Notes under the pieces: model-generated
What the model saw: only the letters and a program-made list of their open reading frames with translations
Databases searched by the model: none
What the model was told of the DNA's origin: nothing
Assembly (NCBI GenBank): GCA_950295325.1
Contig: OX485805.1
Location: 37,499,501 to 37,563,500, forward strand
DNA: 64,000 nucleotides
Direction of reading: 5' to 3'
DNA from: Polytrichum commune
Lineage: Eukaryota > Streptophyta > Polytrichopsida > Polytrichales > Polytrichaceae
Shown here: positions 1-64,000 of the stretch, piece by piece
Position numbering within the stretch: position 1 is the stretch's first letter
How the letters are laid out: each line of letters starts with the position of its first letter
Position numbers and translations under genes: made by a program

Positions 1-1035
1 TAATTACTCGGCAACCATATTTTTTACTTTTCCAGTTTTTATCTAAACCTTGTTTTGCTCTGTTTTACTTCTGATTCGGCAAAGTATACCGAAACTTTGC
101 CGAAAATTTTAAAGATTTCTGCTTAATTTTACTTATAGGCCCAGCAAGCAGATTTTTACTTTCTCAGTTTTACCTAACCCCTATTTTGATGTGTTTTAAT
201 TATGTTCGGCAAAGACTAATGAAGCTCTACTGAATTTTTTTTACTAACATATTTTGGATATATATATATATATCCATATATATTATATATATATATTCTT
301 GAACACTAATCTGTTTTGGTTATTCTGTTTTATAAATATATTAATTTTCTAGACTAACTTTTATACTTTCAGTATAAAAACTGTAAGTCTTCTGACTATA
401 CCCTGTTTATACTAATCTTGTTTATACAAATATATATTATTTGTATATACTCACAAGTTTTCTAAGATATTTTCAGTCTCAAATACTGTAAGTATTCTAC
501 CTACACCCTGTCCTGTTTTATACAAATATATATTATTTGTATACTTTATCCAGTATATACTAACTTGTTTTCAGCGCATACCCATACTCTGTCTAAATCC
601 TGTAAGTATTTTGACTTAACTCAGAAGTATTTTATTTCATTCTGTTTTTATCCTGCTTCTATATATATATACTCTGTATATATACCCTGCTTATATACAG
701 ACATTCTGTCTGTATTCGGTATTCGGTATTCGGTATTTTGTTTTCTGCATACTATCTGCATACTATCTGTATACTGTTTGTATACATTTTATATACTATC
801 TGCATACTGATAACAGTATTCTGTCCATATACATTACATATATATTGTATTATGTATACTGTCTACAGTACAACATTTTGTATACTTTTTTACTAACCTA
901 TATAATGTATACCCAGTACAGTATTTTAATTTCAGTATACTGTTTTGTATTCTATCTTTGACGTCTGATATATTCAGTATATCCTAATATACTGAAATAT
1001 TGTTTGTATTTTTGGTATATACATATTCTCTCAAT
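1..1035. other. AT-rich leader upstream of copia gag
   Basis: This stretch has no convincing gene. It is rich in TATA/ATAC runs, with a TA microsatellite at about 257-297 and many short degenerate reiterations of TATACTGTNTGCATAC-like strings around 480-960. It lies directly upstream of the copia gag start at 1036, so it is most simply the long untranslated leader of that retroelement. No stretch matches the 3' LTR found at 21457-21846 and I see no clear tRNA primer-binding site, so the 5' LTR is either outside the window or lost. Confidence 0.55.
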
Positions 1036-1980
1036 ATGCATAGGCATACTAGAGAATCGCGTTCTACGTACCCAGATGTAGTAGAGTCCAGAATTCAAAC
1101 ACTTATGTTTCCACCTCTACATACTGATGGCTCAAATTTCTTAGAGTGGGTCAATGACGCTAGAACAATCTTAAGTGCAGAAGACTTAGCCAACACACTA
1201 CAACCTCCTAAACCTCCTAAACCTTCTACTTCTACTAATGAACCAGAAGAACAGATTCCTGCAGTTTCTAAGTGGAAGGCTTTATTGTTACTACGAAGAC
1301 ACTTGGACCAGGCACTTCGGTTGCAGTACTTGGAGATCGACGACCCAACGGACCTGTGGATACAACTCCATGCTCGTTTTGATCATCAGCAGACCCTCTT
1401 TCTCCCTCAGGCGCGCACGGACTGGATCAACTTGCGCATGCTGGACTTTCCAAACTTTGTGACATTCAACTCGGAGCTTCATCGAATCGTGGCGGAACTT
1501 CGACTTTGCGGTCAAATAGTTACCCTATCCACATTTCCACCTATCACAACAATCTTATCCCAGCATTACCGCAACATGAAGTTCAAGAAGCACGCGAATC
1601 TCATGTCCCACCTCTTGTTAGCGGAGAAGCACCAACATTTACTGCTGAAGAACGCGGAATCCCGACCTGCACGTAAGATCCACATGATTGCTGCCGTTGC
1701 TGTTCATTCTGTTGTTGCTGTGGAGGCACACGTTGCTGAAGCATCTAGAAGGCCGCTGCGAGGTTCTTATCGAAAATCTCAACCCTCACACATGGCAAGA
1801 GCGATGTGCATAAGGGATATGGCAAGAGTGATGTGCATGGCAAGAGAGATGTGCAAGCAATGAGAGATCAACCTAGGCCGAGACCACACCCGTATAAGCC
1901 TAGGAACGATCAGTCTAGACAATTTAAGAGAAATTGTCATAAGTGTGGCGCAAGGGTCATTTCGCTAAGGATTGTAGAGC
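1036..1980 (+). pseudogene. gag: copia gag (UBN2-type) with broken zinc knuckle
   Basis: The frame starting at ATG 1036 encodes a capsid-like protein with the tryptophan-rich pattern of plant copia Gag_UBN2 proteins (LEWVNDARTIL, WKALLLLRRHLDQAL, DPTDLWIQLHARF). It ends at a TGA after about 275 codons. A CCHC knuckle (CHKCGA, then GHFAKDC) is visible only by switching frame near 1950, so the nucleocapsid end carries a frameshift. The region 1780-1860 contains a short reiteration giving repeated ARAMC/ARVMC/AREMC residues, probably slippage. The role in a live element would be packaging of retrotransposon RNA. I am sure of the family and sure the frame is broken. Confidence 0.8.
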
Positions 1981-1989
1981 CCCTCCATA

Positions 1990-3853
1990 TGTAGTTAATA
2001 TGTATCGGGAGTTACAACAACTTCGCACCCAAACCCGTCAAACCTACAACTTCGAAAACCCTCAACCCATAGCAAACATCGAAAACTATATGACTATCTA
2101 CGAGCATCACTCATCAAACCTAGATGAGGCTCTCTTAGACAGTGCTTCCACCCATACCATCTTGACCAACCCCAAGTTTTTCCATTTCAAAGGAAATGAG
2201 GAACCCTGGCAGCATTGTAATATAATTACAATGGCAGGAAGCTGAAATATAAAATTTCGAGAGGGTCGGGCAACGGTGATATTGCCCGGGGGATTGCCCC
2301 TCAATTGCCCACGAGCAATGTACGCTCCAGATGCGGCTTGTAGTCTAATCAACTACAGGGATCTGAGAGTGAGGAATATCCACGTTTCTACTGCGGTAGA
2401 AAATGATGAAGAGGTTCTGGAGCTCAGACAAGGACTGACGATCCTTGCCACCGCGAAAGCGGGAGACGACGGGCTATACAAGGTTGTTATAAATTCCCTT
2501 GACAACGAGAGCCCCATCTCACTGATAGATGAGGAAGAGATGTGCATGGCTGCTTGGGTTGGAGACCCTGAAGCAATACGCCGCAACTTGGCGAAGGGAG
2601 TATCTGTAGATACTAAAGCCAAGCCTAACTTATGGCATGAGAGATTAGGATATCCAGGCACGACAATATTTCTCCGGATGCTTCTTTTATTGATAGGTCA
2701 TAATCTGGTCACAACAAATGCTGAGAAAATACATGTGTGTGTGGCTTGTATTCGGGGGAAATATATTAAGAAGTCGTCAAAATGGACATTACCAACTGAA
2801 CTTCCCCCTCCTCTTCATAGACTTCATGGGGATATATGTGGTCCAATTAACCCACCATCAAGGGTATTTCGATATTACTTTGTTCTAGTTGACGCATCAG
2901 AGAGTAATTTTGAAGTAGCATTACTTCCGACTCATAATATGGTTTTTCCAAAGCTTTTAGTGATCCTTATTTGCTATAAAAACTATTTCCTTGATAATCC
3001 TATCAAACATCTTCGTATGGATAATGCACAAGAGTTTAGATCTCACGCATTCGAAAATTATTGCATAGCAACAGGTATAACTTTAACCTACTCAATCCCA
3101 TATGAGCATGCACAAAATGGCCTAGCCGAAGCATTTATGAAGAAAATTCAATTGGTTGCTAGACCTTTGCTTTTACATGCTCAATTACCTTCTAACATGT
3201 GGGGTCACGTTGTTTTACATACAGCCTCCTTGTTACGACTAAGACCAATCTTGTTCAATACCCAAACTCCTTATGAGTTGCTATCCGATAGGCCACCTAA
3301 TATCTCACACATCCGCGTGTTTAGATGCCAAGTGTGGGTACCTTTATCCAATCCAAAAAGACATACCATTGGCGCACACCGCCAAGAGGGCATCTATGTT
3401 GGATTCGATTCCCCATCCATAATTAGATACCTCGATCTGATAATCCGAGCCTTATACAAAGACCGATTTGCAAACTGCAAATTTTTAGAACACAAATTTC
3501 CAACCTTAACCTCATCCCCAACCCAAATACCCTTGAACTTTGGTGCACCAGAGACTCTAACCTTGAACCCTAATCCTCCTATCTCGTTAACCAAAACCGA
3601 AGTTATTAAACTTCTTAATCTACGCACGTTAGCCGAAAACACTCTGGACGGATTTTCAACCCAACCACGAATTATCCGCAACCCAATATCAGGGACTGGC
3701 AACATTTTGCCTCGAAGACGATCGGATCCAACTCCGTTAAACCCAAAACCAGCCAAACAATCCAAAATCCACTATACAACCGAGTCTTTAGACTCGATAC
3801 CCGACCCTACCACCTTAGATCAAGCAATGAAACGTTCGGACTGGCCTCATTGA
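1990..3853 (+). pseudogene. pol: copia pol: protease and integrase region
   Basis: The first part carries a retropepsin-like site (LLDSASTHTIL; here DSA, as in many plant copia proteases), then a stop at about 2243 and a frame change. From 2276 a 525-codon frame holds the GAG-pre-integrase region (HERLGYPG), a zinc finger CVAC, and an integrase catalytic core with recognisable acidic residues in DICGPI, MDNAQEF and NGLAEAF. The end is rich in Pro/Asn/Thr linker sequence, as in copia integrase C-termini. It stops at TGA 3851-3853 before RT. The first histidines of the HHCC finger are partly degenerate. It is inactive because of frame breaks. Confidence 0.82.
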
Positions 3854-4731
3854 AAAAATGCCATTGAAACCGAATACTCGTCTTTACGAAAACATCGTGT
3901 GTTTGGCGATATTTCCATCGACTTAGATAAACCACCTATAGGTCACAAGCTTTTACCCGGAAACTTGATTCCCAGGGATGAATCCTTCGATATAAGGTTA
4001 GGCTCGTCGCCCAAGGCTTTACCCAACGGCCCGGTATTGATTATGACCAAACTTATTCACATGTTATGGACACTGTGTCATTCATGTACCTCTTAGCCTT
4101 GTCAATTCAATTTTCTTTGAAAATGTATTTGTTGGATGTCGTTACCGCCTACCTACACGGTAACCTCGATACCAAACTCCATCTAACCCCACCACCCGGT
4201 TTTTTGAAATCCATTCCTAAGCCGAAACCAGGTAAATTACGGGTTTACGCATTTGTAAGGCTTTGTATGGTCTTAAACAGTCGGGCAGAACGTGGTATCA
4301 CCACCTTTGCCATTTCCTCATATCACACGGGTTTATACACAATAACACCCTACCCTGCATTTTTACTTACAGTACAAATTCAGGATTTGTTATCCTTGCC
4401 GTGTATGTTGATGATTTAAACATCCTAGGCACGCCTGAATTGTGTACGTATGCACAAGAATTTCTAACCAAGAATTTTGATATGAAGTACCTAGGCCAGA
4501 CTACATATTGCCTAGGCCTTCAAGTCCATTATGTGTCCAATGGTGGTATCCTCTTACACCAACAAGCTTATGTGCAGAAAATCCTTAAGCTTTTTAATAG
4601 ACCAGGCAAATCCGTTAGCAGCTCCCATGATCGGATGCAGTAAAACTAACGATGATCTCTACCAACCTTGTGAGGAGGAGGAGGAGGTAGTTGATAAGCC
4701 TAAGTACCTCACCGCGGTTGGTGCATTTACG
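3854..4731 (+). pseudogene. pol: copia pol: reverse transcriptase, left part
   Basis: Three overlapping frame segments (about 3899-4096, 4066-4419, 4263-4749) together give the copia RT order: DVVTAYLHG near the fingers, then MYGLKQSGRTWY, then the YVDD catalytic box followed by LNILGT, then FDMKYLG and CLGLQV. Frameshifts separate the segments, so no continuous enzyme is possible. The coding sequence ends abruptly at 4731 where the MULE begins; the missing C-terminal part resumes at 20684. Confidence 0.85.
4721..4731. repeat. MULE target-site duplication, left copy
   Basis: The 11-mer GTGCATTTACG occurs here and again at 20673-20683, exactly bordering the MULE termini. Removing the element plus one copy restores the copia RT frame. 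An 11-bp duplication is within the 8-11 bp typical of Mutator-like elements. Confidence 0.9.
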
Positions 4732-4830
4732 AGGGAAGCTATCTTATGAGCGATGAGCAGTGAGCGGTGAGCGGTGAGCAGTAACACATGAGCAATGAGC
4801 AGTAACATATGAGCAATGAATCCAAATTTA
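4732..4830 (+). repeat. MULE left TIR and subterminal GAGCRRT heptamer array
   Basis: After the terminal GGGAAGCTATCTTA the sequence runs as tandem heptamers (GAGCGAT, GAGCAGT, GAGCGGT and variants) to about 4820. The same heptamers occur in inverted orientation at 20605-20660. Repeated subterminal motifs are typical transposase-binding regions in plant DNA transposons; binding here is inferred. A telomere-like GGGTTTAGGGTTT lies just inside at about 4849-4862. Confidence 0.75.
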
Positions 4831-4929
4831 GTAAAGACACACGGGTTTAGGGTTTACAACCAAATTTTTGACAAATTAATTGCATATTTTCAATTATAAA
4901 TTGCCAATATTTTAAATGAAGTACAAGTG

Positions 4930-5045
4930 AAAGGGCCCTATTTCCATGGATCATTTAGAACACTTTCAATCCATTGCTGATTTTTATTATAATAATTCAA
5001 ACCAATACATGTCATATATTGACATCCTTATACATGTAGCTACAA
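4930..5045. repeat. Direct repeat A (copy 1)
   Basis: The segment with TTTTTATTATAATAATTCAAACC and a following GACATCCTTATACATGT-like string matches 8352-8465 with about 80-85% identity by eye. A second segment, 7899-7975 (B), likewise matches 8473-8553. The order A-(solo LTR)-B-(SINE-like)-A-B indicates an old tandem duplication of the transposase 3' flank that was later split by insertions. Confidence 0.65.
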
Positions 5046-5050
5046 CTAGC

Positions 5051-7893
5051 TGTGGTACTTTTGGGCCACCCCCTTTCGAGGGAGCCTAAAAGTATCACAC
5101 AAGCCCTTCGGTGAAGGTGGCCTGCATTTGCAGGCGCCCAAGCCGAACCCGGATGATAGGTGTATAACGTGAGTAGTTAGATTTTTAAGGGAGATTAAAT
5201 ATGCGTCGTAGTACCTCCGGAGGTTAGGCCTTAGTTTTTTACTAGTGTGGCTTTAAACTCCACTAACCAATTTCATATCTAGTTCTAACCTTAACCTACA
5301 ACCTATTCTACGCGCAGACGCACCAGCCTTGAAACCAAGGCAATCCTAATTTGTGAATTGGGATGGTTCTGATACACCCAACCGGGTGTGACTCATACCA
5401 CCCTAACTCAACGAACGGAATAACGACAATTTGATGGACCATTCAATTCTTCCTATTTCTTTATTTAGTTCTATTTAGTTTTCTAAGCGGGGGAACTTGG
5501 CCTAAGTCCCACCCTTCACACAAATTCTTTCTTAATTACTTACTTTTGTTTGCACGTCCTAACTTACTACATTAATATATTAGGCATCACCCCTTACCTC
5601 GGGTCTCTTGCCAACAAGGGTTTACGATTTATTTTGTATGTTTTGATTGTTAAATGTGTTTACACTGGATAGACCACGAAATGCAACTCAATGGGACCAG
5701 GGTGACGGGCGACCTGTAGGTTCAACCTGTTGCGCAATCTTCATAAATTGGGGCCATTACTCCCAATCTATGGGGCCAACAACATAATAGTGGATTCGCG
5801 GGTCATTAACCCCACCTTTCCACCAACAACATTCAGAGTGGTCGTGTCGGTGATTAATCCGACTTACCACACACAAAACTTGCTAATAAATGAAGCTACT
5901 ACCACAAAACATACCAAGGGCCCCGAAAACAATGGAATTGGGTACTCCCTTGGCGGTCAAGTGGTCAAGCCACTTGACCTTACGAGATAGGTGAGTGGGT
6001 TTAGAGATGCGTACCTTAGCCATGCTCCCTCCAATCCTAAATGGAAGGCTTAAGGTTAGTTAATTTACCTCAATTTTCCTCGGTTGATTTGGGCTTGATG
6101 TAGGCCGAGCCGCTACCTCCTTCCTTGCTCCACTTTCCGAGCGTCGACCTTGCCTCCTTCTTTGTAACTAGTTTGGTAGTAAGCGTACCTTAGTTAACAA
6201 TTAAAATATAAAGTGTTATTCTGCCCTGTAATTTAATCCTAAGCATAATATTTATACTTAGTGCACCAAATTATCTTTCCAATGATCTAAAAATCACTCT
6301 AATCGGATAAGAAATGCAAAAGTTATGAGGGTTGGAAGTGTGAGGTCGATTCAACCGACCCTTCCAACCCACCTATCTACCTTCTAACTTCAAAAATTCA
6401 TAGCACATTCCTTACTACTTGGATCTAGGCTTTCCTTATACCATTGGAAAGCTATGAACAAGCTCTAACTAGAAAAAATTATGACATCAGCAGGTTAAGC
6501 TAATAGAAATTCAGCGGACTCCTTGTAACACAGCAGTCAATCAAGAAGGCTTAAACTATGTATCTCGCCTTCAACAATTCATATCTAATTCAAATCTTAG
6601 TCAAATCAAACGTTCTATATGACCCTGGAGAGATATTAAAAATATGTATTTGATAAAAATATGTGATTAGAAAGGTAAGCCGAAGTGAACCCAGCAGGTC
6701 CTCTGTAATGCAGCAGTCAACCAAAAGTTCTCAAACTATGTGTCCCATCTTGCACAATTCATATCTAATTCAAATCATGCTCAAATCAAATGTTCTAAGC
6801 CATTTTGGAAAGCTACACAAAATTTCTATTTGGGAAAAATATAATTTCTTGGAATTAAAATTCCTATTGGGCTCGCAGGTCTGATCCAGCAGCCGCTACC
6901 CACAAGACCACCCAGTTTTTTCTACTCCATCTTTGAAAATCCATAACTAATTGTCATCTCAACCAAATCACAAATGGGAAACGGCTATGGATAGCTATAT
7001 GAAATCTCTCTAAGAGAAAAATGATAAGTATCTTGTTCTAGCTTTTGAACTAAGCCTTCAGGGCATTGGCAGATGAGGTCTATAATGCCTCTACTCAAAA
7101 CTCTACCATCCAACCTACCTCTACAAAAGAAGGAATAATTTTGTTGGTGTGTTAATAAACACACAACCTAACTAGGAGAGAGAGAGTAGAGGAGGTTCTC
7201 AAGCCTTTCTTTTAGACCATTGAGAATACATGCTAAAGGAATTTTTTCCTAACTACATTGAAGCAGGGCTTCGCCCAAAAACTAGAGAAAGAGAAAGAGC
7301 TACAAGGTGGAAGGAGGGGTTTTTAAACCCTCTCACAAAAGGGTTGGACCCCTCCTCCACCGGATCCATTTTTTCAAACCCTTTCCCGAAATTTTGGCTC
7401 GGGGGTTTTCCCGGTTGAGGTTGCCACCCTCTCGCCGAGGTGGCTCCGACAGAAAACCTTTAGAAATCTTTCTAATTTTTCCGCCATCGAGTTGGCAAGG
7501 GGGCAAGTGGGCAAGTAGCCCCCTTGCTCTCTTTCTTTTTTGTCTTCAAAAGTCTTCAAGCCGATTTTATCTTCTTACCTAAACCACCTCTAATAGTCTT
7601 GTGTGCCTCACACTAACTAATAAACTAACACTTGCTTAGCTAGCATCTACTAACATTTGCTTAATAACTAGCATCTACTAATATTTGCTTAGCTAGTTGT
7701 TTTTACTAGCTAGCATATTTTTTCTACTTTGCTATCTTCTAGCACTACTTAGTTTCATTTTGACCTTCCTTCTTCTAGGCTAAATGCTAAATGAACTAAT
7801 TTTCCCTAAATTCCCTATCAATTCTAACTTTTAATGCTAACATTCTAACTAAAAGTGATCCCGCAGAGTGGTGGACCACTCAAACGGTTCACA
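5051..7893. mobile_element. Solo LTR (about 2.84 kb) with TSD CTAGC
   Basis: The insert starts TGTGGTAC and ends GGTTCACA (TG...CA), and is flanked by the 5-bp direct repeat CTAGC at 5046-5050 and 7894-7898. It has no gag or pol frame and no internal duplication that would mark two LTRs. It splits direct repeat A from segment B, showing it arrived after that duplication. These are the hallmarks of a solo LTR left by recombination of a larger, probably gypsy-like, element. Short frames such as 5730-5990, 6663-6884 and 7230-7582 lie inside it and match nothing I recognise. Confidence 0.7.
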
Positions 7894-8059
7894 CTAGCAC
7901 TTGTACAACTACTCACATTCTACAACACCAACAAATTCAAGTAGGTGCATAACCTCATTATACATATATGTCGATGCCATAATTGTGAGCCACTCAAACT
8001 GCTCACGGGTTGAATAAAGGCCCATAATCTACAAAAGAAAAAAAATTATATATTAGAAA

Positions 8060-8290
8060 TAGTGAATATGTAGGTAGCTACTAGGTTTTGAGACATCCGC
8101 CTGTGGATGCAAGTTGTGTAAGAGACTGGTATTAAGTCTGGATCAACCCGGGTTCGAATCCGGTTGGTTACATTGACTGGTGCTATCCCAAATTGAGCTA
8201 GTGATAAAGCAGGAATAATCTATAGGCGGATACCAAGAAGACGTTACTACGCGGATGTGCGTAGAATCTTCTTAACTATTAATTATTTCT
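8060..8290 (+). mobile_element. Possible tRNA-derived SINE
   Basis: A perfect pol III B-box, GGTTCGAATCC, lies at 8151-8161. An A-box-like TTGTGTAAGAG (one mismatch to TRGYNNANNNG) lies 37 bp upstream at 8114-8124. No cloverleaf can be drawn around it, so it is not a tRNA gene. It sits between the two copies of direct repeat A/B, consistent with an insertion. The ends and target duplication were not found. Confidence 0.4.
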
Positions 8291-8351
8291 AGAAACGTGT
8301 TATTATTTATCCGTGTGAATCAATCAAACCACACATGGTTGGGTCGCAGTC

Positions 8352-8556
8352 TAAATAAAAATGAAGTTACTGAATCATTTGAAATACTTTCAGTCCACTG
8401 TTAATTTTTATTATAATAATCCAAACCAAAACATGTCATTTATTGACATTCAAATATATGTTGTTTAATAGAACACTTGCAATACTACTCACATTCTACA
8501 ATACCAGCAAGTTCAAGTAATCGCATGACCTCATTATAGGTATATGTAGGTGCATG
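8352..8556. repeat. Direct repeat A+B (copy 2), overlapping the transposase 3' end
   Basis: Positions 8352-8465 match 4930-5045, and 8473-8553 match 7899-7975. The B part includes the last about 25 codons of the transposase frame, so the 7899-7975 copy is a stray piece of the transposase end. Confidence 0.6.
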
Positions 8557-11500
8557 AATGAACTTGTCACTCTCGTAATCTACCTTGCACAAAAATCTAA
8601 ATACATAATAAAGATATTTACAATACACCCATTTTCCTTTCTTTCCCAATGCATGAGAGGACATTTTCGTGAAATCTGGACATGTGCAATGCGGGATATC
8701 GCCAATTGTGACATGGTAGGTAATATCCTGCTTGGAGACAATGTTGATTATCACTCCAAAGCCCGGATATGGAATGGTAGTGACCCCAACCACATAGTAA
8801 CCTTTCATGAGTCCGGCGCTCTCCCATTTGTTTTTGTGATCCGCCAGAGGTGTTGTTGGATTACGACGAATTGTCTTCCCAAATCTTAATGTAGGGTGGG
8901 CGTCTGGGTTTGGTGGCATAGAAAAATGCGATCGAGGGATGGGAAGAGTTGCGATTGTTGAAAGCCTACGACGAGGAGACAATGCCTCCCTCTACTGTAG
9001 TTGAAATCCAACATCTTCAAGTGCCAAAACCTCCTCTCTCGATAGATTGGTACCTATCTTCATTGGCCACGTGTTGGATACTATTGGCCAATCCAACACA
9101 TATTTCTTCTTACTGCCACTCACACAACGTTTGATGTCGTCAGGACAAAACCAAAATTCATACTCCACATTGTTGGGAGAGCGAAATTCTTTCCTGAGCC
9201 CTTTGTATGTTGGAGCAGATGTGCCATGTTTCCCAGTCCCGACTTTGGCATTGCACATAGTCCCTGTAATGGCCTGCAGTGCCCAACAACGTTTGGCTGA
9301 GTTGGATGGCAATCTTGCAATGTGCCACTTAGAAGCAAGACAATCAGTCTCTAACACGGATGTAGTATGAGCCACACCATGAATTGCAGAACTCAACGAT
9401 TCCTCTATGCGTTGACGAGTTGCTCGGGTGTTGGGACGAGGAATAGAATAGTTTACTTTGTCAGGTCGATGAGAGTCACAATCAACACCCGGTGGTAGGT
9501 TGAGTTTGCGTTTGGTGGAACCAAAGAGCTCTGACCCTTCCAATGCACAATCTCTCGTGTTGACGTCTTCTACCCCTGGATAAAACTTCATGGCATCGGC
9601 CAACATTTTTGGATCTCCACACCTGGCAGCCGCTTTGAGTTTCAAAGGATGCCGAATCAGGACCTTTACCATTAGACCCCCCTTTCAACCATGTCCGGTA
9701 ATTTGCAATTTGCATGAAGGCACGAATCATGTCGTCCACTGTAGCTTCATATAAACAAGTCATCTTGTTGCCGGACTGTTGAAGCCATTTGTTGTGTACA
9801 GTCTCTGCAAGGTTGCATGTTGGCATTTCCGCACGTTCTTCTATTGTCATATCCTATAAACAACACACAAATATGAGGATAAGAAAAATAAAAGATATAT
9901 ATAACAGTGGAAGAAAAATGAATGACATTGAAGAATAAAATTTGATATGTACTTACAAATAACATATGACCACCCCATTGTCTGTAACGAAAGTGCCAAA
10001 AACCCAACCACTCTGAAAGGCCAAGGATGCCTTCTTCTGAGGCAGCTCCGGATGACAACTACCAAGAACGAATCACATGATACTTAGTCTCGGCGTCGTC
10101 CATTGTTTTTGCGTCTTTGTAATCCTTGCATATTTGCTTGTGTTGAAACTGCAAGGATGGTTTGATATACTTTTGGGTCACCTTATCCAAGCTCGCAGAC
10201 CAATGGAAAAGACATGTACGCTCACGTGCAACCATGGGTAGACTTGGATCACCATCCCCGTAAATCGCCCTTACCGCATTCCAATTAGCTTGAGCACTAT
10301 CAGCCATAAACCCTTTGAAGTTTACGTTTGGTACACCATTTTCTGCCATGACATTATTCAAATTTTCCCAAAAGAGAATTTGTGCTGCACCATCTTCAGA
10401 TTGCATATCACAACACGCAATAGTCAACACTTTACAGTATCGACTGTCGTACACATGGCAAGCCATGGTCGTCCAGTCCTTCAAACGTTTGACATGGTCA
10501 AACATAATCCATGAATTCTCCATGTCCCCACCGACTTGCATCCTCTTTACAAGCTCCACACCACTACCTGGAAGGTCTACATACATCTTGAAAACAAACA
10601 CTTTGTCCTTTGACTGCCCTGGAAACCGACTACCATGAACGAACTTGAAAGCAGAGTGGTCTTTGAGTGCCATAATACTATCCATAGTTCCCATTCCACT
10701 ACGCAAAAAACGCTTTGATCCGGATACAAAGTTACGACAATTCGGGGACGCAAGAGTGCTGAATTTGTCCATGACGACCTCTAGGGATGAACCAACCAAG
10801 TGATGGCCTTTGACATTTGCGGGAGATTTGAGAAGGTAATGGGCCAAGAATTGTTTGCTTGCTGCCATAACTATAGCTGAATTTTTGGCTGTGGGTGTTT
10901 TCAATACTTCATTTGCAACGCACTGGTATGCCATGTCCAATGACTCACGGCATGTGCCATTGGCCACAGGGTGATCATGTATACCAATATGAATGCAAGC
11001 CCTGGACATTCCAACAGATGTGGAATGGATGTATAGGATTCGAGCATGACATAAAGCAATGCACACAGGTGTGGAACGACATACCTTACACTCGACAGTG
11101 GACCTAGAAGGAGGAACATTATCCACAGCAAATGGGAGAGGAGTTGAACCGGCCCATTCAGTGTTGTTCCGGAGGCCCCATTGCGATTCATATAATCACA
11201 GTAGTCATTAGGACATTGGAGATGACCAGCACAAGTGGAGCGCTGGAAGGATAATCCAAAATCATTTTGGATATTGGTGGTTTTGGTGGTGCACCAAGGG
11301 TGACCGTCGCACATCTTGTCCATGCCGTCCATTGAGCGGCCATACGTACTTGGAGCTTTAAGTATCACAGGGGGTAAGAGATACAAAACATCACCATTAA
11401 AAGAAGATGGTAAGTACTTGACATCATGAACATCTATATTATTAAAATCAATCGATGCGAGATCTGACTTTGATCTTTTTCTAGACTTTATAAGCTTCAA

Positions 11501-12091
11501 AGCATCAACGATAGTCAACCCTATAGATGAAGGTGAAGGGTGTAGTGGAGGACGTTGAGAAGGTGAGAGCTGGGGAACCAAACTCTTGTACATAGGACCG
11601 CATAGAGATTTGGCTATATGTATAGGAAGCTGTGAAGAAGTGGAATGAAGACTTTTAAATGGAAACGGCGATGTGTTTGAAAGATCAACAGATGCACAAA
11701 TGTCATCTTCCGAATCTGATAGCACAAACACACAGTCATCAGTGGGTTCAAATTTAACAGGTGCGACATAGGGAATTTGAACGGTGGATGTACCGGATTC
11801 GTTTGTCAAGATGACAGTTGAAGCTTGCATCTGAGATTCAGAAAGACCTATTACCCTAAATGAACCAGGTCCTAAGATCCACATAAAACCAACCTCGGTT
11901 CTGTTTTTTTGAACCAAAACCGTTTCATACACCTCTCCATCTGCAGAATACATCTCCTGCTCTAAATACATGGTTCCTATCTGGAGGTTGAATCTCAGAC
12001 TAAGCAAATTCTCTGAGACATTGACATGACCATCATCTTGAAGTGGCAAAATGAAGGGAACAAAAGATCCGTGAGCTCTAATGGTAGCCAT
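8485..12091 (-). pseudogene. MULE transposase with SWIM zinc finger, inactivated
   Basis: Two exons are visible: 12091-9957 and 9853-8485, joined by a 99-bp GT-AG intron in phase (about 1,167 codons). The start is ATG 12091. In order: an N-terminal region of unknown fold; an acidic stretch (VLSDSEDD); a Cys/His cluster (MCDGHPWC ... CAGHLQCPNDYC) that looks like a FLYWCH/WRKY-type DNA-binding zinc module; the MULE catalytic core, with candidate acidic residues in VYDSRYCKVLTIACCDMQSED, FMADSAQANWNAVR and the HWSASLDK block, and a later Glu near ASEEGILGLSEW; and a C-terminal SWIM finger (CTCPDF ... CKYLYYVF). Lesions: frameshift near 11176, TAG at 10059-10061, frameshift near 9655, TAG at 8992-8994. 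In a live copy it would cut and join MULE ends in the nucleus. It is divergent from the ParB-methyltransferase gene. Confidence 0.85.
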
Positions 12092-13044
12092 GGAGAAGAA
12101 AGAAAAGATGAACAACACATGACAATAATCTTAGATCAACATCGCTTTTGTATTGAATGATGGAGAATATAATAATGAATATAAATTAAAAGAGGTGATA
12201 CCATAGCATCCAATAATACAAAAGAAGACAGATCATAATAGTAGACAGAGAATATTTGCAAGGAAGACATAGAATCCTAAACCAGATCCCAAAAAATATC
12301 TCCTTTAGAAACTAAGCCATAGGAAACTTGAACCCACAAAGGAGTTGTCTAATATAAGATTATCACATGGGAGAAATGCGGGCACGGATATCATGGAAAA
12401 TACGGCGTCGAATAATAAACAAGTTGGCAGAGTTTTAAAATACGACTGTGTAGGCTGGATGTAGATGCAGGAACAATTAAAATTGGCCGGCAAAGTAAAT
12501 GATTGGCCATTATAAATAGAACAAAGTCAATGTGGTAGGTTGGGATATCAGAGAAATTTGGCGGATATAATAAAAATAGAAGCAGAGTGAAAGACGCGTT
12601 AAAACAACTTGATCATTGGACGCCAATTGCAACACTGATGATCGTAATGTGCGCTAGGTTTAAGTGAGCTCTAAACACTAAACAAATGTTTGAAAGTGGA
12701 GTGGTAGAAGATATATCATAGACAGCAATGATAGTAGAACATGTAGAGAGAACACTAGTGAGGCGGAAGAGAAGACATAGGAAGGCGGAGGACGATGAAG
12801 GTGCAGAGAGCATGCAGACGATGGTATTTCGGAGTCGGAAATGAAGACGAGTTCACAAAACAGAAGAAACAAAAAGGTAAGTCAGCTTATGAAATTGTTT
12901 GATTTGAAATTATTTTGTTATGTATTCCTTAACAAAATGTTGTTTGTTTATCTTGTTCGAAATATTCATATGTATGTATTTAGTTGAATTATGATGGGTA
13001 TTAACACATCTATGTTGTCAGGTGCTAGTAATGTGACGTTGGCG

Positions 13045-13130
13045 ATCTTCTTTTGAAGATACAAAATTTCTAGCAAGTCCATCACCTTCACGAAGCCTCC
13101 CTATCTATGCTGAGACCGTGGCTTATGTTT
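13045..13130 (+). pseudogene. Relic of the ParB-methyltransferase last exon
   Basis: The string GAAGCCTCCCTATCTATGCTG and its flanks encode residues like SPSRSLPIYAETVAY. They parallel SPQSLPVYAEALAEAY in the final exon of the cargo gene at about 19835-19890. The resemblance is short and is seen at both nucleotide and protein level. It suggests that a second, older copy of the cargo gene, or a rearranged end of one, once lay here. Confidence 0.4.
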
Positions 13131-13348
13131 GGAGTTCATAAATTTAGTGGCCGAATCATTATTAACATCCATGAAATGCATGTTGTTGAGAGTAACAATG
13201 TAGTGCAGAGGGTAGCTGAATGCGTTTAAATGTAAAAGAACGTCATTTATTCATGTTAGCAGTGGTTACTCCAGTGTAGGGTAGGAAAAAAAATAGGCGA
13301 AAAAGTAGCTTTCGTTTTTCAAGTAAGAGACAATTGTCAAGGGCTAGA

Positions 13349-13657
13349 ATGAATAGACGTATTCCTCGAATAAAAGGAGTGGACCTATCAGGTACAACAA
13401 GGAATTTGACGTACGAAGATATTGTGGCATACGAAATGATAACGGAAGATGTCTTCGAACACCAAACTCCTACATGTGAAGCTCAACCACATATCGTCTC
13501 TAAATGCAATGAAGAAGATGAAGAGGAAGAAGACGAGGAAGATTATGATAAAGGCATCGACAAAGAGCAAGCCACACAATACGAAAAAGAAGAACAATCT
13601 TCTGAGGCGGAATTGAAGTTGTACGAAAGAAATGATAAGAGAAGAAATTTAAAATGA
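13349..13657 (+). CDS. Small acidic hypothetical protein (possible)
   Basis: An open frame of about 102 codons from ATG 13349 ends at TGA 13655. The N-terminus is basic (MNRRIPRIKG); the C-terminal half is strongly acidic with a run of Glu/Asp (EEDEEEEDEEDYD). I recognise no family. It could be a residual exon of the duplicated cargo gene, a small MULE accessory protein, or chance. It lies just after the last-exon relic, which favours gene debris. Confidence 0.25.
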   Translation: MNRRIPRIKGVDLSGTTRNLTYEDIVAYEMITEDVFEHQTPTCEAQPHIVSKCNEEDEEEEDEEDYDKGIDKEQATQYEKEEQSSEAELKLYERNDKRRNLK

Positions 13658-14251
13658 AAATAAATTTAGAGGTATATAATATATATTATATTGTACACAC
13701 CGAAAATACGATTCCAATGGTATATAGCATGAACAAAATAATTTTGTTTTGCATGTTTTAGAGCCAAAAAACAATTAGAGCATCTTAGATTCTTCTAAAA
13801 TCTTCAAAACATGAAGATTTTATGCAGGAAATCTAACCATATTAGTTTTAGTAGACTTTGACGATTTATGTAAAATTAATATTATCTCCAATAATTCTGA
13901 AAAAAAATGGAGTGAATGGCAAGGCTTAAATCTATGCACTAGAGTTTTTGTGGAAATTAATTAGGATATTTGAAAAAGTTATAGCAAAGATTCCATAGAC
14001 TGAAATCTACCAAAATTTTTTTTTTTTTTTTTAGAGTCCGACTTACCCTAATGTCTTGAAGCCATACTCTTCGTAATGTCTTCAGACATCCTCTTTCGAA
14101 GTGTGGCGGCAACAACATACGCAAGAAGCAAGAGCGCGCACCATGGACGATGCAAATGCTGGTACAAGTTCCAGGCGGCGACGTGGGCACATAGACAAAA
14201 CGAGCAAGAGCGACAAAGAAGCTGCAACTCCGGAAAACGACTCAAATGAAG

Positions 14252-16054
14252 GTGAGTTTCTCTTCCAAATGGGTAGCCGTTAACGGCCACCCTTTCTATG
14301 ATGCCCACTTCTGTGTTGTAGTCTGTTTCATTTAAAAGTGTGGCAGTTAACGGCCACCCTTTGTTGCATCTTATATTTCTGAGTATATGTGTTTCTTTAT
14401 TCAAATATAAACACATTTCCTTAAATTTTTTGTCCTTGAAATTTCAGACTCTTCTCCATATGTGTTTTTTTCTTCGTGTATGCACTCAATTGCTTCATTT
14501 TTTTTCCTCCAACAAGGGTGGCCGTTATCGGCCACCCTTATTCACATTTCAGATTTTTGTTCATAAGGATTTCTTTGTACATGTACACACCCATTTCTCT
14601 CATTTTTTTTTCCTTCAATAAGGGTGGCCGTTAACGGCCACCCTTATTCTCATTTCAGATTTTTTTTCATAAGGGTTTCTTTCTACATGTACACACCCAT
14701 TTTTCTTATTTTCTGTCCTTCAATAACGGTGGCCGTTAACAGCCACCCTTATTCTCATTTCAGATTTTCTTTCATAAGGGTTTCTTTCTACATGTACACA
14801 CCCATTTCTCTCATTTTTTTTCCTTCAATAAGGATGGCCGTTAACGGCCACCCTTATTCTCATTTCAGATTTTTTTTCATAAGGGTTTCTTTTTACATGT
14901 ACACACCCATTTCTCTCATTTTCTGTCCTTCAATAAGGGTGGCCGTTAACGGCCACCCTTATTCACATTTCGGATTTTTGTTCATAAGGGTTTCTTTCTA
15001 CATGTACACACCCATTTCTCTTATTTTTTGTCCTTCAATAACGGTGGCCGTTAACGGCCACCCTTATTCTCATTTCAGATTTTTTTTCATAAAGGTTTCT
15101 TTCTACATGTACACACCCATTTCTCTCATTTTTTTTCCTTCAATAAGGGTGGCCGTTAACGGCCACCCTTATTGTCATTTCAGATTTTTTTTCATAAGGG
15201 TTTCTTTCTACATGTACACAGCCATTTCTCTAATTTTCTGTCCTTCAATAACTGCGGCCGTTAACGGCCACCCTTATTCTCATTTTAGATTTTCTTTCAT
15301 AAGGGTTTCCTTTTACATGTACACACCCATTTCTCTCATTTTTCTTCCTTCAATAAGGGTGGCCGTTAACGGCCACCCTTATTCTCATTTCAGATTTTCT
15401 TTCATAAGGGTTTCTTTCTACATGTACACACCCATTTCTCTCATTTTCTGTCCTTCAATAAGGGTGGCCATTAACGGCCATCCTTATTCACATTTCGGAT
15501 TTTTGTTCATAAGGGTTTCTTTCTACATGTATACACCCATTTCTCTCATTTTTTTTCCTTCAATAAGGGTGGCCGTTAACGGCCACCCTTATTCTCATAT
15601 CAGATTTTTTTTCATAAGGGTTCTTTCTACATGTATACACCCATTTTTCTCATTTTCTGTCCTTCAATAAGGGTGGCCGTTAACGGCCACCCTTTTTTCA
15701 CATTTCGGATTTTTTTTCATAAGGGTTTCTTTCTACATGTCTACACCCATTTCTTTCATGTTTTTTGGCTTCAAAAAGGGTGGCCGTTAACGGCCACCCT
15801 TATTCATATTTCAAATTTTGTTTCTACATGTATGCATGCATGTGTGTATGCATTCATTTCCTTCATTTTTTTTCTCCAAGAAGAGTGGCCGTTAACGGCC
15901 ACCCATATTCAAAATTTAGACTTTTTGGGAATATGTAGTTTTTTCTCTTATGTATAATCTCACTTTCTTTAATGTTTTTTCATTTTGTTTTAGTTTGCAT
16001 ATATGATTTCTTTCCTATGTATATATTTCTTTTGATTTATTTTTGTATCTCAAG
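14252..16054 (+). other. Intron 1 of the ParB-methyltransferase gene
   Basis: The donor is AAG|GTGAGT at 14251/14252 and the acceptor is TCTCAAG at 16054. The phases of exons 1 and 2 agree (1+2 nt). At 1.8 kb it is over ten times longer than the gene's other introns (about 95-160 bp). Nearly all of it is the palindrome array 14273-15905. Confidence 0.7.
14273..15905. repeat. Palindrome minisatellite: 16 sites, 105-bp period
   Basis: The repeat core is a 26-bp perfect dyad made of AAGGGTGGCCGTT and its reverse complement (for example 14620-14645). Cores begin with GGCCG or a variant at 14275, 14342, 14520, 14626, 14731, 14836, 14941, 15046, 15151, 15256, 15361, 15466, 15571, 15675, 15782 and 15887. 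From 14626 on, the spacing is 104-107 bp and usually exactly 105. Each core contains CG dinucleotides and an HpaI-type GTTAAC centre. The linkers are T-rich with a conserved TACATGTACACACCCATTTCTC segment. Because 105 is a multiple of three, the array makes a spurious 348-codon frame (14624-15670). Confidence 0.95.
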
Positions 16055-19000
16055 TGGGTGATATGTTTTGTGCTTTAGATTTGGAAGTTGTACATCTTTC
16101 TGAAGATCAATTGGAGATGCAATTGCATGCATTTTTTAAGAAAGAAACTGTCAACACATCTTCCCGTTTTGAACGGTTGAGGTATCAACCAAAGGCAAAA
16201 TCAAAACTCAACATTCCACTATGTCGAATGATTGCATTGCCTGTTGTTAGGCATTTTCTAAAAAATGATGTTATGAACCTGGCTGCACATTTTGTTGCTT
16301 GTGGTTATATGGAGGGCAATGGGGTTTTTTATGTGGCCTTGGAAAACAATGAGGGGAAAACAATAGATGTTACCGATAGATCTTGGAGTGAAAATTGGGT
16401 GAGGGCTAATGATGCCTTTGAACAAATATTGCAAGCTGATGAGGATCTCAAAGTTTTTTTTGGCAAAATGTTCATGGTGTGGGACGGAAATCACCGTTTG
16501 CAAGCATGGTTGCCTATTATTAATCGAAATCACACACATGACCCGGTTTGGCATTATGCTGTTGAAAGTATTATTTTGGACGTCAAAGGAGATATTGCAA
16601 CCATGTTGGCAGCTTTACATGAAGTTAATTGGTAATTACTTCATTCTTCTCTTTTTATTTATTCAGTTCATTTGGTTTTTTTTTTAGTTTTTTTTTTATT
16701 GGATATCTTTTTTTTTTGGCTTATCATTGGATGTTTTGTTTTGACAGGAGGAACCAAAAATCTCATGTTTGTACCAATCTTGTTCATAAGCTTTTCCGCA
16801 TTCAAAGCATTGCTGGACAACCACTTTCATATTTTGAGAAACTTGTTTCCAAAGAAAATCTTACTGCCGCTGATGCGAAACAAAAATCCAAACATAAGAC
16901 TTGGTTTACTTTGACTGTTGAGGCTGTTAATGGATTTCTATACCAGGTTATTTTTTCTGAAGTATTCGTTTTTCACGATTTTTGTTTTCTTGTATATTTT
17001 TTTTGTTTTTTTTTTAATTTCGATTTCTATAACTATATTTTCTATTGCATCTTATTTTTGTAGTGTGTGATTATTCATACTCTTATATGTTTTTTCGTTG
17101 GTGTAGCAAGAGTTGGGAGATGCTGCTGCTACTGCTCAAAGGAAATTTTATGAGAAATATCCTGATCCTGCGCATTGGACTTCGAGTACAGTAGATGAAT
17201 TTGTTTCCAAAGTTGTTGAGAGGGTGAGATTGACTTCTCATTCGGAATTGAAGAAACAACTTCCCATTGCGGATCCTAAACATTCTCCTGTGTTCTTAGA
17301 GCAGGTGAAGTCTCATTATGAAACTCACGATGAGAACCCTGAGATGACTCAAGAAAAACTTTGGATGTTAGCAACTTCGGCAATGGACACATCTATGAAG
17401 ATTAAGTGGCTTGAGAGGTGGAACAGTCCCCCTGCTCTTCGTGAGGCTCTCAAGTTTCCGAAACCAAAATTCAATGATATAGAGTTTCTTAAGTGGCTTC
17501 ATAAAGCTACTTGGTGGGCTCAGGTGATACTTTTTGTCCTTCTATTATGTTTGGTTCATTTATTTTTGGTCTGTATTTTTAATTTATTTTTAATATTTTT
17601 TCAATCATTTAATTCTTCTAATCTTTATTTTGTATTTGGCAGTTGGCTATTGAGACCGAGAAGCTTTTTGATGCTACTGTGGCTGATATGCATGTGTCCA
17701 TCAACTACCTTCCAGATGGTATGGATCCTTTGCCCACTATTTTTGATTATGTGGAGGCAATGCGCATATCATTGTGGGATACTGCATTTTTTCGTGAATT
17801 CGGTGTGGATAAGGGAGTTCACAAAAATCATAACATTGACAAGCAACTCAATTTTTATCCGGCCATGCGAAGGGTGTTTTATAGGTACTTCAAATATGTC
17901 TTATTTCCTGCGAAAGCCATTTCTAAATCTCCCATTTTTTTGGCTAATTATTTGGATATCGAAAGTGAAGAATGCATGTTCACAGAGGGGATCATGAAAT
18001 CTTGGGATCCTGTGCATTTTAAAAAATGAGGGTGGTATTTGGATTGTCCTCTTAAATCACCTCCCACTTTTGATATTGCCCTTCGAGATTCCATTCAACC
18101 CGCCCTCAAGGGTACAACTAAAATTGTTCCCTCTATAATGGATGAGGATGCAGCCAAGATGCCAAAAAAAAAAGTCTAAGCCTAAAAGACCAATCCTCCT
18201 CATTCATGATAGCGATGAGGATGCTCCAATTCAAAGCAGTCTCAACAACCTTGTAGTTACTGAACCTTCTTCTTCAAATCTAGAGGCAACGTTTCATACT
18301 TCAAAGCGGCAGAAAACAATCCCTTCTCCTACCTTGGATATGCCTCCCAACCTTAGAGGTATGATGAATATCTTGCCTCCTTTACCTGCAAATCATACAT
18401 CTTCGGATTTAATCTTGAATGATTCTTTTGTGAGGATTATCGAGGATAAGAAGCAAACAGGTACATTTCGTGCACCATATGACGACATTGTGGCTTTTCT
18501 ATCAAAGGTGAGTTCATTTTATTTTACAGTTTTTACTTTATTCAAGTTTTATAAAGTTTCACTCGTATTTTGTTACGTTATTTTATTTTTATTTTTAATT
18601 GTCGTCTTTATTCATGAATTGTAATATTTATATTTTATCTTTGTAGGTTGGTGAAGGTAGACAATTTTTTTTTTATGGCCAATTGCAAAAGAAACCTGCT
18701 GTGGACCTCATTATTGCGGATTACCCAGATGGTCTTCGGGTTCGAGGTGTCTCGGATCCGCCATCTCAAATTCCCCCTTGGAATGCCAACATTCCAAGTT
18801 TTCTCAACATATTGATGGCATTTGCTCTTACCTATCTTCATGATGATGGAGCATTCCTTTTGTTTTATCCTGACAGTTCTGCCGTGAAGAGAGAAGTGGC
18901 AGGATTCTTCAAGAACTATAAGTTCAAAATCAAGGATGAGTGGACTATCATTAATTCCTTGCACTTGGCAAATCCTATGAATCCGTCCAAAAATGTAAGT

Positions 19001-19990
19001 AGCAATTATGACATTTCATTTTGATTGGTTCATATTTGAATTTATTTTTATGTGTTATATATTTTTTAATTTTAATTTTACATGGACTTTCAGACTTTGA
19101 AGTTCAAGGCTTTGTTATTGGTTCGATCATTTTCAATTCCCATTGCGAAGCAACCTCAAGAACTTCTGATCACCATGCATCCTTCAATTCCTGAGGTCGA
19201 TTTAGCCACAGATGACGTTCTCTTCAACTCTATTACTATGGAAACTCAATTATGTAGACAAAGAGATGGCAAGCCATGGAGGGGTGCAAAGGAGAAGTCT
19301 GAAGTTTTAATGAAGTTATTTGCCCATGGTTTGAATCCTGTAGGCGGTATTGTGGCAGACATGACCGCTTCTACAAGTATTGTATATTATAGTATCCAAT
19401 TATTCGTTCATATGTTTTTTAATTCATACTTCAATGTTCGTATTTTTCTAATTAATGTTTTGCTTCATCCAGGTTCTTCTATTAGAGCGGCTCATTCATC
19501 TAATCGTCATATTCTAGCATTAGAAAGTGATGCCGAACTCTTTGATGAGGTACTAAAACCTCTTCAAACACCTACAAATGATACCTCATGCGATGGTATG
19601 GACTTTGATGATGATACTCCAATAGAAGACACCGCACTTCTTAACTTATGTGAGTAAGTTTTTTCATTGTTTTTTTCTCAACAACTTCAATTGCAAATTC
19701 TAGATTTTGTATTCTAATTTGTTGTTACATATTCTAATACATGGTTTGTTGTTTGTAGTTGGATGAATCCATCGCCGATACAAATCTCGTCATTTTATCG
19801 GCACCGTGGATTATTGAGAAGCCCCTCTCTTAGTCCTCAGAGCCTCCCTGTGTATGCTGAGGCTTTAGCTGAAGCTTATGCTAATGCTTCATCTACTTCA
19901 TCTTCAATTTCACCTTCACCTCGTAGATATTACGATACTAGAGTATGTGCTTATTTTGAACTCAGTGCATCTGAGTCCGACGATATTTAA

Positions 19991-20604
19991 GTTTGTATTC
20001 ATGATTTGATTTTTGAAATTTGATTTCCAAGAACTTCAACAATTTTAATCTACTACCCGATTTATATCTACAATCCATTTTTGTTGTTCTTTATGTTTTG
20101 GACTTCGTAAATGTCACCCTCATGATGGTGTTATGATGTATTTAAATTTTACATTGATGTGTATTATAGTGAGACATTCTAACATGCTACACTTGTTTTC
20201 AACATGAGTTTGCTTACACATTGTCTCCAATTACATTATTATTATCTCAACAATTAAATGTATATTAGTTCATTTTTAGTACAAAATTGTTATAGCAACA
20301 TTCTCATTTGTTGTTCATTTGGACTATAGACCCTTACATGTAATTCCACAGTCATAGGCCCCCAACGGATTTACAAACCATAACCGGGAAAAAATTGAAG
20401 GCTCACATGTTCACGCTCGCATGCTCACATACTAGCAACCCCGAGTCGTGTACATATTGGTCTTTTTCATTGCTCACTACTTGCAATCTAGCATTCATAT
20501 TATTTGTCCTCCCCAATCTTCTTATTATTGAACCCTAAAAAATTATTTCTTTAGGCCACGGTTATAGGATACTCGGGGTCCTATTACCAAATATTTTGTT
20601 TTCT
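19991..20604. other. MULE right arm, no gene
   Basis: This contains the 3' flank of the ParB-methyltransferase gene. It is AT-rich with no coding frame. It leads into the inverted GAGCRRT heptamers at 20605-20660 and the right terminus. Confidence 0.6.
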
Positions 20605-20672
20605 TCACCGCTCACAAATTACCGCTCATCGCTCACCGCTCACTGCTCACCGCTCACAAGATAGCACTCCCC
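20605..20672 (-). repeat. MULE right TIR and subterminal heptamers
   Basis: Read on the minus strand, this begins GGGGAGTGCTATCTTGTGAG and continues as GAGCGGT/GAGCAGT heptamers, mirroring the left end at 4732-4830. The adjacent 20673-20683 is the second copy of the 11-bp target duplication. Confidence 0.85.
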
Positions 20673-20683
20673 GTGCATTTACG

Positions 20684-21364
20684 TACCTTACAACTCATAC
20701 AAGACCCGATATTGTCTTTGCTACGAGTATCCTAGCTAGGCACAGCCAGAACCCGACCTTAAGACATTGGAATGGAGTTAAACATCTGTTAAGATACCTG
20801 CGCGGGACATCCGACCTTGGGTTATACTACCACAAAACTAACCACCCTGAAATCCAAGGTTTTGCAAATTCCAGGTTTAGAACTGATTTGAATGCAGGAA
20901 AGTCACAAACCGGTTACATTTTCTTGAAATGTGGTGCCCCGATATCCTGGAAATCAACCAAGCAAACAATTACCACGACTTCGACAAATCACGGGGAGTT
21001 ACTGGCTTTTCACGAAGCTGCATGCGAGACGGTGTGGCTACGGACGATGGAACGCATACTGAACCAGCAGTACGAACTCAAGATTACGGACCAGCCAACA
21101 GTTATTTTTGAAGACAATTCGGCATGCATGAGGCAGATGTCATCCGGATTCATTAAGGCCGATAGGACTAAGCATGTTAACCCGCATATTTTTGGATTCA
21201 CTCAAGACTTAGTAGATCAGAAACAATTAAGCATTGTAAAGATAGAATTTGAGAACAATATTGCCGATATGCTAACAAAGGCACTACCAACCTATAAGCA
21301 TAAGAAATTAGCTTATGTGTCTGGACTTAGAACACTCCTAGAACTTACCTCAGTTGAGAATTAA
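20684..21364 (+). pseudogene. pol: copia pol: RT end and RNase H, right part
   Basis: The frame continues the split copia polymerase: THTRPDIVFA and RHWNGVKHLLRYLRGT close the RT/connection. RNase H follows with the usual landmarks (SQTGYIFLKCGAPISWKS, an acidic residue in GELLAFHEA, EDNSACM, KHVNPHIFGF, NIADMLTKALP). It ends at TAA 21362-21364, the normal end of a copia polyprotein. Little decay is visible in this part. Confidence 0.88.
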
Positions 21365-21444
21365 CACTCTTTTCTCTTACCAAGGTTTTAATCCCAATCT
21401 GGGTTTTTACTTGGTAGAGTTTCTAACGAGGTTAAATCCATCAG

Positions 21445-21456
21445 CTTGAGGAGGAG
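21445..21456 (+). promoter_or_regulatory. Polypurine tract of the copia element
   Basis: CTTGAGGAGGAG lies immediately before the TGTTAGAG that starts the predicted 3' LTR. This is the expected plus-strand primer position for copia elements, and it is 80 bp after the polyprotein stop. Confidence 0.7.
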
Positions 21457-21846
21457 TGTTAGAGAATTAGAATTAAAGACAATCTGATGTATTAACCATT
21501 TGAGGCATAGGGTGTAAAAGCCATATGAGGCTTAGGGTAGAAAGCCATTTGAGGCTTACGGTGGATACCCTGGAACCAGGGTATATAGTTTAATAGTGAC
21601 CCGGGACTTCACCCAGGTATCTGCAGCTTGAGGCTTTAACACTACAGATTGTAAACCGCGTATCCCGAGGGTATTAGGGAGTTAAGTTAGCTTAGTGCAG
21701 TCAAACCCTGGTTATCCCGAGAGTATAAATCTGGACCTCAACCTGTGTAGGTATGGCCAGCACATGGGTGCTTCAGATGGTGACAAGTGGCACTTACTAT
21801 TATTTTATTATTTTTATACTTATAAGTCCCTCTTCTACCGTATCAG
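21457..21846 (+). repeat. copia 3' LTR (predicted)
   Basis: It starts TGTTAGAG right after the polypurine tract and is taken to end at GTATCA (TG...CA), about 390 bp. It contains a TATATAG element and GGGTA-type short repeats. The right boundary is inferred from the CA dinucleotide only, since the 5' LTR is not in the window to compare. Confidence 0.6.
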
Positions 21847-21864
21847 GTAGCTCAAGAAAATTGC

Positions 21865-22110
21865 GGCTGGGGATTCGTGGCACTCAAGTAAAATCATCCA
21901 TCCAAGATATCGTGGATGAAGTGGCTCCAATAAAAAAAGCCCCCCTATGGGGTTGAGGGCCGATTCATTCGAATGTGACGTCACTAGAGTAATTCGGGGC
22001 CTTTGACTCTATTTCCGGAATCAAATTGCCCAAAAATAGCCATTTAGATGATTCCTGTGTTTTTTTCATCCGCACGGATGATTTTACTTGAGTGCCACGA
22101 ATCCCCGGCC
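21865..22110. mobile_element. MULE-type MITE, 246 bp, TSD GAAAATTGC
   Basis: The terminal inverted repeats are about 35 bp: GGCTGGGGATTCGTGGCACT at the left and, on the opposite strand, GGCCGGGGATTCGTGGCACT at the right, continuing through CAAGTAAAATCATCC. The 9-bp direct repeat GAAAATTGC flanks it at 21856-21864 and 22111-22119. TIR plus a 9-bp TSD point to a non-autonomous Mutator-like element. Its TIRs differ from those of the 15.9-kb MULE, so it belongs to another family. Confidence 0.88.
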
Positions 22111-22119
22111 GAAAATTGC

Positions 22120-22692
22120 ACCTTTATACTGTCCAAAATACCATCTTTATTCTCTCAACAGCAAGATCATCATACATGAATGAAAAAGCATTTTTTTCTT
22201 ACGAGTCACTGTACATATCTACTAGTTGCATTTTCACATGATCTTGACGAGGGCATCACCTCTTCAACCTAAACCAAGATTGAACCAAGACCGGAAGAGG
22301 TGTCTGCATTCTACCAAATATACGTTGCAAAGAGACCCAAACTTTGGGAGGGCTCTGGAATTGATATTAAGGAAAAGTAATCAGTACAGGGAGATTTACA
22401 CAAAACAATGGGTATGGAGGCTCACCTCCATGAAATCTAGTTTACTAGTCTGCGATGTGCACGTAAGTATGAACAGAAAATGATAGTGCTTTCCCTGAAT
22501 AAAATTGCAAAAATAGGAAACCTGCACAACTGAGCCAGTTCACAGACAGCTTGAAGAGAAGTGGAGCTAGACAGTGTAGAATATCAACAGAGCCACAATG
22601 CGGAAATGACTACTTGCAGGAATTGCCATCAACTGTGAGAGAGTGACTGCAATATTCTAACCATTTGACAAGACTAAGAAAATAGTTTTCAT
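22120..22692. other. 3' flank of the DUF89 gene, no other gene
   Basis: No supported frame. This should contain the 3' UTR and polyadenylation region of the minus-strand DUF89 gene, plus the right flank of the MITE. Confidence 0.5.
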
Positions 22693-25600
22693 CTAGGGAA
22701 TTGCTTCTGTGAACTTAATAACACAGTCGTAAAGCCTTCCTCCCAAAAACTCAGCAACCTCTTTATGCTTCACCTGAACCAGAGCACCAACCAGCCAAGG
22801 CAACCTTGTGTCAGTAGAAGAATATAGGTGTCCACAAATTTTCTCAAGTGTGAAGATATCTGTTTTCAGTTTAGTCAAGCTTTCACAAATATTTCAAGAA
22901 GGAATTTTAAAGTCGCACTGCTTGATTACTGCATGACCTGCAGAAGGACAAGATCTTAAATTACATTTGACTCTTGCCACATGGTTCGTCATAGTCATGA
23001 GCACCGAATCCAATAGAAGGTAAAGGGAACTCACCATTCCCATTTTGACCGAGTCACATTTGAACTGTGCATACAAATTTGTCTCAATACTCCGGCCCTG
23101 AAAGTGAACAAATAGCAGTGGGGAACACAGTTTCTATGAGTCATGGAGATGTTTGTTAAGTGCTCATTCATGAGAATTGAAATCCTTAAATTATAAAAGA
23201 ACCACAATGTCCTCCTTTGAAAGGTGTAACATACTCTAAGATGGACAGAGAACTTAAACCCCAGGTCTTAACCCGGATTCCATGGAAATTCTGAGGTTAA
23301 GCCTTGTAAGGGCACAATAGTACTCAGAAGGGTGACCTTCCTATCACATGATTTCTGGTGCACCCTACCTATTGTCCACCCAATCATCATGGGGGTATCT
23401 GGGTGAACCGGATATTTTCAACCAACCATATGGAAACCTAGGGGGCTTGCCGTCGGGGGACCAGCTTGTCCAGGAGACTGACTTGTCCGCGCCTGTTCAG
23501 GCTAGCCAAGACTCATGATGCCCGTTTCAGGATCACATATAAACTTACACCAATTCAAAAATGAAGCAACACCATAATTCACACCAGTGGCAACATTAGA
23601 GTCGTCTTTCCTTCTTCTAGGTGGACAGTGTAAACAAACTTACAACGCTTGACAGAATTCAGGACCATTGAACAAGGTAGTAATCTTACCATGCCTTCCA
23701 GCATAACCAAATCAGCATCCTCTGCAGCATATGCAAGCTCTGGTGAAATATGGCTCAAGTCGATCACCTGAAGCCAACAATCATTGCTTGTTAATGATTT
23801 GTACTTGACGCACCTGGCATAGGGGATGTCTCAACCAATCACTGATTACCACACAATGAGAGCGCAATTCAGAACCTACATTAGAATTGCAAAAAGAACT
23901 CATCACTCACTGGCAAGTCACTCCCAGAGTTGACAACCATAAGCTGCTGTGAATCTACACCAAAGAATGTTTCCTTCCCATCTGCTGAGATAGTTTTGAC
24001 CTGTAAACGCCATCAACCTGTCCGGATCAGCATCACTTGAATCCATCCACTACAAGTTATTGATGAACATTATAATAAATACTCAACAACATAACCAAGA
24101 CCAAGTTGCTCAAAAACATACAGCAATTCAACCTACCTGTATAGGCCAAACAGAGAAAGGGGACTGAATTGGGTGCGAGCAACTGGTACTACTACAGACA
24201 TATGCAACATGCTGAGAAAGGAGTTTACTCACCATTCAATTTTATTTAGATTCCAGCAAAATTCAATTTTCAACACACCAATTTTTTGTGGATGATGGAT
24301 GACAAACCTTAGAAATGACTTGCACCAGCTCATCATACGTGATGTCATTGATGGAAGGCATATCATTAGCAGCAAGCACCACCTGTAAGAACCAAGAACT
24401 GTCAGAAGTAGTGGATGACAAAAAAAAACAGTAATTCTTTTGAGGCCTCATAGGCAATCACCTGCACTGCCACCCAGTTTTATAGACAATAGTCTATCTG
24501 CTGTCCAAAAGAACTTGCCAAAAACAACTAAAATCCCCTGGTGACATGATTAAACCTTGAATATATTTCAACTTTTTCTTTCAGTAACTGAGAACAAGAT
24601 CATATAGACACTTTATTGCCTGGGGTCACATCTACAGAACTTGGAGGCCTAGAATAAAAACCCTGCTAGTAGCAAGGTAGAAGCAAAGAAAAATGGAAGA
24701 AAAACAACACAAGAAAAAGTGCAGTGAGCATAAAACCCAGACCTTTGTACCTCGTCGGAGGAGCTCCCTTGCAAATGGTAAAATGCCCAACACTACATCT
24801 GATCCCGCATTATCCACAAAAATCACTGCCTGTTGTAAGACAACAAAGCAATCCCACACAGTGGCCCTTGTTAGAATTTAACAGGGTTGACCAAAGAGGA
24901 AACCAGCCAATGAATATGCACACAAGAGCATCTCAATTCTCCTCCTCATAAAAATACTATGCTGTCACTACTAAGCTTTCCACATCATAACTGGTGAAAC
25001 AAACCAAACAGTTTTCTCATCGAATATTTCAAGAGTGACCAACCTTTTTCCAGGGCTTGCGTAGCCACTTCAGCTTAAACTGGTCCATATCGTCAATCAC
25101 CCATGGTCGAGGCAGTAAATTATCAAAACTTTCCTGAAAGTTTGACCCTGAGGATGCAAATATCTCTGCCAGCTTCTCACATTGCACACAAAGATAGTAA
25201 AATATGAGAGTCTCCTCAAATAATTTCAACTTTTATGCAGGTCAATGCCTAATCTCCAGAAATAAATCCAGACCATCTTTGCAAAACCATTCCCACCAAA
25301 CTGCTTCAGAATTTTGAACATTGAGGAGCCTTAGTTCATGCAGAAATCTGAATTTTGTTGTATGAATAGAGTACTCTGCCACTAGGATCACAAAACCTCC
25401 AGATTTACCAGTTCATTATCCAATAATTGGAACGGAAGTTCACATTCCAAAGTGCTACCCAAATGGAGAAAACAAAACCTCAACCCTTTGGTCATTACAA
25501 ATCACAGCCAATACCTGGGCAGCCCCAAGGTCAAAGATATTTCCAGAGAAGACGCCCTTAACAAGATGTTCTATTCGGGCCCCAATATCTGTGATTGCAT

Positions 25601-28143
25601 CTGCTTGGGCAATTACGCCCTCCAGCAAAGCTAAAGCCTTTGTATTCTCATCGTCCTGTTACATACTCAAACATAATTTTGTAAATATACAAATTCATGT
25701 GAGTTTTTGATTTGAAATCATAACATAACTCAAAAATGACCCTCCAAGGCCTCATCACTACAAATACCCATATTCAATGTTTCACAGCATCTAGATTGCA
25801 CAACAGAGATGAGTGGGCAACACCCAAAGTTAGATTTGAAAAAAAGGTACCTTGATCTGTCTATAGATGTCATAGAACCCTACTTCCCGAAGACAAATGT
25901 CACGAAGCCTGCAGAGAAGCTGCACATAAAATCATATAACCAAGCTCTCTGAAATCAATCATAAAAACTTCAGGAACCAATTCTTATTTTACAAAGACAA
26001 ACTGCTGATGAACCATCTGTTCTCCAGCAACAAGTGTCATATGCCTTCATGTTCACCGACAGTAGAGGACATCAAACAATGTGTAGTGTCTGCTTCACAA
26101 CTGTAAGTTTCACCTCAGTCCACATAGTCACTTTATATATTGGCATAAGAAGATGCACATTTATCACTAATTCAACATTGACCAGTAAGTTCAATACATA
26201 AGTGAGGTCTGGGAAACCAACAGTGTCTGCAAAACAATAACTTGCCAAAAATTTAACAAACTTACAATGCAATCAGGAGGTCCGCCATGGCTCTCTGGAT
26301 GCGCCTGAATCTCGTCCAGTATTTCTCCATATCTGCAATCATATAGAACATATCAAATATTCACAATGCCGATCTTGGCTTTCCTATACCAACTGTCATT
26401 ACACATTTCACTGAAAAATCGAGTCTCTAGGTCAAAGTTGAAAAAAACCAAAGCTAGAAATGGTGCACTGGAAGCTAATGATGGATACACAAACTGTCCA
26501 GGCTAAATGATATGTTACAAAGAAAGGAAATCTTATGTGTATGATCCCAAACATACATTCATGTGAACTGTGATACATGACATAACTTTGACAACACATC
26601 TTCAAGAAAGATTGAGACAGTAACCAACCTCAGAGCAAATTTGGCAGCTTTAACAGGTGCATCTTCCACTGTAGGGTCAATCTCTGCCTGCTTCCTGAAA
26701 ACACATGAAGTAGAAGCATGCATCTGAGACACAAGAGAAGAGAAAACCAGCAATGTTGACTCTTAGATAAAATGCGTGACACTGTACCCAAGTGATAAAG
26801 ACCAAACTTTTGGAGTTCCTATCTGCAAGATGTGCAGGGAAATTGCCTTGATCAGGGACCACTAAATTAAAATATTGCTTGTACAGAAATACCCACGTTT
26901 GCATTCCAATTCGAACCCACATGCAATGGTGCTTGCAGAGTACTTGCAAGGATATCAACCAGTTACCAGTACCAGATTCCTCAAAAAATTGGCAAGAAAA
27001 TGGTTGCAATAAAGCACAGTGAGAATTCATTCCACATACGGAATCTTGATCTCTAAATCACTCCTTCGATTCCCAAGGATGCTCTTGCAGGAATAAAAAT
27101 GTCAATTTCTAGCTCACATTACATCTACTACACCCACCAGTTGATTCAAGATCCCCAATTGCATTGTTGATTTCCTGGAGAAGCTCAGAAATCTTTGCAC
27201 GGCCACAAATGCCCATTTGAAAACAACTGACTCAAGGGCCAGCCACACAGAGCTTGAGCTCAAGCTCAGGCTTGCAATTTTTATGTGGGCCAAGTAAAAG
27301 TACTTAGACCCTTATATGTGCCTAAAATGATGGAGCTTGATTCCTCCCTATTTTGGACTGATTTTCAAGTTCACCTTGTAGTCATCAGACCCACTCGACA
27401 TGACTAAAAGTTCAAGTTGAGGCAATTAAACTTGAAAAACAATCCAAAAAAAGTGGGGACCGACCTTGAAACAAAGAGCTCCACCATCTTAGGCACATGT
27501 AAGGGCTCCAATTCTCTTACTTGCAATCTTAGCTTGAGCTCAAGTTGTGTGTGGCAACAACCCCATTACTTAGAAATCCCTCCCATCCTAGCTCAAGCTT
27601 GCAATTTTGGTGGGCCATGGTAAAGGTATTTGGATCCTTATATGCGCCTAAAATGGTGGAGCTGGGTTCCTTCTTATTTCGGAAGGATTTTCAAGTTCAA
27701 GCCCAAAACTGAACTCGTAGTCATCGAACTCGACATGACTACAGATTCAAGTTCACGTATGAACTTGAAAACTATTTCCAAAAAGCGGGGTTTAACCTAG
27801 GCACAAGTCAGGGCTCAAATTCTTTTACTACCTTGACCACCAAACTTGCAATCTTGAGCTTGAGCTCAAGTTGTGTGTGGCAACAACCCCATTACTATGA
27901 AATCCCTCCCCCATCATCTGAACACTGTTACAGAGTTGAAACAACAAATTAAGCAATATTGCTTCACTTTCACCTGAATCCAGGAATCGACTTGCGGAAG
28001 ACGTTGATCCAAAGAAGCTCAGTGGGAGTGACCTGGTTGGGATTATCAGATGGAAACCGGTATGGGATGGTGCATGGCCGGTACGTGTAATCCACCCATT
28101 GCTTCAGCAACGGGAACTGCTCTAGCTCAGCTGTGCTCTCCAT
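22693..28143 (-). CDS. DUF89 damage-control metal-dependent phosphatase (At2g17340-like)
   Basis: Twelve exons join in phase: 28143-27974, 26694-26629, 26332-26266, 25919-25851, 25655-25515, 25172-25044, 24829-24743, 24382-24308, 24000-23911, 23767-23690, 23097-23035, 22773-22693, giving 371 aa, close to plant family members. The N-terminus MESTAELEQFPLLKQWVDYT begins at a well-placed ATG. Metal and phosphate-site landmarks are VFVDNAGSDVVLG (exon 7), VNSGSDLPVIDL (exons 9-10), ADLVMLEGMGR (10-11), NLYAQFKCDS (11) and the terminal EVAEFLGGRLYDCV (12). The family (DUF89, PANK4 C-terminal type) dephosphorylates damaged or surplus phosphometabolites such as phosphopantetheine derivatives, in the cytosol. 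The substrate of this protein is inferred from family only. The residue after GMGR is Ser, where I expect Gly in close plant relatives. No lesion was seen. Confidence 0.92.
27220..27905. repeat. Tandem duplication inside DUF89 intron 1
   Basis: Two units of about 330-350 bp (27220-27575 and 27576-27905) share GCAATTTT, TTATATG.GCCTAAAATG.TGGAGCT, CGACATGACTA and the ending TTGTGTGTGGCAACAACCCC. Each unit carries GAGCTTGAGCTCAAGCT-type palindromes. Identity is about 75-80% by eye. It explains why this intron (1,279 bp) is much longer than the others. Confidence 0.75.
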
Positions 28144-28439
28144 CAATCCAAATTCCTCCCAATTCCACGGATCTCAATCAAAAGAGACGCACACAGTCGA
28201 TCCGAAACCTGTAATCCGCAATTCGAAGCACCAGATCCAACAAATGCAAGCTTTCTTGGCTACTCTCTACACCTCTCACACCAAACCCCCGTTCCTCCAA
28301 AAGTGCACCAAATTCACAAATTCAAGTACCAGAATGCATAGAACCATTCTACAGACCGAAGTAGGAGACCAAACGCATCGAGAATGCACAAATTTCACGA
28401 ATTGTGATGATCTCCTGCGATGGAATTTGAGGTGATTGT

Positions 28440-28500
28440 TGCGAGGGAAAGGAGAGGAGGGGAAGAGAGAGAGAGAGACTCTCATTAGGGTTTGGAGTTA
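28440..28500 (-). promoter_or_regulatory. DUF89 5' leader: telo-box and CT tract
   Basis: Read on the minus strand, AAACCCTAA (28493-28485) is followed by a CT-rich run opposite the GA repeat at 28465-28479, about 300 bp upstream of the ATG. Telo-boxes next to pyrimidine tracts are common near transcription starts of housekeeping plant genes. The exact start site is not determined. Confidence 0.6.
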
Positions 28501-30690
28501 CTTTTGGTTCATCTTTTTGGTTACTCTTTGTGGTTTGTGTCCATTTTGAGTCTAACTTAATGTGGGCCTTAATAATTAGTATGTGGTCACTCTTGTTGAT
28601 TGGTTATCTAATCATTGAGTGGTAAGTTATGTGGCAAGGTTTGCAATTGTGAATGGACATAAAAAAAATACACATGTTACAATGAGATTGGACAATATGC
28701 TCTAAGTATATTAATCATTTTAGGTTCAACAGTTAACACAATTGGGAAGGGGCTATGTGATCGTTTAAAGAGAAAGACTTCTTATCAACTTTTGCATCTC
28801 AAGCTTAACTCTGAAATTTGAAATGACAATCTTTGTGATTCACGATTACTAGACGAATGAGATAATTCCCGAGCCGATCTAACAATCATAAATTCTATGT
28901 GGAGTTGGAACTACCCACAATAGGACCACATACTTTAAGGTATGTGACCTTATTGTGAGCACTTCCAACTCCACATGCAATTTGAAATGTTGGATCATAT
29001 TGAGAATTGCTTCATTTGGTTAGCACTTGCAAATCATACATATTGTTGTTGCCAGTTTTGAAATCAAAGTTGAAATGCTAAGCTTATATAAAAGGTCAAA
29101 ATGATCTTTAAATGATCACAAAGGCCCTCCCAAGTAATTGTTGAACCTACAATGCTTGATGTATTTAGAACATATCATCAAATCTCATTGTAACATGGTG
29201 TTTTTTTGGGTGTCCACTCTCAACTGCAAACATTGCCATATACCACTCACTTATAGGTGTCTGGTTCACAAGAGTAACCACATACCAAGGTGCACATACT
29301 AATGATTGGATACCCATAACAAGGAAAGGAAACTTAAGGTAGAGTCCAAGTTGGCTCCATCCAAGTTTTGAATTACGTAAAAGGGTTGCCATGTTTTTGG
29401 GTGCATGCAAAGTTAGCCATTGAAACAACAAGGCAACTTTTGTATGATATTTTGATTAAAAACAAAGGAAAGGAAAAGAGTTTCAAGAGTCTTGTGTGAA
29501 GAGCCTTCTCACCTACTTATTGCGTCTATGTGGTGAAGATGTGTACGTTGTCTAAGAGACACTTGGCCACGTTTCTTGGTCAACCGAATGAAACAACTAC
29601 ATGCACTAGGAAAAAACTTGTCCATTCTAACCATCCGTTACAACTTGTCCACTGCAATTTGTGCCAAGAAAATGCACAGATAAATCATTTTGGTTGTCAA
29701 CCATAGGTTTTTAGAGCACCAATTCTCTCAGATCTGCAACCAAAACGATTTAATGATGCATTTTCTCGCCGTGAGTTGCAACATATAATTGCCAACATGC
29801 AAGTTTGCTCCTAGTGCATGTGCAATAAGCAAGACGGGGAACTTAAATGTTTGCATGTTAGGGAACATCATTGGGGTAACCTTTGAAACAAAACAAAGTA
29901 TGGACAAGATGATATCATCATCCTTTGTTTTAGAGTTAAAGTTTGTCTATATAAATTTATATCTTTATTATTTCCCATTCCCCCTCTTCAAAACACCAAT
30001 AGTCTAGTTGCCCCCTTCCCCTACCCTCTAATCCATTTCAAAGTTAATATTGGTAAGAATAGTTCCTAGTGCTTGAGAAATTTTGAGAAGAGCAAGTAGT
30101 ACAAATACTAGTACAAGTTAAATGTTTTGGCCATGCACAACCCCATCATAGACATGTTTATTCATTGTTAGAAGAAAAAGTGAAAATTATTCTTCTACTG
30201 ACATTGTGTAATTCCAAATAGTTCACTTCGGGATCGAGGTCTCATACTATTACTTGCCAAAGAGAGTCCCTTGTAACTGAAAGATTAAAAATAAAAAAAT
30301 AAAAAAATAAAAGGACTGTAGTTGTATCAATTGGAGATATTGTATACATCTTCACAAATGTCTCTTGGTGTTGATCAATACACTAAATAATTGTATTTAG
30401 TGTCACCAATTTTACTTGTTCTTGGATAATGTTTCATGTGGCAAACCATGTCGGTGTATGGCCTTTGGATGAGAATCAAGGGCTTTCACAATTACATGAT
30501 CACAGTCTTTGGCTCGTGTGTGAAGTGACCCTAAGGATGAGGTGCTTAATTCCACCCCCTTCCCAAAAGCACACCCTTTACATGTCTCCTAATATTATAA
30601 GTGGAGCACACCTTAACCCTTAAAGCATGGAGGGGCTCAATGTATGAAGTTTCATCTAGTTTTAGAATCATTTAAAAAGAATATTGGGTT
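28500..30690. other. Gene-poor interval
   Basis: No coding region can be supported; the short frames here have no recognisable motif. It holds a long foldback (28850-29030) and pieces of two repeated families: 30375-30425 resembles the left end of the MITE at 45321-45711, and 30470-30535 resembles the terminal repeats at 44395-44896. Confidence 0.5.
28850..29030. other. Long imperfect foldback
   Basis: The left arm (to about 28937) and right arm (from about 28941) pair over about 85 nt around a tiny loop. Near the loop the arms read ATGTGGAGTTGGAA and its complement TTCCAACTCCACAT, with scattered mismatches and no coding potential. It could be a foldback MITE or a microRNA-type precursor. 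Confidence 0.7.
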
Positions 30691-31239
30691 TGAAATTATA
30701 TTTAATACATCCTTTGTTGTTGATGCTTCATTCTCCAAAGCAAATAGTCTCTGAAGCATCTTGCACACATATTTCATTGAAATGTGTCTTAGCATAAAGT
30801 TCAATTATGTGCTTTAAATATAATTTATTTAAAGTACTACTATTTGGTGGTCACCAACCAAACAACTGACTACTTACACTATATAGATCAATAAGCTTGT
30901 CCTTCTTAAGTGAAACTTTAGACACATAAGATTTACACATTTAGGTCAATTGTACATGGGTTGACAAAGTAATCTTCAACTAATATTTATTAAAAAAATT
31001 AATCTTGCCACACAATGTTACGAAGTTACACTATATACCATTGTCACACCACAACTCAATTACAATGTAGCACTACAAACATATACTGACTCTAAGTATT
31101 TAAAAATAAATAAAAATTGAATGTCTAATATGATTATTTCACTACTACAGATCACTGTTTATATGACTGGACATATGACTTCTTTGAGTTTACAAAACAC
31201 TCATACTTTTTGACTTCCTAGTCGTTTCAAGTTAGTCTA

Positions 31240-32110
31240 ATAAGGCATAGTCAAATGTTACGCAGTCTAAAAAACATGGTGTACATTAGACTATGGGTCG
31301 GATATGTACATTAGACTTTGCTTCTGAACTATACATTAGGCTATCGTCAGTCAATAAAACATTGGTACATTAGACTACATCTAGTCACAAGTATCAAAGT
31401 ACATTAGACTACGGGTAGTCAAAACACATAGAGACATTATACTATGGGTAGTCAATAAAACACACATAAGTAGACTATGGATGGTCAAATAAACTACCGT
31501 GATGATTCATCTTGACAAACATTCTGAGACATAATAGACTACTCCTAGTCAATAAAACATAGCTTGTTGTGGCGTTGTTGACTACTTGGTGTATAGTAAT
31601 TGACTATATGCAGTAAGTAAAACACAATGAGGATAATTAGTATCTAGTAAAATAGACCATTTTATAGGGTAAATTAGTCAAATAAACATAATATCATTGG
31701 CTTTATTAACTTCTATGATTCTACCAATCAAATAATTATAGTAAAAAAACAATGTGAGAATGTCGTACCTTTAGTGGATAAAACCATATGGTAAGGTTTA
31801 TTAGTCAAAAAAAACATGGCTAATATGGTTAATTGACTATCGTTTGTGTACGAATAGGTTGGTTGTAGTCGATTAAGACATGTTATGGGCATATAAATAG
31901 ATAATATGTAGTGCATTATAACACAATATATTGTACATGATGTTGGGCATAATTGACTAGTTGTTTGTCTACTTTGAGTGCAAAGAACATCAACATCAAA
32001 ACATCTTGCAGTCAAGAAGGAACATATTACACTAGGTTCTTTTGCAAATTGACTAAGAAAAAGATGGCATGTTGTGTCTTTTAAACCAATCAAACACATT
32101 CATGAGACTA
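31240..32110. repeat. CACTA left subterminal repeats
   Basis: About a dozen degenerate copies of a unit like GTACATTAGACTAYGGGTAGTC-AATAAAACA occur between 31250 and 31930 at irregular 30-60 bp spacing. Inverted counterparts (GACTACCCATAGTCTAATGTAC-like) occur at the right end of the older element, 42945-43170. Such arrays bind TNPA in known CACTA elements; binding here is inferred. Confidence 0.7.
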
Positions 32111-32228
32111 TGATTAGTCTCCATTAGAGTCAATAAAACTTGCAACATGAGGCTAGGTAGACAAAAAATAGGTATGTGGACCTTTACTATATATGAAGTC
32201 ATGACAGCCTACAATGAGTTTCCTAGTC

Positions 32229-33540
32229 TTACAAAATGTTGGTTAGTCCACCAAGAAGAACTAAATCTTCTTTTCTCCACAAAATTGGTACAAATTGAGA
32301 GTCTTTTATGCGTACTTGCGGAGGATTCCCCGCAAGGTTTGGATATTGCAACTTCATATCTTGTACCCACACTTTGTGTACCAGAACACTAAAATATCCC
32401 TCTGGAATTTCATCTCTATTGTAGATGTCACATGGACAACCTGCAATTCGACCTTGAGCAACTAAACCAAATTTGGAATCCATTACATCCACACCTGCAC
32501 ATTTTTTCCACTGCATACATCCACAAACAAATCACATGTTAGTTTCAAGTAAGAATGATCTTGCTAAATGATAACCCACATTTAAAATCGGTAACATATG
32601 CATGAGACACACACATGCACACATACTTACATGATTGTATGATACACACATACACACAAAATCAGTCAAGATGAATAAGAGAATGGCGTAACATCCTTCC
32701 AATGGATGTGGTTTGGTGAAATTCTTGGCTCCCCATCCAACTCATGAGCTCCTGTGTACGTCAGTACATTATCGTACATATCTAATCCCAAAATATAGCC
32801 TCATACTTTCCTGCTTAAATAAGTCTTCTCAAAGTCTGAGTTTCTCCATCTCTTAGGATGCACTATATTACCAGAATGGATACAAACTGTTTCAAGAACA
32901 TTAGAATCTACAAGTATGGTGTTCATCCTAGTGAATGTCATAGGTCATTTGACCCGTTTATACACTTTCTCCAAGTCTTTCATAACCAACATGGTCTCCG
33001 GGTTCTCAGGGTGGGGAACTTTAGTTTGTATACAGTCTACCCTACTCCAATTGAAAATAGGTCTTTCAGATATGTCACGCAATAAAATATCCACAACCCC
33101 AAACATCATATTACATGGAAAGGACGAGTAAAAAGAAACCAAAAACTTGGACATACAATCTTTGATGAGTTGAATGTTTGACCACCGTATAGTCACGACA
33201 CTACCTTGAACCTTCTCATAATTCTCACACAGGCTTCCCAAATCCCTTCGTTCATCATCCAAAATCTGACAAAGAACATGTTCCACCTCAAAACCACGAA
33301 GAACTTTTTGGAAGAAGCGGACGTTGTTCGAATCATAGGGTGATGGGAGGAATCATCTTCTCTCACCTCCTTTACAATTGCAGGCTTTGGAGGAGGTTGT
33401 GTGGTTTTCTTTTTGAGTGAGCTCCGACTACCTCCTACTTTATTAGAACATGTTTTGCCTCGTGTGGCTCTTTTTGAAGATTGTCCAATCCCGCTTTATG
33501 TAGGGCTAGGATTGTTGCTCAAAATTTGTGGCCCATTGTT
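32229..33540 (-). pseudogene. C-terminal exons of the TNPA-like gene (decayed)
   Basis: Downstream of the six clean exons, coding-like sequence continues: a Lys/Pro-rich part (KKKTTQPPPKPAIVKE), then FFQKVLRGFEVEHVLCQILDDE up to about 32955, and an exon at about 32511-32290 with GRIAGCPCDIYNRDE and LPNLAG/VPILWRKED-like residues. The latter resembles the short conserved C-terminal domain of plant CACTA-associated proteins. A frame change near 33345 and a stop near 33490 prevent a single model, so I treat it as decayed. Confidence 0.45.
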
Positions 33541-33942
33541 TGTTATTGCTGCAGCAATCCCCAACACAGTCATAGCCTCTGAAGCATCTTGCGCACATAT
33601 TCCAATACAAAAGTATCTTAGCATACATAGGGTTCATATATGTGCTCGTACCATATAGAAACTCCTACTATTTGCTAGTCACCAACCAAACAATTGACTA
33701 CCTCAAGTCTATAGATCAGCATGTCTTCCTACCTAATTGAAACTTTAGACACATAAGCATCACACATTTTAGGTCAATTGTACCTGAGCTGAAAAATAAT
33801 CTTCAGCTAGTAGTTATAAGATTTGTTTACCCTGCCACACAATGTTGTACCACAAACTCAGTTACATGTAGCACAACAAATGTCTACAGTCTACTAACTA
33901 TAATATTCAAAATAAAATGAATGTCTAAGATCATCCACTTAC

Positions 33943-36593
33943 CTTCTCTCTTGCCCCTTGGTCCACCTGTATGATGGGTGCCTCATGTGTGAAATCCACT
34001 TGTTGGTTATCTTCTTGGACTTCAATGGCCCGGGCATCCACAATCTTAGTAGGTGAGACAACAATAGTAGGTGGGTTAGGGGTTGCTGACTTTATAAAGG
34101 CAACAAACATTGCGTGCATCTCATCTATTTTACTCTCCATTTTTGAGATCCTTCCTTCTAATGCTAGGTTAGTAGGGTCATGAGCATATCCCGAAACCAT
34201 ATTTGAGGCTCCTTCACCTCCACCAACCCCTGAATTTACCTCCTGCAAGTCATCAAAAGTCTTAGTCTAATTAGCAAAGCAAGACATCAAAGCCCAATTA
34301 GGAAAGCAAGACAAAGCAATTACAAATACATAGAAAACATGAACAATATGTAGAAACTTCAACAAGTAGACGATAGAATTGAACCCGCAAGATTGTAGAG
34401 ATCCCTGAGGCAGTTGTTTTTTGTTTTTTGGTTGCCCTCAACCTCTTCATTTCATCATTGACTTCGTCATTTGTTGGTATCCTCCCAAGCTCCTCCTCCT
34501 ACAATGTCACAAAATTAGAAGTATTGTCCAAATAAAAATGTTCAAAAAATCAACAAATCAACAAATTATAATACATTATCCCTCTCACATACCAAACGCT
34601 CTTGAATGGATTTTTCTCCACGAGCTGATGATGTCTGATTGCATCCTCGTACAGTCTTCAACCTCTCAGCCTCAGCTATTTTTTCTGGATGTTTGATTAA
34701 AAGCTTCATGTTCTCCCAATGCTTTGGAGTGCAAGTCTTCGGCCTCTCCTTATTAGCCTCAATGCGATTCTTTAGGAGATGTCGCTTGTTCTTCAAAATC
34801 TGCTTCAAATGCTTCTCAAATGCATGATCATGGAGCTTGTAGTCTACATACTCCCATGCCTCATCCACTCGACGCCTGATGGCTTCAATTGCAGTGTGAG
34901 GTTGTTTGTTCAAGTCAACGATGCTGCAATCCAATGCATGGGAATACCCCCGAAGTGCCGATCCCCACAAATACAACCTAGAACCCGTGGGGAATCCTTT
35001 AACATCACATTTCACCCAATATGGTTTTTGCCCTGCTGTTTTTCGTAGAATTGCTTCAGCTCGTGCATCTGCTTCAATTTTTCGCCTCCGAATTCTCAAC
35101 CTAACAATTCGTTCTGCCGACGACTCCCCAGGTATGTGAATTCTAAAATCAGAGTCCTCGTCATGGCCAAATTGAATGTTTGGCATGGTTGGTGGAGGTA
35201 TGGCTGGAGCTGGTGCCTACAAAAATCAAGAACTCATTAAGCGTAGCAAATGTAGAAACATGTAGGACAATAATACAAAATTATTGCTAATATAGTTCAC
35301 ATGTAATATATACAAGAGAATATAGAAACATACCTGATTTAATAACCCGGCCAACAAGGCTCCTAGGACATTGCCTTGAGCGTGGCCAACACTAGGGTGT
35401 GCTATATGTTGGGGTGTAGGTTGTTGTCCCAATGCTTTAAGTAGATACGACAATTGTGGATTTTGCAAATTCTGAAGTTGAGGGAGGGGCAGAAGTTGTG
35501 GGGGAGGCTGCACTTGTTGCATCTACTCAAACATAAGGGCATGAGCTCAAATGTAAAGGCTCACATAAGGTCAAGGTACATAAGCAAGCATAAAGCTCAA
35601 ACATAATGCTCAAAGGCATCAGCAAAGGCAACACCTCATTAATTACCAGACGGCTCAATCATTAAAAAAACTCGAATGTAACAATAAGACAACAAATGTT
35701 CTCATTGGGCAACAAATTCACTAGGCAACCAACTCATTACCTCATGAACATCTTAAATAAGGCAACAAATATGAACATCAGAAAGACTTTAGCAAGCTCT
35801 AAAAAAGGCAACAAGCTCATTAAGACAACATGTTTATAAACCAACAAACTCATTATGCATTAACTGAAACATTAGTTGAAAGTGAAGGCGCATACCTGTG
35901 GAAGGGGTTGAGCAAGTTGGGCCTCACCAAATTCATCATTGTCGTCCTCATCGCGCACGAATTCTCCCAACCACAATTCATCTTCATCTTCACCAAGTAG
36001 GGGATCCACATGTGATTTTCTTTTGTTAGGTGCCATTTTTCCTCTAGGATTCTTCACTCTGCTCCTCTTTTTCCAAACGTGCAGAAGCTCCTCCTAAAAC
36101 ACACAATATAAACATTGACTAAACATTAGTATTATTGTATACCATTGGACCAGTGATTGCAAGCACATTGACAACCAAATGGCAAAATAAAATTGCAAGG
36201 CAGAGGTTTAGAATGTACCTTTTTCTTAGGAGGAGGAGATGGAGGTGGAGATGTATCCTCTGTAGAGCTACTAGAACTCTCTAGATCGCCTTCAAAATCT
36301 TTGTCTTTGCTCTTGTCGTCTTCTGAAGATTCTATCAACACGCTGGTCTTATTTCTTATTCCCTTCAAGCGCCTACTCCGTCTAGGCGTGTATATTCCTT
36401 CAATAGCACCCTCTGATCGAGGTAAGGTTTGTTGTAGTTCAAAGGTATTCACAAGGTCTGAGGTGGCTTTCTCAAGGATTGGTTGATGAATAGAAGGAAA
36501 CCTACTCAATGCCAAGAGGACACTTTGTTGGTCAAAATCTGATATGTTAGCCAATCTTCTGATAAGATCGTTAGTATTATTTGAATGCCCCAT
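33943..36593 (-). CDS. TNPA-like protein of the inner CACTA (Transposase_24/Ptta type)
   Basis: Six exons join in phase with GT-AG introns: 36593-36219, 36093-35896, 35522-35334, 35216-34593, 34498-34385, 34242-33943 (600 codons before the degenerate 3' part). Exon 1 is acidic/Ser-rich with an RRSRRLKG basic patch; exon 3 is Gln/Pro-rich. Exon 4 holds the family core: KPYWVKCDVKGFPTGS, W/F-rich helices, FEKHLKQILKNKRHLLK and PKHWENMKLLIKHPEK. It is followed in exon 5 by EEELGRIPTNDEV and in exon 6 by a coiled coil (LEGRISKMESKIDEMHAMF). Such proteins bind subterminal repeats of CACTA elements and assist the transposase in the nucleus. The clean phases suggest recent activity. Confidence 0.72.
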
Positions 36594-36763
36594 TGTGAAT
36601 CAGAGTGGAGCTAAGTTAGTAGTTACATACATACCATTGTATTGTTGGAGTAATAACAATGGAGGTTCTTACAATTCATAATAAAGGAATAGCTTACAAG
36701 TCACAAGACTCCGGAAGAGCTTACAAGTCATAATGTTGGAAGAGCTTTTGGGGAGGGGGGATA

Positions 36764-36772
36764 TTAGGGTTT
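36764..36772 (-). promoter_or_regulatory. Telo-box upstream of the TNPA-like gene
   Basis: AAACCCTAA on the minus strand lies 170 bp upstream of the ATG at 36593. More AAACCCT-like motifs follow at about 37030-37055. This copies the promoter style of host housekeeping genes. The equivalent site of the older element (about 42625) is degenerate. Confidence 0.45.
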
Positions 36773-38861
36773 AGGTTGAACTAAGAACCAAATTGTAAAA
36801 AAAAGGCGGGAACATGGTTCTATGGAGGCAGGAAAGGAAGCAAGTATTCACCAAACAAAGGCCAACAACTACAAGGAATTCCAAGATGTATTCCAAGTGA
36901 AGCCAACAATGCAATGGGCTAGTGAGGTTTCAACATTGAGGGCCAGTGAGGGTTTCAGTGAGGGTTTTCTAGTGAGAGTTTCTAATGAGGTTTTCCAACT
37001 TAGTGGTAGTTAAGTGAATATCTATAAGGGCCAGGGTTTGAGGCAAGGGCTAGGGTTTCAATAAACTTCAACGGCCAAGAGAAGAGGGTTCTGAAACAAA
37101 CAAAGGGAAGAGAGGAAGTCAACAAGACAAAGCAGAAATCATCTCAAACAACTTCAAGAGGCAACTCAAAGAAGCAAAACAATCAACAAAGGCGAAACAA
37201 AGCTTCAATGACAAAAACAAAAATGCAAGAAGGTCCGGCATGAGAGTTGCGCTCCTCGGCCATCGGTGCGACACTCATCCTAACCCTCTCCTACAAGTAA
37301 GTACTAAAACATGGTCGCCCTAGAGAGACACGCACCACGACTTCTCCAACGTGGGAAGATTCAATGATGCAAGAAATGCATTGTTCTTTGCAATCTTTTG
37401 CCTTCTCAGATGCTCGTAAGCCTCAACCTCCTCACCTTCTGCCATAGCCAATGATCTAACGCACAAACTGGTTGGATGAGTTGACAACGTCGAACCCCGA
37501 AAATCGTGCAAGTGAAGGGCGCGTTTAGGTCACTTTTAGGTCAAAGTACATTAGTCAATTGTGCTGAGACATTAAGCCATGGTTTTGTAGTAGTGTTTCC
37601 TTACCTACTTCTTGGTCTTTTGGCTCTCAAAATATGTATCCGCCTCTATGATGGATGCATGATAAATCACGTGTGGCATATCCCTGTTGCTTATTATGTC
37701 GGACTTCGATGGGGGTAGAACATTCTCAATAGGTGAGATTACATTAGTAAGTGGGTTGGGATGTTTTGTTGTATTTACCATGGCTGTAAATATCTTGTAC
37801 ATCTCCTCCATTCTACTCTCCATGTTCATGACCCTCTCTTATAGTGCTAGTTTCGTAGAATCATAAGGATATGCTCCAACCATATATGAGGCTCCTCTAT
37901 CCCCATCAACTCCTAAATTAATCTCCTGCATGGCATGAAAGCCTCATTAGCAAGACATCAAAGCAAACTTAATTAGCAAAGCAAGACAAAGCAAGTATAT
38001 CTACGTAGAAAACATTAACAATACATAGAAAAATCATGGAGAAGATTGCAAAGATCCCGAAGACCTCGTCGTGTCAACACTAGCTTCATCAATCGTTGGT
38101 GCCCTCCCAAGCTCCTCCTCCTACAATGTCATACATACTAATAAGATTTAACACAAGAACAAGAACAAGAAAAAAGAAAAAGAAAAAGAAACAACAACAA
38201 CAACAATTAGCATATCACTAAACAAAATCGATTCCACTTACCAAATGCTCTCAAATGAATTTTGCTCCATGAGTTGATGTCCCAATGTTCTTGAGTGCGT
38301 GTCTTTGGCCTTTCCTTATTAACCTCAATGTGGGTTTTCAAAAAATGTCTTTTTTTCTTCAAAATTTGCTTCAAGTGCTTCTCAAATGCATTATCATGAA
38401 GTTGGTAGTCCACATACTCCCGTGACTCGTCCACTTGACACATGATTGCTTCAATTGCAGTGGGAGGTTGTTGGTCTAAGTCAACGATACTATAATCTAA
38501 TGCATGGGAATACCTTCGAAGTGTTGAACTCCACAAATAAAATCTAGAGGCAATGGGATACCCTTTAGCATCACACCTCACCCAATATGGTTTTTTCCAT
38601 GTTGATTTTCGCATAATTGCCTCGGCAAGTGCATTTGCTTCACTTTTCCGCCTTTGAACCCTCAACCTAATATATCGTTTTGATCTTGACTCCATGGGTT
38701 TGCAAATTTTGAAATCATAGTCCTCATCATGGCCAAATTGAATGTTTGATGCAAGCATGGATGGAACCGGTGCGTGCAAAAACAAAGCATTGCCTAAGAA
38801 TACTACTTGGTACAGTTTAACATGTAGAACAATTGTAGAATAATTATGGCTACCCTAAATC

Positions 38862-39062
38862 TTTTATTTAGTGTCACTTACTATTTGGAATTACGGAATG
38901 CTATAAACATTTACTATATTTATCACCTTTTTTTTTGCCAATGAAGGTTAAATTGGTTGTTTGGACATTATAGAATAATAACATCTTTACTTGGTAAAAA
39001 TAACAATGATAGTAAATAGTTATAACATTGTGTAATTCTAAATAGTAAGAGACATGAAATAT
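38862..39062. mobile_element. MITE family M1, copy 1
   Basis: The left end TTTAGTGTCACTTACTATTTG and right end (opposite strand) TCTCTTACTATTTAGAATTA form an inverted repeat that continues through a TTACGGAATGCTATAA-like block. About 200 bp, no gene. Related copies lie at 43557-43773, 61035-61233 and 63159-63367. Confidence 0.6.
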
Positions 39063-39720
39063 GATATGAGCGTAGTATAGAACATGTAGGAAATTTATGA
39101 AAACATGCCTAATTGAATTATAACTTGGCCAACAAGGATCATGTCACATTGCCTTGAGCTTAACCAACATTAGGGTATGCTACATGTTGTGGTGCATGTA
39201 GTTGTTGTCCCAATGCTTAAAGTATGTGTGACAATTATGGATTGTGCAAGTCTTGAAGTCATGGGTTGAGTTGCACTTGTTGCATGCACATTAGCAAAGG
39301 CAACAAATGAAAGGCTCAAGTAGGAACTTTGACAAAGACATTTAGGGCTCAATTTAAGAGCTCAAACCTATGAAGGGATCAAATAATAAAGAGCTCAAAT
39401 ACATGAAGGGCTTTAATATATAGGTCAAACATATTTACGAAACAAGGACTCAAAGGTATAGGAAGGACTAGCTCCTAGCTCATTAACAAAGGCATCCATG
39501 GCTCAAAGGCAATAAGCTCAAAGCTAGGGGAGATCGGTGTGCAAAAAGAAACCACGCAAGTCTCAATATAGACCCCTATTTATAGTTGAAAAGTAATAAA
39601 TGATATATTTGTTGTTCTAACATAGAGACTAGTTAATATGAGTACCACATTACAGAAACACTAAGATAGAGTGGAAAATTCATAACTTGAAAATATAAAA
39701 TTGGTGTTCTTATACCCTAC

Positions 39721-40463
39721 GGGTGGGGGGGGGGGGCACTAGCGGTATTTTAGAAACAACGTGCGATCAAATATAGGGTATTTAATATTCATTTGATGTA
39801 AAATTTTGAAGGATTGTATACAAAATATAGGGGAGAAATTAATGTTGGAAAACAATTATAAAAAATACCATGCAATATAACATGTGTAAGGGACCACATT
39901 TTGCTTCATTAAAGAAGATGGAGGGCTCAATTTTGTTTCATGAAGGTTTCTCTTCATTAAGGATACTTTGAACTCCATTAAAACGTTGACACGAAGGGAT
40001 ATATTTGAGACAATATTTGATGTTTGAAATTCTTTTGCAAATGTTGTACGAACTCTTGCTATCTTGCAAATGTTGGATAGTTGTGTTTCTTAACACACTA
40101 AATTTTAAAGTTGCACTCTACTTGCATTCTCCATTATAATATTGTTGGTGTAATTCAATTCTATTGTGTTTTCTTCTTGCCATACCACAACAATGCAATC
40201 CCGTTGTTAAAATGCCAATTCACAATGCACCCCCCCGACTAAAAAATTGTAAGAAAAATAGGGTATTTAATATTAAATGCATTCTAGATTTCTAATTACC
40301 AATAGGGTATTACAATTTTAAGCTTAGTAGATTTTTTTGCTACTTTAAGGACTCCTAATATTATAATTGTTATAAATAATACCCCCCTTGAAAATAAGTG
40401 GGTCGCATGTGTCTCTAAAATTTTACTATGAGTGCCCCCCCGCCCTCCCCCTCCTGCGGGTCC
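39721..40463. mobile_element. Non-autonomous MULE, 743 bp, G-rich ends, TSD TATACCCTAC
   Basis: The left end has a G run followed by GGGGGCACTAGCGGTATTTTAG. The opposite-strand right end has a GGAGGGGGAGGGCGGGGGG run followed by GCACTCATAGTAAAATTTTAG. After the G run the two termini align for about 35 bp. The 10-bp direct repeat TATACCCTAC flanks it (39711-39720 and 40464-40473). It carries no gene. The exact outer limits within the G/C run are uncertain by a few bases. Confidence 0.75.
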
Positions 40464-42944
40464 TATACCCTACATTTGATATATCCCTCAAAAGCATTTA
40501 TCATGCTTGATTCTTTTTGGCAATTGGAAAGGGGCAACAATTGACACTCGTAGAATGTTTGCCCACTTGATAGCCTCCCGCCTTCAAACTTTTGTTGTGT
40601 TTTGCATTATTTGACCATTTTCATCTTTTATGCTTCATGTGCACCATGCACTCCCCGCAATGTTGATTGTTTATTGAGCAAGAGACTTATGGTTGTTGTT
40701 GATGCTTGAATCAAGGCATCATGGTTTGAGCTAAATTTAAGGGGTCTAGGGTTTCAAGTGGTGTCATTATCGTGTCAAAACTTTGTCTTTTTCAATACAT
40801 TGCTAAGCTCCACTTGCCACTTTCCCTAGGTAAGAGAATACTTTTGCCTTGGTGACATTTTGAATAGACCAGTGTTTCTTTTACATTATTTCACAAGTCT
40901 TGGTTTTTAAATGTACATGCCATTGTTAGTGTTTGAAATATTTGATGTTTTACTTGATTCCATTCCCAAAGAGTTTTTCATTAGTTGTTGTCTAACTAGG
41001 AAGTATAGACAAATAAGTTAACAACAACAAGATGGGTTAAATAAAATCAGGTTCTCCTATATTCTTGATAAAAATATCATAAAATGATAGCCCCACATAA
41101 ATGAATAAGAATTAGATAATTAGATAATAGTGGAGGCCCTAAACTCCTAAATCTCAATAAAATAGACCCCATTAAATTAGTCCTTAAAGGCATGCATAGT
41201 GGTTTGTAACATACTAGTCATCTCCCTAAGACTCGGAGTCTCTTCCCTCTTCACTAAGCATTGTAACAAAGTGAATACTCTTGAGCTTCTTCCTCCTATT
41301 CAACATTGGAATAGTGTGCGTGTTGTTGTTGATGTGTCTAAAATTGTTAAGCAAAATTTGAATATGATAAATAAAATCTTCGAGTCTTCAAAGGAGCACA
41401 CTATATATGAAATTTATTTCATTGGGCAAGTTGTACAAATTATCACAATTTGTATATCTAGAGAAGCAAAAATGGCAAAGGTTGACCTTATTGGAAAGAC
41501 ATAATTAAATGACCTTTAGGAGTGCTCAATATTTGGGCCAAGTAACCACACAAGGTTGCTCATAGGGGCAAATTGAGAAATTCAAAATAAAGCAAGCAAG
41601 GCAACAAGATCATTAGGTGGCAAACTCAATAACAATAACAAATACTAACAAAGGCATTAACAAAGGTAGCAAGGGCATGCCTCAAAGTGAAGACACAAAC
41701 CTTTGGAAGGATTTGAGCATGTTGTGCCCTGCCAAGTTCATCATTATCTTCCTTGTCGAGCTCTTCCAATTGCAAATCATTTTCATTCTCTGTAGGCAGG
41801 TGGTCCACATGTGCTTTCTTTTTGCCCTTTGCCATTTATGTGAAAAGATTCTTCGTTGTGTTCATCTTCTTCCAAACATGCACAAGCTCCTCCTATAACA
41901 CACGAGACACACATTGGCTACACATTCAACTTACTACCCTAACCATTTGAATAGATATTTGACCAAATATTGTACACAATTGGACCAACTTATGATCTGC
42001 AAGCACACAAATAACCAAATGGCAAATCAAAATTGCAAGGCTTGAGTTTAAAATGTACCTTTCCTTAAAAGGTGGAGATGCAAGAGAGATGTATCCTATG
42101 TAGAGTTGCTAGAACTTCTTATATCACCTCCAAAGAAATTATCTTTGCTTTTATGGTTTTCTTAAAATTCTAGTAGCGCTTTGTTCTTATACCTCAATCC
42201 CTTCAAACGCCTACTATGTCTACACGTGTATATTACCTTCATATCAATCCTTTGATAAAGGTAAGGGTTGAGCTATAATTGAAATGCATCAACAAGGTCT
42301 GAGGTGGCTTTGTCAAGGAATGGATAATGAATACAACTGGAAACATACTCGATGTCAAGAATACACTTTGTTGGTCCATATCCAATATCATAGCCAATCT
42401 TCTAATATAACTGTCAGTATTATATGGATGCCCCAGTTTGAATTAGGATGGAGCTAAGTTAGCGGGAGATATCTTAAGTTTTGTGGGAGTCATAACGACC
42501 GAAGAGGTTACAAGAGCTCACAATTCATAATGAAGTAAGCTCGCTACAATCTATAGCAAATGGAAATTAGACTTGCTTACAATGTCAAAATGAAAGAGGA
42601 GATTTGAAGTAGGGGTGGGGATAATTATGGCTTAGATTTTAAATAAGAACCAATTTGTCAGAGCAATCCATGAACTTCAATGTTCTATGTAGGCACGAAG
42701 CAAATAATTCACAAACAAAGGCCAACTAGTAGTACAACACGGAAATTCGAGAACTACATCAACAACAACTACAAGACATTCAAGAAGTAGAGCAAGCAAA
42801 GCCAATAAAGCAATGAGCTAGGGAGCAAGAAATGAAGAGAAAGGATGAGAGTTTGAGACCTTGCATGTTTCAATGAGGGAAGAAGGATCAAAGCAAGGGT
42901 TTCCACAAGCGATGAATTCTAGCAAGCTTTTCAAGAGACTACGT

Positions 42945-43170
42945 TCTATTGACTAGGAATAGTCTATTTTGCCTCACAAATGTTGGTCAAGATATATCGT
43001 CAAGGTCGTTTTCTTGACTATCCATGGGTACTTTGTGTGCTCTTTGTTGACAACCCATAGTTTAATGTACCCATGTGGTTTGATTGTCCTCAGTCTAATG
43101 TACATTGGTACTTGTGACTATATAGAGTCTATTAATGCACCTATGAATTTTTTGACTACAATAATGTAAT
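42945..43170. repeat. CACTA right subterminal repeats (older element)
   Basis: Inverted versions of the left-arm unit (for example CATAGTTTAATGTACCCATG, TCAGTCTAATGTACATTGG) occur four to six times near the right end at 43381. Confidence 0.6.
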
Positions 43171-43556
43171 GTACGATTTTGAATAATTATATATACATAT
43201 ATACCCGGGAGATATCCCATCATAGCCTTGCGCACATCATTTTTCTTTTTACTAAGTCACAATTGAGTATACCTTATTAAACTAACTTGAACTAACCATG
43301 AAGTCAAAAAGTATTCAAAGATGTTTTGTAATCTCAAGGGAGTCCTATGTCCAACCATATAAAATTAGATATGTAGTAGTGTAGAATCTCCCAATTTAGT
43401 TGACTTTTCAAACTTCCACCTCGTATACTTAAATCTTGGATCCTTGAATTCAAAGTTGGTCCTCTTCTTAATGAAACCCTTCTTACAAGTTGCCAATATG
43501 ATTGACCAAAGTTTGTGCACTTTCGTACTTCCTGCTGTATATCAAAATAGACTACC

Positions 43557-43773
43557 CCATTTATGGTATTTAGTGTCACTTACCACTTGGAGTTCCGATG
43601 TGCTATAACTTCTTACTATGTATCTCATTTTTTTTACCACCAAAGGCCAAACTAGTTGTTTGGACACTATATAACATTAGCATCTTTACTCAGTAATAAT
43701 TTACATTAACAATAAAACCTTATAGCAATGTGTAACTTCGAATAGTAAATGGCAATAAATACCATAAATGGTG
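43557..43773. mobile_element. MITE family M1, copy 2
   Basis: The termini are clear: CCATTTATGGTATTTAGTG at the left and its near-complement CACCATTTATGGTATTTATTG on the opposite strand at the right. The inner block CACTTACCACTTGGAGTTC is matched by GAAGTTACACATTGCTATAAG from the right arm. It lies 175 bp beyond the right end of the older CACTA. Confidence 0.7.
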
Positions 43774-45320
43774 AAGTGATTTTTGACTTTGGCTTATTAA
43801 CCCCTAATGTGAATGCAAGGAAGGCATGCTTGAATTGGTCTTTGGAGGCAATTTTTGCCAACTACACAAGTCTTTGCCAACTGTAGCTTTGTCCAAAGTT
43901 CAAGTTCATTCCACAAGATTAGAAATTGATTTGGCAATGGAAAAAGAAAATGTCTCATGTGAATGTGACATTTTTATGAATACTATGTTTTTATGACAAT
44001 TTGTGTGCATACATTCATTTTATTTATTTTTATTAAAGGCAAAGAGATGAGGTTGTTTCTATATTTCAGGCGGACCCCTAAAGACCATGTTAGCATCTCC
44101 AAGCTTTACTTTAACGAGGTCATTTTCATACTAGATTTTGTTCAAATGGTTAGCTTATAGTAGTGGAATAAGAGCATCTACCGTTCATGTTTCCAAATAT
44201 CAAAAAATAGATGTCCAATATCTTTTTAGGCTTTATTTTAAAGGATTTTGGAAATACAAGGCATGAGGAAAATTCATGTCAAAGGGGCGTCAAAGTGGGA
44301 AGAAATGAGATTTCTTGTGTTGTGTTAGTATCATTTTCATAATTAAATTTCCAATAGGATATGGTCTATGTCCTTGATTCGATATAGAACCCCTTAGGGC
44401 CACTTCACACACGAGACTGAGAGCCCGTGACCATTACACTTCAAGCACTCTCATTGGTGGAAAAGGCGGAGCCGGTCCAAGTTCACTTCATACTACGCTT
44501 GAGGGACCAACAGAGTATGTGAATGCAAGATGGATGTAAAATCTACATGAATTCCTACATGGCATCGAATGGATCATGTTTCATGGTCACTCAGACAATT
44601 TTCAAAAACCACCTCTTGGAGGTAGGCCTAACACAAAACCGGGAGACCATGGCACTCTGAATGCTCACAACCGTTGATTTATTCTATTTTATGATGTGTG
44701 AGGACCCACATGAATAAAAATTCATTGAAATAGCATTTGGTTGAGGACCCGGTCACATATGACTTCACAATACACTTGGGGATCCTTGAGCACACTACAT
44801 GATTTGGAGGTGTCTTGGGACAACCTTTGGACACTTTCTCTTGGGCTCTCGCAATTTCATGGTCACAGCTCTTGGCTCGTGTGTGAAGTGGCCCTTACTT
44901 CGCCTACCATTATTGGAGATTACAATGGTTATAATCTCCAATAACATGTCACTTTCATGGTGTAAAAAAAAGCAAGAGGTATGAAGACTTCATGTTTCTC
45001 ACATCCGTAGGTTTAGAGTTCTCTAAGCATTACTTCATCGCCCTTGGAAAAACCCCAAACACACGCTTAAATTTGACCTGATTTCTATCCAAAACATCTT
45101 GGAATATTTAGGGGTTAATGCATCATTGCAATCCCTTCTTAATAGTAATAGGATGAAATTATATGTTGATGAAAGGTAAGTGTTACATTTAGACATACAT
45201 ACCTTAGGAAATACAAAATACATGAGACGCTGGGATGTTTTAGATAATAGGGTTGATGTACGATGATTTATGACCCATGAGTGAAATTTCAATTGTTTAC
45301 GCTATTCAAAGCCAGAACAC
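43774..45320. other. Gene-poor interval with an inverted-repeat element
   Basis: No supported gene. It contains the inverted-repeat element 44395-44896. Short frames near 44741-44984 overlap that element's right end and are not coding by any motif I can see. Confidence 0.5.
44395..44896. mobile_element. Non-autonomous inverted-repeat element, about 500 bp
   Basis: The left end AGGGCCACTTCACACACGAG is repeated in inverted form at the right end (CTCGTGTGTGAAGTGGCCCT), with the match continuing to a GTGACCAT block about 15 bp further in. A related end is present at about 30470-30535. I could not find a flanking duplication, so the superfamily is open. Confidence 0.6.
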
Positions 45321-45711
45321 AGTACACTAAATATTGTATTTAGAGTCACCAATCCTATTTGTCTTGTTCAATACTAATTGTAAACCACCCTTGTAGTGTC
45401 ACCAACATTGAATGTAAACCTAACATTATTTGCCATTCCTTGTAAAAAATATTAAAAAAAAAGGTGGGCATTAAAGATTTCCAATGTTGCAATTACTGTC
45501 ATTTACTAAGTGATTTTTCATCTACATTTCAATAAGCCATGACAGTAATTCACTACATAAATGCTAGGATACAAAACATACCAAAAGTGGATGAACTAAA
45601 ACTAAGTTGGGATAACAATATTTGTAAGTTTGTTCTTAAGAAGTGTCATTAGAAAAGTTACCACAATGATGTAAACCACCATATGGCACTAGATACAATA
45701 TTTAGTGTACT
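45321..45711. mobile_element. MITE family M2, about 390 bp
   Basis: AGTACACTAAATATTGTATTTAG at the left end is matched in inverted form at the right end (ACAATATTTAGTGTACT). No coding region. A partial left end of the same family lies at about 30375-30425. Confidence 0.65.
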
Positions 45712-45989
45712 TATTGCATTGAGATTCTTTCATTTGAGAAGAAATTACTGTATGGATCGCTCACCAGGTTGTTTGATACTGATGGTTGCAATCACCACGT
45801 ACTTATTCAGCGCAGATGGGTTGTCAATGGTCAAATTTGTATAGATGGCCATGGCCGCCGTCTTCCTGAGGAGCTTTGTTGCAGATTCAGCTGCCATTTG
45901 ACCGGAATCTCATCTTGTGATTTCCCATCAAAAAATATATATGATCATAAGAAGCCAACCTGCAACAACGATGACAATCCAATCTACAG

Positions 45990-46170
45990 CTTGGCTGCCA
46001 GAAATTTCAAACCCATTTGTCTAGCATTGTTGTGTAATCTGCAATGGTATACAAGAGCATCATTCGAAGCATAAGTTGCGTCTTATACTTCGAGTCATGT
46101 TCTTGTATACCATTGCAGATTACACAACATTGAGAAACAGAATTGTTTGAAATTTCTCATGACAGACGTC
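45990..46170. other. Long foldback with a 29-bp perfect stem
   Basis: Positions 46028-46056 and 46101-46129 are perfect inverted repeats (29 bp, including GTAATCTGCAATGGTATAC). The inner arms pair further (CATTCGAAGCATAAG against CTTATACTTCGAGTCATG) around a five-base loop. The outer arms also pair (AGAAATTTCAAAC on the left against GTTTGAAATTTCT on the right). Total stem about 75-80 nt. It lies about 250-420 bp downstream of the stop of the minus-strand unknown gene. Confidence 0.85.
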
Positions 46171-46412
46171 TGACAGACCAATATTTTGTTATGTTGATTG
46201 CCATGTGACCAGGGTGTAGCCAAGTACTCCCAGCCAAGTACTCCCAAAATCCAGCCATGGCCTTTAAATGCAATACTGTCTTAAGAACTATAATTTCTTC
46301 ACACAGAGTAGATTTTTAGTTCAACTTTCTTTACAATAGTATCCAGTACACTTTTGTTATGAAGTGCATCAGGATATTATTGCCGAACCGTGTAATTCTA
46401 CGTTGATTTACC

Positions 46413-48458
46413 TCAAGTTAGAGAAGAAGCAAAGGAGCTTTTGTAGGCGTCGAATTCGGCCAATTTTATATAGGCGTCTTGATCTCTACTCTGCGCTTGA
46501 TTATTTGACTTACGTGAAACTTTCGTTATTACACTACGACGTTGATCGACAATTCTTCTGCATGTATAAGTTGTGCTATCGTCAGGATCTAGATGAGGTT
46601 GTGGAAGTCCATTGTGATCATCAATTGTGTGGCGCACTCCGAAATCTTCTAACCATCCGTCAAAGCTGTTGACTCTAGGCTGTTTAAGAAACGCTTCTCG
46701 CTTAATCAATTGGTTGTTTGAAGGCTTCTTCGTCATATATTCAGAATAGGACAACGCCTTCGATTCCGAGAATTTCTTAAGGTCAGCTTCAAAGGTGGCA
46801 AAGACCTCGTCTGACTGCATAGCGGCCATTTTAATTGCCTGGTTCGGATGATCTTTGACACATTTAGATGATGCACCAGACGGCTCTGACCATCCAATGA
46901 ACACGTCAAACATCTTGCAGGACTCTGCGTCGTCTTTTCGTACGTCGACAGACTTCCATACTTTGAGAGAGTTGTTTGTTCTTTTGGATCTGCGTGTGAG
47001 CTCCGTTTTTGTGCTTTCTTGTGACGTCATGAGGTCAGGACAGGTGAACCGATCTCCTTCAACGCCATTTTCAGTTTTGCACGACTCTGCGATAGCAATC
47101 AGCTAATCAAAACAATAGTCGAGGGTAATCTCTTGAAGGTGTACGTAAAGTTCCACTACTTAATATGTAATAAGCAGATGCTTCTGCGAAATCCAACACT
47201 AGTAGGTAGACAGTACGCTATAAAAATAAAACAATTACCACGCATCTACAGGTCCCGAATGTGATCCGATGCAATTGTACCAAATGTGTACGGATACGCA
47301 TTGCAAAGCTCGGGAAGGACTGACGTAGTAACTAACTGCAAAGGCACAGAAAGACAACACAGTATGCCAGTATTTTGAAGTGTGGATGCCTGGCTATCAT
47401 ACGAGCATAGTACCACCATGCCATAGTTGTTGTCTGGAAAGAAACATAATTAGCTGATAATGAAGTTTATCGAATTAGATGTTGTAATTATGGAGCACAG
47501 TAGCTGATTCACCTGAGAGGTACTCCGCGCCATGTGAGATCGTAGTCATGGCTTTTAGCTCTTGAGACGGCCAAAGAACTATAGCGGAGTCTCTCGTGTA
47601 GTTCCTCTTCCTCGTTCCCTTTCGTCCCGTGGACCATAGCCCGGGATTATGGCCTGCAAGTGCGAGGGGCTCTGGTGTCGATTTATTATGAGCGCCTTCG
47701 TCGTCAGCAGCACTCGTGGTATGCAAGCACACTTGAAATCTCGGTTGAACACATTGATGAGAACTTCCAATCTTCTGCATGTCTTTGCGTCTCGCAGATA
47801 TCTCCTCCGCGCTGAGACAATAAGGTCTTCTCAGCATTCTCTCCACGCTGGATGCATCTAAAGTGCAACGTAGTAAGCCAGGGTGCGAAGCAATATCGTA
47901 ATACACTGTTGCTGATTACGTAACTTACTAGCCTACTCTCCAACACCAAACCCCCTCCCCGCTGGATGCATCTAATACTGTGCATCGTTGTCAGCCAGGG
48001 GCCGAAGCGATACCACAATAAACTGTTCCTAATTACATCACTCACTAGCCAGCTCTTCATGACAAAAACTCCTCCGCGCTGAGGCAATAAGGTTTTCTAT
48101 CATGTTGTCAGCCAGGGTGCGAAGCAATATCATAACATACTGTTCCTAATTACAAAAATCACTAGCCTATATTTCATCACAAAGCCTACTTATATGACGC
48201 TCAGGTGAATGCTGAATTACTTATGGCAGATTGCTGCCAAACAAACGAATGCTCTCTACATAAGACATTGAAGTACAGCACCTACCAATCCTCATACACC
48301 CGGAGCTTCTTCGGAACCTTTCTCTGGCTGGAAGAAGAACTCGGCCTAACAAGGCGCCTCTCAATGTCGTCAATCTTCTCTTGAGGAGTGCGGAAGTACC
48401 CGCTGATCTGCGAATTAGTTTCCGGTGCTCCCCCGCTTGCGAGCGCGAAATCATCCAT
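46413..48458 (-). CDS. Hypothetical protein, 381 aa, three exons
   Basis: Three exons fit in phase with consensus junctions: 48458-48286 (57 codons + 2 nt), 47811-47513, 47086-46413 (stop TGA). The N-terminus has TPQEKIDDIERRLVRPSSSSSQRKVPKKLRVYED, short-helix and Ser-rich. The middle (CAEEISARRKDMQKIG onward) is basic and low in hydrophobics, with RKGTRKRNYTRDS. The C-terminal exon begins ESCKTENGVEGDRFTC and includes LTRRSKRTNN and a mostly hydrophilic tail (KKPSNNQLIKREAFLK). No transmembrane segment or signal peptide. I recognise no family; composition suggests a nuclear protein. An upstream in-frame Met at 48485 is possible. The local GC is higher than in the surroundings, supporting coding. 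A lineage-specific gene is the best reading. Confidence 0.6.
47800..48190. repeat. Three tandem units of about 117 bp
   Basis: Units starting near 47802, 47946 and 48063 share CCTCC-CGCTG, AGCCAGGG-GCGAAGC-ATA, a CTGTT-CTAATTAC block and CACTAGCC. They occupy intron 1 of the hypothetical gene, and the first unit overlaps the acceptor and start of exon 2 (47811). The CTCCGCGCTGAG at the acceptor recurs at 48064-48075, so a second copy of the splice acceptor context exists upstream in the intron. Confidence 0.75.
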
Positions 48459-48713
48459 GCCGGAGACTCTTGAGAATCTGTCCAAATTGATCTTTCGCCA
48501 CTCAAATGTGCTTCCAATTTGCGATACACCCGATCATGTCCTCGAAATTTCAGAACCTTTCTGGTCACAGATGAGCTGTAGGTTCTTGGAGGCTCCGAAT
48601 TCCTCCCGTCGAAGATTCGGGAAGTTTTATGACAAATTTGCCTAGATTGAAATGTGTTTGTGAACACCTTATCGATTGGGCGAGAGGGCATGCATCCATG
48701 TATGCTAAACACT

Positions 48714-51700
48714 TATCTATGTCCTATTGGTTAATGGTGAATTCATGATCTCATATAGTAATTTAGGGTCTTTGAAATCAATTTTAGTATCAAATCAACC
48801 AATAAGAGTGATAGTTCTAGTATCTATTAATATTAGGAGTTTTAGTTGGATTAATGAGAGATACAAAAAAAAATAGTCCTAATTTTAGCCCCACCAACCT
48901 TAGTGATATTTCAAGAATTTGAACATTATTATATTATTTCTTTATAGTGTTAGTTTTTTTTCTTCTTCATTTAAAGTGTTTTCTCAAGCGACATGTGAAA
49001 GAGTTTTTTACAAATTTGAAAGAACGGAAAACTTGATGGAAGTATTGTATAGTACTTCCATGCTTGGAAGCCCATGTAGATGTATGGCTATTCAATAATT
49101 GACCAATTTGACAAGCATAGGTATCAACTAGAGAATTAGTTTTGTTCTTCATTCTAGCAATTGGACCCAAGCAACCGTTACTAGTTGTTTTTTGAAAAGT
49201 AGTAGGTCTAGCTACATGTTGAGTTTTAAAGTAATCAAGATGGCAAGCATAAGATTTATTTGTGGAGATTGGGGTGCCTGCATTTAGATAAAGGAGTATT
49301 TGGTGAATGCACAAAACCTATGTGTCAATTTTAGTGGCGACTTCTAATTGTACATGGAAGAAATCCAAGGCTACATGTATGCTTTGATAAGGTGAATAAA
49401 TGGCCCCATGTATAAAATATTAAGTAGCCCCATATCCATATTCACAATCTAGATGTGGGCACACAAACCACAAACTAAAGTCGAGGCATCCATAGTTGAC
49501 CAAATCCATTCCATCACTCACTAGTATACATGTAATGTGATGCCATCATGTGGTGGCAGCTTGTGATTGATTAATTGCCCTTATAAGAGTTTTGACAACT
49601 ATAGTAACCAAGATTTAGCATGTAGATGAACAGTTATGGGTTGACCTATAGATTGACTAAACCTCACCCGCTTCAAAATTTGTAGTTATTTTCCATATTC
49701 ATGGAAAAAACTTAAGAATTTGCATTCTCCTTGGGATTTGTTTCTCTTCACAAGGATAATAATCCCCATCGATTACTCCACTTAAACATATGCAAAATCT
49801 CTTCTTTTATTGGTTATAGATGCATCCACCTTAAGGGGGAAGTTGGCTACGTCTTGAAATTGGCTACACAAAAAGAAAATTGCAGTAGCCCCTTAAAGCT
49901 CTAGAGGCTTCCAAGCTCAACTAATTTGCAAATGTATGAGAGGATCAACATGCACATATCATTTAATTCAAGTTGTTGGCAACACCTTAGGCCAACAAGT
50001 GTTGTACCAACCCTATTAAATACCAATGTGCACCCAAATTGCACCAGTTGCAAACATTTAGGATGATCAATGTTGAAACATCCTACACTTGACAAACCTG
50101 TTGCATTTCTACATCCAAAAACATTGGACTTAACCCTTAACTTCCTTAGAGGCCCGTATTGGGCTTATGAATGACTTTCAAACGCAAATTCATCCACAAA
50201 GAAGGTGCTAAGAAATATAGCCATCGTTGTGTTCCTCATGAAAAATTCTTGCCAATAGCAATGATCCCATTCTAATACAAAAACATGGTTGTTCACAAGA
50301 AATTTTCAAAGTCAAGCATGAACTAAAATTTTCCTTTGTTTACACAAAGCAAAATCATGTTATTTTGATTGAAAATTGTCAATTATAAGTGGACTCTTTT
50401 TCTTACCTCGAGTGTATGATTATTCTTAACATAAGCTTGAAAGATTGGACTATAATTTTATTGAATACATTTATCACAATATCCTGAGATTTAATAATTC
50501 TAAATTGATTATAAACAAATCATGAATTTTACTGAGTATTGCTCCCATATTCATGTAATTTGAAAATCATTGGCAACAACTTTTCCTTTAGTACAACAAA
50601 AATTGAGGTCTAGAAAGCTTACTTTTTAGATGATCTAATGAGACCATAGTACGCTCCAAATAGTTAAGGGTTAAACAAAAGAACACACCCAAAATGAGCA
50701 TTGTTGCTCAAAAAGACCACTCGTACAATCACATACAAGTACAAACAGGTAGGGAGGAAATGCACCAACAATGCATTCCAATCTGAAGCTTGAAATTTTG
50801 GTACCCAAAATTCCTAAACTACACTACGCTCAAAAGCAAGCGCCACTAATTGCCACTACACAAATAAAGAGGCTACAAGGTACAAGCTTAGAGCGCAATA
50901 GAGTGGCCACCATAGGTGTGGAGAATGGAGTACAAAGTGGCGACACCACTCAACAAACCCTAGGCAGCTTGAGCCCTTGGATGGGATCCATCCATGACAC
51001 ACATTGGAACTCATTGGCTTCTCCCATAAACAGAGCTTAGATGTGGGTCCCAATTTTTAGGCGACTCCACCCCACCCATGTGAAGCTAGTTGACACCACC
51101 ATTTAACCGCGAAGAGTGGAGGTGGCACCTTAGAAGGCAAAAATCCAAAAAAAATTGACATATGTATAAATCAGTTCACTTCACCATAGCAAAGTGGCTA
51201 CTAGTAGCCAGGGAAAAGAAAAGGGGGTTGGACCCAAGGAGAATGCATGATTGGAATGCATTCATGTCCAAACCTCTAAAGATACATTAGATGGGCAAGA
51301 TACATTACTATGCACTAAAAGTTGCTATTGGAGTGTGAATTTAGTCACATCACCAACATGACCATCCAGTTGCTTGAAGATGTTGATATAATGACTGTAA
51401 TTTACCCAGAACTCATAGTTACTGAGAAGGCACGCCTGTCCTGACTTTTACGAAGTAGGAACCGAAACATAATGAAGTAAGGTCCTCGTGCCATAAATTA
51501 AGAAAATACTTGTGGCTCGTCAACACACGAGCCTTTCCCAATGGTCACAAAAGTTCAACACCTCATTCAAGGATTCCAGACCTAAGTAGTAACATTTGGG
51601 GATATGTGTACATGGATGGTATTGTAGGCAAGGACTCACCAAGGTTCCACATTCCCTCTTCAGCTGTACCAAGGTGTCTGTGCTGCGTCCAAAGATCAAG

Positions 51701-53088
51701 CATAAAGTGTGAAAAAGGGACCCATGCTTATCTCGAGGAGGTGTGGAACAAAAGGCAACAGTTGTCTTAATATATATTTCTCTTTTATGTGAAAGTCACC
51801 TTCCATACAGGTGGGATCCACTAACAATACTGCAGTGTTAACACAACAAGAAACTTGATAATACAACAAGCAGTGCAGGAACAGAATGCACGTACCTTTG
51901 AGGAAAGAGTACTGCTTCAGGTCCCAGTCCCCCCATTGCAATTAACAGACAACGATGCACAACAAACCTCTATCCTGTAGGACCACAATTAATATATATG
52001 ACAAAGAACAAATGGGAATGAGCCAGTGATGTTTAGTGAAGGAACATGAAAAAGTTGTGAACAATGTGATGATATATGATTTATGAACCCAATAACCCAA
52101 TCTTCAAAGTCTGCATACAGAGCAGCCTAATTCAAATACCGCCACTGACTGTTTTTGCGTCTTAGTGATCTTTCTAGGAGAACACCATTGACCTGTTTCA
52201 TTTGAGAATCCCAATGCATGTATGTAATTTTCAAGATGAAGGATATATAAAACATTTCCAACCAAACAGGTATGGGAAGGTTACAGGAAGGACCAGTAGA
52301 GGCTAAGTGTTAACACTGAAAGTTCCACTTGGGTTACATAGAACAGACAAAAAGCTCCACACAACAGCAGAAAGACAAATTGTAGACCTGATTTTTAAGA
52401 ACCTATTATATTAACCATGTAGTACATATGAACAAGGCGATCCTCCTGCAGCACCAACTTCGACTTTCTGACATACTGGCCAAAACCTCTGATGCTGAAC
52501 AGGTCCGATTTTTATCCACATTTTAACTCCTCAAAGGAGGAATACAATTGCTACAGAAATTGCCTCCCACAAACGGAGGTCATTGTCCATCCCTGTAGTA
52601 CTTGTCCCAGTATAAAATTCAACCTAAAGAAACACTGGACAGACGACTGTCCTTGAGATAAGCGGGTAATGTGACTAATCAGCAACAACCCACGCTCACA
52701 GAGCTCTCCCTAGCCCCTAACTATCCCATATGTGCCCCATTGCTTGGTATTGTGGCAGATCTGGTAAGCCAGTGCAGACCCATTTACCCACGTTTACCTC
52801 CTAACGAACAAACATGCATTATCACAGGGTTGACCCCTCTAAATTGGAGGACATAATCTATCCTGTAGCTCTCAACCCCAAAAAGAATCTACCCATGTGA
52901 ACAGATAACTGAAGTAGCAAACATGTCCCCAGTGGACAATGGCACAGCCTCTATGTGTAAAGCTCCAATTGACATATACATCTAGCCCAAACAATTGAAG
53001 ATATTTTTAATTTTCTTGAACATTGTAAACAGTCAAGCTGTATTGGGTTAACTGCATTACTTACACACAGATTCAAATAAAGGCTACA
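48714..53088. other. Gene-poor interval and 3' flank of the coiled-coil gene
   Basis: No supported gene in about 4.4 kb. Small frames at 48967-49314, 50771-51040, 51510-51770 and 52671-52856 have no motif and no splice context that I could extend. The last several hundred bases before 53089 should hold the 3' UTR of the minus-strand coiled-coil gene. Confidence 0.45.
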
Positions 53089-56000
53089 CTACATCTCGTC
53101 ATCATCATCAACCTCTGGTGCTTCATTGATCATTGTCATCAACATATTGATCTGTGACTGGAGCATGTTGTTCTCTCGTTCGACCTGCAACAGACCAGAC
53201 AGTGAGAGGCAGGCATTTCACCTTGTGACAAAGTCAATATAGAAACCAGCCATCTGCTGATATGGCTTAACTTAGACCATGATCTCCAGAATTGGACACC
53301 TAGTAGAGATCCATACCATGGTAAAGTTGGTGCCATACCAGGGCCAAGACTTTTAAACTGACAAGACGAAAGTTTTGAAGTAAGAAAAGTACAGTGCGAC
53401 TCCTAAGCAGGGTCTGCTTGGATGGAGCAATGGCTAAGACCAGAGATGGCAAAGACTAGGGGCATGGTCACCATTACTACTGCAGAGATAAAGTGACCAT
53501 GCCCCTAGAGTTGGCAAAGAACACCACACCCACAAATGCACTCGTGAGTAGATTTGGAAGTGTGCAGAGAGGGAGTGTGTCCTTTCTCTCCCCCCTCTCC
53601 AACGCATCCCGACAATGACTCTGTATACTTCAGACACAGACAGCCACTTTGGTGCATGGAAGAGCCACTGAAGCAGTACACTACTGATTGATTGGCCTCC
53701 ACATTCCTATTGCTGTTTGTGATTGATGGCATTAATCTACAGAGGCAATTTTTGCTGAGGGAAAGTAAAGCCACTGACCTGCATTCGTTTGGTCCTTTCA
53801 TTTTGAAGCTGGATTTGCAGATGCTCCATTGTCCGAGAGTCCTCTTCCAGCTGCTCATTCAGACCACCTATTTCCCGATCCTGTGTAAAGAGCCATCAAC
53901 TCCTGGATTACTTTGAGGATTCATAACCAGCTGTGAAACTGAAATTCCAGAACCACGCCACAGCTATCTAGGCCTTATACTATCATGGCTTGAGGAGATG
54001 AATAGATTGTTTAACGTTTGTGGATCTACAAGATATCAGACGATAGAGTATATCCATACTTGCTCCACAAGGTACTACATCACTACCTGAAGAAGCTTAC
54101 AAACTGCAAGAACCCGATACTAACTTCAATTCAAACCTGACCACTCCCTTCCAAGTCAGTTATCAGTTATTAGTTTTCAATTTTCACATTGATGACATCA
54201 CTATAGAATTTAGCAATAGAGAATCACAACAGTTGATCGTTCCTAAAATGGCACCCAAATACTGTTCATCCTGCCGGTACCATCTTTTTCCTTACAGATG
54301 ACACCAGTGGCTGAACATTTTTTCCAACAACTTCAAATATCCTACCACACTCTGGGGAATTGATTAACATATCCAGAGTGTTCAACCCATTAGATATGCT
54401 TAATCTTTGATTGCCACACAGGTACAGAACAAGGTGGAGAGCTGGCGTTGGTGAGGATTCAAAACAATCTTTGTTGCCAGAAGAGCTAAGGAAACATAAC
54501 TCAACCAGCAAATGTCGGAATGGCCAGAGAGAAGTTTCAGACACAAAGGAGGGGACAAACCTTCCGGTTCATCTCATGGACAGCAATGCGACGCATGCTC
54601 TCAACTACATCCACATTTACAAGCTTCCTCTTCTTGCCAACCACCCACCCCTGGGGGTATGTAGAAACATCAAAATCTGGTGGAGGTAGAGTGCTGTCAG
54701 GAGAGCCATCTCGAGGGCCTCGATAGGAAGGACCAAGTGGCTCAAACATTGCCCGCCTCCGTTCTGATAATTGAGAGTCCTCCATACCATTTTCAATAAC
54801 ATCTGCATCATACTCTAGAAAATCACCAGGATATTCTTCTTCGGGTTCATAAACTGGCCTGGCCTTACGACTAGAAGATCTTGAGAGCTGTCTTCTCGTA
54901 CCATCATCTTCATGATCAAAAACAGGCCTCTCTTGTTTGCTTGGATATCGAGAAAACTGTCTTCTGGTTCCATCCTCATAATACTCAGGTTCCTGATCAT
55001 GGGGAGACCTAGTCTTCCTACTTCCAGATCTTGATAAATACCTTCTCACATCTTCCTGGGGTTCCTCATGATCATATGGTGACCTATCTTTTCTGCTGTT
55101 TGACCTGGACAGATACTTCCTGACATCTTCTTGAGGTTCCGCATCGTATTCAGCATCAAGGGGAGAACTGTCCTTCCGGCTTACTGAGAGGCGTAACCGT
55201 GCAGGAGTTCTTGTAGCATTTGGGGGTGTACCAACAGCAATGTCATCGCTCCTCCGATAATCATCCATTTCTCCTGCAATTCAAGGTACATTGTCACTAA
55301 GGATAGAATAGCTCATTTGACAACAGGTCAGCCATGGAAAGCTGATAAGCGTTGCTGCATGCACCCAAACCTAAACACTCACAAGGGGAAAGAGACACAA
55401 AAAACCACTGCAGATAGATAATGGATAAGGATAGTTTCTAAAGAATCATCTGCGTTAAGAATTCACTACAATGTGTTTGAACTCGATGTGAGTAAACAAT
55501 AGCCAATAACAGTAGAGAACTGCTGATATCTGCTGGTGTGAGGCCATAATTTTCCAATAAGTTATCAGCTCAGATGTAACTTGGTCCACACAATATCACT
55601 TGATACTCTCGATGAGAGAAACGCGTGCACGAAAAAAAATACAGAACCAAGAGCTAATGCCACCACTACTGATGAAAGGATTTATAACGAGAATCAGAAG
55701 AGTCTTCACAATTAAAAACCACAAAAATGATTGCTCCTCTACGGCTAAATTGACCTAAACTGTCAGTATCAAAAGTGCTTAGGTAATCTCTAACAGGCAG
55801 AGTACACAACAATCTTCACTAATCGGTACACGGGGGGAACAATGTGGAAAGCATGATGCCAACGCTTGTCTTGTGCAGGCAACTCCTGCACAGGGCCTAA
55901 GTATCCACACTTCAACCTAGCATGTCTACTAGAAGGACCGACACAGAATCGTGCTTATGGCATCCGTGTTTTTCTGTTATTAAACAGGTACAAGCAGTAA

Positions 56001-56961
56001 CATCGTTGCATAAACTGACGCCAGACGAAATATTGCTTTGGTTGTGTAAATACTCTGGTGCAATTATACGGCAACTATTATGTAACAAGACACCGCCTCG
56101 ATGAACCACTTCATCAGAAATAGGAGCGCCATATCCCCCAATCACCTGGACAGAGGACTCTCCTGCAGAGAACGCGACTCTCGTAATTGCATATTTTATT
56201 GTTGCACGGGCTGCAGGATCTTAAAACGAATGGTTTCCTAAGATTCACTGTTACTAAATCGTATTTGTGTTGTATTGGAAAGGTTATCGTCTTCTCTCGT
56301 TCGATGACATGCCAACAAGGACCAAATATGCAACTCCAATGCGGAGATGGCCAAAATTTAACCAGGACAAGTTATCTACATCTCTGTGAGAAAACATGAC
56401 CTGTCAAATCGCCTTGACATGAAGTGTGCAATTTTCCAATTACCTAGACAGAGGACTCTCCCGCAGAGACCGGGACTAACGCAAATGCAGATTTCAGTAT
56501 TGCACGCGCTCCGTAAACTTGAACGAATCGTCACCTAACATCTACTGTTACTAAATCGCAATTTATTGTATTGCAAAGCCTCCCGTTCTCCTTTAATCGA
56601 TGGCATGTACACAAGGACCAAACATGTCCCTCCAATGCGGAGACCGGCTTTTCTACCTCTATCTGAGTGAACATGACGAGTCAAATCGCCTCAAAATGCC
56701 TAGATTTCCAAAGCGCAAGAAAACCAGCTATGCAGGTTGACTTGCGATGATATGAGAAGCATGCTCGGAGAGCTGGCTTGCCATAGACAGAACAAGTAAA
56801 ACGTTACAACAAGGAACGACAGCCGCACCACAGAAAAGGCGACCGACAGCCAGAATCTTCTTTGCGGGAGAGCCAAAAAGAAAAAGTGCAAGATTCTTAC
56901 CATTGAGACGCTTCCTCGAGAACGATTTCAAAGTAGAGTACAGAGGAGCGTCGATATCCAT
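53089..56961 (-). CDS. Plant coiled-coil protein with conserved [14 protein letters not shown] box
   Basis: Four exons join in phase: 56961-56901, 55273-54561, 53880-53779, 53184-53089 (323 aa). If the ATG in exon 2 (55268) is used instead, the protein is 301 aa. The first exon ([20 protein letters not shown]) reads in frame into exon 2, which favours the longer form; a further in-frame Met lies at 57006. Residues about 30-170 are disordered with reiterated [17 protein letters not shown]-like units. Then comes the family block ([37 protein letters not shown]) and a C-terminal coiled coil ([20 protein letters not shown] ... [13 protein letters not shown]) ending in an acidic tail. Plant homologues are annotated as GRIP/coiled-coil-like proteins of unknown function. 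It is intact. Confidence 0.82.
53456..53508. other. Inverted repeat in intron 3 of the coiled-coil gene
   Basis: CTAGGGGCATGGTCAC (53456-53471) is perfectly complemented at 53493-53508 around a 21-nt loop, and the flanks share GGCAAAG-type words. No function is assigned; it could fold in the pre-mRNA. Confidence 0.75.
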
Positions 56962-57786
56962 CGCTCTCCCTCTCTCGAACTCTCCGTTCCTAGTAACAAC
57001 CTTCATCTGTCCCCCCCTCCTAAGATCTGCTCCACCACATGTCCGATACAGTCCAACTTACGCCTTCTTCTTCTTCTTGACCGCACGGCCTCCGACCTGG
57101 ATTACATTACACGTCAAGAAACATCGTTCCTCAATCGATCTCTTCCAGATTGATATCCCATCAATCACATGCGAACACCTTCTCCTACACTCCTCTTGCC
57201 TCCCCCGATCCTACTCCTAGTCCTAATCCTCCAAGACTGATCGCAAAAACTGACCACCACAAGATTACAACACCAAGAAATAACCAAACTACACCAAAAC
57301 TACACCAACACATGTGTATTACTTACTTCCTACCGCGTGCTCCTCCGGTCTCCGTGCTCGAGGAAGCCGTACCCGGAGATGCGGGACCGCCTACCGACCG
57401 CGAACACCTCAATACACATCGGAGACCGGAGCAGGCTCAAACGGGAATCGTTTGCGTCAAGACAGGAACCGCAGGAAAGCTCTCGTGATCGGCTTCACCC
57501 CGCTGAGCAGCCTGCGCGATCGACGGCGACGAAGCAAGTACAAAGGTGTGGGAGAGTTGGCGAGGAGGAACTTGCGGAGGAGGAGCAAATGAGGAAGACG
57601 ACATAGCCAGCGTTGAGGCGCACAAAGCCTCCTGTCCCAGGGCCCTACTCACCACTCACTAATCCGCTTACCACCTCATCACTTACATAATGTACCCTCC
57701 CCTCTCCGCTTAATGCACTCACTAATGCCGTCGTCTCTTTACTTCTACCCCATTTCACCTGTATAGTGTATTTCTGACCTACCATG

Positions 57787-57822
<36 letters not shown>

Positions 57823-57830
57823 GTAGTCTA
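56962..57830 (-). promoter_or_regulatory. Promoter/leader region of the coiled-coil gene
   Basis: The stretch is GC- and CpG-richer than its surroundings, especially 57320-57640, with long chance frames in several readings. A (CT)n microsatellite of about 18 units lies at 57784-57820 (GA on the gene's strand). A leader exon ending near 57330 (donor-like GTAAGTAA on the minus strand) is possible. No other gene is supported here. Confidence 0.5.
57784..57820. repeat. (CT)n microsatellite
   Basis: An uninterrupted CT repeat of about 18 units. It lies upstream of the coiled-coil gene. GA/CT repeats are common in plant core promoters and 5' leaders, and are often polymorphic. Confidence 0.95.
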
Positions 57831-60800
57831 TTGCACAACATGTTCATCAAATTATCACACTTTTTGTTGAGTGTGAAACTGTGGCGCGTCCCATTGGATG
57901 CTTTTGTGTTTCCATCTCCGGCAACAAATTTGGACTACATGATGTCCAGCATTGACATATGCACCGCTTTTCCTTTTTGGCCAATTGTTTGCAAAAACTT
58001 TACACACAAGGACAAACTCGAGTCCGGTTGTAGGGAGTTTTTTTTTGTTTTGTTTCTTACCACATATAGCTTAGGGTGGGGTTTACATTAGGGTCCGAGA
58101 CCAAAGAAACGTCAAACTCAAACAAGCATGTTGGTCAAAGAGTAATACTTTGGACTCAAGGAGTTACAACGGGGTCCAGTTGCAAAGTTTGAGATTATGA
58201 AGCAGCGCTAATGTGGTATGATTGTTCCACCAAATCTTGTCAATCGTAACTTAAGAGAATATTCTGCTTGGTTTGAGAATCCAATCTTTGAACTTGAGTC
58301 CAAAAGTGAAGTCCATTTAAGTGGTCTTTTGGACCCCTCCAAGTTTCTTACACCCACCCTCGTCATGATTGCAAGCTTCAAATTCAGGAAATGATTTGGT
58401 GTTCAAAGTCATCTATAACATTACTCAAGCTATATCAAGATCTCCATTTCCAAGGGGAGGGGGGAGCCTACAAACATAAAGTAGAGGCGCCCATTCCCAA
58501 GAAGGACCCCATCGACAATCTATAGGATACCGTAATTTCAATCAGGCCAGGACTCGATTGCAGTCGAGCTGGAAGCAATAGTGCCATGACACATGTCATG
58601 GTTTTGCGTGCTAAAGCGGGGAGGAATGTGGAGTTTAATTGAGCGGTTATGGTAGACTCTAGACATCGGTGATATGTTTAGACCAACTTTTAACTTCAAA
58701 AATCCACAATAATTTCAATTTACAGAATATAATTACTGAAATTTGTGCAATCCTCTTGATTTCTATCTTCCTACATGGGCATGAATTTGCATTGCCTTAT
58801 ACTTCTCCAAACATGGTGTAGAATCTCTTAAGTGATTGGTTATGGGTGCTTCTACTCTAATTGATTCCCAACCAATGATTCCCGAACCTGCGTATAATAC
58901 ACAGCAGTCAAGTACCTTTGCTTAGCCTGGGCCACATGTGTCACATGTTAATATCTCCGAGAGTTGGCGAATATATCAAGCATGTTGGACTTTGCAAACC
59001 CGGATTTATATAAGGTATGGGCGTGTTATGTGGTTTGCTTTTCATGTTCCCCACCTTCTACCGATTAGATTTACACAATAAAACTTGTGTTGCATGAGCA
59101 AATCTACAATGAAATATCTGAAGAAGAAGAAAAAACTAGATTGAAAATTTGACCTCCTCTTAACTAATTATGGTTATTGGAAGTGCATGTTTGTTGATTT
59201 CTTAACTAAATACATAGGTCCTTCCAATCGTGTTCACTATTGAGTGTAGAGTAGTTATTGAGATTAGAAGTTGTAGTCCGATCTCTTTAAACATGTGTCT
59301 TTTTATGATGTTCTCTCTTTGATCCTTGTCGAACCACATACCAATCAAAATATAAGGGTCCGATTAAGAAAACAAGTTACTTCAAACCCGTTTGCCTTAA
59401 CAATAGTCGGTTTGCCTTCACATAAGTTAATGCACCATATTTGTGCGAAGTATTACTATTCATTTTGTGAAGGTGGCCCAACACAAGGGGTTGTTTACAC
59501 CATGGACCATGAAGTTGTCCCAAGGCTCCGTAAAATTTGTGATTGGTTGTTGAGCTTTACCCGGGACCACTTCAATTTACACCAAGGAAAAAAAAGAGTC
59601 AAAATGACCATGGAGTTCGAGGTCCCCGAAAGACATATTTCAAGACCTACATTATCCACTCACATGGTCCAACGGGGTTTTGTTGTGGGGGAGGCAAAAG
59701 AGGTGCTCTAGTAGAAAAAAGGCAAGGGCCCATGGCAGAGAAAAACTATCATAATCAAATTTCAATGAAACATTTTGGGGGAAAGAGAAAATGAAGATAA
59801 GGGAAGACACAAGAATGGTCAAATCTGAAGAAGAAAACAAATCCCCTCAAAATTGCCCTCTTTGGGCATATATTAGACAAAATCATCACATTCACTTTTG
59901 GGCGCACGGTCATTCCTCGGCTGGGGCGAACCAACCCGTACATTGGCTCCTTGGAGGCAAGGGTTTAGGCATCCAACAAAGAACGAGTGTATGGGTTAGT
60001 TCACCCAAACTGTCATTCTTCTTGGTCCACATTCGGTTTTACAGCTAGGGAGGGGCCCAAAGTCTTTGTAAACTGAGTTCTTCAAGGAATCGGAGCATGA
60101 AAAAAGGCCATCTTCCACGGTCCATGGTGTAAGCCGGCCCTAATTGGGGGCTTGATGCTTTCAAAGCTCCCCGGCGCTAGGGTGCAACACCCTAGTCGGC
60201 GGAGGAGTAATGCTATGGCCCTTTCAAAGTTCAATGATCACCGGCAGTTCATCCGTCCAAAGACATGTATGTAAGTGAGTGACTGGCAATAAAGTGTGGT
60301 GTTTGGAGTTCTTTAATCCTACAACTTGTAAGGTGGCATGATGGTGTTCGAATGGCACTAGTTTTAAAGGGCGACCCACTTAATTAGTAGCATAGTATAT
60401 ATCTCCCCCTACTCGATTGAAAACCCTTAGATAAGTGGTTAAGCCAAAGCTTCCACAACTTGTAACTTAATTAAGTATTAGTTAAACTAGCTTCCTCATC
60501 CCATGTGCTTGCCCAGCCAGCATTCAATGCCAACCGCGCAATATATGTGCATTAATTTTATGCTGGTTTAAAGCTCCGTTGTTTGGATGGCATTGCCTGG
60601 ATGCCAACAACAAGCTGCCACAATGTGAATACGGTGTGTGTATATCCACAAAGAGGATTTATTATTCCGTTAGGGCCAATGGAAGATGCTCCGTTGAATG
60701 GATGAAAAAACACGAGTCTCGGAACTATGTTGAACGTCCGGCCTACATGAATTAAGTATTGTTTATAGTCCACCCACACTTACTGGTGCGGGCCACCAGT

Positions 60801-61034
60801 GAACGGTTCCTACCAGCACTGGTTACATTCAATGGCTCGCACTCGCTAAACCAACTCTAGAAGTGGTCCCTACTGGGAGGCGTCCTTCGTTGCTTGCCCA
60901 AACCAGTGAGTGTGGACATGCTATATTGCACGGTCACGGGAACCGTTCGTCCACAAGTCTTCGTAATGGGCCAAAGCTCGAAATAAGTCGCAGACACCGT
61001 CGATTGTTGTGCCAGTAAATAAAGTGCAAAGCTA
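57831..61034. other. Gene-poor interval
   Basis: No coding region can be supported. The longest frame (59295-59711, 138 codons) has no motif, no splice context and no repeat partner that I can see. Confidence 0.45.
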
Positions 61035-61233
61035 ATCACTGATCGTCCCAATTAGTGTGTGTTACTATTTGAAATTTCGGAGTTCAATAACGTCTTTCTT
61101 AAGGGTATGATTTTTACTAACAAAAGTTCAATAGGCTTTGCTATGTGAAATACTACATACATCCACATTAAATAGTTATAGCAATAGTGTAACCCCGCGT
61201 CGTAACACACACACTAAAATGGAATAATCAGTG
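61035..61233. mobile_element. MITE family M1, copy 3
   Basis: CACTGATCGTCCCAATTAGTG at the left end matches the opposite-strand right end CACTGATTATTCCATTTTAG, continuing into GTGTGTGTTAC on both arms. Inner sequence (TTACTAACAAAAGTTCAATAGG) is shared with copy 4. Confidence 0.65.
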
Positions 61234-61239
61234 TGGAGT

Positions 61240-63150
61240 GCTACTAGTGGTGCAGTGGTCATAGCTCCGACAAAAGGTCGGGAAGCCCAAAGTCCAAAGG
61301 AACCACATGTACCGAATCCCACTTCAACACGACTTCCAAAAATTGTGGGGGATGAAAAACCTGCAAAATGGATGACAATGCCGAGTTCTCTCCGACGCCA
61401 TTGGTGGTTTATGGGTAGTTGGGGCTTCAATTTGTGGGCGTTCGGCAATAATGTTAAAGAAGTTTTTTGGGATGATAATGGTGGCCACGTCATTGACTCG
61501 TCATCTTTTTGGGGCATTTCTTGTTTTGTTTTGGTTAGGGCTCCTTTTTCCATCCAAAGGGAGACGGCTTTCGTGCATTGTCTAAGGTAAACGTGTGTTG
61601 TTTGGATACTTTTCCTTTTTGCACCCACTTGTCGTAGGACATGAAACACGCAATTCATGAGATGTGAGATGATTTAACACATCCAAATGGCAGCCATTGT
61701 CGTTTCATTCATGAATATTTGGAGCTCGTATGAATATCTTGTTCATTATCAAAGAGAATATCCCAACGTGCTTATCAAGTGGTCATATACCCCCCCTCCT
61801 CCACAAACATGTTGACTACTGAGCCTAGAATGGTTAGCATATTGCGAGCACTTATTCCAATCTCCTTTGAACGCATTCCTATTTGGTGTCCGCTCATAAT
61901 ATATCCGCACTTGACCACATACCACCCGACTATAGGTGTTTAAATTATTGCTATGTTGGAATTAGACATGTTTGCCTTATCCAAAAATCGTCAAGCTACA
62001 TCACCACCGCGTTTGGAGGATATGTGTATGAGTCACCACGGTCCCTGCGTAACATTTTTCCTACATTATATTGTTGAGCTTCGAGCTCAGATTACCATCT
62101 TAACTCCTAAAAGACCACGTGTAGAGTGAGACGACACTTTTGACAACATTGAACATTATTTTTAAAACGCTTAACAACATCCAAATGTGCTCAGAATTGG
62201 AATAACACTAAATCACCCAAACCGTCGCTCCACTAAATTGTAATTCTAGTATTTAGAATAAACCACAACTATGTGGGTTCCTTCAAAATGTTCCAAAATG
62301 CTAGATATGGCCTTACGGTCCTTTAGGGGTCAAAGTATACCCCCACAATCACAATCCGATATGGAGGTTGAGGTGTATAGATATCATGTTGATTTTAAAG
62401 TTGCAAGTTTATGACCCTAGGCACCCATCTACGATGATGGTATATTGATGGGGATTGTGAGTACGGAGAGTACGGAGTCCACAACTCTATGTATAATGAA
62501 CACAATCCTTTGGGCTCGATTGCCATCGGGACTCTTGTTCTCGGTGCCGTTTAGGTTATGTCTCGGGGGCGGTCATTGGGTTTGTGACGAGGGGCTAGGC
62601 TATAGGCACATACCAAACACAAAACTTTTCGTTTTTTCTTATGTCGAGGCAAGTAAAGTGAGTTTTTGGACGTTCACTAATACCTCTCATTGAGGGTGTT
62701 TAAAATGCATAGTTCCCCCCTATACACGGAGGTGGGTGAACACACATGCGAGTGTGGGGGAGCCTCGTTCTATCATGATCTATCACATGGTTGGAAGTAA
62801 GGTAGAAAGACATGAGGGGTGTTGTATTCACCTACAAAGTATCTACGTAGGTGACCTCCAATGTACAGGGAGAACTAGCAACATGTTACAAGTTCGTCGG
62901 TTGACAACATTCCATGTAGTATTCTTGGATATTCCCCACATTCAGATTGAATGTGGAGAATATCCAGGACTACTACGTGGCATACTGCCAGTCCCACATA
63001 ACATTGTTATGAAACTGGATAATGTTATGTGGCCCAAAAAGAATGATTTGTATTTCAAAATATGCGAAACAAACCGATCCTCCAAGGATTGTATAACCTT
63101 CGAGATGAGAACGGACAGTGAGTTGTGGTGAAAACGTGTGTGGAGGATAA
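61240..63150. other. Gene-poor interval
   Basis: No gene can be supported. Overlapping frames at 61176-61658 (minus) and 61231-61590 (plus) are mirror shadows with no motif. The frame 62736-63131 spans two foldbacks (62911-62980 and about 62994-63032) and is likely chance. Confidence 0.4.
62911..63034. other. Two adjacent foldbacks
   Basis: Foldback 1 (62911-62980) has about 33-bp arms: GGATATTCCCCACATTCA pairs with TGAATGTGGAGAATATCC around a four-base loop, extended by TAGTATTC/GGACTACTA with few mismatches. Foldback 2 (about 62994-63032) pairs CCACATAACATT with AATGTTATGTGG. Confidence 0.75.
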
Positions 63151-63158
63151 CTACAATG

Positions 63159-63367
63159 ATTATCCCAATTATTGTAGGTTGCTATTTGGAGTTACACAAC
63201 GCAGTGACGTCTTACTCAAGAGTTCGATTTTACTAATGAAAGTTCAATAGGTCCGTTGGACATTATAAAACATATATGACCTTGCTTGGGGGGGGGGGAA
63301 CTACATTTTCATGAAATGGTTAAAGCATTGCGTAACCCCGAAAAGTAACGTGCACTAATTGGGATAA
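63159..63367. mobile_element. MITE family M1, copy 4
   Basis: GATTATCCCAATTATTGTAGG at the left is mirrored by GTTATCCCAATTAGTGCACG on the opposite strand at the right, then TTACTTTTCGGGGTTACGCAATGC-type inner arms. A run of G (63288-63298) lies in the middle. Confidence 0.68.
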
Positions 63368-63379
63368 CCAACGTAATCA

Positions 63380-64000
63380 TCTCATGAGCACAAGATGAAC
63401 ATTGTGGATGAAACACCTTGTGCATTAATGAAAAAACACAAAGAAATCATTGGAAGTTCTCTTCACTTGGTCGAGCAACCGGTTGAAAGTAAAATGATAT
63501 ATTCTAAAAGCAATCTAGGTATAACGGATGGTCTCATTCAAACAATGGCTAGATGACTTCAAAATTTGAGGATCTTGACTCGTTGTGTTCAAATTCTCGT
63601 GGTTGGTTTACGAATCCATTGCACCGATGCTCCTTTTCATTTTGGGGGCGACTCGGGACAAATGAGATTCGAATGCCCAAAAGGCATGGATGCATGTAAT
63701 CACCCAATCAAGGATGTATATTTTCAATGGACACTACCACTAGCAACCCTTCACCGAAGCCCGAGTTACAACCAACCATTGTGGGTATGGGTTGGACCAA
63801 CCTTTTCTTGGTCCAACGATTCCCACCGTGATTGGACACTTCATGTGAGACTTTGGGTCTAGGAACTCGAACATTCTTTGGCTCTTCTACCATCCTAACT
63901 AGCTTAGCCGCACGGGGTGTTTCCCAAGTGAGTTTCTCAACACGATTCGTAAGCCGTATAATTTTGGTCCACATTGGCTCAAACTCACATACGAGGCCGC
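63380..64000. other. No supported gene
   Basis: Small frames on both strands (63566-63862 and 63708-63974) overlap and show no motif. Confidence 0.4.

Follow-up and report, generated by a model that had tools for sequence, protein, structure and literature searches.

A predicted first intron in a gene carried by a DNA transposon of Polytrichum commune is occupied over most of its length by regularly spaced 26-bp palindromes. This raises the question as to whether the palindromes are sites that a protein recognises, and if so which protein, or a product of tandem amplification. The window, i.e., the whole 64,000-nucleotide stretch that was analysed, contains the element between two copies of an 11-bp target-site duplication (Table 1). 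The insertion point is a copia-type reverse transcriptase/RNase H region, the flanks reading by eye as one interrupted copia frame, with copia-type domains in ORFs further left. The terminal repeats (4732-4820 and 20604-20672) are built of TGAGCGG/TGAGCAG-type heptads. Mutator-like elements (MULEs) generate target-site duplications of about 8-11 bp, a range that includes the exact duplication found here. In a Pfam scan, the probable transposase ORFs yielded no family above the cut-off and no MULE match, a weak SWIM zinc finger (E 0.095) falling below that cut-off; as the duplication length is its sole basis, the Mutator-like assignment is therefore kept as a lead. The N-terminal ORF of the probable transposase has 55 database homologues. 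The models of the cargo gene, on the opposite strand, are predictions from sequence alone. An in-frame TGA ends exon 5 and the reading frame shifts near a homopolymer further on (18027-18175), so the element in the window may be a decayed copy.

Table 1. Features of the element and its palindrome array (positions in the window)
Feature	Position	Strand	Remark
Left 11-bp target-site duplication, GTGCATTTACG	4721..4731		exact repeat at 20673-20683
15.9-kb DNA transposon	4732..20672		basis: ends and duplication
Left terminal inverted repeat	4732..4784	+	47 bp, 91% inverted identity to right end
Divergent gene, probable transposase	8485..12118	-	ORFs 8485-8982, 8992-9672, 10059-11126, 10901-12118
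Predicted exon 1, cargo gene	14143..14251	+	ATG and GT donor
Predicted intron 1, holds array	14252..16078	+	GT donor at 14252, AG acceptor ending 16078
Palindrome 1	14269..14294
Palindrome 2	14336..14361
Palindrome 3	14514..14539
Palindrome 4, perfect	14620..14645
Palindrome 5	14725..14750
Palindrome 6	14830..14855
Palindrome 7, perfect	14935..14960
Palindrome 8	15040..15065
Palindrome 9, perfect	15145..15170
Palindrome 10	15250..15275
Palindrome 11, perfect	15355..15380
Palindrome 12	15460..15485
Palindrome 13, perfect	15565..15590
Palindrome 14, perfect	15669..15694
Palindrome 15, perfect	15776..15801
Palindrome 16	15881..15906
Exon 2, cargo gene	16079..16631	+	conserved domain with DGNHRLQAW
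Predicted exon 3	16748..16946	+
Predicted exon 4	17107..17523	+
Predicted exon 5	17643..18029	+	ends at in-frame TGA in this copy
Predicted exon 6, holds IADYPDG	18647..18994	+	methyltransferase-like by eye only
Right terminal inverted repeat	20619..20672	-
Right target-site duplication, GTGCATTTACG	20673..20683

The array is made of 16 sites that match the dyad AAGGGTGGCCGTTAACGGCCACCCTT with at most three mismatches, seven of them perfect; beyond these, the 64-kb window holds no site with up to eight mismatches. With the inner 20 bp of the dyad as query, 16 matches at up to three mismatches are obtained; 100 shuffles gave a mean of 0.00. Successive dyads start 67, 178, 106, 105 (nine times), 104, 107 and 105 bp apart, and TRF assigns the array a period of 105 with 14.0 copies. 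The initial annotation had described sixteen 26-bp dyads in the first intron of the cargo gene, spaced mostly at exactly 105 bp. The count is confirmed, the intron being a prediction, and so is the spacing within the window (10 of 15 intervals); the sites given there at 14275, 14342 and 14520 are the dyads starting at 14269, 14336 and 14514. As 105 is a multiple of three, an ORF (14624-15670) stays open through the repeats, and its translation matches a database protein, P0056, whose own repeats resemble the translation of a similar array; the residues RVVVNDHPY at one of its sites could represent a symmetric change, although other readings fit. A protein-coding minisatellite was nevertheless rejected because the array lies within the predicted intron. 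No relatives were found in viral contigs, and a search for TGGCCGTTAACGGCCA in 257 Gb of bacterial and archaeal genomes returned 62 stretches where about 60 are expected by chance.

Across the 408-Mb genome (64 contigs), the dyad occurs at 556 sites per strand with up to three mismatches, against none for the reversed control. The window was compared with 24 distinct places among the dyad matches listed. Other copies of the element, with which the initial annotation had suggested comparing the array, carry it too: each of the 25 loci, 24 of them chosen by the dyad, has 5-49 sites at up to six mismatches. Exon 2 adjoins the array in 22 loci; in L079 the array continues towards the locus end, and L074 and L075 are without an exon-2 match. 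The junction itself is recurrent, with AAGGTG at the donor place just ahead of the first palindrome in 19 of the 25 loci; in the window, the first palindrome starts 17 bp behind the GT donor. The two longest arrays, of 42 and 49 sites at up to six mismatches, belong to L089 and L079; linkers in L089 are most alike 18 units apart, forming a higher-order repeat. A different palindrome, the perfect 24-bp GGGCGCTGTCCCGGGACAGCGCCC, is identical at L082:4294 and L100:1402 and lies outside the array word; it is perhaps part of another nested element.

The 105-bp interval had also been taken as ten turns of DNA that would place all sites on one face of the helix, with a constant spacing expected across copies. 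This part of the initial annotation did not stand. The 25 loci provide 273 spacings, of which 202 fall in 102-108 bp, with 54-55, 67-68, 114, 155 and 177-179 bp appearing repeatedly outside this range. Taking 10.5 bp as one turn, phase over all 273 spacings gives R = 0.71, a value due to the unit length itself; R is 0.28 for the 22 distinct spacings outside 102-108 bp, and 0.32 for the 71 such spacings weighted by occurrence, many of which are inherited together. These values, together with the units of 64, 94, ~360 and 373 bp found in sister families, give no support to helical phasing, and 105 bp most likely reflects the size of the amplified unit.

If the array were a neutral minisatellite, in which the palindrome promotes slippage or breakage and hence tandem amplification with no binding function, dyads and linkers would be expected to age alike. 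Palindromes could themselves drive tandem amplification, which would also explain why families differ in their palindromes, and both the range of copy number and the large private expansions in L079 and L089 fit such a process. The pattern of divergence argues otherwise. Between subfamilies A and B, fixed differences affect 2 of 78 dyad columns and 30 of 165 linker columns, counted in three positional classes (13 A + 10 B, 13 + 10, and 14 + 11 of the 25 copies); for L079, the last class uses a unit other than its true last one, and for L070, the second class uses a row with the first-unit dyad. Compared with the consensus of their own subfamily, 73 of 1846 dyad cells and 247 of 3943 linker cells are variant. 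Fisher's test on the fixed differences gives p = 4e-4 and the fixed-to-varying contrast between dyad and linker p = 0.04, both values being guides, as columns and copies are non-independent. It follows that retention of the dyad is stronger in source lineages than after insertion, when both dyad and linker decay. Among eight unit-type consensus sequences, dyads differ at 0-4 of 26 positions and linkers at between 3 of 29 and 27 of 41, the dyad proportion being the lower one in 27 of 28 comparisons, which assigned L070 to subfamily B on a crude criterion that was put right for the A/B column count; the sole exception is the first against the second unit of B (dyad 4 of 26, linker 3 of 29). Six unit consensus sequences differ by 4.1% in the dyad window and by 21% in the best non-overlapping 26-column window, and palindromes at outer positions are kept while their linkers have largely diverged. 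Of 201 units, 81 have their nearest linker solely within their own element (25 ties), and since 70 of these 81 are in L079 and L089, most other units seem to have been inherited by position with the array rather than generated anew. Eleven other tandem arrays in the window were tested and none contains a palindrome with arms of at least 8, a weak control because most of those arrays are shorter than 100 bp. A neutral minisatellite is thus judged unlikely, and the initial claims that the dyads are better conserved than the linker and that the whole is a binding-site array are upheld, the latter by the retention of the dyad, by the array's presence in all copies looked at and by the palindromes of sister families described below, all of which suggest binding from sequence. 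A second tandem repeat in the window (47841-48169; 117-bp unit, 2.8 copies) has no palindrome with an arm of 8 or more.

What is conserved in the dyad appears to be a word, with no sign of conserved pairing between its arms. The right arm and the centre show stronger conservation than the left arm, which counts against a symmetric dimer, for such a dimer would not predict unequal arms. The compensatory changes anticipated within the dyad are not evident within subfamilies either: 298 sites contain 12 double changes (5 complementary, 7 not), and about 25 are expected by independence. From one family to another, the arms do vary in a symmetric manner (GGGTG-CC / GG-CACCC against GGGTGGCC / GGCCACCC). 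The same figures bear on RNA hairpins that would act from the intron in splicing or small-RNA production. An 11-bp stem capped by a UUAA loop is possible for each perfect copy, as read from the sequence without folding, but pairing-preserving doubles are not in excess and variation is mostly one-sided, making hairpins highly improbable.

A further view of the site comes from related families. When the genome was searched at the protein level with exon 2, 1238 candidates were returned, of which 150, ranging from 99% down to 39% identity, were scored. The 2 kb ahead of exon 2 was then inspected in 14 loci picked solely for exon-2 homology, by identity class, mostly on the plus strand, before their upstream sequence was viewed. 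An inverted word is repeated there in 9 of the 14: five pass a strict test of perfect arms of at least 8 with a spacer of up to 8 (L092, L097, L101, L102, L104), two have the pattern GGGTG..CACCC (L091, L093), and two, those of nearest identity (L098 at 70%, L099 at 68%), hold 4 and 5 degenerate A/B dyad sites. The words themselves differ. L097 has GGGTATTGGCGG-NN-CCGCCAATACCC (GGGTATTGGCGG-CA-CCGCCAATACCC) in 5 copies with full arms, or 10 with variants, in a TRF unit of 64 bp; L102 has three copies of GTGTCTCGG-NN-CCGAGACAC; L101 has three copies of CAATGAAG-AAG-CTTCATTG in a 360-bp unit; and L104, also with a 360-bp unit, has two copies of a repeat with 11-bp arms and one copy of CAATGAAG. 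Closer to the word in the window are GGGTGCC-GGCAAC-GGCACCC in L092 (2 copies, or 4 counting an AACAAC form), GGGTGCC-YGA-GGCACCC in L091 (2 copies) and GGGTGCC-RTAAAC-RACACCC in L093 (10 copies, 94-bp unit), the last with imperfect arms and no perfect arm of 8 under the strict test. L091-L093 gave no palindromes at spacers of 0-1, and their dyads were seen by eye and then tested with wider spacers. Background palindromes amount to 0.15-0.4 per locus in a Markov shuffle and 0.7 per 2 kb in the rest of the window. Of the remaining five loci, L095, L096 and L100 have one intact copy of a sister-arrayed word or of the D word, and L094 and L103 have tandem units with just single, unshared palindromes.

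Further repeats were noted in these loci. Family C (L091, L094) carries mainly a 53-bp direct-repeat array based on TGCTCTCAGGT, which is not a palindrome array, and L095:209-446 and L100:857-1092 have in common three inverted repeats in opposite orientation, one with arms TGGACTTCCAT, that are probably a nested mobile element. In the genome as a whole, 781 matches per strand were counted for GGGTGCC-N6-GGCACCC and 0 for the control, and 32 of 50 places among the matches listed have a GTTAAC centre. Among the 17 clusters in the matches listed, all on C1 and C2, six are upstream of an exon-2 match at a distance of up to 5 kb, two within 10 kb on the other side of exon 2, and nine are without a nearby exon-2 match, as judged against the 150 scored of 1238 candidates. 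Six GGGTGCCGGCAGCGGCACCC sites at G000:C2:67030224-67031355 lie 3-4 kb downstream, not upstream, of an exon-2 match.

Several related families thus carry different palindromes, and two of the words are confined to one cargo-protein clade each. A tree was built from 13 exon-2 pieces, each about 95-116 residues long, and palindrome type was compared with the cargo clade; in it, the two GGGTATTGG loci form one clade (support 0.998) and the three CAATGAAG loci another (0.999). For the non-GGGTG words, this distribution indicates a co-evolution of protein and word, as far as sequences can indicate it. The GGGTG..CACCC word is common to A/B, C and D, which group together (0.976), yet E1 (L093) has it as well while clustering with the CAATGAAG loci (0.903), so this word either predates these clades or was regained.

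The diversity of the words also bears on whether a protein of the host reads them. Each dyad in the window has two inverted AACGG cores, which could serve as MSA-like sites bound by MYB3R factors and confer cell-cycle-timed expression. The longer MSA consensus, YAACGGYYA, is present 27 times in the array, is otherwise missing from the element and has one match in the remaining 48 kb, and D-type dyads retain AACGG. Excerpts of PMC10905365 describe AACGG and CCGTT as MSA-like cores, and the A/B dyad resembles such sites in having the core in both orientations. By comparison, the outer arms are the better-shared part here and are kept without AACGG in all 10 dyads of L093 and both of L091, while L097, L101 and L102 use unrelated palindromes that also lack the core; recognition by a host factor is accordingly improbable.

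Within the element itself, the binder could be either of two gene products. Some plant transposon proteins bind repeated subterminal sites, and the array lies between the coding parts of both genes, where the transposase might bind it for transposition or autoregulation. It is, however, about 9.5 kb away from the left end and 4.8 kb away from the right one, and the terminal repeats contain no dyad; that the transposase rather than the cargo protein is the reader of the array has, in our estimate, a small chance. The cargo protein belongs to a sizeable family. A mixed exon-2 query of a protein database gave 99 matches, 98 new ones and P0056, the array translation, and at least 150 matches were found in the genome; 38 of the 98 relatives were aligned with exon 2 of the window, and all 98 were placed in a quick tree. 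The exon-2 domain has no naming match in Pfam, NCBIfam or PDB sequences, DndB being touched by one of 39 exon-2 members at E 0.16, and phage records hold no protein match to it. No match of the cargo protein to a known DNA-binding family was found, nor was there a Pfam methyltransferase match. DGNHRLQAW (16079-16631) and, further on, IADYPDG (18647-18994), methyltransferase-like by eye, are the motifs that stand out; the scanned libraries recognise neither.

The first of these motifs, DGNHR, presumably resembles ParB/sulfiredoxin-like domains, and ParB acts on parS, palindromic sites that occur in clusters, as the sites here do. A ParB fold was not confirmed for the cargo protein: no ParB profile is matched in Pfam, NCBIfam or PDB sequences, and an AlphaFold2 model of exon 2, of middling confidence (pLDDT 63), had no VIA-align match among 111 chains. 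The setting also differs, this being a eukaryotic transposon in which a partition function is not expected.

A closer parallel is found in the VANDAL elements and their VANC proteins. According to excerpts of PMC5735166, VANC21 binds YAGTATTAY motifs accumulated as tandem repeats, the introns of VANC21 and VANB21 contain tandem repeats with the VANC target motif, VANC induces a loss of methylation, and DUF1985 is the VANC domain. As far as the excerpts of PMC5735166 and PMC10398659 describe VANDALs, the element resembles them as a DNA transposon with a transposase and cargo genes, in a motif that differs between related families and varies in copy number, and in tandem repeats placed in non-coding parts, introns included, the role of these repeats as a target being putative here. 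Unlike in VANDALs, the repeats here are built on a palindrome of 17-26 bp and not on YAGTATTAY, the unit length is fairly regular within a family, and the cargo protein shows no DUF1985: Pfam gave no match at E ≤10 in the 554 aa of exons 1-5 and the 211 aa of exons 6-7, the exon 5-6 piece lying outside the scan, and the domain is absent from the family list of the 39 exon-2 relatives.

Taken with this analogy, the sequence evidence slightly favours, over all other readings together, an array that serves as a recognition array for a sequence-specific DNA-binding protein encoded by the element, with a VANC-like anti-silencing or regulatory role. Protein binding, the identity of the binder and the anti-silencing or regulatory effect are what we infer. 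The leading candidate would be the product of the cargo gene, whose first intron the array fills, followed by the divergent transposase. A protein dimer would sit on each dyad, and, with many tandem sites, protein could accumulate in sufficient amount to open or regulate the stretch between the divergent genes; the element would thereby be kept active, much as VANC proteins remove silencing marks from VANDAL elements. Families would diversify by changing protein and palindrome together and, as a consequence of this joint change, each would act on its own copies.

To our knowledge, the VANC proteins of Arabidopsis are the only known case of such sequence-specific self-recognition. In a search of open-licence literature, none of the listed titles and abstracts covers such arrays outside the VANC repeats of PMC5735166 and PMC10398659. 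Tentatively, and with somewhat less than an even chance, the elements of Polytrichum commune may represent a widespread self-address system outside VANDALs, in which an old cargo family is paired with a clade-specific palindromic word amplified before exon 2, the two co-evolving and the families being mutually insulated. If true, this would be a second such system, built on an unrelated cargo protein and long dyads and spread over many parallel families. It would point to the repeated evolution of private address codes by transposons and would offer a natural series of protein/DNA-word pairs in which changes in specificity could be studied; family-specific words may be how such elements recognise themselves.
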